DNA from: Hymenobacter montanus
GTDB lineage: Bacteria > Bacteroidota > Bacteroidia > Cytophagales > Hymenobacteraceae
Direction of reading: 5' to 3'
Length of the DNA: 64,000 bases
Assembly: GCF_014699115.1 (NCBI RefSeq)
Contig: NZ_JACXAD010000004.1
Location: 186,001 to 250,000 of the forward strand
Shown here: one piece after another, positions 1 to 64,000 of the stretch
Layout of the letters: each line of letters begins with the position of its first letter
Position numbering within the stretch: the stretch's first letter is position 1
Translations under genes and position numbers: made by a program
The notes under the pieces: model-generated
The model's input: only the letters and a program-made list of their open reading frames with translations
Database searches by the model: none
What the model was told of the DNA's origin: nothing

Positions 1-1
1 G

Positions 2-346
2 CCCGACCTGGAAAACGAAATGGCTAAGCGCTACGCCAGGCTCTACCCCGAGATGACGGCCGAATTCTACATTATGCCCCACAACCAGTACCTCTACAAT
101 CTGGCGGCTTACGGCGTCCTCGGCTTGCTGGTCTTTCTGGTCGGCTTATTCTACCCCGCGTGGTGGGCCCGGCGGAAGCCGGCGCCGCTGCTCCTGGCCC
201 AGTACGTCAGCGTTGCGCTCTCCTTCCTGGTAGAGTACACGCTGGAGACGCAGATTGGCTTGGCCTTCGTGTTGTTTTTTCTGCTGCTGGCCTTGCAAGG
301 CTCGCTGCCCGTGGCCGAGGACGACGCGAACTGGCGCCCCGCCTGA
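2..346 (+). CDS. C-terminal part of a membrane protein, O-antigen ligase-like (partial)
   Basis: The reading frame is open from the window edge and stops at TGA 344-346, so only the last 114 residues are visible. A conserved-looking HNQYLYNLAAYG stretch is followed by two hydrophobic segments (about residues 35-50 and 65-95 of the visible part). A short HNxYL motif before a final pair of membrane helices is typical of Wzy_C/O-antigen ligase proteins, which join polysaccharide to a lipid acceptor at the outer face of the inner membrane. The assignment rests on this motif and topology only. It is unrelated to the ribosomal genes that follow and ends 96 bp before their promoter. Confidence 0.55.
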   Translation, partial: PDLENEMAKRYARLYPEMTAEFYIMPHNQYLYNLAAYGVLGLLVFLVGLFYPAWWARRKPAPLLLAQYVSVALSFLVEYTLETQIGLAFVLFFLLLALQGSLPVAEDDANWRPA

Positions 347-441
347 AGCCCCTTGGCTTCCGCGCAGTAGGGGAGGTAGGCTGGGGAGAGCTCCCCTTGG
401 CATAGCTAACCGCCTCACCTAGAAAATATTTCTGGTCCTTG

Positions 442-473
442 TTGGGAATTTCCCCACAATTTCCCTAGCTTTG
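442..473 (+). promoter_or_regulatory. Bacteroidota-type promoter of the rplC operon
   Basis: TTG at 442-444 and TAGCTTTG at 466-473 are separated by 21 bp. TAnnTTTG is the -7 element recognised by the primary sigma factor of Bacteroidota, with a TTG-containing -33 element. It lies 64 bp before the rplC start and is the only good match between the upstream gene and rplC. Confidence 0.75.
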
Positions 474-485
474 CACTCCCTTAGC

Positions 486-513
486 GAAAACGGCACTCGG
501 CCGTTTTCTTTTT
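486..513 (+). terminator. Terminator-like hairpin in the rplC leader
   Basis: A perfect 9-bp stem (GAAAACGGC, 486-494, with GCCGTTTTC, 500-508) has a 5-nt loop and is followed by five T residues. It has the form of an intrinsic terminator but lies a few bases downstream of the expected transcription start of the rplC promoter. It may stop read-through from upstream or attenuate the operon early in its leader; the sequence alone cannot decide. Confidence 0.55.
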
Positions 514-536
514 GTGTTCATTAATTCATAAATAGA

Positions 537-1157
537 ATGCCTGGCATCATCGGTAAAAAAATCGGTATGACAAGCCTCTTCACTCCGGACGGGAAAAACA
601 TTCCCTGCACGCTCATTGAGGCGGGTCCGTGCGTAGTGACGCAGGTTAAAACGGTCGCTAACGATGGCTACACCGCCATTCAAATCGGCTACGGCGAGAA
701 AAAAGCCAAGAACACCACCAAAGCCTTGGTAGGTCACTTCGCGAAAGCCGGCACCACCCCCAAGAAAAAGCTGGTTGAATTCCGCCTCGACGCCGAGTCT
801 ACCTATGTAGCAGGCGCCACCATCGATGCTACGCTCTTCGAGGAAGGCGAGTTCGTTGACGTGGTGGGTACTTCTAAGGGTAAGGGCTTCCAGGGCGTAG
901 TAAAGCGCTACAACTTCCAGGGCGTTGGCGGCCAGACGCACGGCCAGCACAACCGCCTGCGGCACCCGGGTTCGATCGGTGCTTGCTCCTGGCCTTCGCG
1001 CGTATTCAAAGGAATGCGCATGGGTGGCCGCATGGGCAACGACCGGGTAAAAGTACAAAACCTGAAGGTGCTGCGCGTAGTGGGCGACAAAAACCTGATT
1101 CTGGTGAGTGGCTCGATTCCCGGCGCTAAGAACTCTTACGTGGTAATCGAGAAATAG
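537..1157 (+). CDS. rplC: 50S ribosomal protein L3
   Basis: This 206-residue protein starts [12 protein letters not shown] and carries the L3 signature around residues 115-150 ([14 protein letters not shown], then GGQTHGQ and HPGSIGA). L3 binds 23S rRNA early in 50S assembly and its long loop approaches the peptidyl transferase centre; the glutamine of GGQTHGQ is the residue methylated by PrmB in other bacteria. It is the first gene of the operon here. rpsJ (S10), which usually precedes rplC, is not present; the gene upstream is a membrane protein. Confidence 0.98.
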
Positions 1158-1165
1158 ACGATACG

Positions 1166-1804
1166 ATGGAACTCTCAGTTTATAGCCTCAAAGGCGAAGA
1201 CACCGGCCGCAAGGTAACCCTGTCTGACGCCATCTTCGGCCTCGAGCCGAACGAGCACGTGATGTACCTGGACGTGAAGCAGTACCTGGCCAACCAGCGC
1301 CAGGGCACGCACAAGTCCAAGCAGCGCAACGAGGTGCACGGCACCACGAAGAAGCTCAAGAAACAAAAAGGTACGGGCGGTGCCCGTGCCGGCAGCATGA
1401 AGTCGGGCGTATTCGTAGGCGGCGGCCGCATGTTCGGCCCGCAGCCCCGCGACTACAGCTTCAAGCTCAACAAGAAGACCAAGCGCGTAGCCCGCCTCTC
1501 GGCCCTGTCGAGCCTGGCCAAGGACGGCAAAATCTCCCTCGTGGAAAACATTGCCTTCGACGCTCCCCGCACCAAGGACTTCGTCGCCATCCTGGACGGC
1601 CTCAAGCTGAACAATGGCAAAAAGACCATGCTCGTTACCGGCGCGGTAAACAAGAACGTGGTCCTCAGCGCCCGCAATCTGCAAAAAGTGAAAGTGTCGA
1701 CGCCCATCGGCCTCAACACCCACGACCTGCTGAACACGGATACGCTGCTGATTTCGGAAGACGGCATGGCCTCATTGGTTCAACTCTATAGCACCGCCGA
1801 ATAA
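1166..1804 (+). CDS. rplD: 50S ribosomal protein L4
   Basis: The 212-residue product has the L4 loop rich in basic and glycine residues (KQKGTGGARAGSMKSGVFVGGG, about residues 68-90) that lines the nascent peptide exit tunnel. It begins 8 bp after rplC, and its TAA stop shares one base with the rplW start (TAATG at 1802-1806), implying translational coupling. In Escherichia coli L4 represses its own operon by leader attenuation and translation control; whether this protein acts on the hairpin in the rplC leader is an open inference. Confidence 0.98.
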   Translation: MELSVYSLKGEDTGRKVTLSDAIFGLEPNEHVMYLDVKQYLANQRQGTHKSKQRNEVHGTTKKLKKQKGTGGARAGSMKSGVFVGGGRMFGPQPRDYSFKLNKKTKRVARLSALSSLAKDGKISLVENIAFDAPRTKDFVAILDGLKLNNGKKTMLVTGAVNKNVVLSARNLQKVKVSTPIGLNTHDLLNTDTLLISEDGMASLVQLYSTAE

Positions 1805-2091
1805 TGAGCACGCTGAAACGTCCTATCGTGACCGAAAAGGCCACCGGCCTCAACGAAAAAGGTCGCTACACTTTCGAAGTGGAGCGCACGGCCAATAAAG
1901 TGCAAATCAAGAAGGACATCGAAGCGCTGTACGGCGTGACGGTGACCGACATCAACACGATGCGCACCATTGGCAAAATGAAAACCAAGGGCACCAAGGG
2001 TGGTCAGGTGACCGGCCGGCGGGCCCACGGCAAGAAAGCCATTGTAACCGTGAAGGAAGGCGATGTAATCGACTTCTACGGCAACCTCTAG
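1804..2091 (+). CDS. rplW: 50S ribosomal protein L23
   Basis: This 95-residue protein begins MSTLKRPIVTEKAT and has the L23 core (FEVERTANKVQIKKDIEALYGV). L23 sits at the exit of the nascent-chain tunnel and docks trigger factor and the signal recognition particle. Its length is normal for bacterial L23. The start overlaps the rplD stop by one base. A 52-bp gap follows before rplB, the largest spacing so far in the operon, with no convincing promoter in it. Confidence 0.97.
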   Translation: MSTLKRPIVTEKATGLNEKGRYTFEVERTANKVQIKKDIEALYGVTVTDINTMRTIGKMKTKGTKGGQVTGRRAHGKKAIVTVKEGDVIDFYGNL

Positions 2092-2143
2092 GCCACCCGC
2101 TTCGCCTCAACATTTTCCGCCGCAAAAGCACAACTAGCTAGTA

Positions 2144-2971
2144 ATGGCACTTAAAAAACTCAGACCAACCAGCCCAGGGCAGCGTTTCCGCGTTGCGCCG
2201 GCGTTCGACGAGATTACCACGTCGACCCCGGAGAAGTCGCTGATGACTTCCCTTCCCAAGACGGGTGGCCGGAACTCTTCCGGTAAAATGTCTAACCGCT
2301 ACATCGGCGGTGGTCATAAAACCCAGTACCGGATCGTGGACTTCAAGCGCGACAAAGCCGGGGTTCCGGCTACCGTGAAGACCATCGAGTACGACCCCAA
2401 CCGGACCGCCCGCATCGCCCTGCTCAACTACGCCGACGGCGAGAAGCGCTACATCATCGCGCCCGCCGGCATGACGGTCGGCACGACCGTTGTTTCGGGC
2501 ACGGGCGTCGCTCCCGAGGTCGGCAATACTTTGCCGCTGCGCGAGATTCCACTCGGTACCATCCTGCACAACATCGAGCTGCACCCCGGCCAGGGGGCGG
2601 CTATGGCCCGCTCGGCTGGCACGTACGCCCAGCTGGTGGCCCGCGAAGAGAAATACGCGACGCTCAAGCTACCTTCCGGGGAAATGCGCATGGTCCTGGT
2701 GACCTGCATGGCCACCGTGGGCACCGTTTCGAACGGCGACCACATGAACACCCGCATGGGCAAAGCCGGCCGCAACCGCTGGGCGGGTCGTCGTCCGCGC
2801 GTTCGTGGCGTGGCCATGAACCCCGTCGATCACCCCATGGGTGGTGGCGAAGGCAAGTCGTCGGGTGGTCACCCGCGGAGCCGCAAAGGTCTGCTGTCGA
2901 AAGGCTTCAAGACCCGGGATAAAAATAAGTATTCGGAGAACCTGATTGTGAGCCGCAAAGGCAAGAAGTAA
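2144..2971 (+). CDS. rplB: 50S ribosomal protein L2
   Basis: At 275 residues this is full-length L2. The RNA-binding OB and SH3-like halves are recognisable, and the C-terminal [16 protein letters not shown] motif includes His230, equivalent to the conserved His229 of E. coli L2 near the peptidyl transferase centre. L2 is needed for subunit association. It lies between rplW and rpsS in the canonical order and is separated from rpsS by only 3 bp. Confidence 0.98.
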
Positions 2972-2974
2972 CAT

Positions 2975-3253
2975 ATGGCACGTTCACTCAAAAAAGGGCC
3001 GTACATTGACTTCCGGCTGGAAAAGAAAGTCACCGCCCTCGAAACGGCCGGTAAGAAATCGGTGGTGAAGACTTGGTCGCGCCGCTCGATGATTTCCCCG
3101 GATTTCGTTGGCCACACGTTCGCTGTTCACAACGGCAATAAGTTCATCCCGGTGTACGTGACCGAGAACATGGTGGGGCACAAGCTGGGCGAATTCGCCC
3201 CGACGCGCAACTTCCGTGGTCACGTCGCCAAAAAAGATAAAGGCAAGCGCTAA
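2975..3253 (+). CDS. rpsS: 30S ribosomal protein S19
   Basis: The 92-residue protein starts [12 protein letters not shown] and contains the S19 signature [25 protein letters not shown]19 forms part of the 30S head with S13 and contacts the A-site tRNA region. It begins 3 bp after rplB, and rplV starts one base after its TAA stop, so the three genes are tightly packed. Confidence 0.98.
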
Positions 3254-3254
3254 G

Positions 3255-3668
3255 ATGGAAGCAGTAGCAAAACTCCGCAATGTGCCGACCTCGCCTCGCA
3301 AGATGCGTTTGGTGGCCGACCTCGTGCGCGGCAAGAAAGTAACGCAGGCTCTGGGCCTGCTGCGCTTCGAAGCCAACATCGGCGCCGAGAAGATTGAGAA
3401 ACTGCTCCTCTCGGCCTTGGCCAACTGGCAGCAGCACAACGAAGAAGAGCGGATTGAGGACGCCAACCTCTACATCAGCGAGATCTTCGTTGACGAAGGC
3501 CGGCAGCTGAAGCGCCTGCGCCCCGCCCCCCAGGGCCGGGGCCACCGCATCCGCAAGCGCAGCAACCACGTGACGCTGAAAATCGACACGAAAGTGGAGA
3601 AAATCGGCAGCAAAGGCGCCAAGCAGGTCGCCACTACCGAAAACCCTAAGGCCGACGCCAAATCCTAA
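3255..3668 (+). CDS. rplV: 50S ribosomal protein L22
   Basis: The start is set at ATG 3255 ([16 protein letters not shown]), one base after the rpsS stop; an upstream in-frame extension to 3216 would overlap rpsS and adds non-conserved residues. The 137-residue protein has the long beta-hairpin motif ([22 protein letters not shown]-like, about residues 85-110) that lines the exit tunnel and where macrolide-resistance changes occur in other species. The last 20 residues form a basic, Ala/Lys-rich tail beyond the conserved fold. Confidence 0.96.
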
Positions 3669-3675
3669 TTTAAGT

Positions 3676-4536
3676 ATGGGACAGAAAGTAAATCCGGTTG
3701 GCTTCCGCTTGGGAGTAATCAAAGGCTGGGACTCCAACTGGTACGGCGGCAAGGACTTCGCCGAGAAACTGGTGGAGGACGAGAAAATCCGCAAGTACAT
3801 CAACGCGCGCATTCAGAAGGGCGGCATCAGCCGCATTGTGATTGAGCGCACCCTGAAGCGCATCACCATCACCATCAACACGGCGCGGCCCGGGGTGGTG
3901 ATCGGTAAAGGCGGCCAGGAAGTGGATAAGATCAAGGACGAGCTGAAGCAGATCACCAGCAAAGACGTTCAGATCAACATCTTCGAAATCAAGCGTCCGG
4001 AGCTGGATGCCAAGCTGGTGGGGGAGAGCATCGCCCAGCAGCTGGCCGCTCGGATCTCCTTCCGCCGCGCCATGAAAATGTCGATCCAGGCCGCCATGCG
4101 GGTTGGGGCCGAAGGCATCAAGATTCAGTGTGGTGGCCGCCTCGGCGGCGCGGAAATTGCCCGCTCGGAGCAGTATAAGGAAGGCCGGACGCCGCTGCAC
4201 ACGCTGCGTGCCGACATCGACTACGCTTTGTCGGAAGCACAGACCGTGTACGGTAAAATTGGCATCAAGGTGTGGGTGATGCGCGGTGAGGTGTTCGGCA
4301 AGCCCGACCTCTCGCCGAACCAGCAGCTCACCAACCCCGGTGGTGGCGAAGGCGGTGGCCGTCGTGACGACCGCGGCCCCCGTGGCGAGCGTCGGGACGG
4401 CGACCGTGGTGGTCGTGGTGGGGACCGGGGCGGCAATGCCGGCGGCGGTGCTCCCCGCGGCGACAACGCCGGCCCCCGCCGCAATGGCCCCGCCCAAGGT
4501 GGTGGAGCCGGTGGTGGCCGCGGCCCGCGTCGCTAG
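3676..4536 (+). CDS. rpsC: 30S ribosomal protein S3 with a Gly/Arg-rich C-terminal tail
   Basis: Residues 1-215 are an ordinary S3: an N-terminal domain, a KH domain with [13 protein letters not shown] (GxxG loop), and the C-terminal domain ending near [10 protein letters not shown]3 shapes the mRNA entry channel of the 30S subunit. From about residue 220 to 286 the protein continues as a low-complexity tail of GGR, GDRGG and RGG repeats, much longer than in most bacteria. Similar RGG tails bind RNA non-specifically in eukaryotic proteins; its role here is unknown. The 103-bp gap after the gene holds no clear promoter. Confidence 0.95.
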
Positions 4537-4639
4537 AACAGATCAAGCGCATTTCACTTCGTTTGCCGCTTGGTGAACGAAGTGAAATGTTCGACTGTTC
4601 GCCCCTTTCTTACAGAATCCTCTCTTTTATAAAAATCAA

Positions 4640-5065
4640 ATGTTACAACCGAAAAGGACCAAGTATCGCAAGATGCAAAAGGGTCGCGTAACAGGCCTTG
4701 CCTACCGCGGCAGCTCCATAGACTTCGGTTCGTTCGCTATCAAGTCGCTGGAAGTGTCTTGGATTACGGCTCGCCAGATCGAGGCAGCCCGTATTGCCAT
4801 GACCCGCGCCATGAAACGCGAAGGGCAAGTATGGATCCGCATTTTTCCCGACAAACCCATTACCAAGAAGCCTGCTGAAGTGCGGATGGGTAAGGGCAAG
4901 GGCTCGCCCGAATACTGGGTGGCCTGCGTGAAGCCCGGTCAAATCATGTTCGAGTCGGACGGCGTTTCGCTGGAAGTAGCTAAGGAATCGTTGCGTCTGG
5001 CGGCTCAGAAGCTGCCCGTAAAAACTTCATTCGTGGTTCGCCGCGACTATACGGACGCTGCCTAA
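4640..5065 (+). CDS. rplP: 50S ribosomal protein L16
   Basis: The 141-residue protein starts [16 protein letters not shown] and carries the L16 core [24 protein letters not shown]16 organises the A-site side of the 50S subunit; the arginine in RMGKGKG is the residue hydroxylated in some bacteria. The length is standard. It begins 103 bp after rpsC and is followed at once by rpmC (1 bp gap). Confidence 0.98.
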
Positions 5066-5066
5066 G

Positions 5067-5282
5067 ATGAAAAACAAGACCGACCTCAAAAGCCTTTCCG
5101 CGGATCAGCTGAAAGAGCAACTCACCGCCGAAAAGGGCCAGGGCCAGCAGCTGCGTTTCGCCCACGCGATTTCGCCCCTCGAGAACCCCGCCCGGCTCAA
5201 GGCTAACCGTAAAAACGTCGCCCGCTTGCTCACCGAGCAGACTCGTCGGAAAAACGAGCAGGCCACTAACCCCGCTCAATAA
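5067..5282 (+). CDS. rpmC: 50S ribosomal protein L29
   Basis: This 71-residue protein has the two-helix hairpin pattern of L29 ([19 protein letters not shown], then [25 protein letters not shown]). L29 lies beside L23 at the tunnel exit. The position between rplP and rpsQ is canonical, with 1 bp and 3 bp gaps on either side. The central part differs from the usual LRFQ-x-GQL segment but keeps [17 protein letters not shown]. Confidence 0.95.
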
Positions 5283-5285
5283 CCG

Positions 5286-5582
5286 ATGGCAACCGACGTA
5301 ACAACCCAAGACCAAGCCGCTGCCGAAGCTTCGCGCAACCTGCGCAAAGAAATCACCGGCACGGTAACGAGTAACAAGATGGACAAGTCCATCACCGTGG
5401 CCGTGGTGCAGAAGCAAAAGCACCCGATGTACGGTAAGTTCGTGACCAAAACCACGAAATTCCACGCCCACGACGAGAAAAACGAGTGCGGCGAAGGCGA
5501 TACCGTGCGCATCATGAGCACCCGCCCGCTAAGCAAAACCAAGCGGTGGCGCCTGGTTGAAATTATTGAACGCGCTAAGTAA
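5286..5582 (+). CDS. rpsQ: 30S ribosomal protein S17
   Basis: The 98-residue protein contains the S17 OB-fold motifs ([54 protein letters not shown]). S17 is a primary 16S rRNA-binding protein that initiates folding of the 5' domain. About 20 residues before the conserved core ([18 protein letters not shown]) form an N-terminal extension. It is spaced 3 bp from rpmC and 9 bp from rplN. Confidence 0.97.
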
Positions 5583-5591
5583 TCCAGACCA

Positions 5592-5960
5592 ATGATACAG
5601 CAAGAATCCCGCCTGACGGTAGCCGACAACAGCGGCGCCAAGGAAGTCCTCTGCATCCGCGTTCTGGGTGGCACAGGCAAGAAATACGCCAGCGTTGGCG
5701 ACAAGATCGTGGTGGCCATCAAGTCGGCTATTCCTTCCGGCAACGCCAAGAAGGGCACCGTGAGCAAGGCCGTCGTGGTGCGCACGAAGAAGGAAGTACG
5801 CCGCAAAGACGGCTCGTACATCCGCTTCGACGACAACGCCGCCGTGTTGCTCAACAACAACGACGAGCCCCGCGGCACGCGCATCTTCGGCCCCGTGGCC
5901 CGCGAGCTGCGCGAGCGTCAATTCATGAAAATCGTTTCGCTGGCCCCCGAAGTACTGTAA
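5592..5960 (+). CDS. rplN: 50S ribosomal protein L14
   Basis: At 122 residues this is standard L14, beginning [19 protein letters not shown] and ending [18 protein letters not shown]14 sits at the subunit interface, forms bridges to 16S rRNA with L19 and is the docking site of the silencing factor RsfS. It is 9 bp after rpsQ and 3 bp before rplX. Confidence 0.98.
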
Positions 5961-5963
5961 GCT

Positions 5964-6308
5964 ATGGCTATTAAGAAAGCAAAGCCCGTCCAGCTGCACG
6001 TGAAATCGGGCGACACCGTAAAGGTGATTGCCGGCGATGAGCGTGGCAAGACCGGCGTTATCAAGTCGGTAAACCGGGTGACCCAGCGCGTAATCGTGGA
6101 GGGTCTGAACCTGGTGACGAAACACAACAAGCCGAGCGCCAAATCGCCCCAGGGTGGCATCACCAAGATCGAGGCGCCCATGCACGTGAGCAACGTGCAG
6201 GCTATCAACCCTACCACCGGTGAGCGTGTGCGCAAAGGCGCCGCAGCCGCCGCAGCTCCGGCTGCTGCTCCTGCCAAAGCCAAGCGTGCCACTGCCAAAA
6301 CGGCTTAA
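5964..6308 (+). CDS. rplX: 50S ribosomal protein L24
   Basis: The 114-residue protein has the KOW motif near residues 14-40 (SGDTVKVIAGDERGKTGVIKSV) and the L24 core EGLNLVTKHNKPS. L24 is an assembly initiator for the 50S subunit. The final 25 residues are an Ala/Lys-rich tail that is not part of the conserved fold. It lies between rplN and rplE in the expected order. Confidence 0.97.
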   Translation: MAIKKAKPVQLHVKSGDTVKVIAGDERGKTGVIKSVNRVTQRVIVEGLNLVTKHNKPSAKSPQGGITKIEAPMHVSNVQAINPTTGERVRKGAAAAAAPAAAPAKAKRATAKTA

Positions 6309-6323
6309 CCAGCCCCCTGCATC

Positions 6324-6872
6324 ATGGCCCGTCTGAAAGACATTTATAAAAAAGACGTCGTACCCGCGCTCCAGGAGAAATTCCAGTTCAAGAGCATCAT
6401 GCAGGTACCGCGCATCACCAAAATCTGCATCAACCGCGGCATTGGCGCGGCCGTTGCCGACAAGAAGCTGGTGGACAACGGCGTGGAAGAGCTGACCCAG
6501 ATCACGGGTCAGAAAGCCGTCCCGACCCTTGCCCGGCGCTCGGTGTCGAACTTTAAGCTCCGGGAAGGCATGCCCATCGGCGCGAAAGTGACCCTGCGCG
6601 GCGAGCGCATGTACGAGTTCATGGATCGCCTGCTGACGGTGGCCCTGCCCCGCGTGCGGGACTTCAAAGGCATCAACGACAAAGGTTTCGATGGTCGTGG
6701 CAACTACACGCTCGGCGTGAAGGAGCAAATCATCTTCCCCGAAATCTCGATTGATAAAATCAAAAGCATTTCGGGCATGGACATCACCTTCGTGACCACC
6801 GCCGAGAACGACGAGCAGAGCTACGAGCTGCTCAAGGCGTTCGGCATGCCCTTCGCAAACGCTAAAAAATAA
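6324..6872 (+). CDS. rplE: 50S ribosomal protein L5
   Basis: This 182-residue protein carries the L5 signatures [18 protein letters not shown] and the region [34 protein letters not shown]5 binds 5S rRNA and makes the B1b bridge to the 30S head. Its length is typical. It follows rplX by 15 bp and precedes rpsN by 12 bp. Confidence 0.98.
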
Positions 6873-6884
6873 TCTCCCTGACTC

Positions 6885-7154
6885 ATGGCTAAAGAATCCA
6901 TCAAAGCACGGGAGCGCAAGCGCATTGCCACCGTGGCCCGCTACGCTGAAAAGCGCAAGGCTCTGAAAGCTGCCGGCGACTACGAAGGTCTCGACAAGCT
7001 GCCCAAAAACGCTTCGCCCGTGCGCCTGCACAACCGCGACATGATTGACGGCCGCCCCCGCGGCTACATGCGCAAGTTCGGCATCAGCCGCGTGCGTTTC
7101 CGCGAAATGGCGCTGGCCGGGAAAATTCCTGGCGTGACCAAGTCGAGCTGGTAG
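6885..7154 (+). CDS. rpsN: 30S ribosomal protein S14 (zinc-free type)
   Basis: The 89-residue protein is the long, cysteine-free form of S14 ([26 protein letters not shown] at the C terminus); there is no CxxC pair. S14 is assembled into the 30S head with S3 and S10. In nearly all bacteria rpsH follows directly, but here a strong terminator comes 30 bp after the stop and rpsH lies 30.6 kb downstream. Confidence 0.97.
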
Positions 7155-7184
7155 TATTCAGTAAGGCTTTTCGCAATAAAGTTT

Positions 7185-7236
7185 GATTCCCGAGTTGAGG
7201 CCCCTTTATGGCTTCAGCTCGGGAATCTTGCTTTTA
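7185..7236 (+). terminator. Intrinsic terminator after rpsN
   Basis: An 18-bp stem (7185-7202 with 7210-7227, including two G-U pairs) surrounds the 7-nt loop CCTTTAT. The outer ten pairs, GATTCCCGAG with CTCGGGAATC, are perfect, and a T-rich tract TTGCTTTTA follows. It closes the first half of the ribosomal cluster at the point where the operon is normally continuous. The remaining bases up to lepB (7237-7454) show no gene and no good promoter match. Confidence 0.8.
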
Positions 7237-7454
7237 GCACGTTTGGCAACGATGGAAGAAAGATGAGCTAGCTCTGATAGATTTCACTACTGCGGTTACG
7301 TGTGGGCCCAGGCGAAGTAGCACGAAAAGCCAGGCAATGACCGCAAAGTCTGGCCAGCATACTACCAGGTGACAGCGGAACGTTTAGGGCAGTGGTGTAA
7401 CTCCTGCAAAGGAGTTGTGTAAATCCTATTTTCCATCCTCTCACCTACTGACTC

Positions 7455-8615
7455 ATGGCTTTTCTGCGCAGTAAACGCTCCAATAGCAACACCCCGCTCC
7501 CAAAACTGAAAAGCCAGGTTCGGGAATGGACCAACTCGCTGATTTTTGCCATTGTGGCCGCCACGCTGCTGCGCTGGTCCACCGTAGAGGCCTACACCAT
7601 CCCCTCGGAGAGCATGGAGCGGTCGCTGTTAGTTGGCGATTGTTTGTTCGTGAGCAAGCTGCACTATGGACCCATCACTCCCCAAACGCCGTTACAGCTG
7701 CCGCTTACGCACCAGACTATTTGGGGCACGAAGCTGAAAAGCTACTCCGATCTGATTCAGTTGCCGGCTTATCGTTTTCCGGGGTTTAGCTCGGTGAAGC
7801 GCAACGACGTGGTTGTTTTTCACGTGCCCCACGAGCAGCAGCTACCGGCTGATATGCGGACTAACCTTATCAAGCGGTGCATTGCGGTGGCGGGAGATAC
7901 TCTGCAGCTTCGCAACGGCCAGGTGTTTCTCAATGGCCAAGCCGGGCCGGTAGCGGAGCAGCCCCAGACCACCTACTTCATGGCCGTTGACGCCCCCAAC
8001 GACGAAATCCGCCAAGCCCTGCGTGCGCAGGGAGTGGTAGACTACCAGGTACCCGAGGGCATTCCGCAGGTAGTGACTAACCCGGAAACCGGGCAAGCGG
8101 GCTTCGTTATCAGCTGCCCGGCCAAGGTGGCCGACTACTTCCGCCAGCAGCCTTACGTAAAAGCACTGACCGTGTTGACGCCTGAGGTGGCACTCTTCCC
8201 CGACGTGGCCGACTTTCATGGCAGTGCCGCAATGAGTGCAGTGCGCAACCATTGGCAGCTCGACAGCTACGGCCCCCTGCCGGTACCCCGGAAGGGACAG
8301 ACCATCGCGCTAACCCCCGCCAATGCCGCGATTTACTACAAAATCATATCGCAGTACGAGCACAATCAGGGCATCAGCTGGCAGGATGGCATGATCCAGC
8401 AGAATGGCCGGCCGTTGACCCACTATACCATCAAGCAGAATTACTATTTTATGATGGGCGACAACCGCCACAATTCGGAGGACTCGCGCTTCTGGGGCTT
8501 CGTACCGGAAGACCACCTCGTGGGCAAGGCCGTATTCATCTGGCTCTCCATTGATCCTTACGCAGATTTCTTCCACAAAATTCGTTGGAGCCGCGTGTTC
8601 CGCCCAATTAGCTAA
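7455..8615 (+). CDS. lepB: Signal peptidase I
   Basis: This 386-residue membrane protease removes signal peptides from exported preproteins. A membrane segment at about residues 27-45 precedes box B with the catalytic Ser53 (PSESMERSLL, Ser before Met54). The general-base Lys140 lies in LIKRCIAVAGDTL, and box E is GDNRHNSEDSRFWG near residue 340. The roughly 150-residue insertion between the Lys box and box E is usual in Bacteroidota enzymes, which are longer than E. coli LepB. The start ATG opens directly into a basic cytoplasmic tail. It is the first gene of the block that splits the ribosomal cluster. Confidence 0.96.
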   Translation: MAFLRSKRSNSNTPLPKLKSQVREWTNSLIFAIVAATLLRWSTVEAYTIPSESMERSLLVGDCLFVSKLHYGPITPQTPLQLPLTHQTIWGTKLKSYSDLIQLPAYRFPGFSSVKRNDVVVFHVPHEQQLPADMRTNLIKRCIAVAGDTLQLRNGQVFLNGQAGPVAEQPQTTYFMAVDAPNDEIRQALRAQGVVDYQVPEGIPQVVTNPETGQAGFVISCPAKVADYFRQQPYVKALTVLTPEVALFPDVADFHGSAAMSAVRNHWQLDSYGPLPVPRKGQTIALTPANAAIYYKIISQYEHNQGISWQDGMIQQNGRPLTHYTIKQNYYFMMGDNRHNSEDSRFWGFVPEDHLVGKAVFIWLSIDPYADFFHKIRWSRVFRPIS

Positions 8616-8928
8616 GGAGTAGCGTAGGGTGTAAGTTCTAGAAACAGCGCTAGTGTGTGGGGATTGAGTAAAAGGTCGGGCTGCCCAGTATAGCGCCGCC
8701 GCTGGCATACGGTTGTTGGCCGACGTCAGCACACCCGCGGCTGCGTTATACGGGGCAAGACCTTTCAAGCATTAGAGTACTGCCGAAAGCAGTACTCTAC
8801 TGTTTGGGCAGAGCCGCCTTCACCGAATCTTTGGCCATTTTGCTTTTTAAAGCTGATATCATACTGGCATAACTCATAGTGCTTTTCAAGGGCTTCCCAG
8901 AAGCAGTTGTTGATAGCCTATTGACGTG
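8616..8928. other. Intergenic region without recognisable features
   Basis: This 313-bp stretch between lepB and a small opposite-strand gene holds no frame with coding character. A weak inverted repeat near 8774-8806 (AGAGTACTGC and GCAGTACTCT) could serve as a terminator for lepB. Confidence 0.5.
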
Positions 8929-9228
8929 CTAAGCAGCTTCCAGCTCTACTCTTGTTAGCGGCTTCCCCTCCGTTTCCAGAGCTACGCCAACTGGGGGAGC
9001 GACTGGGTTTGATGGCAACTGGGCCGCGTGGTTAGCCGTCGGGGACTGGTGGATATTAGGGGACTGTGCGGCAGCTTCCACCTGCCAGCGGGCTACGTCT
9101 TGGGGAGTATACTTGGTCCAAACCCCATCTCGATAACCAGCCAGGAACAGGGCCAGCAGCAGGAATAATATAGCAAACATCATAACTTTCAGGATGGGAT
9201 GAACACTGCCTAGCCTCACAGCGGGCAA
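8929..9228 (-). CDS. Small membrane-anchored protein of unknown function
   Basis: I do not recognise this 99-residue protein. One strong hydrophobic segment (MMFAILFLLLALFLAG, about residues 16-32) is followed by a short charged region (YRDGVWTKYTPQDVARWQVEA) and a Pro/Ala-rich tail. The first ATG is used, but the methionines at residues 16-17, directly before the hydrophobic segment, are equally plausible starts. The clear membrane segment and composition favour a real gene, but the family is unknown. It lies downstream of the M14 peptidase on the same strand, across a 369-bp gap. Confidence 0.4.
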   Translation of the reverse strand: MPAVRLGSVHPILKVMMFAILFLLLALFLAGYRDGVWTKYTPQDVARWQVEAAAQSPNIHQSPTANHAAQLPSNPVAPPVGVALETEGKPLTRVELEAA

Positions 9229-9597
9229 GGCTTTTACTGTTGGAAGCCTAAAGGCTGCGGCTCATCGGTGACCATTTGACAACGCATTATCCCGGCCGGT
9301 TGACATGGCGTATTTTGTTAAGTACGCTATCCGGTGGGTAAGCAGATTGGCAGTGGTGGATAATCTGTCACCAAGAACTTAGCCCTAGCCCGGCTGCCCG
9401 CGTTGCAAATGGGGGTTCATGTAAGGTAACATGGCGAAGTAGCGGGTGGCAATATCAGGTTGTATTTGCCCTCGTAATCGGACTAATCCGGCTCGTGTGC
9501 GGCAAGAACTTTGTCGAAGCTCTTATTCATGGCGTTTAGCTAAGGGAAAGGGTTACGCAGAAGATGTAGGAGTCGCGGCCTAATGCGGAAGCGGTTA
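9229..9597. other. Intergenic region without recognisable features
   Basis: No gene, RNA or clear repeat is visible in these 369 bp between the small membrane protein and the end of the M14 peptidase gene. All frames are interrupted. Confidence 0.5.
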
Positions 9598-12228
9598 TTA
9601 TTCCTCGGACGAAATAGCGGCGGGGCCTTCGGGCAAGTTCAGTAGCGGGCCCAGCAACAGAGCGTTAGTGAACAGGCGCGAAGTGCCGTGCCAGTAGTGG
9701 CGGAAATTGGGGTCGTCAGCGAACAGGACCACGCGCCCCGCTCCAACCTTGCTGACGACTACGGCCGCGGAATTGCCGATTTGGTGCAGATTGGCCGTCG
9801 ATACGTAACCGCTCACCAGTGGTTTAGCGGTGTACTGGGCCACGGTAGCGTAGGGGTTGCGGCTGGGCCGCAGAAACGTGGTGCCGTTGCGAAACACGTA
9901 GAGCCGTCGGTTGGTGAGCCCAAAAGCAATGGGGTTAGTGATGTCAACATCCGCCGAATAGATGGAGCCGGCAATAGCGCGGCTGCCTTCCTGTTCCTGA
10001 GTCACGAAGTCGCTGCGGCGGGCGGGCTTGCCTTTGACTGTTGTAGTATCGGCCCAGCCGCCGTTGGCGGGCACCAGCAGCTTCTCCTTCACGATGCCCT
10101 GCCGGATGGCCCACTCCGACGCACTTTTGAGGGTGATGAGCGTGCCGCCCTCCTGCACCCAGCGGCGTAGCCGGTCCACGGCAGTTCGGTCCAGGGCGGC
10201 GTAGGTGCCGCCCACCAGCACGAGGCTGGTGTAGCGGTCCAGCGGGGCCCGTCCGAAATTACTCACTTCAATCTTACTTAGGGGCAAGCCCAGTTGCTGG
10301 CTGGCCAGGAACCAGGCTTCGCCCACCTCCGAAGAGTTCGTGCCGGTGCCCACCAGAATAGCTGCTTTGGCTTCCGGCACCGTGCGTACGTTGTTCGAGC
10401 CCAAGTCGATGCCGCCCACGCTGAAGCCGGTCGTCACGCTCGTAAACGCCACCTGCGCTTGGCGGCTCACCCGGCTCACCACTTGAAATACCGAATCGGG
10501 TGGGAGCTTCTGGGCCGCCACGGGAATAACCAGCGTGCCGTAGTCAAAATCGGTGGGCTGGGTGGGCGAGCCGGCGCTGAACGGTTTGAAGCTAACCTTC
10601 GCTACCACGCCGGCCCGCTGCAAGGCCACCAAGGCTTTGGCAGCGTTGTAGTCGGACCAGGGCAGGAGGTAGGCGTAGCTGCTCGACCCGCCGCGCACAG
10701 TGCCATCCAGAAGTTTTGGCGTCCGCACAGCGGGACCTTGCACTAGCTGGGTGCCCTTTTGCTTGCTCACTGGCAAGCCGTAGGCGTGGGCCTGGCTCCA
10801 TCCCGTGACGTCGTAAAATACGCTGTCGTGGAAAGTGGTCAGCTCTTCAAACAGGGAGTTGATGATGCGATACTGCGGCTGAGCCGTGGGCACCACGTAA
10901 GCTTGGCCTCGCACAAAGGTTTGCTTATCGAGGGTCACCGTTTGGGCCAGCTCGTGCACCTCAATCTGGTGTTGGAGCAGCAGGGCAAGAAACTTGTTGG
11001 TCAAGGTCGGGTCCTGGGCGTTGCCGAAGACGTAGGCCTTGGTCGGAAACTTCTGGGCGGCGGTGAGTGCTGAAGTGAAGAACTCGCGCTGGTGGCGTAG
11101 GTACAGCTCTTTTTCCTCAACCGCGCCGCGGACGGTAGCCAGGCCCGTGGCCACGTGGTTACGGATGGTGAAGGGGAAAGTGACCACGCCGTTGCTGCTC
11201 TCCTGGGCCAACCCGCGCGAGCTGCCCACTTCAAATGTAACGCCCACGCCCCCCTGGAAATCAGGGTAAGTGGAGCCGTAGATGGGCGAGAGGTTGTCGA
11301 ACTGTTCCTTGGTCCAGTACAGCGTACCGAGGTGGTCAAGCGACTTGGCAAAGTACTTGGCTAAGTGTACGTTCAATACCTCGTAGGTGGCACGGGGAAT
11401 AAGGTCGTTCTCGGTGCTGTGGGGCTTGGAAGGCTCAAAGTAGTACGTGCCGTTGGTCCCCATCTCGTGGAAGTCTATCATCACGTTAGGGTACCACTCG
11501 TGGAAGAAGGCCATGCGGGCCCGGCTTTCGGGCTGGGTTAGGGCCAGCCAGTCGCGGTTGAGGTCGGTGTAGAAGTGGTTGGTGCGGCCCCCGGGCCAGG
11601 CTTCGGTGTGCTCCCGGTCGAGCGGGTCGGTTACGTTGGGCCACGACTTGTTCTGGTCGAACCAGTGCGAGGCCCGGTCGCGGCCATCGGGGTTTTCCAG
11701 GGGGTCGATGGTCACCACGGCTTGTTCCAGCCACTGCGTCGTTTCGGGGCTAGTCGAGGCCGTGAGGTAGTAGGCCAGCAGCAGGGCCGCTTCCGACGAC
11801 GAGCTTTCGTTGCCGTGTACCCCGAAGTTGAGGCTCACCACCACGGGCAGTTGGCGGTAGTCGGGCGCGGGCCGCTTGGGGTCGACCAGCGCCCGGCGTT
11901 CCTGTTGCAGCGTCGCCAGCTTTTGCTGGTTCGAGGCCGCCGTGATGGTGGCTACCACCTGGGGCCGTTCCTCGAACGTAGTGCCCAGCACCCGCAGGCT
12001 TACCTTGTCCGACACGCGATCCAGCTCGCGCAGATAAGCCACGATCTGGTCGGAGCGGGTGTAGTGCGAGCCGATAGGATAGCCCAGAAATTGCTCCGGC
12101 GTGGGCACGGCCGGGTCGAAGCTGCCAGCCGGGGCGGCGGGGAAGAAATAGCGGTTTTGCGCGCCAACCGGGGTGGCTAGAGCAAGGGCTAGCGTGAGCA
12201 GGGCGGCGGAAATAGACGTTTTCAACAT
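9598..12228 (-). CDS. Secreted M14-family zinc carboxypeptidase
   Basis: An N-terminal signal peptide (to about residue 24, ATPVGAQ) is followed by an M14 metallopeptidase domain at about 45-380. The zinc ligands His138 and Glu141 lie in FGVHGNES, the third ligand lies in VMIDFHEMG, and the general-base Glu is in VTFEVGSSRG. DLNRDW is the substrate-carboxylate arginine motif. The remaining 480 residues include a glutamine-amidotransferase-like fold typical of large Bacteroidota M14 proteins. Such enzymes trim C-terminal residues from peptides outside the cytoplasm. The gene follows susD by 77 bp on the same strand, so it probably belongs to the SusCD operon and supplies or processes its peptide substrate. 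Confidence 0.93.
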   Translation of the reverse strand: MLKTSISAALLTLALALATPVGAQNRYFFPAAPAGSFDPAVPTPEQFLGYPIGSHYTRSDQIVAYLRELDRVSDKVSLRVLGTTFEERPQVVATITAASNQQKLATLQQERRALVDPKRPAPDYRQLPVVVSLNFGVHGNESSSSEAALLLAYYLTASTSPETTQWLEQAVVTIDPLENPDGRDRASHWFDQNKSWPNVTDPLDREHTEAWPGGRTNHFYTDLNRDWLALTQPESRARMAFFHEWYPNVMIDFHEMGTNGTYYFEPSKPHSTENDLIPRATYEVLNVHLAKYFAKSLDHLGTLYWTKEQFDNLSPIYGSTYPDFQGGVGVTFEVGSSRGLAQESSNGVVTFPFTIRNHVATGLATVRGAVEEKELYLRHQREFFTSALTAAQKFPTKAYVFGNAQDPTLTNKFLALLLQHQIEVHELAQTVTLDKQTFVRGQAYVVPTAQPQYRIINSLFEELTTFHDSVFYDVTGWSQAHAYGLPVSKQKGTQLVQGPAVRTPKLLDGTVRGGSSSYAYLLPWSDYNAAKALVALQRAGVVAKVSFKPFSAGSPTQPTDFDYGTLVIPVAAQKLPPDSVFQVVSRVSRQAQVAFTSVTTGFSVGGIDLGSNNVRTVPEAKAAILVGTGTNSSEVGEAWFLASQQLGLPLSKIEVSNFGRAPLDRYTSLVLVGGTYAALDRTAVDRLRRWVQEGGTLITLKSASEWAIRQGIVKEKLLVPANGGWADTTTVKGKPARRSDFVTQEQEGSRAIAGSIYSADVDITNPIAFGLTNRRLYVFRNGTTFLRPSRNPYATVAQYTAKPLVSGYVSTANLHQIGNSAAVVVSKVGAGRVVLFADDPNFRHYWHGTSRLFTNALLLGPLLNLPEGPAAISSEE

Positions 12229-12305
12229 GGAGGTCTGAAATCAAAAAGAATGTGTGAGGACCAGCCGGGAGGAGGTGCCTGCCAGCGGTGCGGTCCCGAA
12301 ACCAC

Positions 12306-13661
12306 CTAATATCCGGGGTTCTGCTCTAGGCCGGGGTCGGCTACTAAGTCGTTGAAGGGAATGGGAAAGACCCAGCGGCGCTGGTCCGTAACACCTAGTA
12401 CTGTACCGGCGCGGCCCGTGCGCACGAGGTCGAACCAGCGGTCGGCTTCGAAGGCGAATTCTACCCGCCGCTCGTTCTCGATGGCCAGCAGCAGGTCGGC
12501 TGCCGTGGCCGCGGTGCTGGCCGGGACCCCGGCGCGGCCCCGCACGACGTTCAGGTCGGCCAGGGCGCCCGTGAGGTTGCCGAGGCGGGCGCGGGCCTCG
12601 GCGCGGATGAGGTACTGCTCAGCGAGACGCAGCACGTAGCTGGGGTCGTCGCGCTGCGCCGAGCGGCTGTAGAGGTTGCCATAGGTGACATTAGCGCCGC
12701 CAATGACGGTGCTGGCCAGCAGGGCGGCGCGGTTGCCGCCCACGGCTGGGTCGTTCAGCAGGGCAATGGCCGCGGGCACCGGCTGGAAGTTAAACTGGCC
12801 CCCCAGGGCGCTGGGAAACCAGTTGTTCCACATTAGGTTGGCGTCGGCGTTGCTGAAGGTCAGCTCGAAAATGGACTCCCGACTGAGAAAGGGCGCCGTG
12901 GAAAAAGCGCGGTAGGGGCTCACCAAGCTGTAATTCGGGCTGCTGATGAGCTGGCTAGCGTAGGTTTCGGCGTCGGCCCACTGCTGGCGGTAGAGGTGCA
13001 GGCGGGCGCGCAGGGCCCGGGCCGAGGCTTTCACGGCGCGGTTGCGGGTGGCGATGTCGGGCAACAGGCTCTCCGCTTGGGTCAGATCGGCCAGCACCTG
13101 GTCGTAGGTTTTGGCGAGGGTGCTGCGGCGCAGGCCCTGGCCATTTTCCTTGGTGCGGGTGGGCGTGAGCACCAGCGGCACGCCACCCCAGCCGCGGCCT
13201 AGGTCGAAGTAGGCCAGGGCCCGCAGAAAGTATGCCTCACCGAGCAGCTGGTTTTTCTCCGCGGCCGGCAGCAGGGGGTCACTAAGGCCCGGCAGGGCGG
13301 CAACGACGTTGTTGGCCCCGTTCACGGCCTGGTACAGCTGGGTCCAGGCTTCGGTAATCAGCACGTTGTCGGCACTGAGCTGGTTCTGGTCGATTTGCAG
13401 GAATTGGTTTAGCGTGCCGTTAAAGCGCACGTTCTCGCCCGGCAAGAAGCCTAGTACCGGCCAGTTGAGCTGGTAGTAGGCCTGCACCCGGTCGTACACG
13501 CCAATGGTAGCGGAACGGGCACTGCCGGCGTCCGTAATGGCCTCGTCGGCGGGCAGCTGTTGCACGGGGGTGGGGTCCAGTAGCTTATTGCACGCCGAAG
13601 AACCCAGGACTACGGCGGCCGCTTGGCCGGCAAAAAAGAGGCGGAATAAGATCTGTTTCAT
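12306..13661 (-). CDS. SusD/RagB-like outer-membrane lipoprotein (first pair)
   Basis: The 451-residue protein has a lipoprotein signal with Cys24 (VVLGSSAC), TPR-like helices with the SusD signature (LGEAYFLRALAYFDLGRGWGGVPL) and the usual ending EQNPGY. SusD proteins form a lid over the SusC channel and capture substrate at the cell surface. It begins 11 bp after the susC gene and is followed by an M14 peptidase, which points to peptides rather than glycans, as in the RagAB peptide importer of Porphyromonas. The substrate is inferred from context. Confidence 0.94.
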   Translation of the reverse strand: MKQILFRLFFAGQAAAVVLGSSACNKLLDPTPVQQLPADEAITDAGSARSATIGVYDRVQAYYQLNWPVLGFLPGENVRFNGTLNQFLQIDQNQLSADNVLITEAWTQLYQAVNGANNVVAALPGLSDPLLPAAEKNQLLGEAYFLRALAYFDLGRGWGGVPLVLTPTRTKENGQGLRRSTLAKTYDQVLADLTQAESLLPDIATRNRAVKASARALRARLHLYRQQWADAETYASQLISSPNYSLVSPYRAFSTAPFLSRESIFELTFSNADANLMWNNWFPSALGGQFNFQPVPAAIALLNDPAVGGNRAALLASTVIGGANVTYGNLYSRSAQRDDPSYVLRLAEQYLIRAEARARLGNLTGALADLNVVRGRAGVPASTAATAADLLLAIENERRVEFAFEADRWFDLVRTGRAGTVLGVTDQRRWVFPIPFNDLVADPGLEQNPGY

Positions 13662-13672
13662 GTCAGTAAAAA

Positions 13673-16600
13673 TTAGAATCCGACCGTGGCCCCCACCTGG
13701 AAAGTGCGGGGCTGGGGCACCGTGGCCCAGTCGAAGTTTTTGGTGTTGGCCACGCCGCTCTGGGAGTTTACTTCCGGGTCGAGGCCGGAGTAGGGCGTGA
13801 TGGTGAAAAGATTAGCCGCTTGCACATACACGCGCAGGGAGCTGAGGTGGGCCTGGGCCGCGACCGCGGTGGGCACGGTGTAGCCCAGCGACAGCGTGCG
13901 CACCCGCAGGAAGGAGCCATCTTCCAGGTAGCGGTCGCTCAGGTTCTGCACCACGCCGCCGTAGTTGTTGCTGGCTGGGTTGGTGGTTAGGCGGGGAATG
14001 TCGGTTACGTCGCCGGGGCGCTGCCAGCGGTTCAGTTGCTCGGCCAGGTAGCCGATATTGCTCTGCGTACCGCCATGCACCAGGAAGAAGCGATTCATGT
14101 TCATGATTTTCGCGCCCTGTTCGAAGTTGAGCGTGAAGCCGAGGTCGAAGCCTTTGTAGGCGAACGAGTTGCTGACACCGCCGAAGTAGTTGGGCCAGGC
14201 GTTGCCCACCAACTGGCGGTCGGCCACCGTCAGCTGCCCGTCGCCGTTCACGTCCTGGTACTGGGCGTCGCCGGTTTCGGGGTTCACGCCCGTTTGGTGG
14301 TACAGCCAGAACGAGTAGAGTGGGGCCCCTTCCTGCAGCCGGAAAATGTCGCGCGAGCCGGTCGTGATGGGCGCGGCCAGCTTCTCAATTCGGTTCACGT
14401 TGCGGGCCACGTTGAAGGTAGTACTCCACTGCACGGCGGCTGATTTCAGCCAGGTAGCCGTGAGTTGCACTTCCACGCCTCGGTTGCTTACCGCGCCGTA
14501 GTTTTCTACTACTGAGGCGAAGCCCGTTTTGCGCGGTACGGGCACGTTCAGCAGCAGGCCCGAGGTGTACTTGTCGTAGTAGTTGAGCTCTAGTAGCAGG
14601 CGGCTATGCAGCACGGCGGCATCCAGGCCCACGTTCCACTGGCGCGTCGATTCCCAACTCAGGTTAGGATTGGCCAGTTGCAGTGGGGCGGTGCCGGGCA
14701 GGTCGAGGTAGTTGGCGCCGCCCTGCACCAGGCCCAGCGCCGCGAAGTCGCTGATGCCGGCTTGGTTGCCGGTTTTACCAAGGCTGCCCCGCAGCTTCAA
14801 CTCTTGAAAGATGTTGAGGTCTTTCACGAAGTTCTCCTCGCCCAGCCGCCAGCCCAGGCCCACGGCCGGGAAGTAGCCCCAGCGGTTCGCGCGCCCAAAA
14901 CGCGAAGAGGCATCGGCCCGCACGCTCACGTCGGCCGTGTAGCGCTGCCGGAACGAGTACGTTGCCTTGCCGAAGAACGACACCAGCCCGGCCTCGGAGC
15001 GCGACGACGAGCCCGTCTGCGTCGCCGCCGAGGCAATGGTCGTTAGGTCGTTACCGGGGAATTGCTGCCCCGCCAGGCTGGTGCGCTGGAGGGTGTTGCG
15101 CTGCAGGGTATTGCCGATAAGGGCCTGGAGGGAGTGGTTTTCATCGAAATCGATGCTGTAATTGAGCGTCTGCTCATTCAGCAGGGTGATGTCGCGCGCC
15201 AGAAACGAATTAGCGGTGCCGCGCGGCTGCCCGGCCAGAATCAGCGTGTTATTGAAGTTGTTCTCGTACATGTCGTTGAAGTCGATGCTCCAGCTGCTGC
15301 GCAGGGTTAGCCCCTTAAGGAGCTTATAGTCGACGTACACGTTCGAGATGACGCGTGTCCCCACCGCATCATTGTTTAGGTTATTGATGAGTGCCAGGTG
15401 GTTGTCGAAGGAACCGTACTTGGCGTAGGTACCATCGGGGTTAAACACCGGCAGGTTGGTGCGCGGAAACAGAGCCGAGTTGATGACGCCCACCGGGTTA
15501 TTGTCGTTGCTGCTCACGTTGCGGCGGGTGCGGGCCAGCGCGGTGCTCGTGCCGATGCGCAACTGCTCGGTCACGGAATTGTCCAGGTTCACCCGTAGGC
15601 TGAACCGGTCGAAGGCGCTGGGCCGGGCGATGGATTCCTGCCTGAAGTAGCCGGCCCCGATGTAAAACTGGGTTTTGGCCGAGCCCCCGGCGGCCGACAA
15701 CTCGTAGCTCTGAGTTGCGGCCGTGCGAAACACGTCCTGTAGGCGGTCGTAGGTCGGTTGCTCTTCGGGCCGGCCCCGCCCGCCCGCTGCCACCGGACGG
15801 TAGGGCCGCAGCGTGGGATCGCCCCCATCATTAATAAACCGCTCATTTTCCAGGGTGGCCAGTTCGGGCCCGCTCGCCAGCTGGTATTGCTTAGGCGCCT
15901 TCGACCACGCGTGGTAGGTGTTGAAGGTGAGGCGGGTTTTATCGCCCGCCTTGCCTCGTTTGGTCGTGATGAGCACCACTCCATTGGCCCCGCGCGAGCC
16001 GTAAATGGCCGTGGCATTGGCATCTTTCAGGATCTCGAGGCTTTCGATATCCTGCGGGTTCAAGTCGGCGAGGGGGTTAGCCGAAACCTGGTTGCCTAAG
16101 CCAGTGGCAATCAAGTTGGTGTTGTTAATGAACACGCCATCGACCACGTAGAGCGGGTCGTTGCTGGCATTTACCGAATTGCTGCCCCGAATGCGAATGA
16201 AGATGCCACCGCCCGGCACGCCCGAATTGGCCGATACCTGCACGCCGGGCGCGTGGCCCTGCAACAGTTGGTCGGGGCTGGCGGCCGGAATGTTTTGCAA
16301 GGTCTCGCCCCGCACCGAGCTAATGGCGCTGGTCAGCGTTTTGCGGTTTTGCTCACTGTAGCCCGTCACCACTACTTCGGAGAGCTGCTGCAAATCGGGC
16401 CGGAGGGCGACGGCCAGCGGGCTGCCGGCCGCCAGCACTTCCTGCTTCGCGTAACCCACGTAGCTGAACTCCAGGGCTCCCTCAGTGGGGGCCGCAAGCG
16501 AGAAATGACCGTTGGCATCGGTGGTCGTGCCGGCACTGCTGCCCTTGACGATTACCGTCACGCCGGGCAAAGGCGTGTGGCTGGCCGCGTCCGTCACGGT

Positions 16601-16702
16601 GCCGCTGACCAGCGGCCCGGTATTCGACTGGGCCGGACTGGCCGTGATGGCGCCGCCCCAAAGCAGGAACAAGAGGGCGCGCCGAAGCGTACTTGTTTTC
16701 AT
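13673..16702 (-). CDS. SusC/RagA-like TonB-dependent transporter (first pair)
   Basis: The start is placed at the second methionine (MKTSTLRRALL, base 16702), which opens a normal signal peptide; an ATG four codons earlier is possible. A carboxypeptidase-regulatory-like domain lies at about residues 35-105, followed by the TonB-box region LSEVVVTGYSEQNRKT, the plug (SPDQLLQGHAPGVQV, VYVVDGVFI-like) and a 22-strand barrel. The family motif DPLYVVDGV and the STATIYGSRGANGVVLITTK region are present. It transports SusD-bound substrate across the outer membrane using TonB energy. It leads a SusC-SusD-M14 operon with a long leader. Confidence 0.95.
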   Translation of the reverse strand: MKTSTLRRALLFLLWGGAITASPAQSNTGPLVSGTVTDAASHTPLPGVTVIVKGSSAGTTTDANGHFSLAAPTEGALEFSYVGYAKQEVLAAGSPLAVALRPDLQQLSEVVVTGYSEQNRKTLTSAISSVRGETLQNIPAASPDQLLQGHAPGVQVSANSGVPGGGIFIRIRGSNSVNASNDPLYVVDGVFINNTNLIATGLGNQVSANPLADLNPQDIESLEILKDANATAIYGSRGANGVVLITTKRGKAGDKTRLTFNTYHAWSKAPKQYQLASGPELATLENERFINDGGDPTLRPYRPVAAGGRGRPEEQPTYDRLQDVFRTAATQSYELSAAGGSAKTQFYIGAGYFRQESIARPSAFDRFSLRVNLDNSVTEQLRIGTSTALARTRRNVSSNDNNPVGVINSALFPRTNLPVFNPDGTYAKYGSFDNHLALINNLNNDAVGTRVISNVYVDYKLLKGLTLRSSWSIDFNDMYENNFNNTLILAGQPRGTANSFLARDITLLNEQTLNYSIDFDENHSLQALIGNTLQRNTLQRTSLAGQQFPGNDLTTIASAATQTGSSSRSEAGLVSFFGKATYSFRQRYTADVSVRADASSRFGRANRWGYFPAVGLGWRLGEENFVKDLNIFQELKLRGSLGKTGNQAGISDFAALGLVQGGANYLDLPGTAPLQLANPNLSWESTRQWNVGLDAAVLHSRLLLELNYYDKYTSGLLLNVPVPRKTGFASVVENYGAVSNRGVEVQLTATWLKSAAVQWSTTFNVARNVNRIEKLAAPITTGSRDIFRLQEGAPLYSFWLYHQTGVNPETGDAQYQDVNGDGQLTVADRQLVGNAWPNYFGGVSNSFAYKGFDLGFTLNFEQGAKIMNMNRFFLVHGGTQSNIGYLAEQLNRWQRPGDVTDIPRLTTNPASNNYGGVVQNLSDRYLEDGSFLRVRTLSLGYTVPTAVAAQAHLSSLRVYVQAANLFTITPYSGLDPEVNSQSGVANTKNFDWATVPQPRTFQVGATVGF

Positions 16703-16714
16703 CAGAATAAACAA

Positions 16715-17702
16715 TTGGAAATGAAGGGCCCGTGCGCCCCCGGCGCGGAGCGGCCGGGCAGCTATTGGCGAAGACCCAGAAGGGAAAAGGGCGCTTTATC
16801 GCCACCCACCTCGTACCTCGTGCGCAGAAGGAAGGGGCAGCCGCTCGCAGTGTTCCGCCGCCCGGTCGGGCCGCCGTTGGTGCACCACGACGCCCGGCCC
16901 GAAGCCCCGGAATTGCCCGAAATGTGAAGCAAGGCCCGCGTTCGCCGCCAGAGGCGGATACGAGCTGGCTGCCGGGAGGCCACTGCCCGAACTGGGTAAG
17001 TCCGCCCGGCAAGGCTGGGTTAAGAGTTACTCAGCCCCGGTTGCCAATAGGCCGGTAAGGAAAGGATAAGCTGACCTAGCTTAACAACCCCGACCGGCCC
17101 GCCGCATACAGACGGCAGCACGCGGCGTACAACAACCCCCGTGGCTAATGGCAAACGGGGCGGGCGAGAAAACGGAGAGAGGACGCGAAAAGTCCATAGC
17201 GTTTGTTTTTATATGGTCAGGACTTGGCACCGTGCCAGCCGGGGCTGGGTGGTTGCCGGCGTTTCGTCGAGCCTGTCTCTCCACGCCTCTGTATAAAAAC
17301 AATCCTTTGGTCAGAAGGAATTGATGCCGCAAATGTAAAGCGGCATTTTTAAAAAAACCTAATTCAATCTCCGAATTTTGTTGCTATCAGCGGCGGAGTA
17401 CCCGGTGCCCCGCTCGTGGCAGATGGAATGAAATCCGTCCCGCAGGCCCGGATTAAAGGTATTCTTCCCCAAAACGCACGTCTTTGGCCGTAAGAACGGG
17501 CGAAAAGTACAGGCTCATTTTGTTTCGGTTAACCCGAAGGAATGCCGATAAAAAGGTGGGAGGCAGCCCCGGATACGTACGCCCCAGGCTTAGTAAATTC
17601 GTTCTGCACGCGCTACTTGTGGCCGTGACCTTGTTCGCCGACTACGGCCCCAGCGGCGCCCCCACTGGCACGGCAAAGCGGGCCCAGACCCGGATATGCC
17701 AA
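16715..17702. other. Long region upstream of the first susC gene
   Basis: Nearly 1 kb separates the susC start from the next element. No frame looks coding. The only promoter-like site is the minus-strand TACATTTG at 17330-17337, which would give a leader of about 600 nt. The flanks are GC-rich and the region around 17341-17380 is AT-rich, as expected for a promoter. Confidence 0.5.
17330..17337 (-). promoter_or_regulatory. Candidate -7 element for the first SusCD operon
   Basis: Read on the minus strand, the sequence is TACATTTG, a full match to TAnnTTTG. A T-rich tract, but no well-spaced TTG, lies upstream. It points toward the susC gene about 630 bp away, so the assignment depends on a long leader. 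Confidence 0.4.
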
Positions 17703-17744
17703 CAGGCCGTTGATTACTGCCAACTGGCAATAATCAACGGCCTG
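17703..17744 (-). repeat. susD-terminator hairpin, copy 1
   Basis: CAGGCCGTTGATTA (17703-17716) pairs perfectly with TAATCAACGGCCTG (17731-17744), and the inner TGCCA/TGGCA continues the stem. The same hairpin recurs at 19521-19581 and, directly behind an intact susD gene, at 25603-25650. Here it follows a decayed susD fragment on the minus strand, so it is best read as a fossil terminator. Confidence 0.7.
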
Positions 17745-17762
17745 CTTCTGGTGGGTTCGGAC

Positions 17763-17975
17763 CTAGTACCTTGGATTCCGCGAAAGGTGCGGAGTAATCT
17801 CCACCGACGGGGGCTAGAAGATAGATGGTTCCGGCCGTCTGGGGTCTATTTCCGCAGGGCAGCGGAAACTACAAATTGAATCCGGTCTTGCCGCTATGAC
17901 TCGTTGCGTGAGGCGGCAGTAAGGGCCGGTGTGGTCGCGTTGCCGCCGCGTAGAAGAACCTCAACTTTCATCCGG
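17763..17975 (-). pseudogene. Decayed 3' end of a susD gene, copy 1
   Basis: Minus-strand translation gives RMKVEVLLRGGNATTPALT, then NES*RQDRIQF, and in another frame VEITPHLSRNPRY*. These match the intact SusD encoded at 25674-27245 (LMKAEAILRGGTATSAG, NEEWRRQDLIRF, VDVNPNLAQNPGY*). At least two internal stops, a frameshift and a deletion between the blocks show it is not functional. It lies between the HExxH lipoprotein gene and hairpin copy 1. Confidence 0.75.
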
Positions 17976-18002
17976 TAGCCCCGGCTATTCGGAGCCTTCG
18001 GT

Positions 18003-19124
18003 TTAGGGCCGCGGGTTGATCAGCTGACTCTCCACCCGCTTCAAGTAGTTGATAGCCGTGGTTGAAAACACCGGGTAATCTCCCGACAACTGAGTCGCCG
18101 CCTTATTGTAGCTGTAGAAAAACTGGAATGGATTCTCCACGTCGGGCACGATCTCCCCCAGCAGGTTGGCCTGCTTGATGGCTTTGCCCATGTATTTGCC
18201 CGGCTGATGCCCCGCATCGGTTAGCACGGTTTCCCGGAACTGGGTCGCGTTGCTGATAACTTCTTGAGTACTTAACCGCTCCAGCTCCGCGTTCAGGGCC
18301 CTAATATAGTTTTTGGACAAGTTCTCGTCGTCGTAGCGGGGAACCAAGCTGGCAACCGGTGAATCCGGGCTGCCGAGAATTTCTTTGTCAATCAGGTCCG
18401 CAAGGCCTTCACCAGAGATGCCTCTAAGCGCGTCTTTCAGAATGACCCGGGCATCGGTATCGGGTAGTTGCAGCTTGAGGCGCTTTTGCAGCGCCACCCC
18501 GGTCACCGAGTGAAAGGCTTCGTGTGCCGTCAGGGTGCCCTTGCCTCGGGCGTAGCTGTCGATTTTATACGCCAGCAAGGCATCCTGTATAACTATGTCT
18601 GCGAACCCGTTGGCTTGCCCCTGCCCAAAATACGAGTACGTGATAGGTGGAATCAGGCTCTCCTGCTGCAGCCGGGGGGGGAGCATGGGGTAGAGATGCT
18701 GCTTCACCGCCTGGCCGATGCGGAGGCTGCCATCGTTCAGGCTCGCTGAATATGCTTTGAGCTGCGGCAGATTGCTTTTATACTCAAACTGGTAGGCGAG
18801 AAATGCCCGTTGCTCCGGCGTAAGGATCTCCGGCACCTTGTAAGTCCCCCGCATGTAGTCTTGCTGCTCCTGAGCCGTCGAGATTCCCCTTTTGATGAGC
18901 AAATCGTAAATATACGTACCCAACAAGGCATCCCAATCGGCTTGCGGGGGCTCCTGCTTGGCCGAAAGGGTTTCGGCAATCTTGATGTAATAATCGAGCG
19001 GCTTGGTGTCGACGCGGAGGTCGGGGCCGGAGGGGCCGGAAGGGGTTACGTCCGCGTCTTTTTTGCAAGCGGTGAGCAGCAGCAGCGGGGCGAGCAGCAG
19101 CCGGAAAATAGTTGAAGTTTTCAT
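18003..19124 (-). CDS. Lipoprotein with a zinc-peptidase-like HExxH motif, copy A (DUF5700-like)
   Basis: This 373-residue protein has a lipoprotein signal ending at Cys20 (LLLLTAC) and a Lys/Asp-rich linker. The central region contains HEAFH (His201, Glu202, His205) in TLTAHEAFHSVTG, followed about 35 residues later by GEGLADLIDKE, where Glu239 could be the third zinc ligand of a gluzincin. The pattern resembles the DUF5700 family of putative zinc-dependent peptidases, but the fold is assigned by motif only. It is one of two tandem paralogues; copy B at 19783-20898 is nearly the same over its length. Both lie downstream of a LytTR regulator or its fragment. Confidence 0.8.
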   Translation of the reverse strand: MKTSTIFRLLLAPLLLLTACKKDADVTPSGPSGPDLRVDTKPLDYYIKIAETLSAKQEPPQADWDALLGTYIYDLLIKRGISTAQEQQDYMRGTYKVPEILTPEQRAFLAYQFEYKSNLPQLKAYSASLNDGSLRIGQAVKQHLYPMLPPRLQQESLIPPITYSYFGQGQANGFADIVIQDALLAYKIDSYARGKGTLTAHEAFHSVTGVALQKRLKLQLPDTDARVILKDALRGISGEGLADLIDKEILGSPDSPVASLVPRYDDENLSKNYIRALNAELERLSTQEVISNATQFRETVLTDAGHQPGKYMGKAIKQANLLGEIVPDVENPFQFFYSYNKAATQLSGDYPVFSTTAINYLKRVESQLINPRP

Positions 19125-19287
19125 AAAAAGTTTAGGGTTTAGCGAGGAGCTGCTGGCAGCTCAGATGGTTGGCTTGAATACTGCCGGCCCGCCGCAAGAG
19201 TTGAATCAGAATGACAACCTTCCCCAATCGCATGACAACCTGGTGCAAAACCAGTATGAGTCGGCCTGGGTCCATTTTTAGCCCCCC

Positions 19288-19484
19288 ATAAGCGGGCTAG
19301 GAAAGCCGCGCGGTAGGATTCGCTCAGCGGAACGGTGGTCCGGCCCAGTTGAATCAGGCTGCCCTCCACTTACCGGATGTTGGCCAGCGCAACCAGGTAC
19401 GACTTGTGCACCCGCACGAAGCCCGCGTCGTCGAGCGTGGCGGCCAGGGCTGAGATTTTGCCCGGCACGAGCAGCGTTTCGCCA
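19288..19484 (-). pseudogene. Truncated LytTR response-regulator fragment
   Basis: This segment is nearly identical to the last 65 codons of the response regulator at 21123-21827. A TAA replaces the Gln codon in NIRQVEGS, the normal stop after FLARL is lost, and homology stops abruptly at about 19484. It is the left-over end of a tandem duplication that copied the lipoprotein gene with part of its upstream neighbour. Confidence 0.85.
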
Positions 19485-19520
19485 GCTGCCCTAGCCGGTC
19501 CACAGGCTAGTAAAAGATAG

Positions 19521-19581
19521 CCCAAAGCACATAAGCAGGCCGTTGATTATTGTAGTCAACGGCCTGCTTATGCGCTTTGGG
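19521..19581 (-). repeat. susD-terminator hairpin, copy 2
   Basis: Arms of 26 bp (19521-19546 and 19556-19581) pair with one mismatch around a 9-nt loop; the core is AAGCAGGCCGTTGA with TCAACGGCCTGCTT. The flank at 19487-19520 also resembles the sequence beyond the intact susD terminator (CCCTAGC...CCACA.GCTAGTAA), which shows that the whole 3' flank was copied. Confidence 0.75.
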
Positions 19582-19596
19582 CTGGTGGTGGAACGA

Positions 19597-19745
19597 CTAC
19601 CCTAGGTTCCGCGCGTTCGGGGTAACATCCTCTTGTATTCGCGGAAAGGCTGGGACCTGTCGTCGCTCCGGGGCGTACCGACGTAGGGTAGCGGAAACTT
19701 ATCGACCCGAATCGGGTCTTGCTGTAACTCCTCGTCGCAGAGCTC
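19597..19745 (-). pseudogene. Decayed 3' end of a susD gene, copy 2
   Basis: Minus-strand translation gives ELCDEELQQDPIRVDKF and, with a frame change, FPRIQEDVTPNARNLG*. They correspond to RELYNEEWRRQDLIRFGKF and FPIPQTQVDVNPNLAQNPGY* of the intact SusD at 25674-27245. The frame is broken and no start remains. It keeps a different portion of the gene than copy 1, so the two fossils decayed separately. Confidence 0.75.
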
Positions 19746-19764
19746 CCAGCCGGAGCCCCTCGGT

Positions 19765-19788
19765 TTAGGGTTAGGGTTAGGGTTAGGG
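19765..19788 (+). repeat. (TTAGGG)4 tandem repeat at the end of lipoprotein copy B
   Basis: Four exact TTAGGG units run across the stop codon of the copy B gene. The same position behind copy A (about 18003-18008) has a single unit, so the array arose by slippage after the duplication. Confidence 0.9.
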
Positions 19789-20898
19789 CCGCGGGTTGAT
19801 CACCTGACCCTCCACCTGCTTTAGGTAGTTGATGGCCGTGGTTGAGAACACCGGGTAATCTCCCGACAACTGAGTCGCCGCCTTATTGTAGCTGTAGAAA
19901 AACTGGAATGGATTATCCACGTCGGCCACAACCTCACCCAGCAGGTTAGCCTGTTTGATGGCTTTGCCCATGTACTGCCCCGGCTGATGTCCCGCGGCGT
20001 CTAGCACGGCTCTTTTGAATTGGTTCGGGTCGCTGATAGTCTCGTCGGTGCTCAACCGCTCCAGCTCCGCATTGAGGGCCCTGATATTGGCTTTAGACAA
20101 GTTATCATCGTAGCGCGGAACCAAGCCGGCAACCCGTGAATCGGGGCTGGTGAGAATTTCTTTGTCAATCTGGTCTGCCATGCCTTCCTGGCCGATGCTC
20201 GTAAGCGCCTCTCTCAGAATGACCCGGGCATCAGTATCGGGCAGTTGCTTGAAGCGCCTCTTCTGCGCCACCCCGGTCACCGAGTGGAAGGCTTCGTGCG
20301 CCGTCAGGGTGCCTCTGGTCCGGGCATAGCTGTCGACTTTATACGCCAGCAAAGCATCCTGTATAACTGCTTCCGCGAACCCGTTGGCTTGCCCTGGCCC
20401 GAAGTACGTGTACATGACGGGTGGAATCAGGCTCTCCTGCTGCAGCCGGAGGGGGAGCATGGGGTAGAGATGCTGCTTGACCGCCTGGCCGATGCGGAGG
20501 CTGCCATCGTTCAGGCTCGCCGAATACGCTTTGAGTTCCGGCAGATAGCTTTTGTACTCAAAACCATACGCCAGAAAGGTCCGCTGCTCCGGCGTAAGGG
20601 TCTCCGGCACCTTATAAACCCCCCGCAGATAGTCTTGCTGCTCCTCGCGCGTCGAGATTCCTCTTTTGATGACCAAATCGTAAATGAACGTTCCCAAAAG
20701 GGCGTCCCAATCGGCTTGCGAGGGTTCCTGCTTCGCCGAAAGGGTTTCGGCAATCTTGATGTAATAATCGAGCGGCTTGGTGTCGACGCGGAGGTCGGGG
20801 CCGGAGGGGCTGGAAGGGGTTACGTCCGCGTCTTTTTTGCAAGCGGTGAGCAGCAGCAGCGGGGCGAGCAGCAGCCGGAAAATAGTTGAAGTTTTCAT
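19783..20898 (-). CDS. Lipoprotein with a zinc-peptidase-like HExxH motif, copy B (DUF5700-like)
   Basis: This 371-residue paralogue of copy A has the same lipoprotein signal (Cys20), the HEAFH motif in TLTAHEAFHSVTG, a matching downstream acidic motif (GQEGMADQIDKE) and the same C-terminal FFYSYNKAATQLSGDYPVF block. Differences are scattered substitutions and short indels, and the frame is intact, so both copies appear to be under selection or are recently duplicated. The LytTR regulator that precedes it on the same strand is intact, unlike that before copy A, and may control it. The substrate is unknown. Confidence 0.8.
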   Translation of the reverse strand: MKTSTIFRLLLAPLLLLTACKKDADVTPSSPSGPDLRVDTKPLDYYIKIAETLSAKQEPSQADWDALLGTFIYDLVIKRGISTREEQQDYLRGVYKVPETLTPEQRTFLAYGFEYKSYLPELKAYSASLNDGSLRIGQAVKQHLYPMLPLRLQQESLIPPVMYTYFGPGQANGFAEAVIQDALLAYKVDSYARTRGTLTAHEAFHSVTGVAQKRRFKQLPDTDARVILREALTSIGQEGMADQIDKEILTSPDSRVAGLVPRYDDNLSKANIRALNAELERLSTDETISDPNQFKRAVLDAAGHQPGQYMGKAIKQANLLGEVVADVDNPFQFFYSYNKAATQLSGDYPVFSTTAINYLKQVEGQVINPRP

Positions 20899-21122
20899 AA
20901 AAAGTTTAGGGTTTAGCGAAGAGCTGATGGCAGTTCAGATGGTTGGCCTGAATACTGCCGGCCCATTACCAAGGTTGAACCGGAATGACAACCTCCCCTA
21001 ATGGCATGACAACATGGTGTAAAACCAGTATGAGTCGGCTTGGCTCTGGCTGCCATCCAATGGTGGCGAAGCGCTTGCGCTACGCCGTCAGCGGGTGCCT
21101 GGCGGGGTCCATTTTTAGCTCT

Positions 21123-21827
21123 TTACAACCGGGCCAGGAAAGCCGCGCGGTAGGATTCGCTCAGCGGAACGGTGGCCCGGCCCAGTTGAATCAGGCTGCC
21201 CTCCACCTGCCGGATGTTGGCCAGCGCAACCAGGTACGACTTGTGCACCCGCACGAAGCCCGCGTCGTCGAGCGTGGCGGCCAGGGCTGAGATTTTGCCC
21301 GGTACGAGCAGGGCTTCGCCACCGGTCATGTGCACTTTCACGTAGTTGCCGCAAGCCTCGATGAACGCGATGTCTTGTACGAACACCTTGCGAAATGCCT
21401 TGTCCACCTTGAAAAACAGGTAGTCGAGGGGCCTGCGGGGCGGGGGCGCAATGGGCGCGGCGGGGGGCACGAGCAGGGCGCGGTCCAGGGCTTTAAGGAA
21501 CCGGTTGAGGGCAATGGGCTTGAGCAGGTAGTCGACCACACCCAGGTCATAGCTGGGCAGGGCGTATTCGGCGTAGGCCGTGGTGAGGATGATGCGGGGC
21601 GGCTGCGGCAGCGAGCGGATGAGCGCGAAGCCGTCCACTTCGGGCATTTTGATGTCGCAGCACATAATATCCACCGGCGTTTGACGCAGTACGGCCAGGG
21701 CCTCGTAGGCGTTGGCGCAGCTGCCGGCCAGGCGCAGGTCGGGACGTGTTCCCACGTAGCGCTCCAGCACTTCGCGGGCCAGGGGCTCGTCGTCGACGAG
21801 CAGGATTTGGGTCAGAGTTTCAGCCAC
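21123..21827 (-). CDS. LytTR-family response regulator
   Basis: The 234-residue protein has a receiver domain (residues 5-120) with the acidic pair VDDE, phospho-acceptor Asp58 in CCDIKMPEVDG and Lys103 in YLLKPI. A LytTR DNA-binding domain follows at about 130-232 (FIEACGNYVKVH, FVRVHKSYLVAL). It is the output half of the two-component system whose kinase gene overlaps it by 16 bp upstream. LytTR regulators usually bind direct repeats near the genes they control; the lipoprotein gene downstream is the obvious candidate target. A 3' fragment of this gene was duplicated at 19288-19484. Confidence 0.95.
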   Translation of the reverse strand: MAETLTQILLVDDEPLAREVLERYVGTRPDLRLAGSCANAYEALAVLRQTPVDIMCCDIKMPEVDGFALIRSLPQPPRIILTTAYAEYALPSYDLGVVDYLLKPIALNRFLKALDRALLVPPAAPIAPPPRRPLDYLFFKVDKAFRKVFVQDIAFIEACGNYVKVHMTGGEALLVPGKISALAATLDDAGFVRVHKSYLVALANIRQVEGSLIQLGRATVPLSESYRAAFLARL

Positions 21828-22816
21828 AGGTGTACGCGGTATTCGTGTTCGGTTTCCGTCAGGGTTAGTTCATGGCGGTCGGGGTAGAGCAGCTGCAGGC
21901 GCTTACGCACGTTGGCGAGCCCGGTACGCGTGCTCTTGGTCGGTGGCGGCGTAGCGGGCTTGGAGTTGACGACCTGGAAGAACAGCTCGTTGCCTTGCCA
22001 GGAAGCGTCAATCTCGACACGAATATTTTGCACCTGGGTTTCGACGCCGTGTTTGAAAGCGTTTTCTACGAAGGGCAGCAGCAGCATCGGTGCCAGAAAC
22101 ACGTCGGTCACGTCGCCCTGCTGCCGAAACACGACCTCGGCGCTGGGGTTGAGCCGGATGCGCTCCAGGGTCAGGTAATTGTCGAGGTAAGTCAATTCCT
22201 CGGCCAGCCCCACCTCGGGTTGCGCCGCGGTGGCCACCATGTAGCGCATCAGGTCGGCTAGCCGGAGTATAGTGTCGGGGGCGCGACCCGTGTCGCGCAG
22301 GGTCAGGGCATAGATGCTGTTCAGAGTATTGAATAGAAAGTGCGGATTGACCTGCGCCTTGAGCAGTTGCAGCTCCTGCTCGGCCTGCGTGCGTTCGAGA
22401 ACCTCGACTCTGAGTCGCACCTGAGAGTCGTCGCGCAGGAGCTTGATGCCCAGTGTGAGGACCATAAACAGCAGCAGTGTGATCGCGCGCGCGGCCAGCA
22501 TGTACTTAGCGCCGATCCACCAGACCAACAAGGTGGCGTTGAGCCACGCCACGCCCAGTATCAGCCCGACCACGGCCGCGAAGTAGGCCACGTAGCGGCG
22601 GCGGCGCAGCAGGCGCGGCAGCAGGAAGTAATTATGCAGGTAGGTGCTGCCGGCAAAGGCGAACAACACCCAGAGAGAAGCCGCAATGTTGATCGGCCTG
22701 CTCTGGCCAGAGCCAGGCACCAATGAATTGAAGACCCCCAAACCCAACAGAACCAGCCAGAAACCGAGGTGCAGCAGGACGCGGCGTGCGAGCGGGGAAA
22801 GGGAGGGGGCCTTCAT
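21812..22816 (-). CDS. LytS-type sensor histidine kinase
   Basis: The start is placed at MKAPSLSPLARR (base 22816); an ATG 14 codons upstream is possible. Four hydrophobic segments in the first 140 residues form a 2TM-2TM sensor. The His_kinase domain follows, with the phospho-accepting His in KAQVNPHFLFNTLNSIY, and then an ATP-binding region with the N box LLPFVENAFKHG and the G box TGLANVRKRL. It phosphorylates the LytTR regulator encoded immediately downstream, with which it overlaps by 16 bp. No extracellular sensing domain is visible. Confidence 0.94.
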   Translation of the reverse strand: MKAPSLSPLARRVLLHLGFWLVLLGLGVFNSLVPGSGQSRPINIAASLWVLFAFAGSTYLHNYFLLPRLLRRRRYVAYFAAVVGLILGVAWLNATLLVWWIGAKYMLAARAITLLLFMVLTLGIKLLRDDSQVRLRVEVLERTQAEQELQLLKAQVNPHFLFNTLNSIYALTLRDTGRAPDTILRLADLMRYMVATAAQPEVGLAEELTYLDNYLTLERIRLNPSAEVVFRQQGDVTDVFLAPMLLLPFVENAFKHGVETQVQNIRVEIDASWQGNELFFQVVNSKPATPPPTKSTRTGLANVRKRLQLLYPDRHELTLTETEHEYRVHLWLKL

Positions 22817-23426
22817 GGCGGCAAAGTAGGCAGGATTACTCAGTGGTTCACCTGCCAAAGCACTAAGGCTAAGTCATTACTGGACTAAACCCAGATGCAT
22901 CTGGCGATTTCATGCCTGTTATTGCCTGACTTACCCCCGGATTTGCCGCACTCGTCATTCTTCTTAGTTCAAATCCAGAGGCCGCTACAAATCCATCGTA
23001 CAACGGGGCGAAATAAGGGAGCCAGTGGTTTCTGGCTGCGGATGCTTTCCTGGAAATGCGCAAGAAATATGCGGGTATTTTGCTGTCTGTCGTCTTGGCT
23101 CTGTGAAGTCTTCGCAGGTTGACCGCCCGGGCGCTACCCGGCTGCGAGCCCTTAAGCTGACAACCAAGTGTCATCAATGTCCACGCTCTGATGCTTGAAA
23201 ACGACTTTTCTGATTTTCTGAACAAGCAAAAGCACGCCTCCAAGTGCCTAATTAAACCACTAGGCAGCGGAGCCTGCTCAGCCTACTGCTCCCTGTCCTA
23301 ACGCACTAAACCCGTGGGCTGCCTGTGCCCGACGCCGCCGTGCGGGCAGCAACCCGGTGCTGGTGCTCAAGTAAGTACTTCCTTTTTGTCGTCTACCACT
23401 GTTTTATCAACTTTTTTGCTCCTTTC
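22817..23426. other. Divergent intergenic region between the kinase and M1 peptidase genes
   Basis: About 610 bp lie between the two divergent starts. The frames here have no recognisable family or coding character, and no complete TTG/TAnnTTTG promoter is visible on either strand. Confidence 0.5.
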
Positions 23427-25478
23427 ATGAAAAAACTGTATGTAACGATGGTCGGACTGCTGACCGCTGTCGGCGCCCAGGCCCAATCCCCGGCCGCGCA
23501 ACCGCCCCGTGATTTTTCGCAGGGCGTCCACGCCTGCTCCCAAGCCCACCAAAAGGCGGCCCGGCGCGGCCCTACCACCACCCGGAGCCACCGCCAGAAA
23601 ATGGACCGCTATGACGTAAAATACTACAAGCTCGACATTGCCCTGGAAAACAACTCGCGCGACGTGAGGGGCAACGTGCGTATGAGCGCGCGGAACCTGG
23701 CCGAACCGCTCGACTCGCTGGCCTTCGAGCTGTACAGCACCATCACCATCGACTCGGTGGTGCTGAACGGCCGCCGCTCGTCGGGCTGGCACCGGAGCGG
23801 CAACGACGTGACGGCCCGGTTGCCGCAGCCGGTGCCGGCCAACACCGTGTTCGATGCCTTTATCTACTATCATGGTACCTCCCCCTACGACCCGACGGGC
23901 ACCTCCAACACCATTGGCAATGGGCTCAGAACGGCCAGCGAGGTGAGCATAGGCGGCACGAGCTTCCCCTATAACGTGACCTTCAGCGCGTCGCAGCCGT
24001 TTATATCGCACGAGTGGTGGCCCTGTAAGCAGGTGCTGACCGACAAGGCCGATTCGCTGGACGTGTGGGTGACGACGAGCAGCGTAAACAAGGTGGGCTC
24101 GAACGGAGTGCTGCAACGCGTGACGCCGCTGCCGGGCGGCAAAAGTCGTTACGAGTGGAAGCACCGCGTCAAGCCCATTGCCTACTACCTCGTGTCGGTA
24201 GCCGTGGCCCCCTACACCGAATACGTGCAGTACGCCAACCCCGCGGGGGGGCCTCAGGTTCCGATTGTCAACTACGTCTACAACCCCGATTTCCTAGCTT
24301 TTTTCAAGGATGAAATTGACCGCACGGCCGGCTTTCTGGAAAACTACTCCACCCTGGTGGGCCCTTACCCGTTTGCCGGCGAGAAGTACGGCCACAGCAC
24401 GGCGCCCATCGGCGGAGGACTAGAGCACCAGACCATGACGACGATCTCGGTGTTCTCCTTCACCCTGACGGCGCACGAGCTGATGCACCAGTGGTTCGGC
24501 GACAACGTCACCTGCGCGTCCTGGGAAGATATCTGGTTGAACGAAGGCTTCGCCACCTACGGTGAATACTTGTCGGCAGTGTCCAAGCTCTCCCCGACTG
24601 AGGGGCGGCAGTACATGGACTTTGTCCACGCCAACGTAATTTACGGCGCCAGTGAGCCCGGCGGCCCTATCCTGGGCGGCAGTGTGCGGGTGGCCGACAC
24701 CACCGATGCCCGGCGCATATTCGATTCCCGGCTCTCTTACAAGAAAGGCGCCGCGTTAGTCCACATGCTGCGCTACTTGGTCAACGATGACGCTAAGTTT
24801 TTCCGGGCCCTGCGCACGTACCAGGCCACGTTCAGCGGCCGCACAGCCCGCACCCGCGACTTGCAGCGCATTTTCGAGGCCGAAGCCGGCCGGCCGCTGC
24901 AGTACTTCTTCGACCAGTGGTATGCCGGCGAAGGCGTGCCGACGTTCAACGTGCGCTGGAACCAAGTGGGCCCTGCTCTGTACCTGAGCACCACCGAGGT
25001 GGCCAGCGCGCCGGCCATCACGCCCTTCTTCGACACGGAGCTGGACTACCGGCTCACCTTTACCGACAACAGCACCCAGCTCGTGCGCTTGCGCCAGGCC
25101 CAGGCCGTGTCGGGGTACACGGTGCCCGTGCCGGCCGGCAAAACGGTGGCCAGCATCAGCGTCGACCCCGACCAATGGGTGCTGAATGCGGAGGGCACCG
25201 TCGTGCGCGACAACAGCTTGGTGCTGAGTACGGCCGCCACCCGGGCGACGCGCGTGGCCGTGTATCCGAATCCGTGCCACGAGGGGTTGATCGTGACGGA
25301 CCTGCGGGCCCGGGCCCTGGCCGAGATCACCGACGCCACGGGCCGGGTCGTGCGTCGCCAATCCCTCGAGACCGGGCAACCCCGTCTTACCACCGGTTCT
25401 CTTCCAGCGGGCCTGTATCACCTGCGCCTCACCTACTTGACCGGGGAAACCAGCTTGGCCCGGTTCGTGAAGGAATAG
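23427..25478 (+). CDS. Secreted M1-family aminopeptidase with a type IX secretion tail
   Basis: The start is set at MKKLYVTMVGLLTAVGAQAQ (base 23427), which gives a clear signal peptide; the frame is open further upstream but without one. The mature enzyme has the M1 zinc site His350-Glu351-x-x-His354 in AHELMHQWFG with Glu373 in NEGFATY, the catalytic Tyr438 in LSYKKGAALVH and the exopeptidase loop GGGLEHQT in place of GAMEN. Residues from about 605 form a C-terminal type A sorting domain (VAVYPNPCHEG...AGLYHLRL), so it should be exported by the type IX system and anchored or released at the surface. It cleaves N-terminal amino acids from peptides. Confidence 0.94.
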   Translation: MKKLYVTMVGLLTAVGAQAQSPAAQPPRDFSQGVHACSQAHQKAARRGPTTTRSHRQKMDRYDVKYYKLDIALENNSRDVRGNVRMSARNLAEPLDSLAFELYSTITIDSVVLNGRRSSGWHRSGNDVTARLPQPVPANTVFDAFIYYHGTSPYDPTGTSNTIGNGLRTASEVSIGGTSFPYNVTFSASQPFISHEWWPCKQVLTDKADSLDVWVTTSSVNKVGSNGVLQRVTPLPGGKSRYEWKHRVKPIAYYLVSVAVAPYTEYVQYANPAGGPQVPIVNYVYNPDFLAFFKDEIDRTAGFLENYSTLVGPYPFAGEKYGHSTAPIGGGLEHQTMTTISVFSFTLTAHELMHQWFGDNVTCASWEDIWLNEGFATYGEYLSAVSKLSPTEGRQYMDFVHANVIYGASEPGGPILGGSVRVADTTDARRIFDSRLSYKKGAALVHMLRYLVNDDAKFFRALRTYQATFSGRTARTRDLQRIFEAEAGRPLQYFFDQWYAGEGVPTFNVRWNQVGPALYLSTTEVASAPAITPFFDTELDYRLTFTDNSTQLVRLRQAQAVSGYTVPVPAGKTVASISVDPDQWVLNAEGTVVRDNSLVLSTAATRATRVAVYPNPCHEGLIVTDLRARALAEITDATGRVVRRQSLETGQPRLTTGSLPAGLYHLRLTYLTGETSLARFVKE

Positions 25479-25602
25479 CTTGGGGCGCGGCTTTGGGCTG
25501 GGCTACTTTCCGGAGACCTATTAAGAACCTCTTACGGGGCTAAGGTGCCCTACCAGCCCTCATTGTCCGCCCTAGCAGTCCACACGCTAGTAAGCCATAC
25601 AT

Positions 25603-25650
25603 AAACAGGCCGTTGATTACCGCCACTTAGCAGTAATCAACGGCCTGTTT
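25603..25650 (-). terminator. Terminator hairpin behind the second susD gene
   Basis: An 18-bp perfect stem (25603-25620 with 25633-25650, core AACAGGCCGTTGATTA) surrounds a 12-nt loop just beyond the susD stop and faces the end of the M1 peptidase gene. Its convergent position suits a bidirectional terminator. It is the intact parent form of the two fossil hairpins at 17703 and 19521. Confidence 0.75.
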
Positions 25651-25673
25651 AGGTGATCGGGCTGGTAGCTAAG

Positions 25674-27245
25674 CTAGTACCCCGGGTTCTGCGCCAGGTT
25701 CGGATTAACGTCCACCTGCGTTTGGGGGATGGGGAAGAGCAGGTACTTGTCGGCGCTCTGGGGCTTACTGGCGCGGGGCAGCAGGAACTTACCGAAGCGA
25801 ATCAGGTCTTGCCGGCGCCATTCCTCGTTGTAGAGTTCCCGGCCGCGCTCATCGAGCAGCTCATCCAGGGAGAGGGAAGTCAGCGCGCTGGCTCCGCGGG
25901 AAGGGTGGGTGCGAATGGCATTGACCAGATCCAGGGGAGTACTGCCGTAAGAACCGGCGCTAGTCGCGGTGCCGCCGCGTAGAATGGCCTCAGCCTTCAT
26001 CAGCAACACATCGGCCAGGCGGAAGCTCACGTGGTCATTATCGGCTCCGCCGTTGCCGCCCCTTTCTTCGCTGGCGTAGTCCACTGGATATTTCAGCGGA
26101 CGGATGCCCTTCACTTCGAGGTCGCGGCCCGTTTCGATAATGTTGATGTCCTTGGTAAAAATAAGCGGCGCGCCCGAGCGGTCCTGGAGCGGCGCGTCGT
26201 CTTTGAAGCTGTACTGCTGGCCCGCGAAGTAGCCCACGTTGGTGCGGTTGCCCGGGTTAGTGGCGTTGGGCGAGTTAGCCCGGTAAGCGCTGCCCCGCCG
26301 CTTATCGGTTGCCTCATACCTATCGTACGTTACGGGGGTGGTGGCTGGGCCATTGTAGCCGTTGACGGGAACCAGGTTGTAATGCAAGACAAACTTCCAG
26401 TAATCCCGAACGGCCCCGGCATTGCCGTAGCTATTCTCCTGGGTGAAGATATTCTCCTTGCCGATGGCCGTATTGTTAGGGGCGAAGTTATCGAAGTAGT
26501 TGTCGGTGAACGTGTACCGGCCGCTATTAATCAACTCATCGGCTAGCCTGATAACCTGATTCATGTCGGCCGCGTCGAAGGTTGGCGCTTTACGGTTGGC
26601 ATAAGCCCCTTTGTTGAGGTAGCATTTCATCAGCAGGGCACGGGCCGCGTCTTTGTTGGCTTTGCCGGCCGGCCCAGCGGGCAAGTCTGGCTGCACCGCC
26701 TGGATTTCGCTAATGATGTAGGCCAGCGCTTCGGTACCTCTCCGAACCCGGGACGGATCGGCCACGCTTTCGCCGGGGTCGCGGTACGGCACTTGGTCGT
26801 AAAGGTCCAGCTCCCAGAACATGGCCCAGGCCCGCAGGAAGCGCGCTTCGGCCTGCTGCTGAATGCTGGGGTTATACCGCAGGATGTCGGTGGCCGCAAA
26901 CACCACGTAGTTCAATTGACTGAACGTATCGCGGACGCGGTCGTTGTTGGCATCCCAGGTGTGCAGGTGCAGCGCCCGCCATTTGCCGTTATCGTCCCAG
27001 TCGGGCCCCCGGGTAGGCATAATAACCTCGTCGGTAGACACCTCCTCCAGCGCATACACACTTTGGCAGCCCTGAATGGGGTCGCGCAGCGTATTGTAGA
27101 CTCCAACCAAAAGGGCATCCGGGCTACCGGCGACAACTTGGTCGGAGGTTAAATTCCCCTTAAACTCCTCGTTGAGAGAGCAGCTGTTCAGTAGCGGCAA
27201 CAGGGCTAGAATGGCCGCCGTGCCGACGCGTTTTTTCTTCGTCAT
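25674..27245 (-). CDS. SusD/RagB-like outer-membrane lipoprotein (second pair)
   Basis: The 523-residue protein has a lipoprotein signal with Cys22 (LPLLNSC), a SusD helical core (QQQAEARFLRAWAMFWELDLYDQVPY) and the ending VNPNLAQNPGY. It captures substrate for the SusC transporter encoded 20 bp upstream. Two broken copies of its 3' end occur 6-8 kb away beside the HExxH lipoprotein genes. A LacI regulator is divergently encoded next to the operon, which is a common arrangement for glycan or nutrient SusCD loci, but no glycoside hydrolase for polysaccharides is nearby. Confidence 0.94.
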   Translation of the reverse strand: MTKKKRVGTAAILALLPLLNSCSLNEEFKGNLTSDQVVAGSPDALLVGVYNTLRDPIQGCQSVYALEEVSTDEVIMPTRGPDWDDNGKWRALHLHTWDANNDRVRDTFSQLNYVVFAATDILRYNPSIQQQAEARFLRAWAMFWELDLYDQVPYRDPGESVADPSRVRRGTEALAYIISEIQAVQPDLPAGPAGKANKDAARALLMKCYLNKGAYANRKAPTFDAADMNQVIRLADELINSGRYTFTDNYFDNFAPNNTAIGKENIFTQENSYGNAGAVRDYWKFVLHYNLVPVNGYNGPATTPVTYDRYEATDKRRGSAYRANSPNATNPGNRTNVGYFAGQQYSFKDDAPLQDRSGAPLIFTKDINIIETGRDLEVKGIRPLKYPVDYASEERGGNGGADNDHVSFRLADVLLMKAEAILRGGTATSAGSYGSTPLDLVNAIRTHPSRGASALTSLSLDELLDERGRELYNEEWRRQDLIRFGKFLLPRASKPQSADKYLLFPIPQTQVDVNPNLAQNPGY

Positions 27246-27265
27246 CGTTGAAATAGTAAGGTAGC

Positions 27266-30200
27266 TTACAGAGAAAAATTGACGCCGAGGGTGAAGGTGC
27301 GCGCCGTGGGATAGCCCGCGTAGTCTATTCCCGCCGAGGGCACGTTGTTAACCGTCTTGTTGGTGTTGACTTCCGGGTCGAAGCCCGTGTAGTTGGTGAT
27401 GACGAACAAGTTCTGCCCCGTGGCGTAGATGTTAGCGCCCTTAAGGAAGGTGCCCAAATCGCCAATCGCGTACGAGAGCGTCACGTTCGACATTTTCAGG
27501 TAATTGCCTTTTTCGAGCCAGCGGGTCGATGGGGCGGCCGGGTTGCCGGTCGCTTCTTTGATCGGGTTTTCGAATGTCGACAGCGCAATGTTGCGGCCGG
27601 CTCCAATCTGTCCTATATTACCTACTGCGTTGAGCGTGTTGTTATAAATTAACTGGCCGAATACCCCCGTCATGTTGGCTACGAGCGCCAGTTTGCCGTA
27701 GCGGGCGTTGGCGCTCAGGCCGAGCAGGGTTTTGGGGTTCGGGTCGCCGGCGTAGGCTAAGGCACCGTTATTGGCAAAGATGTTGAGCCCCTGTTCGTTG
27801 AGCCCCTGGTACTGTTGCACGAAAAAGGCATTGAGAGGTAAGCCATTCTGAATCACCTCGGCCTGCACTCCCGTCAAGCCCGGGCCATTGATTTCGCCGG
27901 TGGAAATCGAGTAGGGGAGGCCCGAGACTTTATTACGGATGAAGGTGGCATTGGCGTTGAAGCCCACCGTCACGCGCTCATTGCTCAGGATGGTCGTGCC
28001 AATGGCTACCTCAACCCCTTTATTCACAATCTCACCGGGCAGGTTTCTCCATACCACCGCATTAATGCCGTTGGTGGGCGGCGGCGACGGCAGAATAGGG
28101 GTGCTGGGGAACAGCAGCCCGGTTGTGGTCTTGTAGAAGTAATCAACCGTAGCCGTCAACCGGTTGTCGAAAAAGCCCAGGTCTACCCCGGCGTTGTACT
28201 GGCGGTCCGACTGCCACTTCAGGTTCGGATTGGGGCTGTTGAGCTGCACCAGGGCCCCGTTGTCGTTCAGGGCATAACGGGCCTGGGCCGAGCCCGCCGG
28301 AAACTCCTGGTTGCCGGTGCGGCCGTAGCCCACCCGGAACTTGAGTTGGTTTAGCGCCTTATTATCCTTCAGGAACTCTTCCTGGCTAGCATCCCAGGCC
28401 GCGGCAATGGAGGGGAAATAACCGTACTTGTTGTTGCCGCCAAACTTGCTGCTGCCATCAGCCCGCAAGGTCCCGGTCAGCAGGTAGCGCTCCTTGTAGT
28501 TGAAAATCGCGCGGCCAAAGAAAGATTGCAGCCGGTAAGAAGGATCGATAAAAGAGAAAATATTGCGACCCGCCACATTCGAGAACTGGATGTAGTTGGT
28601 GTAGTTCAGCCCGTATGCTCCGAAGCCTCCCGCCGGCCCCTTCGCGTTTACGTTTGAGCCCGAGTTCTCGAACATTGTGTATTCGTAGCCCAGCAGGGCA
28701 TTCAAGTTCATGTCGCTGGCAATCTGCTTATTAAAGCTTAGGGTAGGCGTGATTTGCTGAGTGAGCAGCTCGTTGTTGCCGATAGCAGCATACCCCAGGT
28801 CCTGGTATTCGGAGTAGTTGAGCTGCTGCCCGATGGCCGTGCGGCGAATACCCGTGCTGTAGTTGACGCTGTAGAGGGCCCGCAGCTCCAGCCAGTCGGT
28901 AAATTTATAATGGGGCGACACGCTGGCCAGCGCAGTGGTTACCCGGGAGTTGTCGTCGTACAGCTCCGACGCGGCCAGGGGGTTGATGACGTTGCCGCCG
29001 CGAGTAATATTGAGGCTCCCATCCGGATTACGCAGCGGTGCCGTGGGATTCCACTGCAGGGCCTGGGTGATGAGGCTGCCCCGAAAGCCAGCATTGTTGG
29101 AAATGGCGGCCAGCTCCTCTCGCGACTGGCTGGCTACGATGTTAACGTCGACGCCCAGCTTTTTGCTTTCCAGAAACTCCAGGTTGGTGGAGAAGTTAGC
29201 GCTGTACTTTTTAAACCCCGTCTTGCGCACAATGCCGTCCTGGTTCAGGTAGCCGAGCGAGAGCCGGTAGCGGCCCGTCTCGCCCCCGCCGCTCATGGCT
29301 ACGTTATAGTTTTGCAGCACCCCGGTCCGCAGAATGGCGTCCAGCGCGTCGGTGCTGGCGCCCTGGTCGCTGGTTGTGGGCAAGCCATAGTAGGCCAGGG
29401 CCTGCCGGTACTGGCCAGCATCGAGGAATTTCATCTTTCGCATGATGGACGACACCCCGGTAGACAAGCCGACATCAATCCGAGGAGCGCCCGTCTTACC
29501 CCGCTTCGTGTTGATGATGACTACTCCGTAGGCTGCCCGCGAGCCGTATATGGCCGTTGCCGAAGCGTCTTTCAGGACGTTTATCGACTCGATGTCATTC
29601 GGATTGAGGAAGTTAAGAGGGTTGCTGTCGGGAGTGCCGCCCAGCGCGTCCGTCGTCAGGCCCGGTCGGGCCGAGCGGCCGTCGAGGGGCACGCCATCCA
29701 CGACGTAGAGCGGTTGGCCGGTACCAGTCACGGCCGAGCTGCCGCGAATCTTTACCGTCGCCGCGCCGCCCGGTTGCCCGCTGCTGTTCGTGATCTGCAC
29801 GCCCGATACGCGGCCCTGGATGAGCTGGTCGGGCGAGGAATAAGTGCCCTTGTTAAAATCCTTCTCGCCGATAACCGCCACGGCCCCGGTCAGGTCGCTC
29901 TTCCGGGCCGTGCCATAGCCGACAACCACTACTTCGCTCAAGCCCTGGACATCTTCCTGCAGAACTACCTCCAGCGTAGACTTACCCGTGATGGCGACTT
30001 GCTGCGGGGCGTAGCCCACGAACGAGAAGACTAACGTGGTGGCCGAGTTGGGCACTTGCAGCTCGAAGGCCCCCTCGGCATTGGTGCTGTTCCCAATGGA
30101 GGTGCCGGCTACGAGCACCGTCACCCCCGGCAAGCCGACCGCCTTGGCATCGACTACCCTGCCGGAGATAGACCGGGTATCCTGGGCCCAGCTTAACGAG

Positions 30201-30325
30201 GGAAAAAAGAAAGCGAACAGCATGGTCATCGCCAGCGCTATTAGTAGCTGCCGCCGGATAGGGCCGGCCCCAACTGCGGCCGTCGGCTGATACGATTTGC
30301 ATCGTTGGTACCAGTTAGTACTCAT
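27266..30325 (-). CDS. SusC/RagA-like TonB-dependent transporter (second pair)
   Basis: The start is placed at MSTNWYQRCKSY (base 30325); an in-frame ATG 20 codons earlier is less likely. The 1019-residue product has a signal segment (LLIALAMTMLFAFFFPSLSWAQ, about residues 45-66). A carboxypeptidase-regulatory-like domain (ISGRVVDAKAVGLPGVTV), the TonB-box region GLSEVVVVGYGTARKSDLTGA, the plug with QPLYVVDGVPLDG and the barrel follow. The unusually long basic stretch before the hydrophobic core is common in SusC proteins. It energises uptake of SusD-bound substrate. Two LacI-type palindromes lie upstream. Confidence 0.95.
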   Translation of the reverse strand: MSTNWYQRCKSYQPTAAVGAGPIRRQLLIALAMTMLFAFFFPSLSWAQDTRSISGRVVDAKAVGLPGVTVLVAGTSIGNSTNAEGAFELQVPNSATTLVFSFVGYAPQQVAITGKSTLEVVLQEDVQGLSEVVVVGYGTARKSDLTGAVAVIGEKDFNKGTYSSPDQLIQGRVSGVQITNSSGQPGGAATVKIRGSSAVTGTGQPLYVVDGVPLDGRSARPGLTTDALGGTPDSNPLNFLNPNDIESINVLKDASATAIYGSRAAYGVVIINTKRGKTGAPRIDVGLSTGVSSIMRKMKFLDAGQYRQALAYYGLPTTSDQGASTDALDAILRTGVLQNYNVAMSGGGETGRYRLSLGYLNQDGIVRKTGFKKYSANFSTNLEFLESKKLGVDVNIVASQSREELAAISNNAGFRGSLITQALQWNPTAPLRNPDGSLNITRGGNVINPLAASELYDDNSRVTTALASVSPHYKFTDWLELRALYSVNYSTGIRRTAIGQQLNYSEYQDLGYAAIGNNELLTQQITPTLSFNKQIASDMNLNALLGYEYTMFENSGSNVNAKGPAGGFGAYGLNYTNYIQFSNVAGRNIFSFIDPSYRLQSFFGRAIFNYKERYLLTGTLRADGSSKFGGNNKYGYFPSIAAAWDASQEEFLKDNKALNQLKFRVGYGRTGNQEFPAGSAQARYALNDNGALVQLNSPNPNLKWQSDRQYNAGVDLGFFDNRLTATVDYFYKTTTGLLFPSTPILPSPPPTNGINAVVWRNLPGEIVNKGVEVAIGTTILSNERVTVGFNANATFIRNKVSGLPYSISTGEINGPGLTGVQAEVIQNGLPLNAFFVQQYQGLNEQGLNIFANNGALAYAGDPNPKTLLGLSANARYGKLALVANMTGVFGQLIYNNTLNAVGNIGQIGAGRNIALSTFENPIKEATGNPAAPSTRWLEKGNYLKMSNVTLSYAIGDLGTFLKGANIYATGQNLFVITNYTGFDPEVNTNKTVNNVPSAGIDYAGYPTARTFTLGVNFSL

Positions 30326-30379
30326 GAGGAAAAAATTAGGTGGTAGAAATTGTGGAAAACGGTGTTTGAAGGAGACTAG

Positions 30380-30395
30380 CCGCAAACGTTTTCGG
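30380..30395. promoter_or_regulatory. Candidate LacI-type operator before the second susC gene
   Basis: CCGCAAACGTTTTCGG is a 16-bp palindrome with one mismatched pair and the AACGTT centre shared with the perfect palindrome at 30960-30987. It lies about 55-70 bp upstream of the chosen susC start, where a repressor could block the promoter. Confidence 0.5.
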
Positions 30396-30959
30396 GAATA
30401 ATCAAAAGAAAGTACTTTGTACTATTCAATGAGAAACGGCAACCAAATAGTCCCTAAGGCAAGGGGAAATTTTAAAGCAGCTTTGCATCCTAATAGTGGA
30501 AGACCCGCGTTGATCTTGACCATTAACTGCGTTGTAGGTGAATAACAAATTTTTACTATGTTTTACAGGAAGAGCAGGGAATGTCTGTGCTGCCAAAGGC
30601 ATTGCACAAATCAGCTGAAAATGGAGGGGGAGAGGCAAAAAGCCCCAAGCTGCGCCGCTACCACTTAGTAGCACGAGGAGCCCGACTCAACGCTGGGAGG
30701 TGGGTTCAGCACCAATATCAGCTCGGTGGTTTCCTCCGCAGAGGCACTCCAAGGCATTGGAAGTGGGCCTGAGCGGGGGCTACCAGGGTAGGCTTCTGGT
30801 TGGCTTCAGCAGGGCGGCCGAAAATCCAAGGAGATAGGTAGAAAATCAGACATGGTAGTGGGGAAGGATCAGAGGTGGAAAGGAATCTGAGCGGGTAAAG
30901 ATTAGATAATATTTAGTAAAAAGCCAGGCATCGGGGGACCGCCCAGACCGGTATTTGGG

Positions 30960-30987
30960 CCGAAATCGATAACGTTATCGATTTCGG
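30960..30987. promoter_or_regulatory. Perfect 28-bp palindrome, likely LacI-family operator
   Basis: The centre ATCGATAACGTTATCGAT is extended on both sides to a perfect 28-bp palindrome. LacI proteins bind even-length palindromes with a central CG, as here. It sits 136 bp before the LacI gene and about 570 bp before the divergent susC gene, so autoregulation and control of the SusCD operon are the simplest readings. The region 30396-30959 shows no other feature. Confidence 0.75.
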
Positions 30988-31122
30988 AGACTAATCTTTT
31001 TTGGTCTTGCGAAGCAGGTTTGCTGGCCACTCGCCAAATTGCAGTAGAAGGTTAGGTATTTAGCCCGGGCAGAAATGCCGTGTTATGCCTACCCCTCATT
31101 CCCTCCCTTTCCTGTTCTACCC

Positions 31123-32166
31123 ATGAAACGAGCTACCCTACGCGACATCGCGGAAGCCCTTGGTATAACCGCCGCCACGGTGTCGCGCGCCCTGAAGGGC
31201 TACCCCGACATCAGCAGCCGCACCAAGCAGGCAGTGCTGGCCGTCGCCGACCAACTGAATTATGCTCCGCACCCACTGGCCGTAAAGCTGCGCCAGCAGG
31301 AGTATAAAGTTATCGGGGTGGTGGTGCCCGACATTATGCACCCCTTCTTCTCCGACATCGTCAGCGGCATTGTCGACGTAGTGGAGCAGCTGGGCTACCA
31401 CGTAATGCTGAGCCAGAGCAACGAGAGCTACGAAAAAGAAGTCCGCGTGACGCAGATGCTGCAAGCCACCGGCATTGATGGGCTTCTGATGTGCCTCTCC
31501 AACGAAACCGTGACGGTGGACCACCTGCGCACCCTGCGGGAATACGACCTGCCCATCGTGCTCTTCGATAAAATCAGCCTTGGCCTGGACGTCAGCACCG
31601 TCGTCACCAATGACTTTCAGGGGGCCTACGATGCCGTAACGCACTTGCTCCAGCAGGGCTACACGCGCGTGGCCCACATCAAGGGGCCGGTGCACCCCGA
31701 AAACAGCCGCCAACGCTTTGCGGGCTACCGGGCCGCGCTGGCGGACTACGGGGTGCCATTTCGGCCGGAGTACGTAGCCGAGTGCCAGGCCGTGACCCAC
31801 GCCGAGGGCTACGCGTTCGCCCAGCAGTTCCTGGCCCTGCCGGAGCCGCCCGAAGCCATTTTTGCCGTTACCGACGCGGTCGCCATTGGGGCCATCGGGG
31901 CCCTGAAGGAAGCTGGCCAGCGGGTACCCGAGGACATGGCCGTAATTGGCTTCAGCAACTGGACGGTGTGCGAGCTGCTGGAGCCCACGGTCAGTTCCGT
32001 TGTGCAATCCGGCTACGACATTGGCTGCCGGGCCAGCGAGCTGTTGTTACGCGAAATCCAACAGCTGCGCGACGACCAGCCCCGGGAGCACCGCCACCTG
32101 GTACTGAACGCCGCCGTAAAAGTTCGGCAATCGTCGCAGCGCACGCCAGCCATTACGGTCGCTTAG
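31123..32166 (+). CDS. LacI-family transcriptional regulator
   Basis: The start is set at MKRATLRDIAEALG (base 31123) so that the helix-turn-helix is N-terminal as in the family. Residues 2-55 form the LacI DNA-binding head (DIAEALGITAATVSRALKGYPDISSRTKQAV, then YAPHPLA hinge helix). The periplasmic-binding-protein-like sensor follows (VIGVVVPDIMHPFFSDIVSGI, LPIVLFDK, FAGYRAAL, VIGFSNWTV). The 347-residue length is standard. Its ligand is unknown, but the neighbouring divergent SusCD operon and the palindromes between them suggest it senses a product of that uptake system. Confidence 0.95.
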   Translation: MKRATLRDIAEALGITAATVSRALKGYPDISSRTKQAVLAVADQLNYAPHPLAVKLRQQEYKVIGVVVPDIMHPFFSDIVSGIVDVVEQLGYHVMLSQSNESYEKEVRVTQMLQATGIDGLLMCLSNETVTVDHLRTLREYDLPIVLFDKISLGLDVSTVVTNDFQGAYDAVTHLLQQGYTRVAHIKGPVHPENSRQRFAGYRAALADYGVPFRPEYVAECQAVTHAEGYAFAQQFLALPEPPEAIFAVTDAVAIGAIGALKEAGQRVPEDMAVIGFSNWTVCELLEPTVSSVVQSGYDIGCRASELLLREIQQLRDDQPREHRHLVLNAAVKVRQSSQRTPAITVA

Positions 32167-32344
32167 GTGGAAGTTCGCTATATTGGGCCAGTCGCCCGGA
32201 AGCAATTGGCACGACAACTCCAGGTGTTTGATATATAATGAGTTAACCCCCAATACGCGTGAAGTGGTAGCCGGCCTGCTAATTTCCCGGCGGTCTGGCA
32301 GGGCCATCTTGCCGGAAAGGGGCTGGCAGGCGAGTGCCGGCTGT

Positions 32345-32373
32345 TTTGACGGGTCTTAAAAAATCTACTTTTT
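32345..32373 (+). promoter_or_regulatory. Candidate promoter of the four-gene cassette
   Basis: TTTG at 32345-32348 and TACTTTTT at 32366-32373 are 17 bp apart; the second matches TAnnTTTG except for its last base. The first gene starts only 6 bp later, so a very short leader is implied. Confidence 0.35.
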
Positions 32374-32379
32374 TCTCCG

Positions 32380-33105
32380 ATGATGGACTTGCAAACCGAC
32401 GCGCTGGTGGAAACCGTTGTGCTGCCCGCCAGCAGCGAGCGCCTCAAGGAGTTGGGGATGGGCGGCATTCCCACCTCCAAGGAAATTACGGGCCTGGAAG
32501 TGCGCCTTTCCCGGGTACTTATCAAGGACAACCGTACGCCTAAGGTACTGTTCCTGCCCGGCCGGGCCGATTTGTACGTTCTGCTGCTCGTGGTAGATAA
32601 CCTGGGCCAGGGACCCTCGGCGCTAACCCTCAGCGGCTTTGCCAGCATCGACGACAACGAAGATTTGCCCGTGGACAAAGCCGCGTACTACTGGACGCCT
32701 ACCGCGGGCCAGCCAACGGCTCCCACCCAGATTCACGTACTACTGTCGGTCATCAAGAGCAAAAAGAAGCTGCGCGATGCCGGAGAGATGCTGACCGCGG
32801 CCCAGGCTAGCGCAGCCTACCAGTCCGGGCTGACGCAGCTGCTGAAAGCCGTCGCCACGGCCCCAAGTCAGGTTGCGGGCTTGGCCTTGACGTTGGGGGG
32901 CATCATCGGCGGCTTTTTAACGCACGTCGAAGACCGGCCCCTGTTCACGCAGGTGGTAAGCTTTACGGCCATCAATGGTGACTTCGATGCCTTGGGCAAA
33001 ACCGTTCACACGCAGGAAACCCCGTTTGTCCGCACCGACCTGACGTTGGTGGTCCGGGACCACCAGCAGGAAGCAGCGCTGGCCGCTCACCTGAGCAAGT
33101 CCTGA
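32380..33105 (+). CDS. Protein of unknown function, first gene of a four-gene cassette
   Basis: I do not recognise this 241-residue protein. It has no signal peptide. The N-terminal half alternates hydrophobic and polar residues in a beta-rich pattern (EVRLSRVLIKDN, DLYVLLLVVDNLG, ALTLSGFASID), an amphipathic helical section follows near 125-150, and a hydrophobic glycine-rich segment (AGLALTLGGIIGGFL, about 165-180) precedes a second beta-rich part (FTQVVSFTAINGDFDALG). The hydrophobic segment could insert in a membrane or be a buried strand pair. It is followed after 58 bp by a subtilase gene on the same strand. The second codon is also ATG. Confidence 0.75.
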   Translation: MMDLQTDALVETVVLPASSERLKELGMGGIPTSKEITGLEVRLSRVLIKDNRTPKVLFLPGRADLYVLLLVVDNLGQGPSALTLSGFASIDDNEDLPVDKAAYYWTPTAGQPTAPTQIHVLLSVIKSKKKLRDAGEMLTAAQASAAYQSGLTQLLKAVATAPSQVAGLALTLGGIIGGFLTHVEDRPLFTQVVSFTAINGDFDALGKTVHTQETPFVRTDLTLVVRDHQQEAALAAHLSKS

Positions 33106-33163
33106 AAGGGTAACACCAGCAATTCAGCCAGACTTATCTCTTTTTTCCCTGTCTAACCCAGCA

Positions 33164-34726
33164 ATGGATCCCGAACCCGAAGACCTCTCAGACAAACCGT
33201 TTGAGCCTTCCATCCTCAACCAAACGGTAATTTCCATTCCCTTGCTCCGCTTGCTGGCCGCTGAGCGCGCCCGCCTGGTCAGTGAGCCCGCCTCCCCTAG
33301 GCTGTTTAGTATCATCATCGACTTGAACCTGGAGTATCCCGGCGGGCGGGAGGGCGCCAAGCAATGGATTGTGAAGACCCTGAACCGCCTGGTGCCCCAA
33401 CATACCACCAACCAGAAACACCTTACGGCGGGCATAAAGGCCGACAAGCAGGTCAAGAATCAGTACAGCCAGCAGTACTTGTTCGTCCGCCTGGAAGCCG
33501 CGGTTATTGAGGCCCTGGTTGAAGAGGACCGGTATCATTATGACGACCCGCCCAAAGCCGATGGCCCCCTCGTCAGCCCTAAAGCCATCTATCACATCTG
33601 GCCCGACTTTGCCATCAAGGGCCTCCTCAACAAATCCATCTCTACGGTGAAAGGCGACGCCGCCCAGGCCTCGTATGCCGCGTTCGGCGAGGGCATCGTG
33701 TGGGCCGTAATGGATTCGGGCATTGACCGCCGCCACCAGCACTTTGCCACCTACGGCAACCTCGATCTCCCCTTGCCCCTGAAGCACGCTGACTTTACCG
33801 GCGCGGCTGGCCCGGAGGCTGCCCTGGAGGATAAGGTGGGGCACGGCACCCACGTGGCGGGCATCATCGCGGGCATGTGGCCCAAGGAGGGCCCACCTCC
33901 GAAAGCCTACAACCGGCAGCGCGACGAGAGCGGCGAGGTAACCTACGCCCAAGTAGAAGTGAAGGCCATCAGCGGCATTGCCCCACGGTGCAAGCTGCTC
34001 AGCATAAAGGTAATGGACGACGATGGGGAAGGAGGCAGCCAGGGGGAGGCCAGTAACCTCATCGCCGCCATTGCCATGATTCAGGAGCTCAACGGCTATG
34101 GCCGCAAGCTGATTGTGCACGGGGTAAACATGAGCGTGGGCTACGAGTTCGACCCGGAGTGGTTTGCCTGCGGCCAAAGCCCGCTGTGCGTGGAAATCAA
34201 CCGGCTGGTCCGGTCCGGGGTGGTCGTGGTGGTGGCGGCCGGCAATACGGGCTACGGCGCCAGCCAAAGCCGCTTCAATGGCATCGTATCGGCGGGCATG
34301 GGCCTGACCATCAACGACCCCGGCAATGCCGATTTAGCGATCACGGTAGGATCTACCCACCGCGACAAGCCCCACGTGTACGGCGTGTCCTATTTTTCCT
34401 CGAAGGGCCCCACCGGCGACGGCCGTGCTAAACCCGACCTGGTCGCGCCGGGCGAAAAAATCCTGTCGTGCGCGACGGGCGCTCTGCTAAAAAACATGCC
34501 TCTGAAGGAGCAGAGCAGCAACTACGTGGAAGACAGTGGCACGAGCATGGCCGCCCCGCACGTGTCGGGCGCCATTGCGGCCTTTCTCTCCATCCGCCAG
34601 GAGTACATCGGGGAGCCCGAAAAGGTGAAAGAAGTTTTCATGAGCACCGCTACCGACCTCAAACGGGAGCGCTACTTCCAAGGGGCTGGCTTGGTAGACC
34701 TGATGCGGGCTATTCAGTCGGTGTAG
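33164..34726 (+). CDS. S8-family serine protease (subtilase) without a signal peptide
   Basis: The catalytic triad is complete: Asp184 in VMDSGID, His227 in GHGTHVAGI and Ser461 in GTSMAAPHVSG, with the oxyanion Asn in VVAAGNTGYG. Residues 1-150 resemble a pro-region (LFSIIIDLNLEY, QQYLFVRLEAAVIEAL), but no signal peptide or sorting tail is visible, so it may act in the cytoplasm or leave by an unusual route. A 40-residue insertion between the His and the next strand (KAYNRQRDESGEV) is rich in charged residues. It lies second in the cassette, between the unknown protein and an alpha/beta hydrolase. Confidence 0.9.
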   Translation: MDPEPEDLSDKPFEPSILNQTVISIPLLRLLAAERARLVSEPASPRLFSIIIDLNLEYPGGREGAKQWIVKTLNRLVPQHTTNQKHLTAGIKADKQVKNQYSQQYLFVRLEAAVIEALVEEDRYHYDDPPKADGPLVSPKAIYHIWPDFAIKGLLNKSISTVKGDAAQASYAAFGEGIVWAVMDSGIDRRHQHFATYGNLDLPLPLKHADFTGAAGPEAALEDKVGHGTHVAGIIAGMWPKEGPPPKAYNRQRDESGEVTYAQVEVKAISGIAPRCKLLSIKVMDDDGEGGSQGEASNLIAAIAMIQELNGYGRKLIVHGVNMSVGYEFDPEWFACGQSPLCVEINRLVRSGVVVVVAAGNTGYGASQSRFNGIVSAGMGLTINDPGNADLAITVGSTHRDKPHVYGVSYFSSKGPTGDGRAKPDLVAPGEKILSCATGALLKNMPLKEQSSNYVEDSGTSMAAPHVSGAIAAFLSIRQEYIGEPEKVKEVFMSTATDLKRERYFQGAGLVDLMRAIQSV

Positions 34727-34954
34727 GTTTATCCGGTCGGTAATTCGGCGGCTGCGCGTTGTTAGAGCAGTTTTCCGGCTCGTGCGCCGGGCCTGGCCGG
34801 GCAGCTTCCTGAGCCCCGTAGTCCGAGCCCGCGGTCGCTGGAAGCCTGCCAAGAAAAGCTGAATGACCAATGCACAGTTTGAAATCGAAATATGCATGTA
34901 TCTTGACGCTTCGTGTTTCTGACGTTCAGCCAATCAGCAGCAACTGATAACCTC

Positions 34955-36277
34955 ATGAGTGCTCTGCAAAACTTTCCTTACTTCCCCATCGAGTTCACTA
35001 AAGAAGGTCAGGTGTTCAATCCCGCTCAGGTCGAGGCCCTCGTGACGGGTCTTAAACCGACGGCTGCGACGGACTTGCTCGTGCTTTCGCATGGGTGGAA
35101 CAACGACATGCAGGATGCCCAATCCTTGTACGAGGCCTTTCTCGGCGCCTTCCGGCAAGTCCTCGATGGCCCGGTCAGGCAGGCTTTTACCCAGCGCAAA
35201 TTCGCCGTGCTCGGGGTATTGTGGCCCTCCAAAAAGTTTGCGGATTCCCAACTCATTCCCAGCGGTGCGGCGTCGGCCAGCGCCCCCATTTCAAACGCCC
35301 TGCTCACTGCCGCCCTCGACCACCTGCGCGGCACCTTCGATGCTCCCGGCGCCGACCAGGCCCTGGAGCAGGCCCGGGCGCTAGTGCCCAGCCTGGAAGA
35401 TAGCCCCAAGGCTCAGGAGAAATTCGCGGAGCTGCTGCGGTCAGTCCTGCCGGCTACCGAAGCCTCGCCGGACGTGGACGCAAGCGCGGCCTTCCGCACG
35501 CTGCCGGGCCAGGAATTGATGACGCGGCTGGCCAAGCCTTTCCCCGCGACGCTGCTGCCCCAAGCCCAGACTCACGGCCCCGCGGCCGGACTGGGCCCCG
35601 GTTTCGTGGGGCAGGGGGCGGGGCTGGCGCAGTTTTTCGGCGGCATCAAGGCTGGGGCCCTGAATCTGTTGAACTACACTACCTATTACCAAATGAAAGA
35701 ACGGGCCGGCCGCGTGGGCCGCGACGGCCTGTACGCGGTGCTCCAGCGCGTACAACAGCAGTGCCCGCTGAAGCTGCACCTGGCCGGCCACAGCTTCGGC
35801 GCCCGCCTAGTGACGGCAGCGGCTGATAAGGAAGGGCAACCACCCCTAATCGTCCACACGCTGACGCTGCTGCAAGCGGCCTTTTCGCACTACGGCTTCT
35901 CCGATAATTACGACGGCACCCAAGCCGGCTTCTTTCGCCGGGTGCTGACCCGCCACGTGGTAAAGGGCCCCATCCTGGTTAGCCATTCCGTCCGGGATAC
36001 CGCCGTGGGCACCATGTACCCGCTCGCTTCCATGCTGGCCCGGCAAGTAGGCCAGAGCCTGGGCGACGCCCACAGTAAATATGGGGGGCTGGGCCGCAAC
36101 GGCGCCCAGAAAACGCCCGAAAGTATTAGTGGCGCCTTGTTGCCCGTCGGGGCCAGCTATGCCTTCCGGGGCGGCAGTATTTTCAATCTGAACGCCGACG
36201 CCATCATTCAAGGGCACTCCGACATCAGCCATCCTGAAGTAGCTTACGCCTTGCTGCAGGCCATTGCCACCACCTAG
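34955..36277 (+). CDS. Alpha/beta-hydrolase-fold protein, third gene of the cassette
   Basis: The start is set at MSALQNFPYFPIEF (base 34955). The 440-residue protein has a hydrolase oxyanion motif (LLVLSHGWNNDM, about residue 45), the nucleophile elbow GHSFGARL with Ser280, a likely acidic residue in SHSVRDTAVG and a candidate His in SDISHPEVA near the C terminus. Roughly 200 residues between the first strand and the elbow form an Ala/Pro-rich insertion that includes a glycine-rich segment (GLGPGFVGQGAGLAQFFGG). No export signal is seen. Esterase or lipase activity is likely; the substrate is unknown. A 228-bp gap precedes it and 62 bp follow before the muramidase gene. Confidence 0.8.
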   Translation: MSALQNFPYFPIEFTKEGQVFNPAQVEALVTGLKPTAATDLLVLSHGWNNDMQDAQSLYEAFLGAFRQVLDGPVRQAFTQRKFAVLGVLWPSKKFADSQLIPSGAASASAPISNALLTAALDHLRGTFDAPGADQALEQARALVPSLEDSPKAQEKFAELLRSVLPATEASPDVDASAAFRTLPGQELMTRLAKPFPATLLPQAQTHGPAAGLGPGFVGQGAGLAQFFGGIKAGALNLLNYTTYYQMKERAGRVGRDGLYAVLQRVQQQCPLKLHLAGHSFGARLVTAAADKEGQPPLIVHTLTLLQAAFSHYGFSDNYDGTQAGFFRRVLTRHVVKGPILVSHSVRDTAVGTMYPLASMLARQVGQSLGDAHSKYGGLGRNGAQKTPESISGALLPVGASYAFRGGSIFNLNADAIIQGHSDISHPEVAYALLQAIATT

Positions 36278-36339
36278 CTTTAGGGCGGTTTTCCGACCCG
36301 TTTTTTGAAAAGTGTCGCACCTGCTAAATCGTTGTTTAT

Positions 36340-36996
36340 ATGGCTGACTTCGCTGAGTACTTCCCCCACTTGCTGGCCAACGAAGGGGGCTACGTGTTCG
36401 ACCCCCACGACCCCGGCGGGGAAACCTGGCGCGGCATTGCTCGGGTTTTCAACCCCGATTGGGTCGGCTGGAAGCGAATAGATGCTTACAAGGCCAAGGC
36501 CAGCTGGCCGGCTAACTGCGGGGTGTATCCGCGGAACAAGCTCGCTACGGCAGTATTGCAAAAAGACAAGGCCCTGGCAGCCCTGGTGCAGTCTTTTTAC
36601 CAAACTCAGTACTGGGACTGCCTGCGGTTGGGGGAAATCGCTAATCAGAGCATCGCCAGCCAGCTCTGCGACATCGGGGTAAACAGCGGCACGGGGCGTG
36701 TGGGGCGCTTGGCGCAGTACGTATTGGCCTCCTCGTTTAAGTGGCCCGGAAAAATAGATGGGAAGCTGGGCCCTCTAACCCTGGCGGCCATCAATGCCGC
36801 TCCTCCCCAGGCGTACTACAATGCCTTGGTGGCGGTTCGTCGCTCGTTTTACCAGTACCGGGCCGGGCACACCGACGGGCTGACTTCCGAGTGCATCAGC
36901 TTCCTGAAAAGCGTGAATCTCAGGCCTGACGCGGCCATGCGGCGCTACCTGCCGGGGTGGCTGAACCGCATCACTGCCATCCCATTTACGGCGTAG
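36340..36996 (+). CDS. GH108-family N-acetylmuramidase (lysozyme-like)
   Basis: The 218-residue protein begins with the GH108 signature: the catalytic Glu15 in LLANEGGYVFDPHDPGGETWRGI-like sequence (ExGGY and DPGGxT motifs). The second half has the peptidoglycan-binding domain found with GH108 (DIGVNSGTGR, GKLGPLTLAAIN). Members cleave the glycan backbone of peptidoglycan and are often phage endolysins or toxins delivered to other cells. There is no signal peptide, so it needs a holin, lysis or a secretion route to reach its substrate. It ends the four-gene cassette; no phage structural genes are nearby. Confidence 0.88.
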   Translation: MADFAEYFPHLLANEGGYVFDPHDPGGETWRGIARVFNPDWVGWKRIDAYKAKASWPANCGVYPRNKLATAVLQKDKALAALVQSFYQTQYWDCLRLGEIANQSIASQLCDIGVNSGTGRVGRLAQYVLASSFKWPGKIDGKLGPLTLAAINAAPPQAYYNALVAVRRSFYQYRAGHTDGLTSECISFLKSVNLRPDAAMRRYLPGWLNRITAIPFTA

Positions 36997-37215
36997 AGCC
37001 GCCAACACTGCGCTGCCAAGGGCCGACGGAATAGCCGTGATAAGCCGTCTGAGCTAGATATGCCCCTACCCCCTAATCCGGTATTCATCTTCGGCAGCTA
37101 CAATTACCCTGCACACGAGCCGGTGGTTGCACTACTCCATAAGCTAACCCAAGTTGCGAACTAGCCTCATAGTGGCGGGAGGTTGGTAGTAAGTCAACGA
37201 GGCCATGTAGTTGAG
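36997..37215. other. Intergenic region before the nested palindrome
   Basis: No gene is visible between the muramidase stop and the palindromic element at 37216. Together with the element and its right flank, this stretch forms the junction of the inserted block with the second half of the ribosomal cluster. Confidence 0.5.
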
Positions 37216-37368
37216 AGCCGCGTAGCGGCGGCAGGTTGGTAGCCTAAAGTAAGGAGGAGGTGAGAGCCGCGTAGCGGTGACAGGCTCGTCTGGCCACCCT
37301 GTCACCGCTACGCGGCTTTATCCGGGCAGGTGTTCCATTTTCTACCAACCTACCGCCGCGACGCGGCT
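37216..37368. repeat. Nested palindromic element, copy 1 (153 bp)
   Basis: Outer arms of 27 bp (37216-37242 and 37342-37368) match at 25 positions and end in GGTTGGTAG/CTACCAACC. Inside is a perfect 20-bp stem (37265-37284 with 37298-37317, core GCCGCGTAGCGGTGACAGG). Inner and outer arms share the GCCGCGTAGCGG core. Related elements occur at 54244-54398 and 61988-62142, always between genes. It resembles a MITE or a REP-type element; no transposase is visible. Confidence 0.85.
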
Positions 37369-37497
37369 AGTCAGCAACTTGGATTAAGCTATGTGAATTT
37401 GCAGGGCCAACCTTCCGGCTCGCGTACCCATTGGCACAGCCGAGTACCGGGAGCCAATGAAATAGCTGCTGTTTTCGGGAGAATTTAAACTATACGC

Positions 37498-37528
37498 TTG
37501 CAAAAGCCTTGTGGGCCTGTTACCTTTG
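37498..37528 (+). promoter_or_regulatory. Distal promoter of the rpsH operon
   Basis: TTG at 37498-37500 and TACCTTTG at 37521-37528 are 20 bp apart, a full Bacteroidota promoter match. It would give a leader of about 175 nt before rpsH. That leader can fold: CCAAAT (37534-37539) pairs with ATTTGG (37561-37566) around GGGG/CCCC, and AAATTTCG/CGAAATTT lies further on. Confidence 0.7.
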
Positions 37529-37645
37529 CCCTCCCAAATCCGGGGGAAGGCCCCTAACTATATTTGGCAGGTTGCCAAGAGAAACCATTGGCTGCACCGT
37601 CGCCGGGCAAGCCAAGTAGTCTTAACCGAAATTTCGTTGGTCCCG

Positions 37646-37676
37646 TTGGGAGCCCGGCGAAATTTTCTTATCTTTG
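37646..37676 (+). promoter_or_regulatory. Proximal promoter of the rpsH operon
   Basis: TTG at 37646-37648 and TATCTTTG at 37669-37676 are 20 bp apart, with rpsH starting 33 bp later. It is an exact match and allows the second half of the ribosomal cluster to be expressed independently of the rplC promoter. Confidence 0.8.
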
Positions 37677-37709
37677 CGCTCCGAAAAAAGCGGACGCATT
37701 TAATAATCA

Positions 37710-38108
37710 ATGAATACTGACCCCATTGCCGACTACCTGACCCGGGTGCGCAACGCCATCAAGGCGAACCACCGGGTGGTAGAAATCCCGGCCAGCAACA
37801 TCAAAAAGGAAATCACGAAGGTGCTCTACCACAAGGGCTACATTCAATCGTACCGCTTTGATGATTCGTCGGTTCAGGGCACCATCAAAATTGCCCTGAA
37901 GTACAACCCGACCACCAAGGCACCCGCCATCACCAAGCTGCAGCGCGTTTCGACGCCCGGCTTGCGTCAGTACGTGGGGGCCGATAACCTGCCCCGGGTA
38001 CTCAGCGGTTTGGGGGTCGCCATCATCTCGACCTCGAAAGGCGTGATGACGGAGAAAGAGTGCAAAACCGAGAACGTAGGCGGCGAGGTGCTGTGCTACG
38101 TGTACTAA
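37710..38108 (+). CDS. rpsH: 30S ribosomal protein S8
   Basis: The 132-residue protein has the S8 signatures DPIADYLTRVRNAIKANHR and the C-terminal GLGVAIISTSKGVMTEKECKTENVGGEVLCYVY. S8 binds the central domain of 16S rRNA; in E. coli it also represses its own (spc) operon by binding the mRNA near rplE. Here rplE and rpsN lie 30 kb away in another transcription unit, so that feedback could not act on both halves in the usual manner. It is the first gene of the re-started cluster. Confidence 0.98.
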   Translation: MNTDPIADYLTRVRNAIKANHRVVEIPASNIKKEITKVLYHKGYIQSYRFDDSSVQGTIKIALKYNPTTKAPAITKLQRVSTPGLRQYVGADNLPRVLSGLGVAIISTSKGVMTEKECKTENVGGEVLCYVY

Positions 38109-38135
38109 TCCGGAACCGCTTTAGCTAACTCAATT

Positions 38136-38690
38136 ATGTCACGTATTGGTAAACTGCCGATTACCGTCCCCACCGGGGTTGCTATATCGGTCGACAACGA
38201 CAACGCGGTGACGGTGAAAGGCCCCAAGGGCTCGCTAACCACCAAGGTGGACCGCGACATCGCCGTTGCCATCGAGGACGGTACCCTCACCGTAACTCGC
38301 CCTACCGAGCAGAAGCGCCACAAGGCCATGCACGGCCTGTACCGCTCGCTCATCAACAACATGGTCGAAGGCGTGAGCAACGGTTTCACTAAGCAGCTCG
38401 AGCTGGTAGGGGTAGGCTACAAGGCCTCCTTGGCCGGCACCACGCTGGAGCTGGCGCTCGGCTACTCGCACAACATCTACATCGCCCTGCCGAAAGAAGT
38501 AACCGCTACGGCCGTTACCGAAAAAGGCAAGAACCCGATTGTTACGCTCAGCAGCATCGACAATCAGCTCCTGGGTCAGGTAGCCGCTAAAATTCGTTCC
38601 CTGCGTAAAGTCGAGCCCTACAAAGGCAAAGGTGTACGCTTCGTGGGCGAAATCATCCGTCGCAAAGCTGGTAAAACGGCCTCTAAATAA
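38136..38690 (+). CDS. rplF: 50S ribosomal protein L6
   Basis: This 184-residue protein begins MSRIGKLPITVPTGV and shows the duplicated L6 fold, with KQLELVGVGYKASL in the middle and the C-terminal RKVEPYKGKGVRF...RRKAGKT signature. L6 binds 23S rRNA near the sarcin-ricin loop and the factor-binding site. It is 27 bp after rpsH in canonical order. Confidence 0.98.
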   Translation: MSRIGKLPITVPTGVAISVDNDNAVTVKGPKGSLTTKVDRDIAVAIEDGTLTVTRPTEQKRHKAMHGLYRSLINNMVEGVSNGFTKQLELVGVGYKASLAGTTLELALGYSHNIYIALPKEVTATAVTEKGKNPIVTLSSIDNQLLGQVAAKIRSLRKVEPYKGKGVRFVGEIIRRKAGKTASK

Positions 38691-38699
38691 ATTCGCATC

Positions 38700-39050
38700 A
38701 TGGCTTTTGATAAAGCAACTCGCCGCAAGCGGATTCAGCGCATCATCCGTACCAAGGTAGCTGGCACCTCCGAGCGGCCCCGGCTGTCGGTGTTCCGTAG
38801 CAATACGGGCATCTACGCTCAGATTATCGACGACACCGCGGGCCGCACGCTGGCGGCCGCTTCCTCGAAGAAAGTAACGGCCGAAGGTGGCAACGGCGTG
38901 GCCCTGGCCGCGGCCGTCGGTCGGCAGATTGCCGCCGTCGCCCAGGAGAAAGGCATCACCAAAGTGGTGTTCGACCGCTCCGGCTATCTCTACCACGGTC
39001 GCGTAAAATCATTGGCTGAAGGAGCCCGCGAAGGCGGCCTCAATTTTTAA
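38700..39050 (+). CDS. rplR: 50S ribosomal protein L18
   Basis: At 116 residues this is standard L18, with [20 protein letters not shown], a Gly/Ala-rich centre and the C-terminal [29 protein letters not shown]18 carries 5S rRNA into the 50S subunit together with L5. It is 9 bp after rplF and 6 bp before rpsE. Confidence 0.98.
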
Positions 39051-39056
39051 ACTATC

Positions 39057-39632
39057 ATGGCGCAAGAACGCGACAACAATCGGGCTGGCGGAGACCGTCA
39101 GCGCAGCAACGACCGCGACCGGAACAAGGACAACTCCCGCATGGGCGCTGACTCCGACTTCAAAGAAAAAGTAGTAGCCATCAACCGCGTAGCGAAGGTG
39201 GTGAAAGGTGGTCGCCGCTTCAGCTTCTCTGCCATCGTGGTAGTGGGCGACGGCAACGGCAACGTGGGCTACGGGCTCGGCAAAGCCAACGAAGTAACCG
39301 ATGCCATTGCCAAGGGCATTGACGACGCCAAGAAGAACATCGTGAAGGTACCCATGTACAAGCACACCGTTCCTCACCTCATGGAAGGCCGCTACGGCGG
39401 TGGTTTCGTGCTCATCCAGCCGGCCGCGGCCGGTACGGGGGTAATCGCCGGCGGTGCCATGCGCGCCGTGTTCGAGAGCGCCGGTATCAAGGATGTGCTG
39501 GCGAAGTCGAAAGGCTCGTCGAACCCTCACAACGTGGTAAAGGCTACGTTTGCGGCACTCGCTAAAATGCGCGACCCCTTGCAAATCGCCCAGGCCCGTG
39601 GTATTTCTCTTGCCCGCGTTTTTAACGGTTAA
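39057..39632 (+). CDS. rpsE: 30S ribosomal protein S5 with a charged N-terminal extension
   Basis: Residues from about 35 are standard S5: [44 protein letters not shown] and [22 protein letters not shown]5 acts in decoding fidelity and at the mRNA entry site with S3. The first 33 residues are a low-complexity extension rich in Arg, Asp and Asn ([14 protein letters not shown]), which is not in E. coli S5. The gene lies between rplR and rpmD. Confidence 0.97.
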
Positions 39633-39638
39633 CTGACC

Positions 39639-39818
39639 ATGGCACAAATTCAAGTAAAGCTCGTGCGTAGCGCCATCGACCGCCCCGAGCGTCAGAAGCG
39701 CACGGTTCAGTCCCTGGGCCTGAACAAACTCAATAGCACCGCGCAGCACGAAGTAAACCCGTCCATCATGGGCATGGTTAAAAGTGTGCAGCACCTGTTG
39801 CAAGTAACCGAACTGTAA
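39639..39818 (+). CDS. rpmD: 50S ribosomal protein L30
   Basis: A 59-residue frame begins MAQIQVKLVRSAIDRPERQK and continues with TVQSLGLNKLNSTAQHEVNP and ends MVKSVQHLLQVTEL. This is the typical short bacterial L30, which binds 23S rRNA near 5S rRNA. It is 6 bp after rpsE and 12 bp before rplO, its canonical place. L30 is absent from some bacteria but intact here. Confidence 0.96.
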   Translation: MAQIQVKLVRSAIDRPERQKRTVQSLGLNKLNSTAQHEVNPSIMGMVKSVQHLLQVTEL

Positions 39819-39830
39819 GACTCACTCGTC

Positions 39831-40280
39831 ATGCTCAATCTCAGCAATCTAAAGCCCGCCGTTGGCTCGACCAAGAACGAGAAGCGGATTGGTCGGGGCG
39901 AAGGCTCCACGCGCGGTGGCACGTCGACCCGTGGTCACAAAGGCGCCAAGTCGCGTTCCGGCTACAAGCGCAAGTCCGGTTTCGAAGGCGGCCAGATGCC
40001 TCTTCAGCGCCGGGTGCCCAAGTTCGGCTTCACGAACATCAACCGGGTAGAGTACAAGGCCATCAACCTCGATGTGCTGGCTGGCCTGCTCGAAAAGAAC
40101 AACGCTACCACCATGGATGCCGCCTATTTCGTGGCGAATGGCTTGGTTTCGAAAAACGCTAAAATCAAAATCCTCGGCCGGGGCGAAGTAACCACGGCGC
40201 TGGAAGTTCATGCTCACGCATTCTCGAAGTCGGCTGTTGAAGCCATCGAGAAGGCGGGCGGCAAAGCGGTAACGCTCTAA
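39831..40280 (+). CDS. rplO: 50S ribosomal protein L15
   Basis: The 149-residue protein has the basic glycine-rich N-terminal half of L15 (RIGRGEGSTRGGTSTRGHKGAKSRSG, GFEGGQMPLQRRVPKFGF) and the globular C-terminal part ending AFSKSAVEAIEKAGGKAVTL. L15 is a late 50S assembly protein. It precedes secY by 15 bp. Confidence 0.98.
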   Translation: MLNLSNLKPAVGSTKNEKRIGRGEGSTRGGTSTRGHKGAKSRSGYKRKSGFEGGQMPLQRRVPKFGFTNINRVEYKAINLDVLAGLLEKNNATTMDAAYFVANGLVSKNAKIKILGRGEVTTALEVHAHAFSKSAVEAIEKAGGKAVTL

Positions 40281-40295
40281 AAGCTACCTTCGGCA

Positions 40296-41615
40296 ATGAA
40301 TAAGTTTATCGAGTCGATAAAAAATATTTTTGCGATTGAGGATTTGCGAACGCGAATCCTCAATACGCTTTTCTTCATTGCCATCTACCGCCTTGGCGTT
40401 TACGTGGTGTTGCCGGGCGTTGACCCCACGCAGCTCAAGACCGGCGCCCAAGGCTTGTTTGGCATTCTGGACACCCTCCTCGGGGGCGCGTTCAGCCACG
40501 CGTCGATTTTCGCGCTGGGCATCATGCCGTACATCTCGGCCAGCATCGTGTTGCAGCTGCTCACGATTGCGGTTCCCTACTTCCAGAAGCTCCAGAAGGA
40601 GGGCGAGTCGGGCCGCAAGAAAATCAACCAGTACACGCGTATCCTCACTATCCCGATCGTGTTGGCGCAGTCAGTTGGCTTCATCGCCACGATCAACGCC
40701 GAAGCCATTATCAACCCGGGCACCTTCTTCACCGTTTCGACCATGATTATCATCACGGCCGGGACGTTGTTTTGTATGTGGCTGGGTGAGAAAATCACCG
40801 ATAAAGGTATTGGCAACGGCATCTCGATGATCATCATGATCGGCATCGTGTCGCGTCTGCCCGGTGCCATCATTGGGGAGGCCGCGGCCAAAGGCGTGAA
40901 CAAGTCCCTCATTTTCCTGCTGGAAATGGTGGTCCTGTTCCTGGTTGTCATGGCAGTTATCGTGCTCACGCAGGCCGTGCGCCGCATCGCGGTACAGTAC
41001 GCCAAGCAAGTAGGGGGTACCACACAGCTAGATGCGCAGCGCCAGTTCATTCCCCTCAAAGTGAATGCCGCCGGGGTAATGCCCATCATCTTCGCGCAGT
41101 CGTTGATGTTCGTGCCGGCCATCGTGGCTTCGGTGTGGCAGAACCAAAGCGAGCTGGCCAGCTACATCGGCGTGAAGTTCTCGGACTACACCTCCTGGCA
41201 GTATAACCTGACCTTTTGCTTATTGATCATCATCTTTACCTACTTCTACACGGCCATCAGCGTAAATCCTAATCAGATTGCGGACGACCTGAAGCGGAGC
41301 GGCGGCTTTGTGCCGGGCGTAAAGCCGGGCCGCGACACGTCGGAGTTCATTGATGAGATCCTGACGCGGATAACCCTACCCGGTGCCATTGCCCTTGCGC
41401 TGATTGCCATTTTTCCCGCTATTGCCTTGCTGCTCGGCGTAACTCGTCCGTTCTCCGCTTTCTATGGTGGTACGTCGCTTATCATCATGGTCGGGGTAGT
41501 TCTCGACACGGTGAACCAGGTGCAGAGCTACCTGCTGATGCAGCACTATGACGGCATGATGAAATCGGGTAAGCTGCGCGGTCGTACAGCCCAACCAATT
41601 TCGGTAGCTTCGTAA
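40296..41615 (+). CDS. secY: Protein translocase subunit SecY
   Basis: This 439-residue polytopic protein is the channel subunit of SecYEG. It shows the first-helix region FFIAIYRLGVYVVLPGVDP, the plug and helix 2 (GGAFSHASIFALGIMPYISASIVLQLL), the helix 5-6 region LGEKITDKGIGNGISMII and the cytoplasmic loop (NPNQIADDLKRSGGFVPGVKPGRDTSEFIDEIL) that contacts the ribosome and SecA. Ten membrane helices fit the length. Its place after rplO is conserved across bacteria. The map start codon follows its stop directly. Confidence 0.98.
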   Translation: MNKFIESIKNIFAIEDLRTRILNTLFFIAIYRLGVYVVLPGVDPTQLKTGAQGLFGILDTLLGGAFSHASIFALGIMPYISASIVLQLLTIAVPYFQKLQKEGESGRKKINQYTRILTIPIVLAQSVGFIATINAEAIINPGTFFTVSTMIIITAGTLFCMWLGEKITDKGIGNGISMIIMIGIVSRLPGAIIGEAAAKGVNKSLIFLLEMVVLFLVVMAVIVLTQAVRRIAVQYAKQVGGTTQLDAQRQFIPLKVNAAGVMPIIFAQSLMFVPAIVASVWQNQSELASYIGVKFSDYTSWQYNLTFCLLIIIFTYFYTAISVNPNQIADDLKRSGGFVPGVKPGRDTSEFIDEILTRITLPGAIALALIAIFPAIALLLGVTRPFSAFYGGTSLIIMVGVVLDTVNQVQSYLLMQHYDGMMKSGKLRGRTAQPISVAS

Positions 41616-42410
41616 ATGGTGATGGCCAGCGGCAGTATTCAATATAAAACCGAAGAAGAAATTGACCTCATCCGCGCCAGTGCGCTAGTACTGGCCAAGG
41701 CCCACGGCGAAATCGCGGGCATGATACAGGAAGGAGTTACGACGCGACAGCTCGATAAGCGCGCGGAAGAATTCATCCGGGATCATGGTGGAGTACCTTC
41801 CTTCAAAGGCTACAATAAGTTTCCCTACAGCCTGTGCCTCTCCCCGAATTCGGTGGTGGTGCACGGGTTCGCTACCGATGAGCCGCTGAAGAGTGGCGAT
41901 ATCTTATCGGTCGACTGTGGGGTCTTTCTGAATGGTTTTCATTCAGACAGTGCTTACACTTACCCAATCGGGGAGGTGGCGCCGGAAGTGCTGACACTGC
42001 TGCGGGAAACCAAAGCGGCGCTGTACAAAGGCATAGAGCAAGCCGTGAGCGGCAACCGCGTGGGCGACATCAGCTACGCCATCCAGAACCACGTGGCCCC
42101 GCTGGGCTACGGGGTGGTGCGCGAGCTGGTTGGGCACGGGGTTGGTGCGAAGCTGCACGAGAAGCCCGAGGTGCCGAATTACGGCAAGCGGGGTTCCGGG
42201 CCGCTCTTGCAAACGGGTTTGGTGTTGGCCATTGAGCCAATGGTAAACCTCGGCAAGAAGGACGTGGTGCAGGAAGCCGATGGCTGGACCATCCGCACCA
42301 AGGACCGCAAGCCCTCGGCGCACTTTGAGCATACCGTAGTTGTTAGAAAAGATAAGGCGGAGGTTCTCACCTCCTTTGAGTACATAGAAAAAGCATTCCA
42401 AGGGTCTTAG
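41616..42410 (+). CDS. map: Methionine aminopeptidase, type I
   Basis: This 264-residue enzyme removes the initiator methionine from nascent proteins. Its metal ligands are visible: Asp in LSVDCGVFLNGFHSDSAYTY (two Asp), His in LVGHGVGAKLHEKPEVPN, and Glu in AIEPMVNLG and FEHTVVV. There is no zinc-finger extension. The first ATG follows the secY stop with no gap; a second in-frame ATG lies two codons later. The adk gene that often sits between secY and map is absent, which is common in this phylum. Confidence 0.97.
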   Translation: MVMASGSIQYKTEEEIDLIRASALVLAKAHGEIAGMIQEGVTTRQLDKRAEEFIRDHGGVPSFKGYNKFPYSLCLSPNSVVVHGFATDEPLKSGDILSVDCGVFLNGFHSDSAYTYPIGEVAPEVLTLLRETKAALYKGIEQAVSGNRVGDISYAIQNHVAPLGYGVVRELVGHGVGAKLHEKPEVPNYGKRGSGPLLQTGLVLAIEPMVNLGKKDVVQEADGWTIRTKDRKPSAHFEHTVVVRKDKAEVLTSFEYIEKAFQGS

Positions 42411-42461
42411 GGACTTGGTTTTTGGCCAATCCCGAGCATTCCAAGTCCCCAAGTCCCTAAG
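42406..42461. repeat. Hairpin of AAGTCCC repeats after map
   Basis: CTTAGGGACTTGG (42406-42418), overlapping the map stop codon, pairs perfectly with CCAAGTCCCTAAG (42449-42461). The right side continues as degenerate tandem repeats of CCCAAGTCCC up to 42474, three bases before infA. It may act as an RNA processing or attenuation structure, or be a small selfish repeat. Confidence 0.65.
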
Positions 42462-42476
42462 TTCCCAAGTCCCTTT

Positions 42477-42695
42477 ATGGCAAAACAAGCCTCGATTGAG
42501 CAGGACGGTACCATCCTCGAAGCCCTCTCCAACGCCATGTTCCGCGTGGAGCTGGAGAACGGCCACCAGCTGATTGCCCACATCTCGGGCAAGATGCGGA
42601 TGCACTACATCAAAATCCTGCCTGGCGACAAGGTTAAGCTGGAAATGTCACCCTACGACTTGTCGAAGGGGCGCATCAAGTATCGTTATAAGTAA
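42477..42695 (+). CDS. infA: Translation initiation factor IF-1
   Basis: The 72-residue protein has the IF-1 OB fold: [47 protein letters not shown] and [22 protein letters not shown]-1 binds the A site of the 30S subunit during initiation. Length and sequence are standard. It lies between map and rpmJ, the usual order. Confidence 0.98.
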
Positions 42696-42716
42696 ACCCG
42701 TTTCCCTTCACAGGTC

Positions 42717-42833
42717 ATGAAAGTAAAAACCTCGGTGAAAAAGCGTAGCGTGGACTGCAAGCTGGTCCGCCGTAATGGCAAGCTCTACGTCATCAACAAG
42801 AAAAACCCCCGCTTCAAGCAGCGTCAGGGCTAA
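42717..42833 (+). CDS. rpmJ: 50S ribosomal protein L36 (zinc-free type)
   Basis: A 38-residue frame encodes [20 protein letters not shown] and ends NPRFKQRQG, the L36 pattern. Canonical zinc-binding L36 has three Cys and one His; here only Cys14 remains, with Ser at 11 and Asn/Phe at the other positions, so this is the C-minus form that does not bind zinc. It lies 21 bp after infA. Confidence 0.96.
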
Positions 42834-42932
42834 TCCAATTTTAGAATCCCGGAGCCTTGGGTACTGGTAAGGTCACTTACCGCCTTCCAAGCAGCTGCCG
42901 GGCTTCTGTCCGCAAACACATAACCACACACA

Positions 42933-43310
42933 ATGGCTCGTATCGCAGGGGTTGATATCCCGGACAACAAGCGCGGCGAAATCGCCCTGACTTACATCTT
43001 CGGCATTGGCCGGAGCAATTCTCAGAAGATTCTGGTGAAAGCCGGGGTTGACATCAACAAGAAGGTGAAGGAGTGGACCGACGAGGAGTCGGGGGCTATC
43101 CGGGCCATTATTGCTGCTGAGCACAAAACGGAGGGCGTGCTGCGCTCGGAAGTAACCACCAACATCAAGCGTTTGATGGACATCGGTTGCTACCGCGGCT
43201 TGCGTCACCGCAAAGGTCTGCCGGTTCGTGGTCAGCGCACCAAGAACAACTCGCGTACCCGCAAGGGCAAGCGGAAGACGGTAGCCGGCAAGAAGAAGGC
43301 AACCAAATAA
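42933..43310 (+). CDS. rpsM: 30S ribosomal protein S13
   Basis: This 125-residue protein begins [20 protein letters not shown] and ends with the basic tail [22 protein letters not shown]13 forms inter-subunit bridges and contacts the P-site tRNA through its tail. A 99-bp gap after rpmJ shows no clear promoter. Confidence 0.98.
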
Positions 43311-43334
43311 TCTCACACGGGAATCGGTTTTTTT

Positions 43335-43426
43335 GAATTAAAAATTAGGAATTAAAAATTAAAAATTGAGGGACTAAGACACCTTAATCTATGACTTTTT
43401 AATTTTTAATTCTTCATTTTTAATTC
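43335..43426. repeat. AT-rich nested hairpin between rpsM and rpsK
   Basis: GAATTAAAAATTAAAAA (43349-43365) pairs perfectly with 43396-43412, and the outer GAATTAAAAAT (43335-43345) pairs with 43416-43426. The unit ATTAAAA is repeated. The insertion widens an intergenic space that is normally short, in a highly expressed operon. Confidence 0.75.
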
Positions 43427-43464
43427 AATCAGCCAACACCTCCCGCATTTTTTGCGATAACCAA

Positions 43465-43857
43465 ATGGCACAAAAAAGAAAAGACAAAGCCAAGAAGCGC
43501 GTTGTCGTGGTGGAGCAGGTGGGCCAGGTACACATCCGGGCCTCGTTCAACAACATCATCATCTCCATCACCAATAACAACGGTCAAGTTATTTCGTGGG
43601 CTTCGGCCGGCAAAATGGGCTTCCGTGGTTCCAAGAAAAATACGCCCTACGCCGCTCAAATGGCGATGAGCGACTGCGGCAAAGTAGCCCACGACCTGGG
43701 CATGCGCAAAGCCGAAGTATTTGTTAAAGGTCCGGGTTCGGGCCGTGAGTCGGCCATCCGCGCCCTCGGCAACGTGGGTATTGAGGTGACCACCATCCGC
43801 GACGTAACGCCGCTGCCTCACAACGGCTGCCGCCCTCCCAAGCGTCGTCGCGTTTAG
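43465..43857 (+). CDS. rpsK: 30S ribosomal protein S11
   Basis: At 130 residues the protein has the S11 core ([44 protein letters not shown]) and the C-terminal signature [24 protein letters not shown]11 lies on the 30S platform near the E site. Its start follows the AT-rich hairpin by 38 bp. Confidence 0.98.
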
Positions 43858-43883
43858 TTTTTCACTTCTGATAGTATAGTAAG

Positions 43884-44489
43884 ATGGCACGTTATACCGG
43901 CCCTACCTCAAAAATTGCCCGTCGCTTCAACGAGCCGATTTTCGGCCCCGACAAAGCACTCAACAAGAAAGCCTATCCTCCGGGCCAGCACGGCCGTGGC
44001 CGCCGCAAGAAGCAGTCGGAATACGCGGTGCAGCTCATGGAGAAGCAGAAGGTGAAGTACATGTACGGCATGTTGGAGAAGCAATTCGAAAACCTGTTCC
44101 ACAAAGCTGCCACCATGCCCGGCATCACCGGCGACAACCTGCTCGCCCTGCTGGAAGCCCGTCTGGACAACACCGTGTACCGTTTGGGCATCGCCTCGAC
44201 GCGCCGGGCAGCTCGCCAGCTCGTTGGGCACAAACACATCACGGTGAATGGTGAAGTGGTGAACATTCCGTCGTACCACCTCCGCCCCGGCGACATCGTG
44301 GCCGTGCGCGAGAAGTCGAAGTCGCTCGAAGCCATCACCACGAGCCTGTCGGTTCGCAACTCGCGCCAGTTCTCCTGGCTGGAGTGGGATGGTAAGGAGA
44401 TGGCAGGCAAGTTTACCACGGCCCCGGCCCGCGAGCTGATTCCCGAGAAAATCACGGAGCAGCTCATCGTCGAATTGTATTCGAAGTAA
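43884..44489 (+). CDS. rpsD: 30S ribosomal protein S4
   Basis: The 201-residue protein has an N-terminal domain without the zinc-binding cysteines, and the S4 RNA-binding domain around residues 92-150 ([31 protein letters not shown]). S4 is a primary 16S rRNA binder, a fidelity protein and, in E. coli, the repressor of the alpha operon containing it. It is 26 bp after rpsK and 90 bp before rpoA. Confidence 0.98.
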
Positions 44490-44579
44490 GTAGCGCTACT
44501 GGTAGCGGCCCGGCAAACTGCCGGGCCGCACTTGTGCTTATACTTCACCCAATTTTTTCAAATTTTTTACGCCCCACAT

Positions 44580-45569
44580 ATGTCAATCTTAGCTTTTCAG
44601 ATGCCGGAGAAAGTGGTGATGGAGAAATCCGACGACTTCACCGGGACGTTTGAATTTAAGCCGCTCGAGAAGGGCTACGGCGTCACCATTGGCAATGCGC
44701 TGCGTCGCATCCTGTTGTCGTCGCTGGAGGGCTTCGCCATCACGTCGGTTCGCACGAACAGCGTGTTGCACGAGTTTTCGACCATTGAAGGGGTGATTGA
44801 GGACATGTCCGAAATCATCCTGAACCTGAAAATGGTTCGCTTCAAGAAGACGAGCGACGCCATTGCTGATAAAATTACGGTGCGCGTGAAAGGTCAGGAG
44901 ACCTTCTCCGGCAGCGACATTGCCAAGTTCGCCAGCGGTTTCGAGGTGCTGAACCCCGACCACGTGATTGCCCACATCGACCCCAGCAAAGAGCTGGAGT
45001 TTGAGCTGACCATTGCCCGGGGCCGGGGCTACGTACCTGCCGAGGAGAACAAGCCCGCGGACCAGGTTTTCGGTCAGATTGCCATTGATGCCATCTACAC
45101 GCCCATTAAAAACGTGAAGTATAGCATCGAGAACACCCGGGTAGAGCAGAAGACCGACTACGAGAAGCTCATCATTGAGATTCAGACCGACGGTTCGATT
45201 CACCCCGAGGAAGCGCTGAAAGGGGCGGCCAACATCCTCATCCAGCACTTTATGCTGTTCTCCGATAACACGATGACCCTAGAAGGGCCGCGGGTGACGG
45301 AAGACGAGCCGATTGACGAAGAAACCATGCAGATGCGCAAGATGCTCAAGACTCCGCTGGAGGACATGGAGCTGAGCGTACGCGCCAAGAACTGCCTCAA
45401 AGCCGCCGACATCAAGACGATGGGCGAACTGGTTCAGCTCGAAATCGCCGACATGATGAAGTTCCGCAACTTCGGCAAGAAGAGCCTCACCGAGCTGGAA
45501 AACCTCGTGGAGGAGCGCGGCCTGGAGTTCGGCATGGACCTGAGCAAATACCGCCTCGACGAAGACTAG
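44580..45569 (+). CDS. rpoA: DNA-directed RNA polymerase subunit alpha
   Basis: The start is set at [16 protein letters not shown] (base 44580); the longer frame adds non-conserved residues. The 329-residue protein has the N-terminal dimerisation domain ([28 protein letters not shown]), a linker near 230-250 and the C-terminal domain ([23 protein letters not shown]-like, [13 protein letters not shown]) that contacts UP elements and activators. Its place between rpsD and rplQ is conserved. Confidence 0.98.
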
Positions 45570-45575
45570 TTTTTT

Positions 45576-45705
45576 AATGTGGAGATGTGATAAGATAATG
45601 TGAAGATGTGGAAATGTGATAATGTGGAAATGCGAGCTTCGTGCTCAAACCACAATTTCCACATCTTCACATCTTTACATCTTCACATTTTTCATTTATC
45701 ATATT
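45576..45705. repeat. Simple-sequence inverted repeat between rpoA and rplQ
   Basis: Degenerate tandem units of AATGTGAAGATGTGG on the left are mirrored by CCACATCTTCACATT units on the right; the best stem is a perfect 17 bp (45598-45614 with 45656-45672). The 227-bp gap it occupies is usually short. A stable transcript hairpin is expected. Confidence 0.75.
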
Positions 45706-45796
45706 TTTTAACAGTGTGCCCGAGGGGCAGCGGTTCTAATGAGGCTTTGGCCCGCCGTGGTCGCCGCCCGCAAGCGCACATTTTTTCAAACGTCCA

Positions 45797-46405
45797 ATGA
45801 GACACGGAAGAAAAGTAAACCAACTGGGCCGGACTACCGCCCACCGCCACGCGATGCTGTCGAACATGGCTTCGTCGCTTATCCTGCACAAGCGCATCAC
45901 CACGACGGTGGCCAAAGCCAAGGCCCTGCGCAAGTACGTGGAGCCGATGCTGACCAAGTCGAAAGAAGACACCACGCACTCGCGCCGCATGGTGTTCGCG
46001 GCCCTGCAGGACAAAGAGTCCATCAAGGAGCTGTTCGGGAATATTTCGAGCAAGATTGCTAGCCGGCCTGGGGGCTACACCCGCATTCTGAAGCTGAGCA
46101 ATACGCGTCTGGGCGACAACGCCGAGATGTGCATCATCGAGCTGGTTGACTTCAACGAGACGCTACTGGCCGCTAAATCGGCCGCCGCCGAGAAGGCTAC
46201 TACTTCGACCCGTCGCTCGCGCAGCCGTCGCAAGTCGTCGGGGGCCGCCACGGGGGAGGCCGCTACTTCAGCCGTTGAAGTGACCGACGAAGCCGTTGCG
46301 CCCGCTGCCACGGTAGAGACTTCAGCACCCGCTGATACGGCTACGGAAACGGTAAAGGACGGCGAGAGCCGCGATGAAGCTAAGGCCGACGAAGCAGGTG
46401 CTTAG
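45797..46405 (+). CDS. rplQ: 50S ribosomal protein L17 with a long acidic C-terminal tail
   Basis: Residues 1-120 are standard L17 ([60 protein letters not shown]). L17 lies beside the tunnel exit. A tail of about 80 residues follows: first a basic Ser/Arg stretch ([12 protein letters not shown]), then Ala/Thr/Glu-rich sequence with few structured features. E. coli L17 is 127 residues. It ends the cluster and is followed by a terminator. Confidence 0.96.
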
Positions 46406-46429
46406 TTAATCTGGCTTTTCGACTAGAAG

Positions 46430-46458
46430 AGGACGCGCTGCGAGGTGCGTCCTTTTTT
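46430..46458 (+). terminator. Intrinsic terminator after rplQ
   Basis: AGGACGC (46430-46436) pairs with GCGTCCT (46447-46453), followed by TTTTTT. It closes the second half of the ribosomal cluster, 25 bp after the rplQ stop. Confidence 0.8.
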
Positions 46459-46595
46459 GTTTGACGCGGCCTTAGCCACCATCGCACGGGGTGGGGCATC
46501 TCGCGTGAGGGAGTAATCAGCTTCTGGCGCAACGAAGCGAGCCAGCTGCTTCGCCCAGGTCTGAGGTGACAGTGGCCCGGTAGGAGGGTGACTAG

Positions 46596-47939
<1,344 letters not shown>

Positions 47940-47962
47940 CTGCCCGAAATAAAGCAGGTACT

Positions 47963-48010
47963 CCAACGGCCAATTTTGCGAGCGCAGAATTGGCCGTTGG
48001 TATTATCTTT
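47963..48010 (+). terminator. Terminator hairpin after eno
   Basis: CCAACGGCCAATT (47963-47975) pairs perfectly with AATTGGCCGTTGG (47988-48000), with further pairing in the loop and the AT-rich TATTATCTTT behind it. The TATCTTTA at its right edge (48004-48011) may also be part of a promoter for the next gene. Confidence 0.7.
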
Positions 48011-48016
48011 ACTCTG

Positions 48017-48331
48017 ATGGAATTACCAAGCTTTATCAGCCCACTACTGCGGGTGGTCCGCAGCTTCTACTTCCTCACCGGCATGGGGTTCCTGGTGTGG
48101 ATGCTGGTGTTTGACGCCAACGATTTAGGCAAGCAGGTCGACATCTACCGTAAGTGGAAGGAGCTACGCAACGAGAAGCAGTATTACCTCGACAACATTG
48201 AGGTAGTGAAAAAAGAGCGGGCTGAGCTAATGAGCTCACCCGCCCTGCTGGAGAAGTTTGCCCGGGAGAAGTACCTGATGAAACGGCCGGGCGAGGACGT
48301 GTTTGTGCTGGTGCCCGCCACTACGGAGTAG
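48017..48331 (+). CDS. FtsB/DivIC-like septum formation initiator
   Basis: The start is set at MELPSFISPLLRVV (base 48017). This 104-residue bitopic protein has one membrane segment (FYFLTGMGFLVWMLVF, about 18-33), a coiled-coil region (YRKWKELRNEKQYYLDNIEVVKKERAEL) and the ending EKFAREKYLMKRPGEDVFVLV. The last block is typical of the DivIC/FtsB family, which forms a complex with FtsL and FtsQ/DivIB at the division septum. The gene commonly follows eno in bacteria, and it does so here by 77 bp. Confidence 0.9.
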   Translation: MELPSFISPLLRVVRSFYFLTGMGFLVWMLVFDANDLGKQVDIYRKWKELRNEKQYYLDNIEVVKKERAELMSSPALLEKFAREKYLMKRPGEDVFVLVPATTE

Positions 48332-48585
48332 GGCTTAACGCTTCCGGTAGCGTTTACCCTTCTTTTGGTGCAGCTCGGCTACGCCCACATCAGCATCGGT
48401 GAACAACTGTTCTACCTCCAGCGTGACGCCCTGCGCCAGGCCGCATGCGAGCAGGTCTTTCCTACACTTTACGGGTCTGGAAACTCCAGAAGAGGCCGCC
48501 ACCTAAGAGCTCGCCCCGCCAAGCGTGCCTTTTGGGCTACCTTTCACTCAAGGCCTATTAGTTACCTGAAAGCCGACTTGCTTAG

Positions 48586-49995
48586 CTACCGACTCGCGTG
48601 GCGGATTTCCGGCACTGCCGCGTAGAGCGCGGTCATTACCCGCGCCACGTCAGGCAACTCGGTGCGCCAGTTACTGAAGGCCGCCCGTATTCCCGGCGTA
48701 CCGGCGTATACCGTTGGGGTCAAAAATGCTTCGCCAGAGTCTCGTACCCGCTCCAGTACCTGCTTGATGTGGCTGCCCGCCGGGTTTGGCCCGGTCAGGG
48801 TAAAGCACACCACGTTCAGGCGCACGGGCGCCAGCAGCCGGAACGCGGGCGACGCTTCGAGTAACGTGCCCAGGGCAGCGGCTTGGGCGCAGTTGCGGAC
48901 CACAATATCGGCGATACCGGCCCGGCCGTAGGCCAGTAGCGAGAGGTACACGGGTAGGGCCCGGAAACGCCGCGAATTTTCGGGCGTGAGGTGCACGAAA
49001 TCGGGCCGCTCGCCCAGCGGGCCGAGGTAAGCGGCCGAATTTTTGAACACCTCCGCTTGCAGGGCCGGGTGGCGGGTGAAAAGCATGGCGGCGTCGTAGG
49101 GCACGTTCAGCCACTTGTGCGCGTCGATGGTGATGGAATCGGCGTGCTCCCAGCCGGCCACGCGAACGGCCAGTTCGGGCACAACGGCCGCGAAGCCGCC
49201 AAACGCCGCGTCGACGTGTAGCCAGAACGGATATTTCTCTTTCAGCGCCGCTAGCGCCCGCAGGTCGTCGAAGTCGGTGCTGTTGACGGTGCCGGCGTTG
49301 GCCACCACCACGGCTGGCTGGCCGTTTAGCGCCCGCAGCACTTCCTCCAGCGCCACTGGGTCGAGGGCCTCGCGGCCGGGCAGTTGGCCCACAGCCCGCA
49401 CCTGGTCGCGGCCCAGCCCCAGGATGGCGGCCGCTTTGTAGATGCTCGAATGGGCCGCCCCGCTCAGTAGCGGTAGCGGCGGCAGGCCGTACAACCCGCG
49501 CTGGGCTACGTCGTGCCCGGCCCGCGCGGCGGCCCACTGACGGGCCACGGCCAGCCCCACCAGGTTAGACTGGGTGGCCCCAGTGACAAACACGCCCGCA
49601 AATGCGGCGGGCAGGCCAAAGAGCTGGCGCAGCAAGTGCAGGGCGGCCCGCTCAATGGCCGGCACGACGGAGTAACCGTCGTTGCTTAGGTTTTGGTCGA
49701 TAGCGCTCACCAGCCAGTCGGCGGCCAGCGCAGCGGGGGTGCTGCCTCCCGTCACGAAACCCAGGAAGCGCGGCCCGGCGCTGGCCCCCAGCTGCGGCGC
49801 GTACTCGGCCCAGAATTGACGCAGCGCGGCCTCGCCACCGGCCCCCTCCTCGGGCAAAGCAGGGGGTGCCGATTCGGTTGTCGCCAGGGCCACCGGCCGG
49901 CCGGCAAGCGAAGCAAGATAGTCGAGGCTCAACTCCCGGGCAGTGGCCAACAGGGTGGGCAGGGAGTCTAAATCAGCGGCAAGTAGGGAGTGCAT
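48586..49995 (-). CDS. PLP-dependent amino-acid decarboxylase (group II, aromatic-type)
   Basis: This 469-residue enzyme belongs to the pyridoxal-dependent decarboxylase group that includes aromatic amino-acid, histidine and glutamate decarboxylases. The cofactor lysine is Lys294 in TIDAHKWLNVPYD, preceded by WLHVDAAFGGFA and the N-terminal region FLGFVTGGSTPAALAADWL. The family also includes tyrosine and tryptophan decarboxylases; the substrate cannot be fixed from sequence. A MocR-type regulator is encoded 1.2 kb away. A gap of 254 bp between it and the FtsB-like gene shows nothing. Confidence 0.92.
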   Translation of the reverse strand: MHSLLAADLDSLPTLLATARELSLDYLASLAGRPVALATTESAPPALPEEGAGGEAALRQFWAEYAPQLGASAGPRFLGFVTGGSTPAALAADWLVSAIDQNLSNDGYSVVPAIERAALHLLRQLFGLPAAFAGVFVTGATQSNLVGLAVARQWAAARAGHDVAQRGLYGLPPLPLLSGAAHSSIYKAAAILGLGRDQVRAVGQLPGREALDPVALEEVLRALNGQPAVVVANAGTVNSTDFDDLRALAALKEKYPFWLHVDAAFGGFAAVVPELAVRVAGWEHADSITIDAHKWLNVPYDAAMLFTRHPALQAEVFKNSAAYLGPLGERPDFVHLTPENSRRFRALPVYLSLLAYGRAGIADIVVRNCAQAAALGTLLEASPAFRLLAPVRLNVVCFTLTGPNPAGSHIKQVLERVRDSGEAFLTPTVYAGTPGIRAAFSNWRTELPDVARVMTALYAAVPEIRHASR

Positions 49996-50094
49996 GAGTA
50001 TGGGAAATAAACAGAAAAGAAAGCGGGTACGCTACACTTTGCGAACAGCCAGCACCCCCCACCAACAGCGCCGATACTCGCCTCGTTGGAAGGC

Positions 50095-50859
50095 TTATTC
50101 GTGGCCGAACCAGGCCGACTCGCCCGGGTGGAGCACGCGCAGCCGTTTATCGCCCGCAAACACCGCCCGCACCTCGGCTTCCGTGGCTAGGTGGTAGGGT
50201 GTCGGGCCGAAGTGCATGGGAATGACGACGCGGGGGTGGAAATAGCGCCGGACGGCCGTGCGTGCCGTTTGCGCATCCTGGCTGAAGGCCCCGCCGCCTA
50301 CGTTGAGCAGGATGATAGTGGGCCGGTAAAATTCCTGAATCAGGGCCATGTCGCCGAAAATCCAGGTGTCGCCGGTGTGGTAAATGGTTTCGCCGTTGGT
50401 AAAGGCAAGCACGAAGCCGATGGGCCGGCCGCCAAAGTCGCTGGAGTGCATGGCCGGTACGGCACTGATGCGCACATCGCCCACCGTCACCGTGCCCCCC
50501 ACGTTGAAGATGAGTTGCAGCGAATCGGCCAGGGTTTGGCGCCCGTACACGGCCGTCATCCGGGGCGAAATGATTTTGACGCCGGTATTTTTGGCAATTG
50601 TCAGCGCGTCGCCCAGGTGGTCGGCGTGTGAATGCGTCACCAGGATGGCGGCGGGGCGGTAGTGGCCGGGGTTGTTGAGGCTGTCCGGCGTGTTGGGGTT
50701 CTGGGAAAGAAACGGGTCGAGCAGCAGCACCGTGCCACCGGGCGAGGTAATCTGAAACGCGGCGTGTCCCAGCCACTGCACGCGGACCTGGTTGGGTTTT
50801 TGGGCGCCAGCCTGACTAGTGGACAGCCACAACAGAACGAAGAAAAACAGCCGGTACAT
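50095..50859 (-). CDS. Exported metallo-beta-lactamase-fold hydrolase (UPF0173/UlaG-like)
   Basis: The start is set at MYRLFFFVLLWLSTSQAGAQ (base 50859), a clear signal peptide. The 254-residue protein has the metal site THSHADHLGD, an N-terminal VQWLGHAAFQI and the C-terminal VIPMHFGPTPY. This pattern is typical of UPF0173 metal-dependent hydrolases related to UlaG. Most relatives are cytoplasmic, so export to the periplasm is a notable difference. The substrate is unknown. It lies upstream of the decarboxylase gene on the same strand, 99 bp away, so they may be cotranscribed. Confidence 0.88.
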   Translation of the reverse strand: MYRLFFFVLLWLSTSQAGAQKPNQVRVQWLGHAAFQITSPGGTVLLLDPFLSQNPNTPDSLNNPGHYRPAAILVTHSHADHLGDALTIAKNTGVKIISPRMTAVYGRQTLADSLQLIFNVGGTVTVGDVRISAVPAMHSSDFGGRPIGFVLAFTNGETIYHTGDTWIFGDMALIQEFYRPTIILLNVGGGAFSQDAQTARTAVRRYFHPRVVIPMHFGPTPYHLATEAEVRAVFAGDKRLRVLHPGESAWFGHE

Positions 50860-51245
50860 GCAGCAAGCCAAGCGGCCTCCAAATAAGGCTCCGACGCGTC
50901 TGTTGCCAAATACTGCGATTCGCATCATCCTAAAGTCTGCAAGTGTGGTGGTAAAATGAAGCAGGTCAGAACTTCGTTTTCAGGGTCAGCTCATCGGGCA
51001 TCAGTGCCGTCGAATCTGCTCTCCTGCCAACGCTCCTCTATAGCGTTGCCACGAAGCGAACGGGAAGGTTTGACGGCTCGGAGGCCAGATGAAACAGGAT
51101 GTGCAGAGATTTTCCACAGATTCCTGAATGTCTTCAGCCCTGATACGAAAGCCTACCTGAGGTCCGCACAAAGGTGCGGCGTGCCAACCCAACCGAAACA
51201 GATGCAGGTTTAGTAATTTTAAGCAGAACAGATGCCGCCCGCCCC
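50860..51245. other. Divergent intergenic region between the hydrolase and MocR genes
   Basis: No gene is seen. TAATTTTA at 51214-51221 is a near match to the -7 element before the MocR gene, without a good -33 element. Regulators of this class often bind such divergent spacers. Confidence 0.4.
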
Positions 51246-52682
51246 ATGCCTTCTTCGGAAAAAGAGCCCTTGTACGTTCGGCTAAGTCGTACCCTTCAGC
51301 AGTTCATCGAACAAGGCGTGTGGCAGCCCGGCGAACGGATGCCCTCCCTGCGCCAGCTCAGCCGCGAGCACCGGGTAAGCTTAAGCACGGCGTTTCAGAC
51401 CTATTGCACCCTGGAAAACGCGGGGGTGTTGGAAGCCCGCCCCCGGTCGGGGTATTTCGTACGGCCAGCGCGGCCGGTGCTGGCCGCGCCGTTGGCGGCC
51501 CCCTCGGCGACCACCGCCACGCCGGTGCGCATCAGCCGGCGGCTGGCCGAGGTGCTGGACGGGGCCGCCGGATCCTTTGGGCCGTTCGCGGCGGCCGTGC
51601 CGGCCCTGGAACTCCTGCCGGTGGCGGCCTTGCACAAAGCCACGGGCCGGGTGCTGCGCACGGCTGGCCGCACCAGTCTAGGCTACGAGCAAGCGGCCGG
51701 CAACGTCGGGCTGCGCCGCCACATCGCCCGGCAGGCCCCTCGCTGGGGGGGCAATCTTACGGCCGACGACCTAGTAATCACCAGCGGCTGCCTCGAAGCC
51801 CTCTACCTGTGCCTGCGGGCCGTGACTCGCCCCGGCGACACAGTGGCCGTTGAAACCCCAACCTATTACGGCCTGTTGCAAACCCTGGAAAACCTGGGCC
51901 TGCACGCGCTGGAAATCGCCACCGACCCTGCCACCGGCGTGGACTTGATCGAATTGGAAGCCGCCTTTGAGCGCCAACAGGTGGCGGCCTGCCTATTCGT
52001 GCCCACCTTCAATAACCCGCTGGGCAGTTGTATGCCCGAAGCCCATAAACAGGTGCTGGTGGAGTTGGTGACGCACTGGCAGATTCCCCTCATCGAAGAC
52101 GACGTGTACGGCGAGCTGTACTTTGGTCCGGCCCGGCCACGGGCCTGCAAAGCGTACGACCGCGACGGCTGGGTGCTGCTGTGCGCCTCGTTTTCCAAGC
52201 AGTTGGCCCCCGGCTACCGGGTGGGGTGGGCCGCGCCAGGACGGTTTCGGGACCAGGTCGAGCGACTCAAAGCCATGCACAACCTAGCCACCGCCACCCT
52301 ACCCCAGTTGGCCCTGAGCGAGTACCTGGCCCACGGCCGCTACGACCACCATCTACGCCAGCTCCGGCAGGCGTTTGCGCAACAGGTACAACAGACCACT
52401 CAAGCTATTCAGCGCTATTTTCCAGCCGACACCCGCGTCACTCAGCCCGCTGGTGGCTTTGTGCTATGGATTGAATTGCCCGCTTCCGGAGATGCCGTGT
52501 CCCTGCACGAGCAGGCCTTGCAGCACCGTATCGGGTTTGTGCCCGGCCCGCTATTTTCGGCGCAAGCCCGCTATGATTCGTGCCTGCGCCTCACGTGTGG
52601 CCAGCCGTGGTCGGCCGGGCTAGAAGCCAACCTAGCTACCCTGGGCCGCTTGGCGGGGTTGGTGGAGCCTACAGCCCGGTAG
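51246..52682 (+). CDS. MocR-type (GntR/aminotransferase) transcriptional regulator
   Basis: The start is set at MPSSEKEPLYVRLS (base 51246). Residues 8-75 form a GntR winged helix (TLQQFIEQGVWQPGERMPSLRQLSREHRVSLSTAFQTYCTL), followed by a linker and an aminotransferase class I fold that binds PLP at Lys318 in CASFSKQLAPGYRVGW, with the NPTCFNNPLG-type segment VPTFNNPLGSCM. MocR proteins sense PLP or PLP-amino acid adducts. The divergent hydrolase and PLP-dependent decarboxylase genes are likely targets, inferred from position. Confidence 0.93.
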   Translation: MPSSEKEPLYVRLSRTLQQFIEQGVWQPGERMPSLRQLSREHRVSLSTAFQTYCTLENAGVLEARPRSGYFVRPARPVLAAPLAAPSATTATPVRISRRLAEVLDGAAGSFGPFAAAVPALELLPVAALHKATGRVLRTAGRTSLGYEQAAGNVGLRRHIARQAPRWGGNLTADDLVITSGCLEALYLCLRAVTRPGDTVAVETPTYYGLLQTLENLGLHALEIATDPATGVDLIELEAAFERQQVAACLFVPTFNNPLGSCMPEAHKQVLVELVTHWQIPLIEDDVYGELYFGPARPRACKAYDRDGWVLLCASFSKQLAPGYRVGWAAPGRFRDQVERLKAMHNLATATLPQLALSEYLAHGRYDHHLRQLRQAFAQQVQQTTQAIQRYFPADTRVTQPAGGFVLWIELPASGDAVSLHEQALQHRIGFVPGPLFSAQARYDSCLRLTCGQPWSAGLEANLATLGRLAGLVEPTAR

Positions 52683-53509
52683 CAGGACCATGACGAATCA
52701 TACACGTATATCAGGGGCCCGGAAAATGACGCAGGAGAGCTGTTTCGATCAGCGGATATATGAGGAGTAGGCCTCCTCTTGAGGACAGTTCTTAAATATA
52801 ACAGCTCTTCAGCAGCTCATTATGAATATGTTAATCTACTGCTGGTTGGCTACATCCCGGGCGAATAGGTACCGGGCATCCGCACCGGCCCGTGGCTCTA
52901 CTTGGGCCCCATGCGCCAGCGCTTGCCCAAGTGGAGCCACGGCCCGGCCCGTATGGCGCGAGCGGTTCGCGCTGGTGCTGCTCGCTACTCATCCGCGTGC
53001 TCCCCAACCCTGAACTAGCCAGCTTGGCCGACGAGCCCTTCGCGTTTTTTCTGGCGAGCGCAACGCCGGTTACTGGTCTTGGTTTAACGTTTCGTCCAGA
53101 AGTCGCATTTGGGCTTGCAGCCGATTCGCTTTCAGCGGGCTCCCGCTCCACGGTCAGAAGCGGCCCTAAATCAATGTGTACCGCTTCGTCCGAAAAGTCG
53201 AACTCCCCCGCAGGTTAAAGTGCTGCCAACTCATGGGGGCAGTGTCGGCCAGGGCCTGCCGCCAAGCGGGTGAAACGGCAGGAGATCTGACCGAAAGGAT
53301 GCGGTCCGGTATGCACCCTTCATCACATCAGCTCTTGGAGACGCCCTCACTAAACCGGATCGTCAAATGCGACTTCTGGACCAACCGTTTAACCAAGGCT
53401 AAGGTTCTACCATCATCTCGTTGCATCAGCTTGCAGTAGCATTGGCGTTGGATAGGATTGATTAAATATTTTTTTAGCAGTACGAACCTTTGCCCAGTTA
53501 TTTTTGGCC
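52683..53509. other. Gene-poor region of about 0.8 kb
   Basis: All frames are broken and none matches a family I know. An inverted repeat of 21 bp with two mismatches lies at 52887-52907 and 52925-52945 (core CGTGGCTC.ACTTGGGC). Some minus-strand frames near 52831-53200 look like remnants of a coding sequence with frameshifts, but I cannot name it. Confidence 0.45.
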
Positions 53510-54049
53510 ATGAAAGGACTGGAGAATCACTCTGCGGTACAGCAGGGAGCGAGGAGTAGAGCGCCGAGGCTTCGAAGGCTGATCTGGATATTTGGGCTAC
53601 TGATGCCGTTGCTTGGAGCAGGCCGGCATTGGTTGGGTGTTCGAGTGCCTGCCCCAAGGCTGAGCCAGGGGCAGGTAGCCGGGCAGTTTTTGCGCGCCGT
53701 GCTGCGCGCCGATTATGTGCGAGCCTACGGGCACTTGGCGCCGGAGGTACGGCGAGCCGTTGATCTAGCTCATTTTAAAGCGTCAGCTCAGCCACTATGG
53801 AAGCGTGGGCAACGCCGCAGCCACGAAATAGAATTGTATAAGCTGGGAGTGCGGCTGGGAGATGGTGGCGCTTCCCGGTTGTTCTATTCCTTCTCCTTCG
53901 CCGCCGATTCGAGTTTAAAAACACCTTCTGTGCTGCTGGAGGTAACATTTCGAGATACGGCATCCCGGGCTGTCCTGGGGTTTGGTATCCAGCCAAATGC
54001 GGCGAAATCACCGGTTCGAGCTACCAAGCCAGCTGTTAAAAAACGATGA
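53510..54049 (+). CDS. Membrane-anchored or secreted protein of unknown function, NTF2-like
   Basis: The start is set at ATG 53510 (MKGLENHSAVQQG). After a basic stretch a hydrophobic segment (LIWIFGLLMPLLGAGRHWLG, about residues 22-41) acts as an anchor or signal. The remaining 135 residues (QVAGQFLRAVLRADYVRAYGHLAPEVRRAVD, then beta-rich RLFYSFSFAAD, SVLLEVTFRD) have the helix-then-sheet pattern of small NTF2-like domains such as DUF3887/DUF4878; this is a pattern judgement only. TATTTTTG at 53499-53506 matches the -7 element but is too close to the start to be convincing. Confidence 0.6.
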   Translation: MKGLENHSAVQQGARSRAPRLRRLIWIFGLLMPLLGAGRHWLGVRVPAPRLSQGQVAGQFLRAVLRADYVRAYGHLAPEVRRAVDLAHFKASAQPLWKRGQRRSHEIELYKLGVRLGDGGASRLFYSFSFAADSSLKTPSVLLEVTFRDTASRAVLGFGIQPNAAKSPVRATKPAVKKR

Positions 54050-54094
54050 CCTCATAGTAAAGCTTCCTGGGTTGCGAGCCGAGGCCGCGACAAC

Positions 54095-54145
54095 AACGGT
54101 AGCCCGTTCGACTTACCCGACCAGGTAATCGAACGGGCTACCGTT
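54095..54145 (+). terminator. Strong terminator hairpin
   Basis: AACGGTAGCCCGTTCGA (54095-54111) pairs perfectly with 54129-54145 around a 17-nt loop, followed by ATTATG. It lies 46 bp after the preceding gene. Confidence 0.7.
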
Positions 54146-54243
54146 ATTATGCTGCCAGCCGACGCTGAGCAACCGTGTGGCCGAAAAGTTACACCCTGAT
54201 TATTCAGGGCTTGGAGCATTGCTGCTGGCTCCAGTTGCGGACC

Positions 54244-54398
54244 AGCCGCGGCGCGGCGCCAGGTTGGTAGAATAGGCAGCCAGCACGGGGATAGAGCCGC
54301 GTCGCGGTGACAGAGTCGTCCAGCAGCTCTGCCCCCGCTACGCGGCCCCAGGTTGGCACGGATTATCTTTCCTACCAATCTGCCACCGCGCCGCGTCT
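54244..54398. repeat. Nested palindromic element, copy 2 (155 bp)
   Basis: The outer arms 54244-54270 and 54372-54398 share the GGTTGGTAG/CTACCAATC ends of copy 1, and the inner stem around 54295-54345 has the AGCCGCGTCGCGGTGACAG core with a more diverged partner arm. It sits between two convergent genes. Confidence 0.8.
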
Positions 54399-54420
54399 GG
54401 CCCGCGACGGGAGTTTGCTA

Positions 54421-55572
54421 CTAATTCGACGTAGCTAGCTCCCGAATCGCATCTGCAACAGGGACCTTATTATAATCGACCCGATTGAACAGAAGACCCA
54501 CCCCAACTTGCTGGTTTGGATCTAATATAAACACCGCGGCCATTGAGCCTATCGCGCCACCATGCGCCAAGTACGGGGCTTTGCCCTGGCCGGGGTTGAC
54601 AACTTCCCATCCATATCCGTAACGGATGCTGGGATAACCCATTTCACTTTCGGCGTCTACGTGTGGCGTAAGGATTGCCTGAACCGAAGACTCGCTAAGT
54701 ATCTGCTCCCCTTGGGAGTTTCTGCCCCTGGCGAGCAGCATGAGCAAGTACTTTCCTATATCGTTACTAGTTGATATGACCATGCCCGCCGGACCATATC
54801 CCCGGTTCAAAAAAGGAGCGAGTGGAGTCACTTCGTTCTGGTTAGACAGCACGTAACCCTGGGTGCCACCTAAAGCATTGGGGGTCCAGTAGGCGAGCGT
54901 GGTGTTGTTCATGCCCAGTCTCTGGAAAACATTCGCTTGCATATAGTTTTCATAAGGAAGTCGGGACAGCCGCTGAACAATCAGCCCCAGAACGCTCCAG
55001 CCAGCGTTGGCGTATTCATAGCCCTGCCCAGGGCTAAAGCGTAATTGCTGGTTAGCCAGCTTCGCTACCTGTTGCTCCAGCGCATCATCGGCGAATCCGC
55101 CTTCCTCGAAGCCATATTCTATCCCGGAGGAATTGGTCAGTAAGTGTTCCACCGTTATGTCTTGATAGCGGGCATCAGCCATCCTGAAATCTGGCAGATA
55201 CTCTGTAACCTTCCGATTGATCTGTATGAGGCCCCGATCTACCAGCTGCATAACGGCAATAGCCGTCATTGCCTTATTGGTAGAGCCAGTGTGAAACCTT
55301 GTATCGGCGGTGACCGGCTGCTGCGTTTGCAGATTGCTCACGCCATACGACTTATTGAAGAGGACTTGGCCTTGCTTAACCACTACTACGCTCATGCCAG
55401 GCACCGTATTGTCGCTCATGCTGGCCCGGCACACCGAGTCGATTTTAGCGGTAAGGCGAGCTTGAGGGTTTGGGGCTGGCGTCTCATTGTTTTCTTTCTC
55501 ACAGGAAAAGTGAGCGAAGGCCGTCAGTGCCAGTAGTAGCACTTTGGCCGAGGAAAGGGGTGAGTATTTCAT
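54421..55572 (-). CDS. Serine beta-lactamase-like lipoprotein (class C / DD-peptidase family)
   Basis: The start is set at MKYSPLSSAKVLLLAL (base 55572), giving a lipoprotein signal with the lipobox Cys in FAHFSC. The 383-residue protein has all three motifs of the beta-lactamase/transpeptidase fold: SxxK in HTGSTNKAMTAI, YxN in YEYANAGWSVLG and HGG in YLAHGGAIGSM. The family covers esterases, D-aminopeptidases and AmpC-like enzymes; a role in antibiotic resistance should not be assumed. It stands alone, convergent with the NTF2-like gene. Confidence 0.92.
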   Translation of the reverse strand: MKYSPLSSAKVLLLALTAFAHFSCEKENNETPAPNPQARLTAKIDSVCRASMSDNTVPGMSVVVVKQGQVLFNKSYGVSNLQTQQPVTADTRFHTGSTNKAMTAIAVMQLVDRGLIQINRKVTEYLPDFRMADARYQDITVEHLLTNSSGIEYGFEEGGFADDALEQQVAKLANQQLRFSPGQGYEYANAGWSVLGLIVQRLSRLPYENYMQANVFQRLGMNNTTLAYWTPNALGGTQGYVLSNQNEVTPLAPFLNRGYGPAGMVISTSNDIGKYLLMLLARGRNSQGEQILSESSVQAILTPHVDAESEMGYPSIRYGYGWEVVNPGQGKAPYLAHGGAIGSMAAVFILDPNQQVGVGLLFNRVDYNKVPVADAIRELATSN

Positions 55573-55935
55573 GTTATGAATTCTGAAATAATGGTGCAGT
55601 GTGTATCGGTATGATACATTACCACCCATTCACCCCTACGCCCTGGCAAAAAAAAATAAGCAAAAGCCTACTTGCCTTTGTGCACTACAGCATTCATTAA
55701 GGCCTCAAAGCTGCCCCTATTGACGTAAACCTGCTTCACTTGCCCCGAATAGCGGTAGCATGACTTGGCAAAGCACCATAGCGCAACTAGTCGATATCAC
55801 CCAGAGTAGCTGCTGCGAGGCGAGGTTATGCCAATCAAATCATTAATTGTGATAATAATCAATGAGTTATTTCCTGAGGCCTTTCGGTTGGGTATAAAAT
55901 GATACTTGTGTCCAGCCATGCCAGCGGGGGTAAGC
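55573..55935. other. Intergenic region upstream of the beta-lactamase-like gene
   Basis: No gene is visible in this 363-bp, comparatively AT-rich stretch. No full promoter match for the minus-strand gene was found. Confidence 0.5.
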
Positions 55936-57828
55936 TCATCCGATTTTCTTACCAGCCATGGCCTGCTGAATGGAGATGTTCATCACCCGCTCGGCGTAGG
56001 GACGGGTTAGCTCATCGAGCTCGTCCATAGCTTTGAGGATGGGGTCGCGCTCGGTACCAGCCAGGGCGGCGCGTACCCGCTCGACTTGCGCCTCCGTAGC
56101 GGCCAGCTCGGTTTCGGTGAGGTGCTCGCGGTTTTTGCGGGTGAAGTTGCTGACCTGATACAGCAACTGCTCGGCGGCGGTGCGGGCCTCGATGAGCAGG
56201 CGAGTGGCCACGTCTTCCTTAGCATTCACGAGCGAGTCCATCAGCATTTGCTCGACTTGCTCGTCGGTCAGGCCGTACTGGGGCTTGATTTCAACTTGCT
56301 GCCGGGTGTTGGAGCGTAGCTCAATGGCTTCCACCTGAAGAATACCATCGGCGTTCAGCAGGAAGTTAACGTCCACTTTGGGCAGGCCGGCCGGCATGGC
56401 GGGAATGCCCTGGAGCGTGAATTCGCCGAGCTTGCGGTTCTGGCTCACCAGGTCGCGCTCGCCCTGGTAAACGGCAATTTTGAGGTTGACCTGGCCGTCG
56501 ACGCTGGTCGTGTACTGGCGGCCGGCCTTAGTTGGGATTTTGGAGTTGCGCGGAATGATGGGGTCCAGCAGGCCCCCGAGCGTTTCAATGCCCAGGGTGA
56601 GCGGGGTAACGTCGAGCAGCAGCACGTCGCGCCGGTTCCCGGCCAGAATGTCGGCCTGAATAGCGGCCCCCAGCGCCACCACTTCGTCCGGGTTAAGGGA
56701 ACGGTTGGCGGGCTGGCCGAAGAACTCCGACACGGCTTCGTACACCAACGGCACCCGGGTGGAGCCGCCCACGAGCAGCACGGCATCGAGCTGAGTGGCC
56801 AGCTCGGCGGGTTCGGGCCCCAGTTTGGCATCCTGAACGGCCTGGCGGCAGGCCGCGATGGTGCGGTCCACCAGCGGGCGAATAAGGCCGTTGAACTGGG
56901 TGCGGGTGAGGTCGACGGCGAAAACCTGGCCGCTTTCGTCGGTTAGCTGCGTGGTGAAGTCGTCGTGCTGGCTGAGGTATTTCTTCGCCATTTCGGCGGC
57001 CAGACGCAGCTGCTGCTGCAGGGGCGGGCTGGCCCGGAAAGCCGCCGGCAGGCTGAAGGCGGCCATCCAGTGCTCGGTTACTACCCGGTCGAAGTCGTCG
57101 CCGCCGAGGTAGGTGTCGCCGTTGGTGCTCAGCACTTCGAAGATGCCCTGCTGAATGCGGAGGATGCTGATATCGAAGGTGCCGCCCCCGAGGTCGTACA
57201 CGGCCACGGTCTTTTCCTCGTTGGGGTGGAGGCCGATGCCATAGGCCAGGGCGGCCGCCGTGGGCTCGTTCACGATGCGCAGCACTTCGAGCCCGGCCAG
57301 GCGGCCGGCATCGCGGGTGGCCTGGCGCTGGGAGTCGTTGAAGTACGCCGGCACCGTGATGACGGCGCGGTTCACGGGCGTTTTGAGGGCGTGCTCGGCC
57401 CGGGCCCGGAGCTCTTGCAGAATAGTCGCCGACAGCTCGATGGGCGAGAAGAACCGGTCGTCGACGCGAATTTTGACCAGCCCTTCCGAGTTGTCGTCGA
57501 TGACTTTGTAGCCGAGCTGGGTGGCGTGGGTGCCCAGGTCGCGGTAGCTTTTGCCCAGCAGGCGCTTCACCGAGTAGATGGTGCGCTGCGGGTCGGTGAG
57601 GAGGAACTCGCGGGCTTCGGCGCCGATGACCGGTTCGGCCCCATCGGTAGGAAAATGCACTACCGACGGCACGATGCTGCCCCGGCCCTGGTCATTGATG
57701 GCCACGGGCTGCCGGCTGTCGGGGTGCACATAAGCTACCAGGCTGTTGGTAGTGCCCAGGTCGATGCCCACAATGATTTCTTCCTGCTGGAAGGTGCCGG
57801 TGGCGAGATTAATAGCGACGGTGGCCAT
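55936..57828 (-). CDS. hscA: HscA-like Hsp70 chaperone
   Basis: The start is set at [17 protein letters not shown] (base 57828); this short N-terminal segment before [17 protein letters not shown] is typical of HscA proteins. The ATPase domain has [49 protein letters not shown] and [13 protein letters not shown]; the substrate-binding domain has [14 protein letters not shown]. At 630 residues it is close to HscA and lacks the acidic tail of DnaK. HscA assists transfer of iron-sulphur clusters from the scaffold IscU. No isc genes are adjacent, so the specific assignment over another Hsp70 rests on the N terminus and length. Confidence 0.85.
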
Positions 57829-57896
57829 AAGGTATGAGTGAGAGCTGCGCCAATCGGCAGCACAGAAAAATATAAAAAGCGCCCTGCCCCGCCCTG

Positions 57897-57904
57897 CAAA
57901 AGTA
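57897..57904 (-). promoter_or_regulatory. -7 element of the hscA-like gene
   Basis: Minus-strand TACTTTTG is an exact TAnnTTTG match 69 bp before the chosen start. The -33 element is poorly placed. The rest of 57829-58138 shows no gene. Confidence 0.5.
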
Positions 57905-58138
57905 GCGGCCAAAGCTGTCTGAGCTTGAAACAAGGCGGGTTCCGAACAGATGGGAGGGTATACGCGAAAATATTTTTAGCGAAATACAGTCCAGCATCAA
58001 ACCGAAATGGAGTAACTCTCCGTAGGTATAGGATAATCGACAGTTACAAGCCCTATCAGACGCATTTTATGGGATTTGCATTAGTACTGTTCGAAGAATT
58101 TCAATAATATTTTTCTTTCATTCAACCCATTACACCGC

Positions 58139-60313
58139 ATGAAAAACCTGCTTACCCGTCCCCTTTTCCACGTTGCTCTACTCGCAACGTCGGTGGGAGG
58201 GATGCTTGCCTGGAGTGGCCAGCACAATCCACTGGAGGCTTCGAGCCACCGCGAAGCCCCGCTTATCGCCGACGACCCGCTAGCCGATAACACCGACCTC
58301 TACGCGTTTCGCTCGCCCGACTCGCCCGCTAACGACGCCGCGGCTAGTGTCACGATTATCGCCAACTACATTCCGCTGGAGCTGCCGCAAGGGGGCCCGA
58401 ACTACAACACGTTTGGTGAGAACGTGCGGTACGAAATTCACATCAAGAACAACGCGGCTACGGCTGGCGACGACATTACGTACCGCTTCACGTTCAGCCG
58501 TGCGAACGAGGACCCGACCACGTTTTTTAACATTCGCCTGGGCAAGCAAAACCTGAAAACCACCTACACCTGCGAAAAAAGCGTCGGTGGGGGAGCTTTC
58601 ACCACCATCGTGACCAATGGCGTGGTGCCGCCGCCCAACGTGGGGCCGCGCTCGATTACTACGCCGGGCGCCGGCCTGGGGAGCACGTACAACGCCCTGA
58701 TGGCCGCGGCCGTTCAGACCCTGCCCGACGGCACCAAAATTTTCTGCGGCCCCACCGACGACCCGTTCTTCGTGGACCTGGGCGGTATTTTTGACCTGGG
58801 CGGCGTGCGCGCTCCCGGGGCGGCCCGCGACGGCGTGGCCCGCAAAAACACGCATGCCATCGCGCTGCAAATTCCGGTGTCGGTGCTGAAAAAAGCCAGC
58901 GCGCCCGCCCTGACTTCGACGACCAACATCCTCGATGGTAACTACGTGATTGGCGTGTGGGCCTCGGCCAGCCGGCCTTCGACCCGGGTGCTGTCGGCCA
59001 CGGGTGGGGCCTCGACCTACTCGGGCAGCTACGTGCAGGTTTCGCGTTTGGGCATGCCCCTGCTGAACGAGGTGATTAACCCCATTGGCGCGAAAGACGC
59101 CTGGAACGCCGTAACGCCCTACGCCGAAGCAGCCGCGACGGATGACTACCTGTCGAACCCGGAGCTGGGCCTGTACGTGGCCGACAACACCCCGGCCCCC
59201 ACGGCTGCCCCCAAGCCCCCGGGCCAGACTTACTTTGGCGAAGCCGTACCCGGCCTCGGTCCGCTACGCGTCCAGACCAAGTCGTTGGCTGGGCAGCCGC
59301 TGCTGGGCGGCGCTACCTTCGCCGGCTTCGACTTCCGTAACGGCGCGGCCGGTGTGAGCGGCCTGGCCGGTAATGCCCTGCTAAATGGGACGGCCCTGGC
59401 CCCGATTGCCAGTGGTGGCTACGGCGAATACCTGCTGCGGGCGGGTAAGCCTCGCTCAGTCGACATTCTGCCCATCTTCCATACGGGGGTACCCAATGCC
59501 ATTCCTTACCAGCTGGCTACCGGCAAAGCGGGCAACCCGCTGGCGGCGGGCAAGCCCTTCATCAACAACTTCCTGCTGGTGGGCGGCTCGCCCGGCAACC
59601 CCGGCGGCGACATGCTACGCCTGAACATGGCCGTACCGCCGACGACCCGCAACTCGGCTGATTTCAGCTCGGAGGGCCTGCTGTACGCCGCTGTGCTGGG
59701 CCTGACGGACCCGCGCTTCAACGCCAGCAGCGCGCTGCAGTTCATTCCTAACATGGATGGCTTTCCCAACGGGCGCCGCCTGGAAGACGACGTAACGCGC
59801 ATCGAGCTGCAGGCCGTGGGCGGGGTGGTATTGGCCGCCATTGGCCTGTGGTACGACGATTTTACCCCGACGACGGCCAGCCCGGTTACGGCCCAGCTGG
59901 GTGGCGTACTGGGTTTCAACGCCGGCATTACGGCCAACGACACCACTTTCCGGGCCGCTTTCCCGTACGTGCAAACGCCTTGGAGCGGTACCACGGCCCA
60001 GCGCACGGCGTTGTCGCAGCGTTCGGGTGGCCTCGGCTTGTCGCCTAACCTGACGGTGGCTCAAGCCTACCCCAACCCCTTCAACGACCGCACTACATTG
60101 CACTTTGAGCTGCCCGCCCGGGCCAAGATGAGCGTTATCATCAGCGACCTGACGGGCCGCAGAGTGGCTATCGTGTCCAAGGAGAAGTCTTTTGCCCAGG
60201 GCACCAACGAAGTGCAGTGGCAGCCGGGCCCCGATGTGGCCCCCGGCCAGTACATTGCCACCCTGTACAACGGCGGAACCGTGGTACAATCGGTTCGCAT
60301 CGAACGCCAATAA
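58139..60313 (+). CDS. Secreted DUF4331-domain protein with a type IX secretion tail
   Basis: A signal peptide (LLTRPLFHVALLATSVGGMLAWS) precedes the DUF4331 signature EASSHREAPLIADDPLADNTDLYAF. The family's function is unknown. The domain extends to about residue 600 (IPVSVLKKASAPALTST, NVYVGVWASASR-like). Residues from about 640 form a C-terminal sorting domain (AYPNPFNDRTTLHFEL, ITDLTGRRV, PGQYIATLY), so the protein should be exported across the outer membrane by the type IX system. It heads a locus with TPR, HupE/UreJ and TonB-receptor genes, an association seen repeatedly in Bacteroidota. Confidence 0.92.
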   Translation: MKNLLTRPLFHVALLATSVGGMLAWSGQHNPLEASSHREAPLIADDPLADNTDLYAFRSPDSPANDAAASVTIIANYIPLELPQGGPNYNTFGENVRYEIHIKNNAATAGDDITYRFTFSRANEDPTTFFNIRLGKQNLKTTYTCEKSVGGGAFTTIVTNGVVPPPNVGPRSITTPGAGLGSTYNALMAAAVQTLPDGTKIFCGPTDDPFFVDLGGIFDLGGVRAPGAARDGVARKNTHAIALQIPVSVLKKASAPALTSTTNILDGNYVIGVWASASRPSTRVLSATGGASTYSGSYVQVSRLGMPLLNEVINPIGAKDAWNAVTPYAEAAATDDYLSNPELGLYVADNTPAPTAAPKPPGQTYFGEAVPGLGPLRVQTKSLAGQPLLGGATFAGFDFRNGAAGVSGLAGNALLNGTALAPIASGGYGEYLLRAGKPRSVDILPIFHTGVPNAIPYQLATGKAGNPLAAGKPFINNFLLVGGSPGNPGGDMLRLNMAVPPTTRNSADFSSEGLLYAAVLGLTDPRFNASSALQFIPNMDGFPNGRRLEDDVTRIELQAVGGVVLAAIGLWYDDFTPTTASPVTAQLGGVLGFNAGITANDTTFRAAFPYVQTPWSGTTAQRTALSQRSGGLGLSPNLTVAQAYPNPFNDRTTLHFELPARAKMSVIISDLTGRRVAIVSKEKSFAQGTNEVQWQPGPDVAPGQYIATLYNGGTVVQSVRIERQ

Positions 60314-60333
60314 GCCGCGCTGAGCACTGAGTG

Positions 60334-60382
60334 AAAAGAGCCGTCGTAGGGCCCGGGTTGGGACCAGCGGCGGCTCTTTTTT
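60334..60382 (+). terminator. Terminator between the DUF4331 and TPR genes
   Basis: AAAAGAGCCGTCG and CGGCGGCTCTTTT form a long stem closing a GC-rich loop, followed by TTTT. Being inside an apparent locus, it could reduce expression of the genes behind the first. Confidence 0.7.
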
Positions 60383-60427
60383 AGTTGCTGCTCGCCCTTT
60401 ATCCGTCCCACTTTGTCTTATGCTGCT

Positions 60428-61756
60428 TTGAAAAAGTATCTGTACCCTGGTTTCCTGGTGGTGTTCGGCCTGTTGGCCGCGGCCATCCTGATTTTCAAAA
60501 GGCCGACCTCGCCGACCCCCGCGCTGAAGGAGCGGCACGGCGACCTCGCCGCGGGCCGGGAATGGCTGAATACCAAGGCGGCCATCGAGGGCCTGCTGGC
60601 CACGCTGCGCAGCAAGCCCGATGACCAGAAAAGCCGCTTGCTGCTGGCGCAGGCCTACATGCAAGAAGGCCGCGTAACCGGCGACCACCCCTATTACGAC
60701 GGTGCCGCCATGCAATTGTTGGAGGAGGTGCTGCAAGCGGAGCCCGAAAACTTTGAAGCCCTGTGCTGCAAGGCTGCGCTGTGCCTCACCCAGCACCATT
60801 TTGCCCAAGGACTTGGCCTGGCCGAGCAAGCCCGGCAGCTCAACCCCAACAGCGGATTCGTATACGGACTGCTGACCGATGCCAACGTGGAGATGGGCCA
60901 CTACGACAAGGCCATTGAAATGGCCGACCGGATGAATGCCCTGCGCCCCGACCTGCCGGCCTACGCCCGGGTGAGCTACCTGCGCGAGATTCACGGCAAC
61001 ATGCCCGGCGCCATTAAAGCCATGGAAATGGCCACCAAAGCCGGCTACATCGGGCTGGAGCAAACCGAATGGACCCGCGTGGCCCTGGGCCACCTCTACG
61101 AAGTGAGCGGCGATACCGCCCGCGCTCGTCGCCACTACCTCATGGCCGTGGCCGCCCGGCCCGGCTACGCCTACGCCCTGGCTGGGCTGGGGCGCATGGC
61201 CGCCGTGCGCCAGGACTACGCCACCGCTATCAGGTTTTACCAGCAGGCACGCGTCACGGTGAAGGACTATGCCTTTGCTGATGAGCTGACCGACTTGTAC
61301 CGCCTGAACGGCCAGCCCGAAGAGGCGAAAAAGATGGCGGAGGAGTCCATCGCCATGCTCGCCAGTGCCGCCAAGGAGGCCGATAGTAACGAGCAGCTCG
61401 GCCACTATGCCGACCGTGAGCTGGCCTACGCCTACCTCAAAACCAACGAGCTGGACAAGGCCCTGGAGCACGCTAAAATCGAGTACGCCCGCCGACCCGA
61501 CAACATCGACGTGAACGAAACCATGGCCTGGGTGCTGTACCGGCGCGGCGAATTTGCCGAAGCGCAGAAATACATGCAGGTGGCCCGCCGCACCGGCTCA
61601 CAGAACCCGGTGCTGCTAGGCCGCGCCGGGCTTATTCTAAGCAAGCTGGGTAAAAAGACGGAAGGGCAAGCCCTGATTGAAAAGTCGCTAAAGATCGCGC
61701 CCTACCTCAACCCCGAAATAGGGGCGGAAGGCAAGAAGCTACTGGCTGCCCGCTGA
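60428..61756 (+). CDS. Tetratricopeptide-repeat protein with an N-terminal membrane anchor
   Basis: The frame has no ATG at its beginning; the start is placed at TTG 60428 (reading MKKYLYPGFLVVFG), with TTG 60413 as alternative. A membrane segment (residues 5-22) is followed by at least eight TPR-like helical pairs (QSRLLLAQAYMQEG-like, ALCCKAALCLTQHHFAQGL, SGFVYGLLTDANVEMGHYDKAI, VALGHLYEVSGDTARARRHY, LAYAYLKTNELDKALEHAK). TPR domains bind partner proteins. Its position between the DUF4331 and HupE/UreJ genes suggests a role in the same locus. A four-codon frame ATG CTG CTT TGA ends over the TTG start. Confidence 0.85.
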   Translation: MKKYLYPGFLVVFGLLAAAILIFKRPTSPTPALKERHGDLAAGREWLNTKAAIEGLLATLRSKPDDQKSRLLLAQAYMQEGRVTGDHPYYDGAAMQLLEEVLQAEPENFEALCCKAALCLTQHHFAQGLGLAEQARQLNPNSGFVYGLLTDANVEMGHYDKAIEMADRMNALRPDLPAYARVSYLREIHGNMPGAIKAMEMATKAGYIGLEQTEWTRVALGHLYEVSGDTARARRHYLMAVAARPGYAYALAGLGRMAAVRQDYATAIRFYQQARVTVKDYAFADELTDLYRLNGQPEEAKKMAEESIAMLASAAKEADSNEQLGHYADRELAYAYLKTNELDKALEHAKIEYARRPDNIDVNETMAWVLYRRGEFAEAQKYMQVARRTGSQNPVLLGRAGLILSKLGKKTEGQALIEKSLKIAPYLNPEIGAEGKKLLAAR

Positions 61757-61987
61757 TTACTGGAGTGGGGCATCGCCTCAGCAAAGGACCGGCTCGTATC
61801 CAGCGCCGGCAGGCAGCTTTCGCACAGTAGTGAACCAATCGTGAAGATGGCCCCGAGCAAGCTGCTTGGCTACGCCGACCTTCAGTTCACAGCCTCGGCA
61901 TGACGCTTTGCCAGTAGGCTCGGGTGGCGTGACGTTCGTGTAGCACGGCAGCGACTGCATACAACTACGTAATCCAGGTTGTGGAAT

Positions 61988-62142
61988 AGTCGCGTAGCGG
62001 CGACCGGTGGGTAGAAGTTTAACCCGTGAACAACCCAGCGCCGCGTCGCGGTGGCAGAGCCGCCGAACGAGTCTGTCACCGCGACGCGGCTTTATCTCCG
62101 TTCCTGCTGCCTATTCTACCAACCTGTCGCCGCGCCGCGGCT
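61988..62142. repeat. Nested palindromic element, copy 3 (155 bp)
   Basis: The outer arms 61988-62014 and 62116-62142 have the same core and GGTAG/CTACC ends as copies 1 and 2; the inner arms are GCCGCGTCGCGGTGGCAGA and TCTGTCACCGCGACGCGGC. Copy 3 lies between the TPR and HupE/UreJ genes. The rest of 61757-62187 has no gene. Confidence 0.85.
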
Positions 62143-62187
62143 ATTCTGTAGTTTGAGTTACTTAATTTTTAAGATAACGCCTTCGAG

Positions 62188-62874
62188 ATGAAAGCACCTG
62201 GACCGTTGAGGGGGATGAACCTGTGCCGCCGTGCGGGGCTGGTGTTGCTGGTGCTGCTGGCCTTGCCGACGGCCGCCCACGTGCTCAACACGGACTTGGC
62301 CAAGCTGTCGCGGACGGAGATTTTCGGAACTTACCTGCGGTTGGGTTTCACGCACATCGTCCCGCTGGGGTTCGACCACCTGCTGTTTATCATCAGCCTC
62401 TACATCCTCGAGCCGCGCTTGAAGCCGGTGCTGCTCCAGGCCACCGCGTTCACCCTCGCGCACTCCATCACGCTGGGGCTGGCTATGTATGGATTTATCC
62501 GGCCCCCCTCGTCCGTAATTGAGCCCATCATCGCGCTGTCCATCCTCTTTATGGCCGTTGAGAACATCATCACCGAACGCTTGAATCCGTGGCGGGTGGC
62601 CATCGTGTTCGGCTTTGGGCTGGTGCACGGCATGGGGTTCGCCAGCGCGCTGACCGGCCTGGGGCTGCCGCCACAAGATTACTTCGGCTCGCTCCTGTCC
62701 TTCAATGCCGGCGTGGAGCTGGGCCAGGTGACCGTGATTCTACTCGCTTGGGCGCTGGTAGGCCGCTGGGCAGCCCATAAAAGCTGGTACAAGCAGCGGG
62801 TAGTTATTCCCATTTCGGTGGTAATCGGGCTGGTAGCCGCTTACTGGACGGTAGAGCGCGTGTTCTTCGCCTAG
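62188..62874 (+). CDS. HupE/UreJ-family membrane protein
   Basis: The 228-residue protein has about seven membrane segments and the HupE/UreJ signature: LRLGFTHIVPLGFDHLLFIISLYIL, AFTLAHSITLGLA, VENIITERLNPWRVAIVFGFGLVHGMGFASAL and FNAGVELGQ. The conserved His and Asp residues in GFDH and LAHS suggest metal coordination; family members are associated with nickel and other metal transport. An ATG nine codons downstream (MNLCRRAG) is an alternative start. The family is common in DUF4331 loci, where a metal-related role is inferred. Confidence 0.93.
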   Translation: MKAPGPLRGMNLCRRAGLVLLVLLALPTAAHVLNTDLAKLSRTEIFGTYLRLGFTHIVPLGFDHLLFIISLYILEPRLKPVLLQATAFTLAHSITLGLAMYGFIRPPSSVIEPIIALSILFMAVENIITERLNPWRVAIVFGFGLVHGMGFASALTGLGLPPQDYFGSLLSFNAGVELGQVTVILLAWALVGRWAAHKSWYKQRVVIPISVVIGLVAAYWTVERVFFA

Positions 62875-62912
62875 AGCAGCTCTCCGCCGTGTACATGGCG
62901 CGGAGAGGGGCA

Positions 62913-63076
62913 CCTCACCCCCGGCCCCTCTCCTCAGGAGAGGGGAGCCAGACGGTAGGAACACGGATCGAAAAAAGGAATTAAGAAGTAGAGTCAGCGT
63001 CCCGCTTAGAGCGGTTTTCCCATTCTGCCCCTACCATCAGGCTCCCCTCTACTGGGGAGAGGGGCCGGGGGTGAGG
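62913..63076. repeat. Inverted repeat of the CTCACCCCCGGCCCC type
   Basis: Arms of about 47 bp (62913-62959 and 63030-63076) start with CCTCACCCCCGGCCCCTCTCC and its complement and pair imperfectly. Each arm also contains its own palindrome CCCCTCTCC/GGAGAGGGG. Repeats of this type are widespread in unrelated genomes. It lies 34 bp before the next gene and may form a stable leader structure. Confidence 0.8.
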
Positions 63077-63109
63077 TTTTTCCGACGCGACATTATTTTA
63101 TAAACCAAC

Positions 63110-63505
63110 ATGTTACGCTCTCTGCTCGCCGTGCTGCTTTTAGCCAACTACCTGCTGGTAGTCGGCACCGGCCTGGCGATACAGCGACCCGCCGCTCCAT
63201 CGTTTTCCACCGCGCACCCTTACGTCCACAGCCACCGCTGCCAACAGCAGAACTACCTGCGGCTCGATTGCTTCGAGCAATGCAACGGCCATCAGCAAGC
63301 GGCCCAGGCCAAACTACCCGTTGGCGCCGGTCTTCATTTTCTGGCCCAATTGAAGGGCCTTGATGCGCACTGCGCGGCAGAACCAGGCTTGTTGCTGCCA
63401 CCAAGGCCGTTGCGACGTGCCCTGACGACTGAGCCGCGAGTATCAGGAGCTGCGGTAGAAGCCGGATTCGGGAGCCTTGATTACCCACCACCCCGCCGGG
63501 GATAA
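63110..63505 (+). CDS. Small secreted His/Cys-containing protein of unknown function
   Basis: This 131-residue protein starts with a signal peptide (MLRSLLAVLLLANYLLVVGTGLA). The mature part holds a cluster of potential metal ligands: HPYVHSHRC, then LDCFEQCNGHQQ, with a later Cys and His in GLDAHCAAEPG. The C-terminal third is Pro/Arg-rich. It precedes a TonB-dependent receptor and follows HupE/UreJ, so a metal-related role is plausible but unproven. I do not recognise a named family. Confidence 0.7.
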   Translation: MLRSLLAVLLLANYLLVVGTGLAIQRPAAPSFSTAHPYVHSHRCQQQNYLRLDCFEQCNGHQQAAQAKLPVGAGLHFLAQLKGLDAHCAAEPGLLLPPRPLRRALTTEPRVSGAAVEAGFGSLDYPPPRRG

Positions 63506-63653
63506 GCCGATTGCGGTTGCCGCCAGGGTGCAAGCCCAGCGTTCAGCCATTCTGCGCGCCCGCCAGCAAGTGGGCGTCTACTCGTCTTATTCTTAATTGA
63601 ACGCGGTGATTTGGGTGTCTCGACGCCCGGCCCGCGTCGTATTTCCCGGCTTT

Positions 63654-64000
63654 ATGATTTCTTCTCTTTTACGCATGATGGCCTGCCGCTGGCGGGTGCT
63701 ACGCCACGTAGGCGTTGGGGGGCTGCTGTTCGTTTTTTCGTTGCCGCTTTCCTTTGCGCAAAGCCCGGCCACCCTGCGGGGAACCGTGGCCGATTCGCTC
63801 TCGGGCCGACCAGTGGCGGGCGTGAGCGTGGGCTTACAGGGCCAGCCCAGTGCCACGGTGACCGATGCGCTGGGTACTTTTAAGCTGAGCGGCCTCGCGG
63901 CCGGGGCTCACACGCTGCAAATCGGTGCGCTGGGCTACCGTACCAGCAGCGTGCCCGTAACCTTGACCGCGGGCGCTAACCGTCTGGCGCTGACCCTGAC
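63654..64000 (+). CDS. N-terminal part of a TonB-dependent receptor (partial)
   Basis: The frame starts at ATG 63654 and is open at the window end, with 115 codons visible. A signal peptide (VGVGGLLFVFSLPLSFAQ, cleavage near residue 36) is followed by a carboxypeptidase-regulatory-like beta-sandwich (LRGTVADSLSGRPVAGVSVGL, TVTDALGTFKLSGLAAGAHTL, IGALGYRTSSVPV). In Bacteroidota this domain precedes the plug and barrel of TonB-dependent receptors. A different protein with this domain cannot be excluded from the visible part, but the gene order supports a receptor. Confidence 0.8.
   Translation, partial: MISSLLRMMACRWRVLRHVGVGGLLFVFSLPLSFAQSPATLRGTVADSLSGRPVAGVSVGLQGQPSATVTDALGTFKLSGLAAGAHTLQIGALGYRTSSVPVTLTAGANRLALTL

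Follow-up and report, generated by a model that had tools for sequence, protein, structure and literature searches.

A tandem duplication in Hymenobacter montanus carries two DUF5700 lipoprotein genes next to a LytS/LytTR gene pair and putative LytTR operators

Introduction

The homogenisation of tandem duplicates by gene conversion is a known general phenomenon. Gluzincin-type metallopeptidases have a peptidase fold in which zinc is bound by an HExxH motif and a distal glutamate. Pfam describes the family PF18958 (DUF5700) as a 'putative zinc dependent peptidase', and plasmid records annotate it as 'DUF5700 domain-containing putative Zn-dependent protease'; the family was mentioned in no paper of the literature searched. 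According to an excerpt of PMC4847170, LytTR sites consist of two repeats of 9-11 nt, which are 11-13 nt apart.

Here we analyse a locus of Hymenobacter montanus, located in a window of 64 kb (the whole stretch of DNA that was studied), in which two DUF5700 genes adjoin a LytS/LytTR gene pair. Like the LytS/LytTR system YpdA/YpdB of E. coli, the locus encodes a PF06580 kinase and a PF00072/PF04397 regulator, and it contains 10-bp direct repeats with 11 bp between them, within the range given in the same excerpt. It differs from YpdA/YpdB in its repeat sequence and in its predicted target, a peptidase lipoprotein encoded in duplicate. As in tandem duplicates homogenised by conversion, the direct repeats carry low-divergence tracts inside more diverged copies; they differ in that one tract is a dead regulator fragment, for which conversion is easier to argue than for functional genes. 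Because DUF5700 was absent from the literature searched, the predicted regulator, operator and duplicated target offer a concrete handle on what turns on these putative peptidases. The unit also holds an internal clock, since it joins live genes to dead ends of the regulator and of susD that were copied with them, and how duplicates are retained, decay and convert can be measured within one 3.6-kb stretch.

Results and Discussion

Two tandem units with a sharp junction

17701..19484, no strand: unit 1 of the duplication, comprising a hairpin, a susD fossil, lipoprotein gene A and the broken end of the regulator
19488..21321, no strand: unit 2 of the tandem duplication (the same parts with the regulator intact; from the unit alignment)
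19485..19487, no strand: junction of units 1 and 2
19268..19484, minus strand: broken LytTR regulator 3' end plus a short piece of the sequence downstream
21123..21827, minus strand: intact LytTR response regulator (PF00072, 71.8 bits; PF04397, 56.7 bits; both above cut-off)
21812..22858, minus strand: LytS-type sensor histidine kinase (PF06580)

The first-pass annotation had proposed two units in direct order, each with a hairpin, a decayed susD 3' end, a lipoprotein gene and the end of a LytTR regulator, and the alignment of the units confirms this arrangement. The left end of unit 1, placed there at 17690, is corrected to the hairpin edge at 17701, which is the detectable end. The regulator is intact in unit 2 only, as had been noted, and its product combines a receiver domain with a LytTR DNA-binding domain; the unit 1 copy stops at 19484 and has an in-frame stop at 19370-19372. 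The fact that the regulator fragment stops at 19484, and that homology to the sequence downstream of an intact susD gene begins at 19488 (corresponding to 25569, the start of that match), places the junction within 19485-19487, in line with the junction seen at 19484-19487 in the first reading. The lipoprotein genes with their leader are 87% identical in DNA sequence over 1276 columns in direct orientation, and the regulator ends, 19268-19484 and 21105-21321, are identical at 204 of 217 positions. The units are distinguished by a 63-bp indel (21040-21102) and by different losses from the susD fossils. A third copy of the lipoprotein gene was not found in the genome, and the best match of the regulator fragment outside the locus reached only 76% over 68 bp. 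Hence, the data, which comprise direct copies, one sharp junction and no other locus of equal similarity, support a single tandem duplication, with parts of uneven apparent age. Single-copy orthologues were looked for in close relatives and not found, so that the duplication could not be polarised with a one-unit outgroup.

An assembly artefact was rejected because the gene bodies differ by 13.8% and the units differ by indels. A mobile repeat was also rejected as the cause, as the stretch with the 63-bp indel is single in the genome and the hairpin core occurs exactly at the three described sites only. The locus is contained in a 30.6-kb insertion that separates rpsN from rpsH.

Decayed susD ends and hairpins

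17763..17972, minus strand: susD 3'-end fossil of unit 1 (about 130 bp of the intact gene missing; matches 25674-25814 and 25944-26001)
19643..19752, minus strand: susD 3'-end fossil of unit 2 (matches 25733-25845)
25674..27245, minus strand: intact susD
17701..17750, no strand: hairpin of unit 1 (-39 kcal/mol; z -9.1 for 17695-17755)
19519..19583, no strand: hairpin of unit 2 (-54.5 kcal/mol; z -12.9 for 19510-19590)
25599..25654, no strand: third hairpin (-43 kcal/mol; z -8.9 for 25592-25662)

The 3' end of the intact susD gene and its downstream hairpin are relatives of both fossils; this source gene and the third hairpin had not been noticed in the first reading of the sequence. With the hairpins left out and E values calculated for the 64-kb window, the unit 2 fossil (19643-19752) matched 25733-25845 with 73% identity (E 4e-14), and the two parts of the unit 1 fossil, 17916-17972 and 17763-17893, matched 25944-26001 with 79% (E 5e-8) and 25674-25814 with 69% identity (E 2e-6). 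Judged by the ends of the local alignments, the segment 25944-26001 is retained in unit 1 and absent from unit 2, while 25815-25845 is retained in unit 2 and absent from unit 1. The third hairpin stands behind intact susD, in the gap between this gene and an M1 peptidase gene convergent with it. The hairpins of units 1 and 2 are probable transcription terminators.

Two lipoprotein genes that look functional

18003..19124, minus strand: gene A, encoding a 373-aa DUF5700 lipoprotein and putative zinc peptidase (PF18958, 134.7 bits, cut-off 25)
19783..20898, minus strand: gene B, encoding a 371-aa DUF5700 lipoprotein and putative zinc peptidase (PF18958, 130 bits, cut-off 25)

Both products score above the Pfam gathering cut-off, and their matches cover positions 1-280 of the 283 in the model, that is, nearly its full length. 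By eye, the gene A product contains a HEAFH motif and a lipobox-like LTAC sequence. Both A and B have HExxH and a downstream glutamate, and H201, E202, H205 and E238 are invariant in alignments of 12 and of 18 DUF5700 members. The two lipoproteins are probably zinc peptidases that are anchored to the outer membrane or the surface. An AlphaFold2 model built from 4 sequences (mean pLDDT 46) was too poor to judge the peptidase fold, a PDB sequence search with the lipoprotein gave no credible relative (best E 0.056), and NCBIfam gave nothing for either lipoprotein at E 0.01.

The proteins are 85% identical (314/371). For codons 62-371 dN was 0.107 and dS 0.365, giving an omega of 0.29 (bootstrap 0.20-0.43), which is a pairwise value for A against B and as such cannot prove constraint on each single copy. 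This purifying selection fits two working genes, in agreement with the earlier remark that both frames stay open, and both genes look functional and retained by selection. The same remark had suggested dosage or diversification. This question is resolved only in part. The common signal peptide, leader and putative operator of the copies point to shared control and dosage, while the gene bodies differ. Diversification of the active site is unsupported: of the 57 residue differences, 1 affects one of the 50 columns that are strongly conserved in the family (hypergeometric p 0.0014), and the differences show no significant clustering (p 0.23). Compared with the nearest outgroup, 9 residue changes are unique to A and 10 to B, with 38 unresolved.

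Uneven divergence between the units

19299..19465, no strand: low-divergence tract within the broken end of the regulator (3 of 167 columns differ)
18963..19190, no strand: low-divergence tract that takes in the signal peptide, the leader and the first bases upstream (4 of 120 scored columns differ; second segment)

The uneven divergence of the units is new relative to the first reading. Divergence between the copies is 1.9% in the core of the broken regulator and 2.2% in codons 1-61 of the lipoprotein genes. It rises to 13.8% in codons 62-371 when all sites are counted and to 15% in the stretch with the putative operator (19146-19265), and the tail reaches 22.7%. Using a scoring that was chosen with the alignment already seen, neither tract was reached by the scan statistic in 10000 permutations (0/10000 for each), which is unexpected under uniform divergence. 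The presence of a near-identical leader and regulator end within strongly diverged units suggests an old duplication, parts of which became alike again afterwards, with gene conversion as the most likely cause. Because a more divergent stretch separates the tracts, two conversion events or another cause would be needed.

A putative LytTR operator

19211..19240, minus strand: putative LytTR operator of gene A, GGTTGTCAT-N12-GGTTGTCAT, 21-bp period
20985..21014, minus strand: the corresponding putative LytTR site of gene B, with a single mismatch, at the outer base of the first half-site

A direct repeat with a 21-bp period, which is new in this analysis, is located 87-116 bp upstream of the start in front of both lipoprotein genes. 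In unit 1 it can be written as the exact 10-bp repeat AGGTTGTCAT-N11-AGGTTGTCAT, so that a 10-nt repeat and an 11-nt spacer, with one mismatch in unit 2, agree with the architecture given in the excerpt of PMC4847170. An exact 9-bp direct repeat arose in 0.2% of 5000 shuffles of the unit 1 region. The core GTTGnCAT-N13-GTTGnCAT, in which the degenerate n was picked after a site in a second species was seen, matches the 5.37-Mb genome exactly only at the two operator sites, and among 174 loci it otherwise occurs exactly in just one other genome, at a single place covered by the overlapping loci L010, L034 and L084, between the kinase and the DUF5700 gene. A third species, syntenic with the second, has the same core and period with one mismatch in this position between the two genes. 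Weaker matches are not specific, since up to 2 mismatches gave 67 genome matches versus 37 for a reversed control pattern, the genome has four 1-mismatch matches, and one 1-mismatch match overlaps the unit 1 hairpin.

Origin and control of the duplicated genes

We favour, with a probability of about 0.6, an old but otherwise ordinary in-place tandem duplication of which both genes were kept under LytTR control and which was later partly homogenised. The copied segment would extend from inside the regulator 3' end through the DUF5700 lipoprotein gene to the susD 3' end with its hairpin. Both lipoprotein genes would have been retained as working genes, each with its own putative operator and ended by its own presumed terminator, and the susD remnants would have decayed independently once copied. 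Recombination between the copies at a later time, most likely as gene conversion, would have made the regulator end and the stretch of signal peptide and leader alike again. The operator with a 21-bp period before each gene is most likely bound by the neighbouring LytS/LytTR pair, and the two-component system would thereby set the amount of a probable surface zinc peptidase. The best reading of the sequence is a LytS/LytTR system whose dedicated target appears to be this duplicated peptidase.

The near-identical tracts could also reflect one duplication with no later exchange, followed by selection at the DNA level on promoter, leader and translation start. Such constraint is plausible for the tract that spans the signal peptide, start codon and leader. 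The other tract, however, consists of the core of a regulator fragment for which coding constraint is unexpected in unit 1, since its start is gone and a stop interrupts it, and yet only 3 of 161 sites differ there; 19146-19265, the stretch with the putative operator, diverges by 15%. This explanation is unlikely. Slightly less probable still is a history of two events, an ancient duplication of the lipoprotein genes and a recent second copying of the regulator end and leader to a place in front of gene A. It would account for two age classes of divergence inside one unit and for the sharp end at 19484, but the divergent stretch between the young tracts and the common order of parts demand extra steps, and the junction adjoins susD-downstream sequence exactly where a single tandem duplication would place it.

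That the lipoprotein pair lies outside the control of the neighbouring LytTR system, the direct repeat being a chance leftover of the duplication, is rather unlikely. Since both sites in the window descend from one ancestral site, they amount to a single observation, and no such site was found at three kinase/regulator-linked DUF5700 loci (L073, L080 and L089). Against chance, the length, spacing and position of the repeat agree with LytTR sites as described in the PMC4847170 excerpt, the half-site cores survive although the copies diverged, and the same core and period recur in the second species and, with one mismatch, in the third.

DUF5700 relatives in other genomes

The best match of the lipoprotein outside the genome, 47% identical, belongs to another family of the same order (G143), and the best-scoring match of the regulator, among at most 19 candidates scored per genome, was 49% identical. 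Within their matching regions, DUF5700 members of the same genus show 24-30% identity, with 38% in one match of 64 residues, which suggests that the lipoprotein pair is a separate, rare branch. A and B share with the family the nearly full-length match to the model, HExxH and the downstream glutamate; they differ in that a lipobox is seen by eye in A, B and one 47% relative (L073), and a plain signal peptide in the others of the 12-member alignment. A scan of genome contigs found no relative with the single protein and two with the alignment. A more general interpretation, which we offer tentatively, is that DUF5700 zinc-peptidase lipoproteins could serve a recurring Cytophagales LytS/LytTR module with a GTTGnCAT direct-repeat operator as its dedicated output, and might also take part in its sensing loop; here the target of the module would have been doubled, and gene conversion would have kept the control regions of the two copies alike. 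A LytS/LytTR pair was located within 300 bp of a DUF5700 gene in 6 of 50 loci.

Organization of the tandem duplication

The lipoprotein locus, every part of which is of a known kind, is encoded on the minus strand and consists, in gene order, of the following features:

22858-21812, minus strand, sensor kinase (LytS-type)
21827-21123, minus strand, LytTR regulator
20898-19783, minus strand, lipoprotein B, followed by a susD fossil and a hairpin
19484-19268, minus strand, broken regulator end, behind the unit 2 hairpin
19124-18003, minus strand, lipoprotein A, followed by a susD fossil and a hairpin

The first-pass annotation proposed two units in direct order, and their alignment (unit 1, 17701-19484; unit 2, 19488-21321) confirmed this, with the lipoprotein gene and its leader 87% identical in DNA over 1276 columns and the regulator end identical at 204 of 217 positions. 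The sharp junction claimed at 19484-19487 was also borne out: the regulator end breaks off at 19484, while homology to the downstream side of intact susD (25569 onward) starts at 19488, which places the junction within three bases. A third lipoprotein copy was absent from the 5.37-Mb host genome. The 63-bp stretch 21040-21102, located between the putative operator and the regulator stop, is exclusive to unit 2, and no second copy of it was found anywhere in the host genome. At and just behind the lipoprotein B stop codon four (T)TTAGGG units stand in a row (19764-19788), with a single unit at the matching place in unit 1; this run probably arose by slippage.

The susD fossils noted earlier proved to be real, as both units matched the intact susD gene (25674-27245) when the hairpins were left out. 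The unit 2 fossil matched 25733-25845 (73%, E 4e-14), and that of unit 1 matched 25944-26001 (79%, E 5e-8) and 25674-25814 (69%, E 2e-6), with frame-breaking gaps present. Because each unit retains a piece missing from the other, as judged by local alignment ends, the ancestral unit probably carried a longer susD end, which continued to decay after the duplication. Another hairpin, the third, lies behind intact susD at 25599-25654. Of the six hairpin arms at these three sites, five carry the 14-base core exactly and the sixth carries it with one mismatch; the genome has a single further match, also with one mismatch. The stems are very stable, and we infer that the three hairpins are terminators.

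Divergence between the two copies

Comparison of A and B over 371 aligned codons gave a dS of 0.296 and a dN of 0.092. In codons 62-371 these values were 0.365 and 0.107 (omega 0.29, bootstrap 0.20-0.43), while in codons 1-61 dS was just 0.043. Relative to the nearest outgroup, L073 (47% identical), nine changes were unique to A and ten to B, with 38 assigned to neither. Only one of 57 residue differences fell on a conserved column (p 0.0014; 50 columns, each kept by 80% or more of the 18 family members compared), and H201, E202, H205, and E238 were invariant across the family members aligned. Judged from these substitutions, both genes look alive.

The divergence is unevenly distributed along the units.

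Differences per aligned site between unit 1 and unit 2
Tail: 47/207
Codons 62-371: 128/929
Codons 1-61: 4/183
Leader: 0/21
19146-19265: 18/120 (15%)
3′ of regulator: 7/37
Regulator core: 3/161
Regulator end: 3/19

A scan restricted to 731 columns taken as roughly neutral (the regulator fragment, non-coding sequence, and third codon positions), with scoring parameters picked after the alignment was seen, ranked highest the tract 19299-19465, with three differences in 167 columns, and next the tract 18963-19190, with four in 120, a tract running into the beginning of the 15%-divergent stretch; neither was reached in 10000 permutations. The N-terminal tract remained distinct using lipoprotein third positions alone (p 0.0026). 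By our own reckoning, constraint on the intact regulator copy would at most halve the divergence expected of the fragment. Gene conversion would best explain the sequence pattern, because the dead regulator fragment stays 98% identical while its neighbors drift.

A putative operator shared by both genes

A passage of PMC4847170 describes LytTR sites as two direct or inverse 9-11-nt repeats, 11-13 nt apart, without a common consensus. On the coding strand, 87-116 bp ahead of each lipoprotein start, the putative operator reads GGTTGTCAT-N12-GGTTGTCAT, the first half in unit 2 being TGTTGTCAT, and that of unit 1 is an exact 10-bp direct repeat with an 11-bp spacer. When the 180-bp region was shuffled 5000 times by mononucleotide, 0.2% of the shuffles gave an exact 9-bp repeat with a 20-24-bp period. 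The core GTTGnCAT-N13-GTTGnCAT, in which the N was set after a second species had been seen, matched the 5.37-Mb genome exactly only at the two putative operators. Allowing one mismatch added four sites, including one on the unit 1 hairpin; with up to two mismatches allowed, the genome held 67 matches, versus 37 for the reversed control.

Among 174 loci, the exact core was found at one place outside the host genome, in genome G007 (overlapping loci L010, L034, and L084), between a divergent kinase gene and a DUF5700 gene. Allowing each half up to one mismatch gave eight matches across 49 loci (962,375 bp); three of these lie in the 433 bp examined ahead of DUF5700 at L084 and L086, two loci that look syntenic and so count once. 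At this threshold the core was absent from the remaining kinase/regulator-linked loci L073, L080, and L089.

Distribution and proposed role of DUF5700

DUF5700 is uncommon. With the host genome counted, it was detected in 28 of 149 relatives (27 above the curated cut-off), 39 of 390 genomes of the order (32 above), and 17 of 395 of the class (9 above), and one of 14 control genomes matched, under the cut-off. Fifty loci were examined, namely the window and 49 loci fetched for matches scoring above about 32 bits; L113, one of the 49, gave no DUF5700 gene call. A LytS/LytTR gene lay within 300 bp of DUF5700 in six (the window, L073, L080, L084, L086, and L089), in four arrangements, although six of the 50 loci had served as seeds for the search models, which biases toward finding those. 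In the fetched loci five of eight kinase/regulator places were adjacent to DUF5700, versus about one in eight expected from a rough gene count (p about 0.001, ignoring relatedness). A pair of DUF5700 genes with 27% identity between them lies on a Spirosoma oryzicola plasmid near a TonB-dependent receptor; a HAMP-type kinase with its regulator, rather than a LytS/LytTR pair, is some 3.4 kb away. A DUF5700 copy with internal stops is present on a second S. oryzicola plasmid (L103:9482-10570), and another plasmid of the same strain has two uninterrupted copies.

In the proposed scheme the kinase would sense an outside signal, the regulator would bind the paired repeat ahead of both lipoprotein genes, and two putative peptidases, predicted to be active at the cell surface, would then be made, each transcript being ended by a hairpin. 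Neighboring genes encode peptidases of the M14 (carboxypeptidase) and M1 families. Also nearby are a SusD gene next to a SusC-like gene, the latter assigned by eye, and another SusC/SusD pair; these surroundings suggest that proteins or peptides are used. Because the two lipoprotein copies have the control region and signal peptide in common, extra dose is the simpler reading of the pair, and the divergent bodies leave room for different substrates. Within the part of the literature covered by the search, no paper was found that ties DUF5700 to a LytTR operator or mentions DUF5700.

A split ribosomal protein operon

The lipoprotein locus is among about 16 unrelated genes in the 30,555 bp (7155-37709) between two ribosomal protein genes:

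6885-7154, rpsN (S14)
37710-38108, rpsH (S8)

In relatives this gap spans 183-1391 bp in 15 of 29 short loci (those with S14 in reach) and, in 17 of 20 longer stretches from genomes partly shared with the short loci, between 193 bp and 6.8 kb. Its gene content varies between species, and in genome G021 it reaches 38.3 kb, with no match to any island gene of the window at E 1e-10. The gap looks like a recurrent insertion site within an essential operon; in the literature on such an insertion, Hymenobacter was unmentioned among the matches listed. A signal peptidase (S26) gene is present inside the gap of the window (7455-8615), and since such a gene recurs upstream of rpsH in relatives (7 of 20 stretches, one contig ending before rpsN), it may mark an early insertion. 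In the non-coding region before rpsH (36997-37709), inspection by eye showed inverted repeats, such as AGAGCCGCGTAGCGGTGACAGG and its complement.
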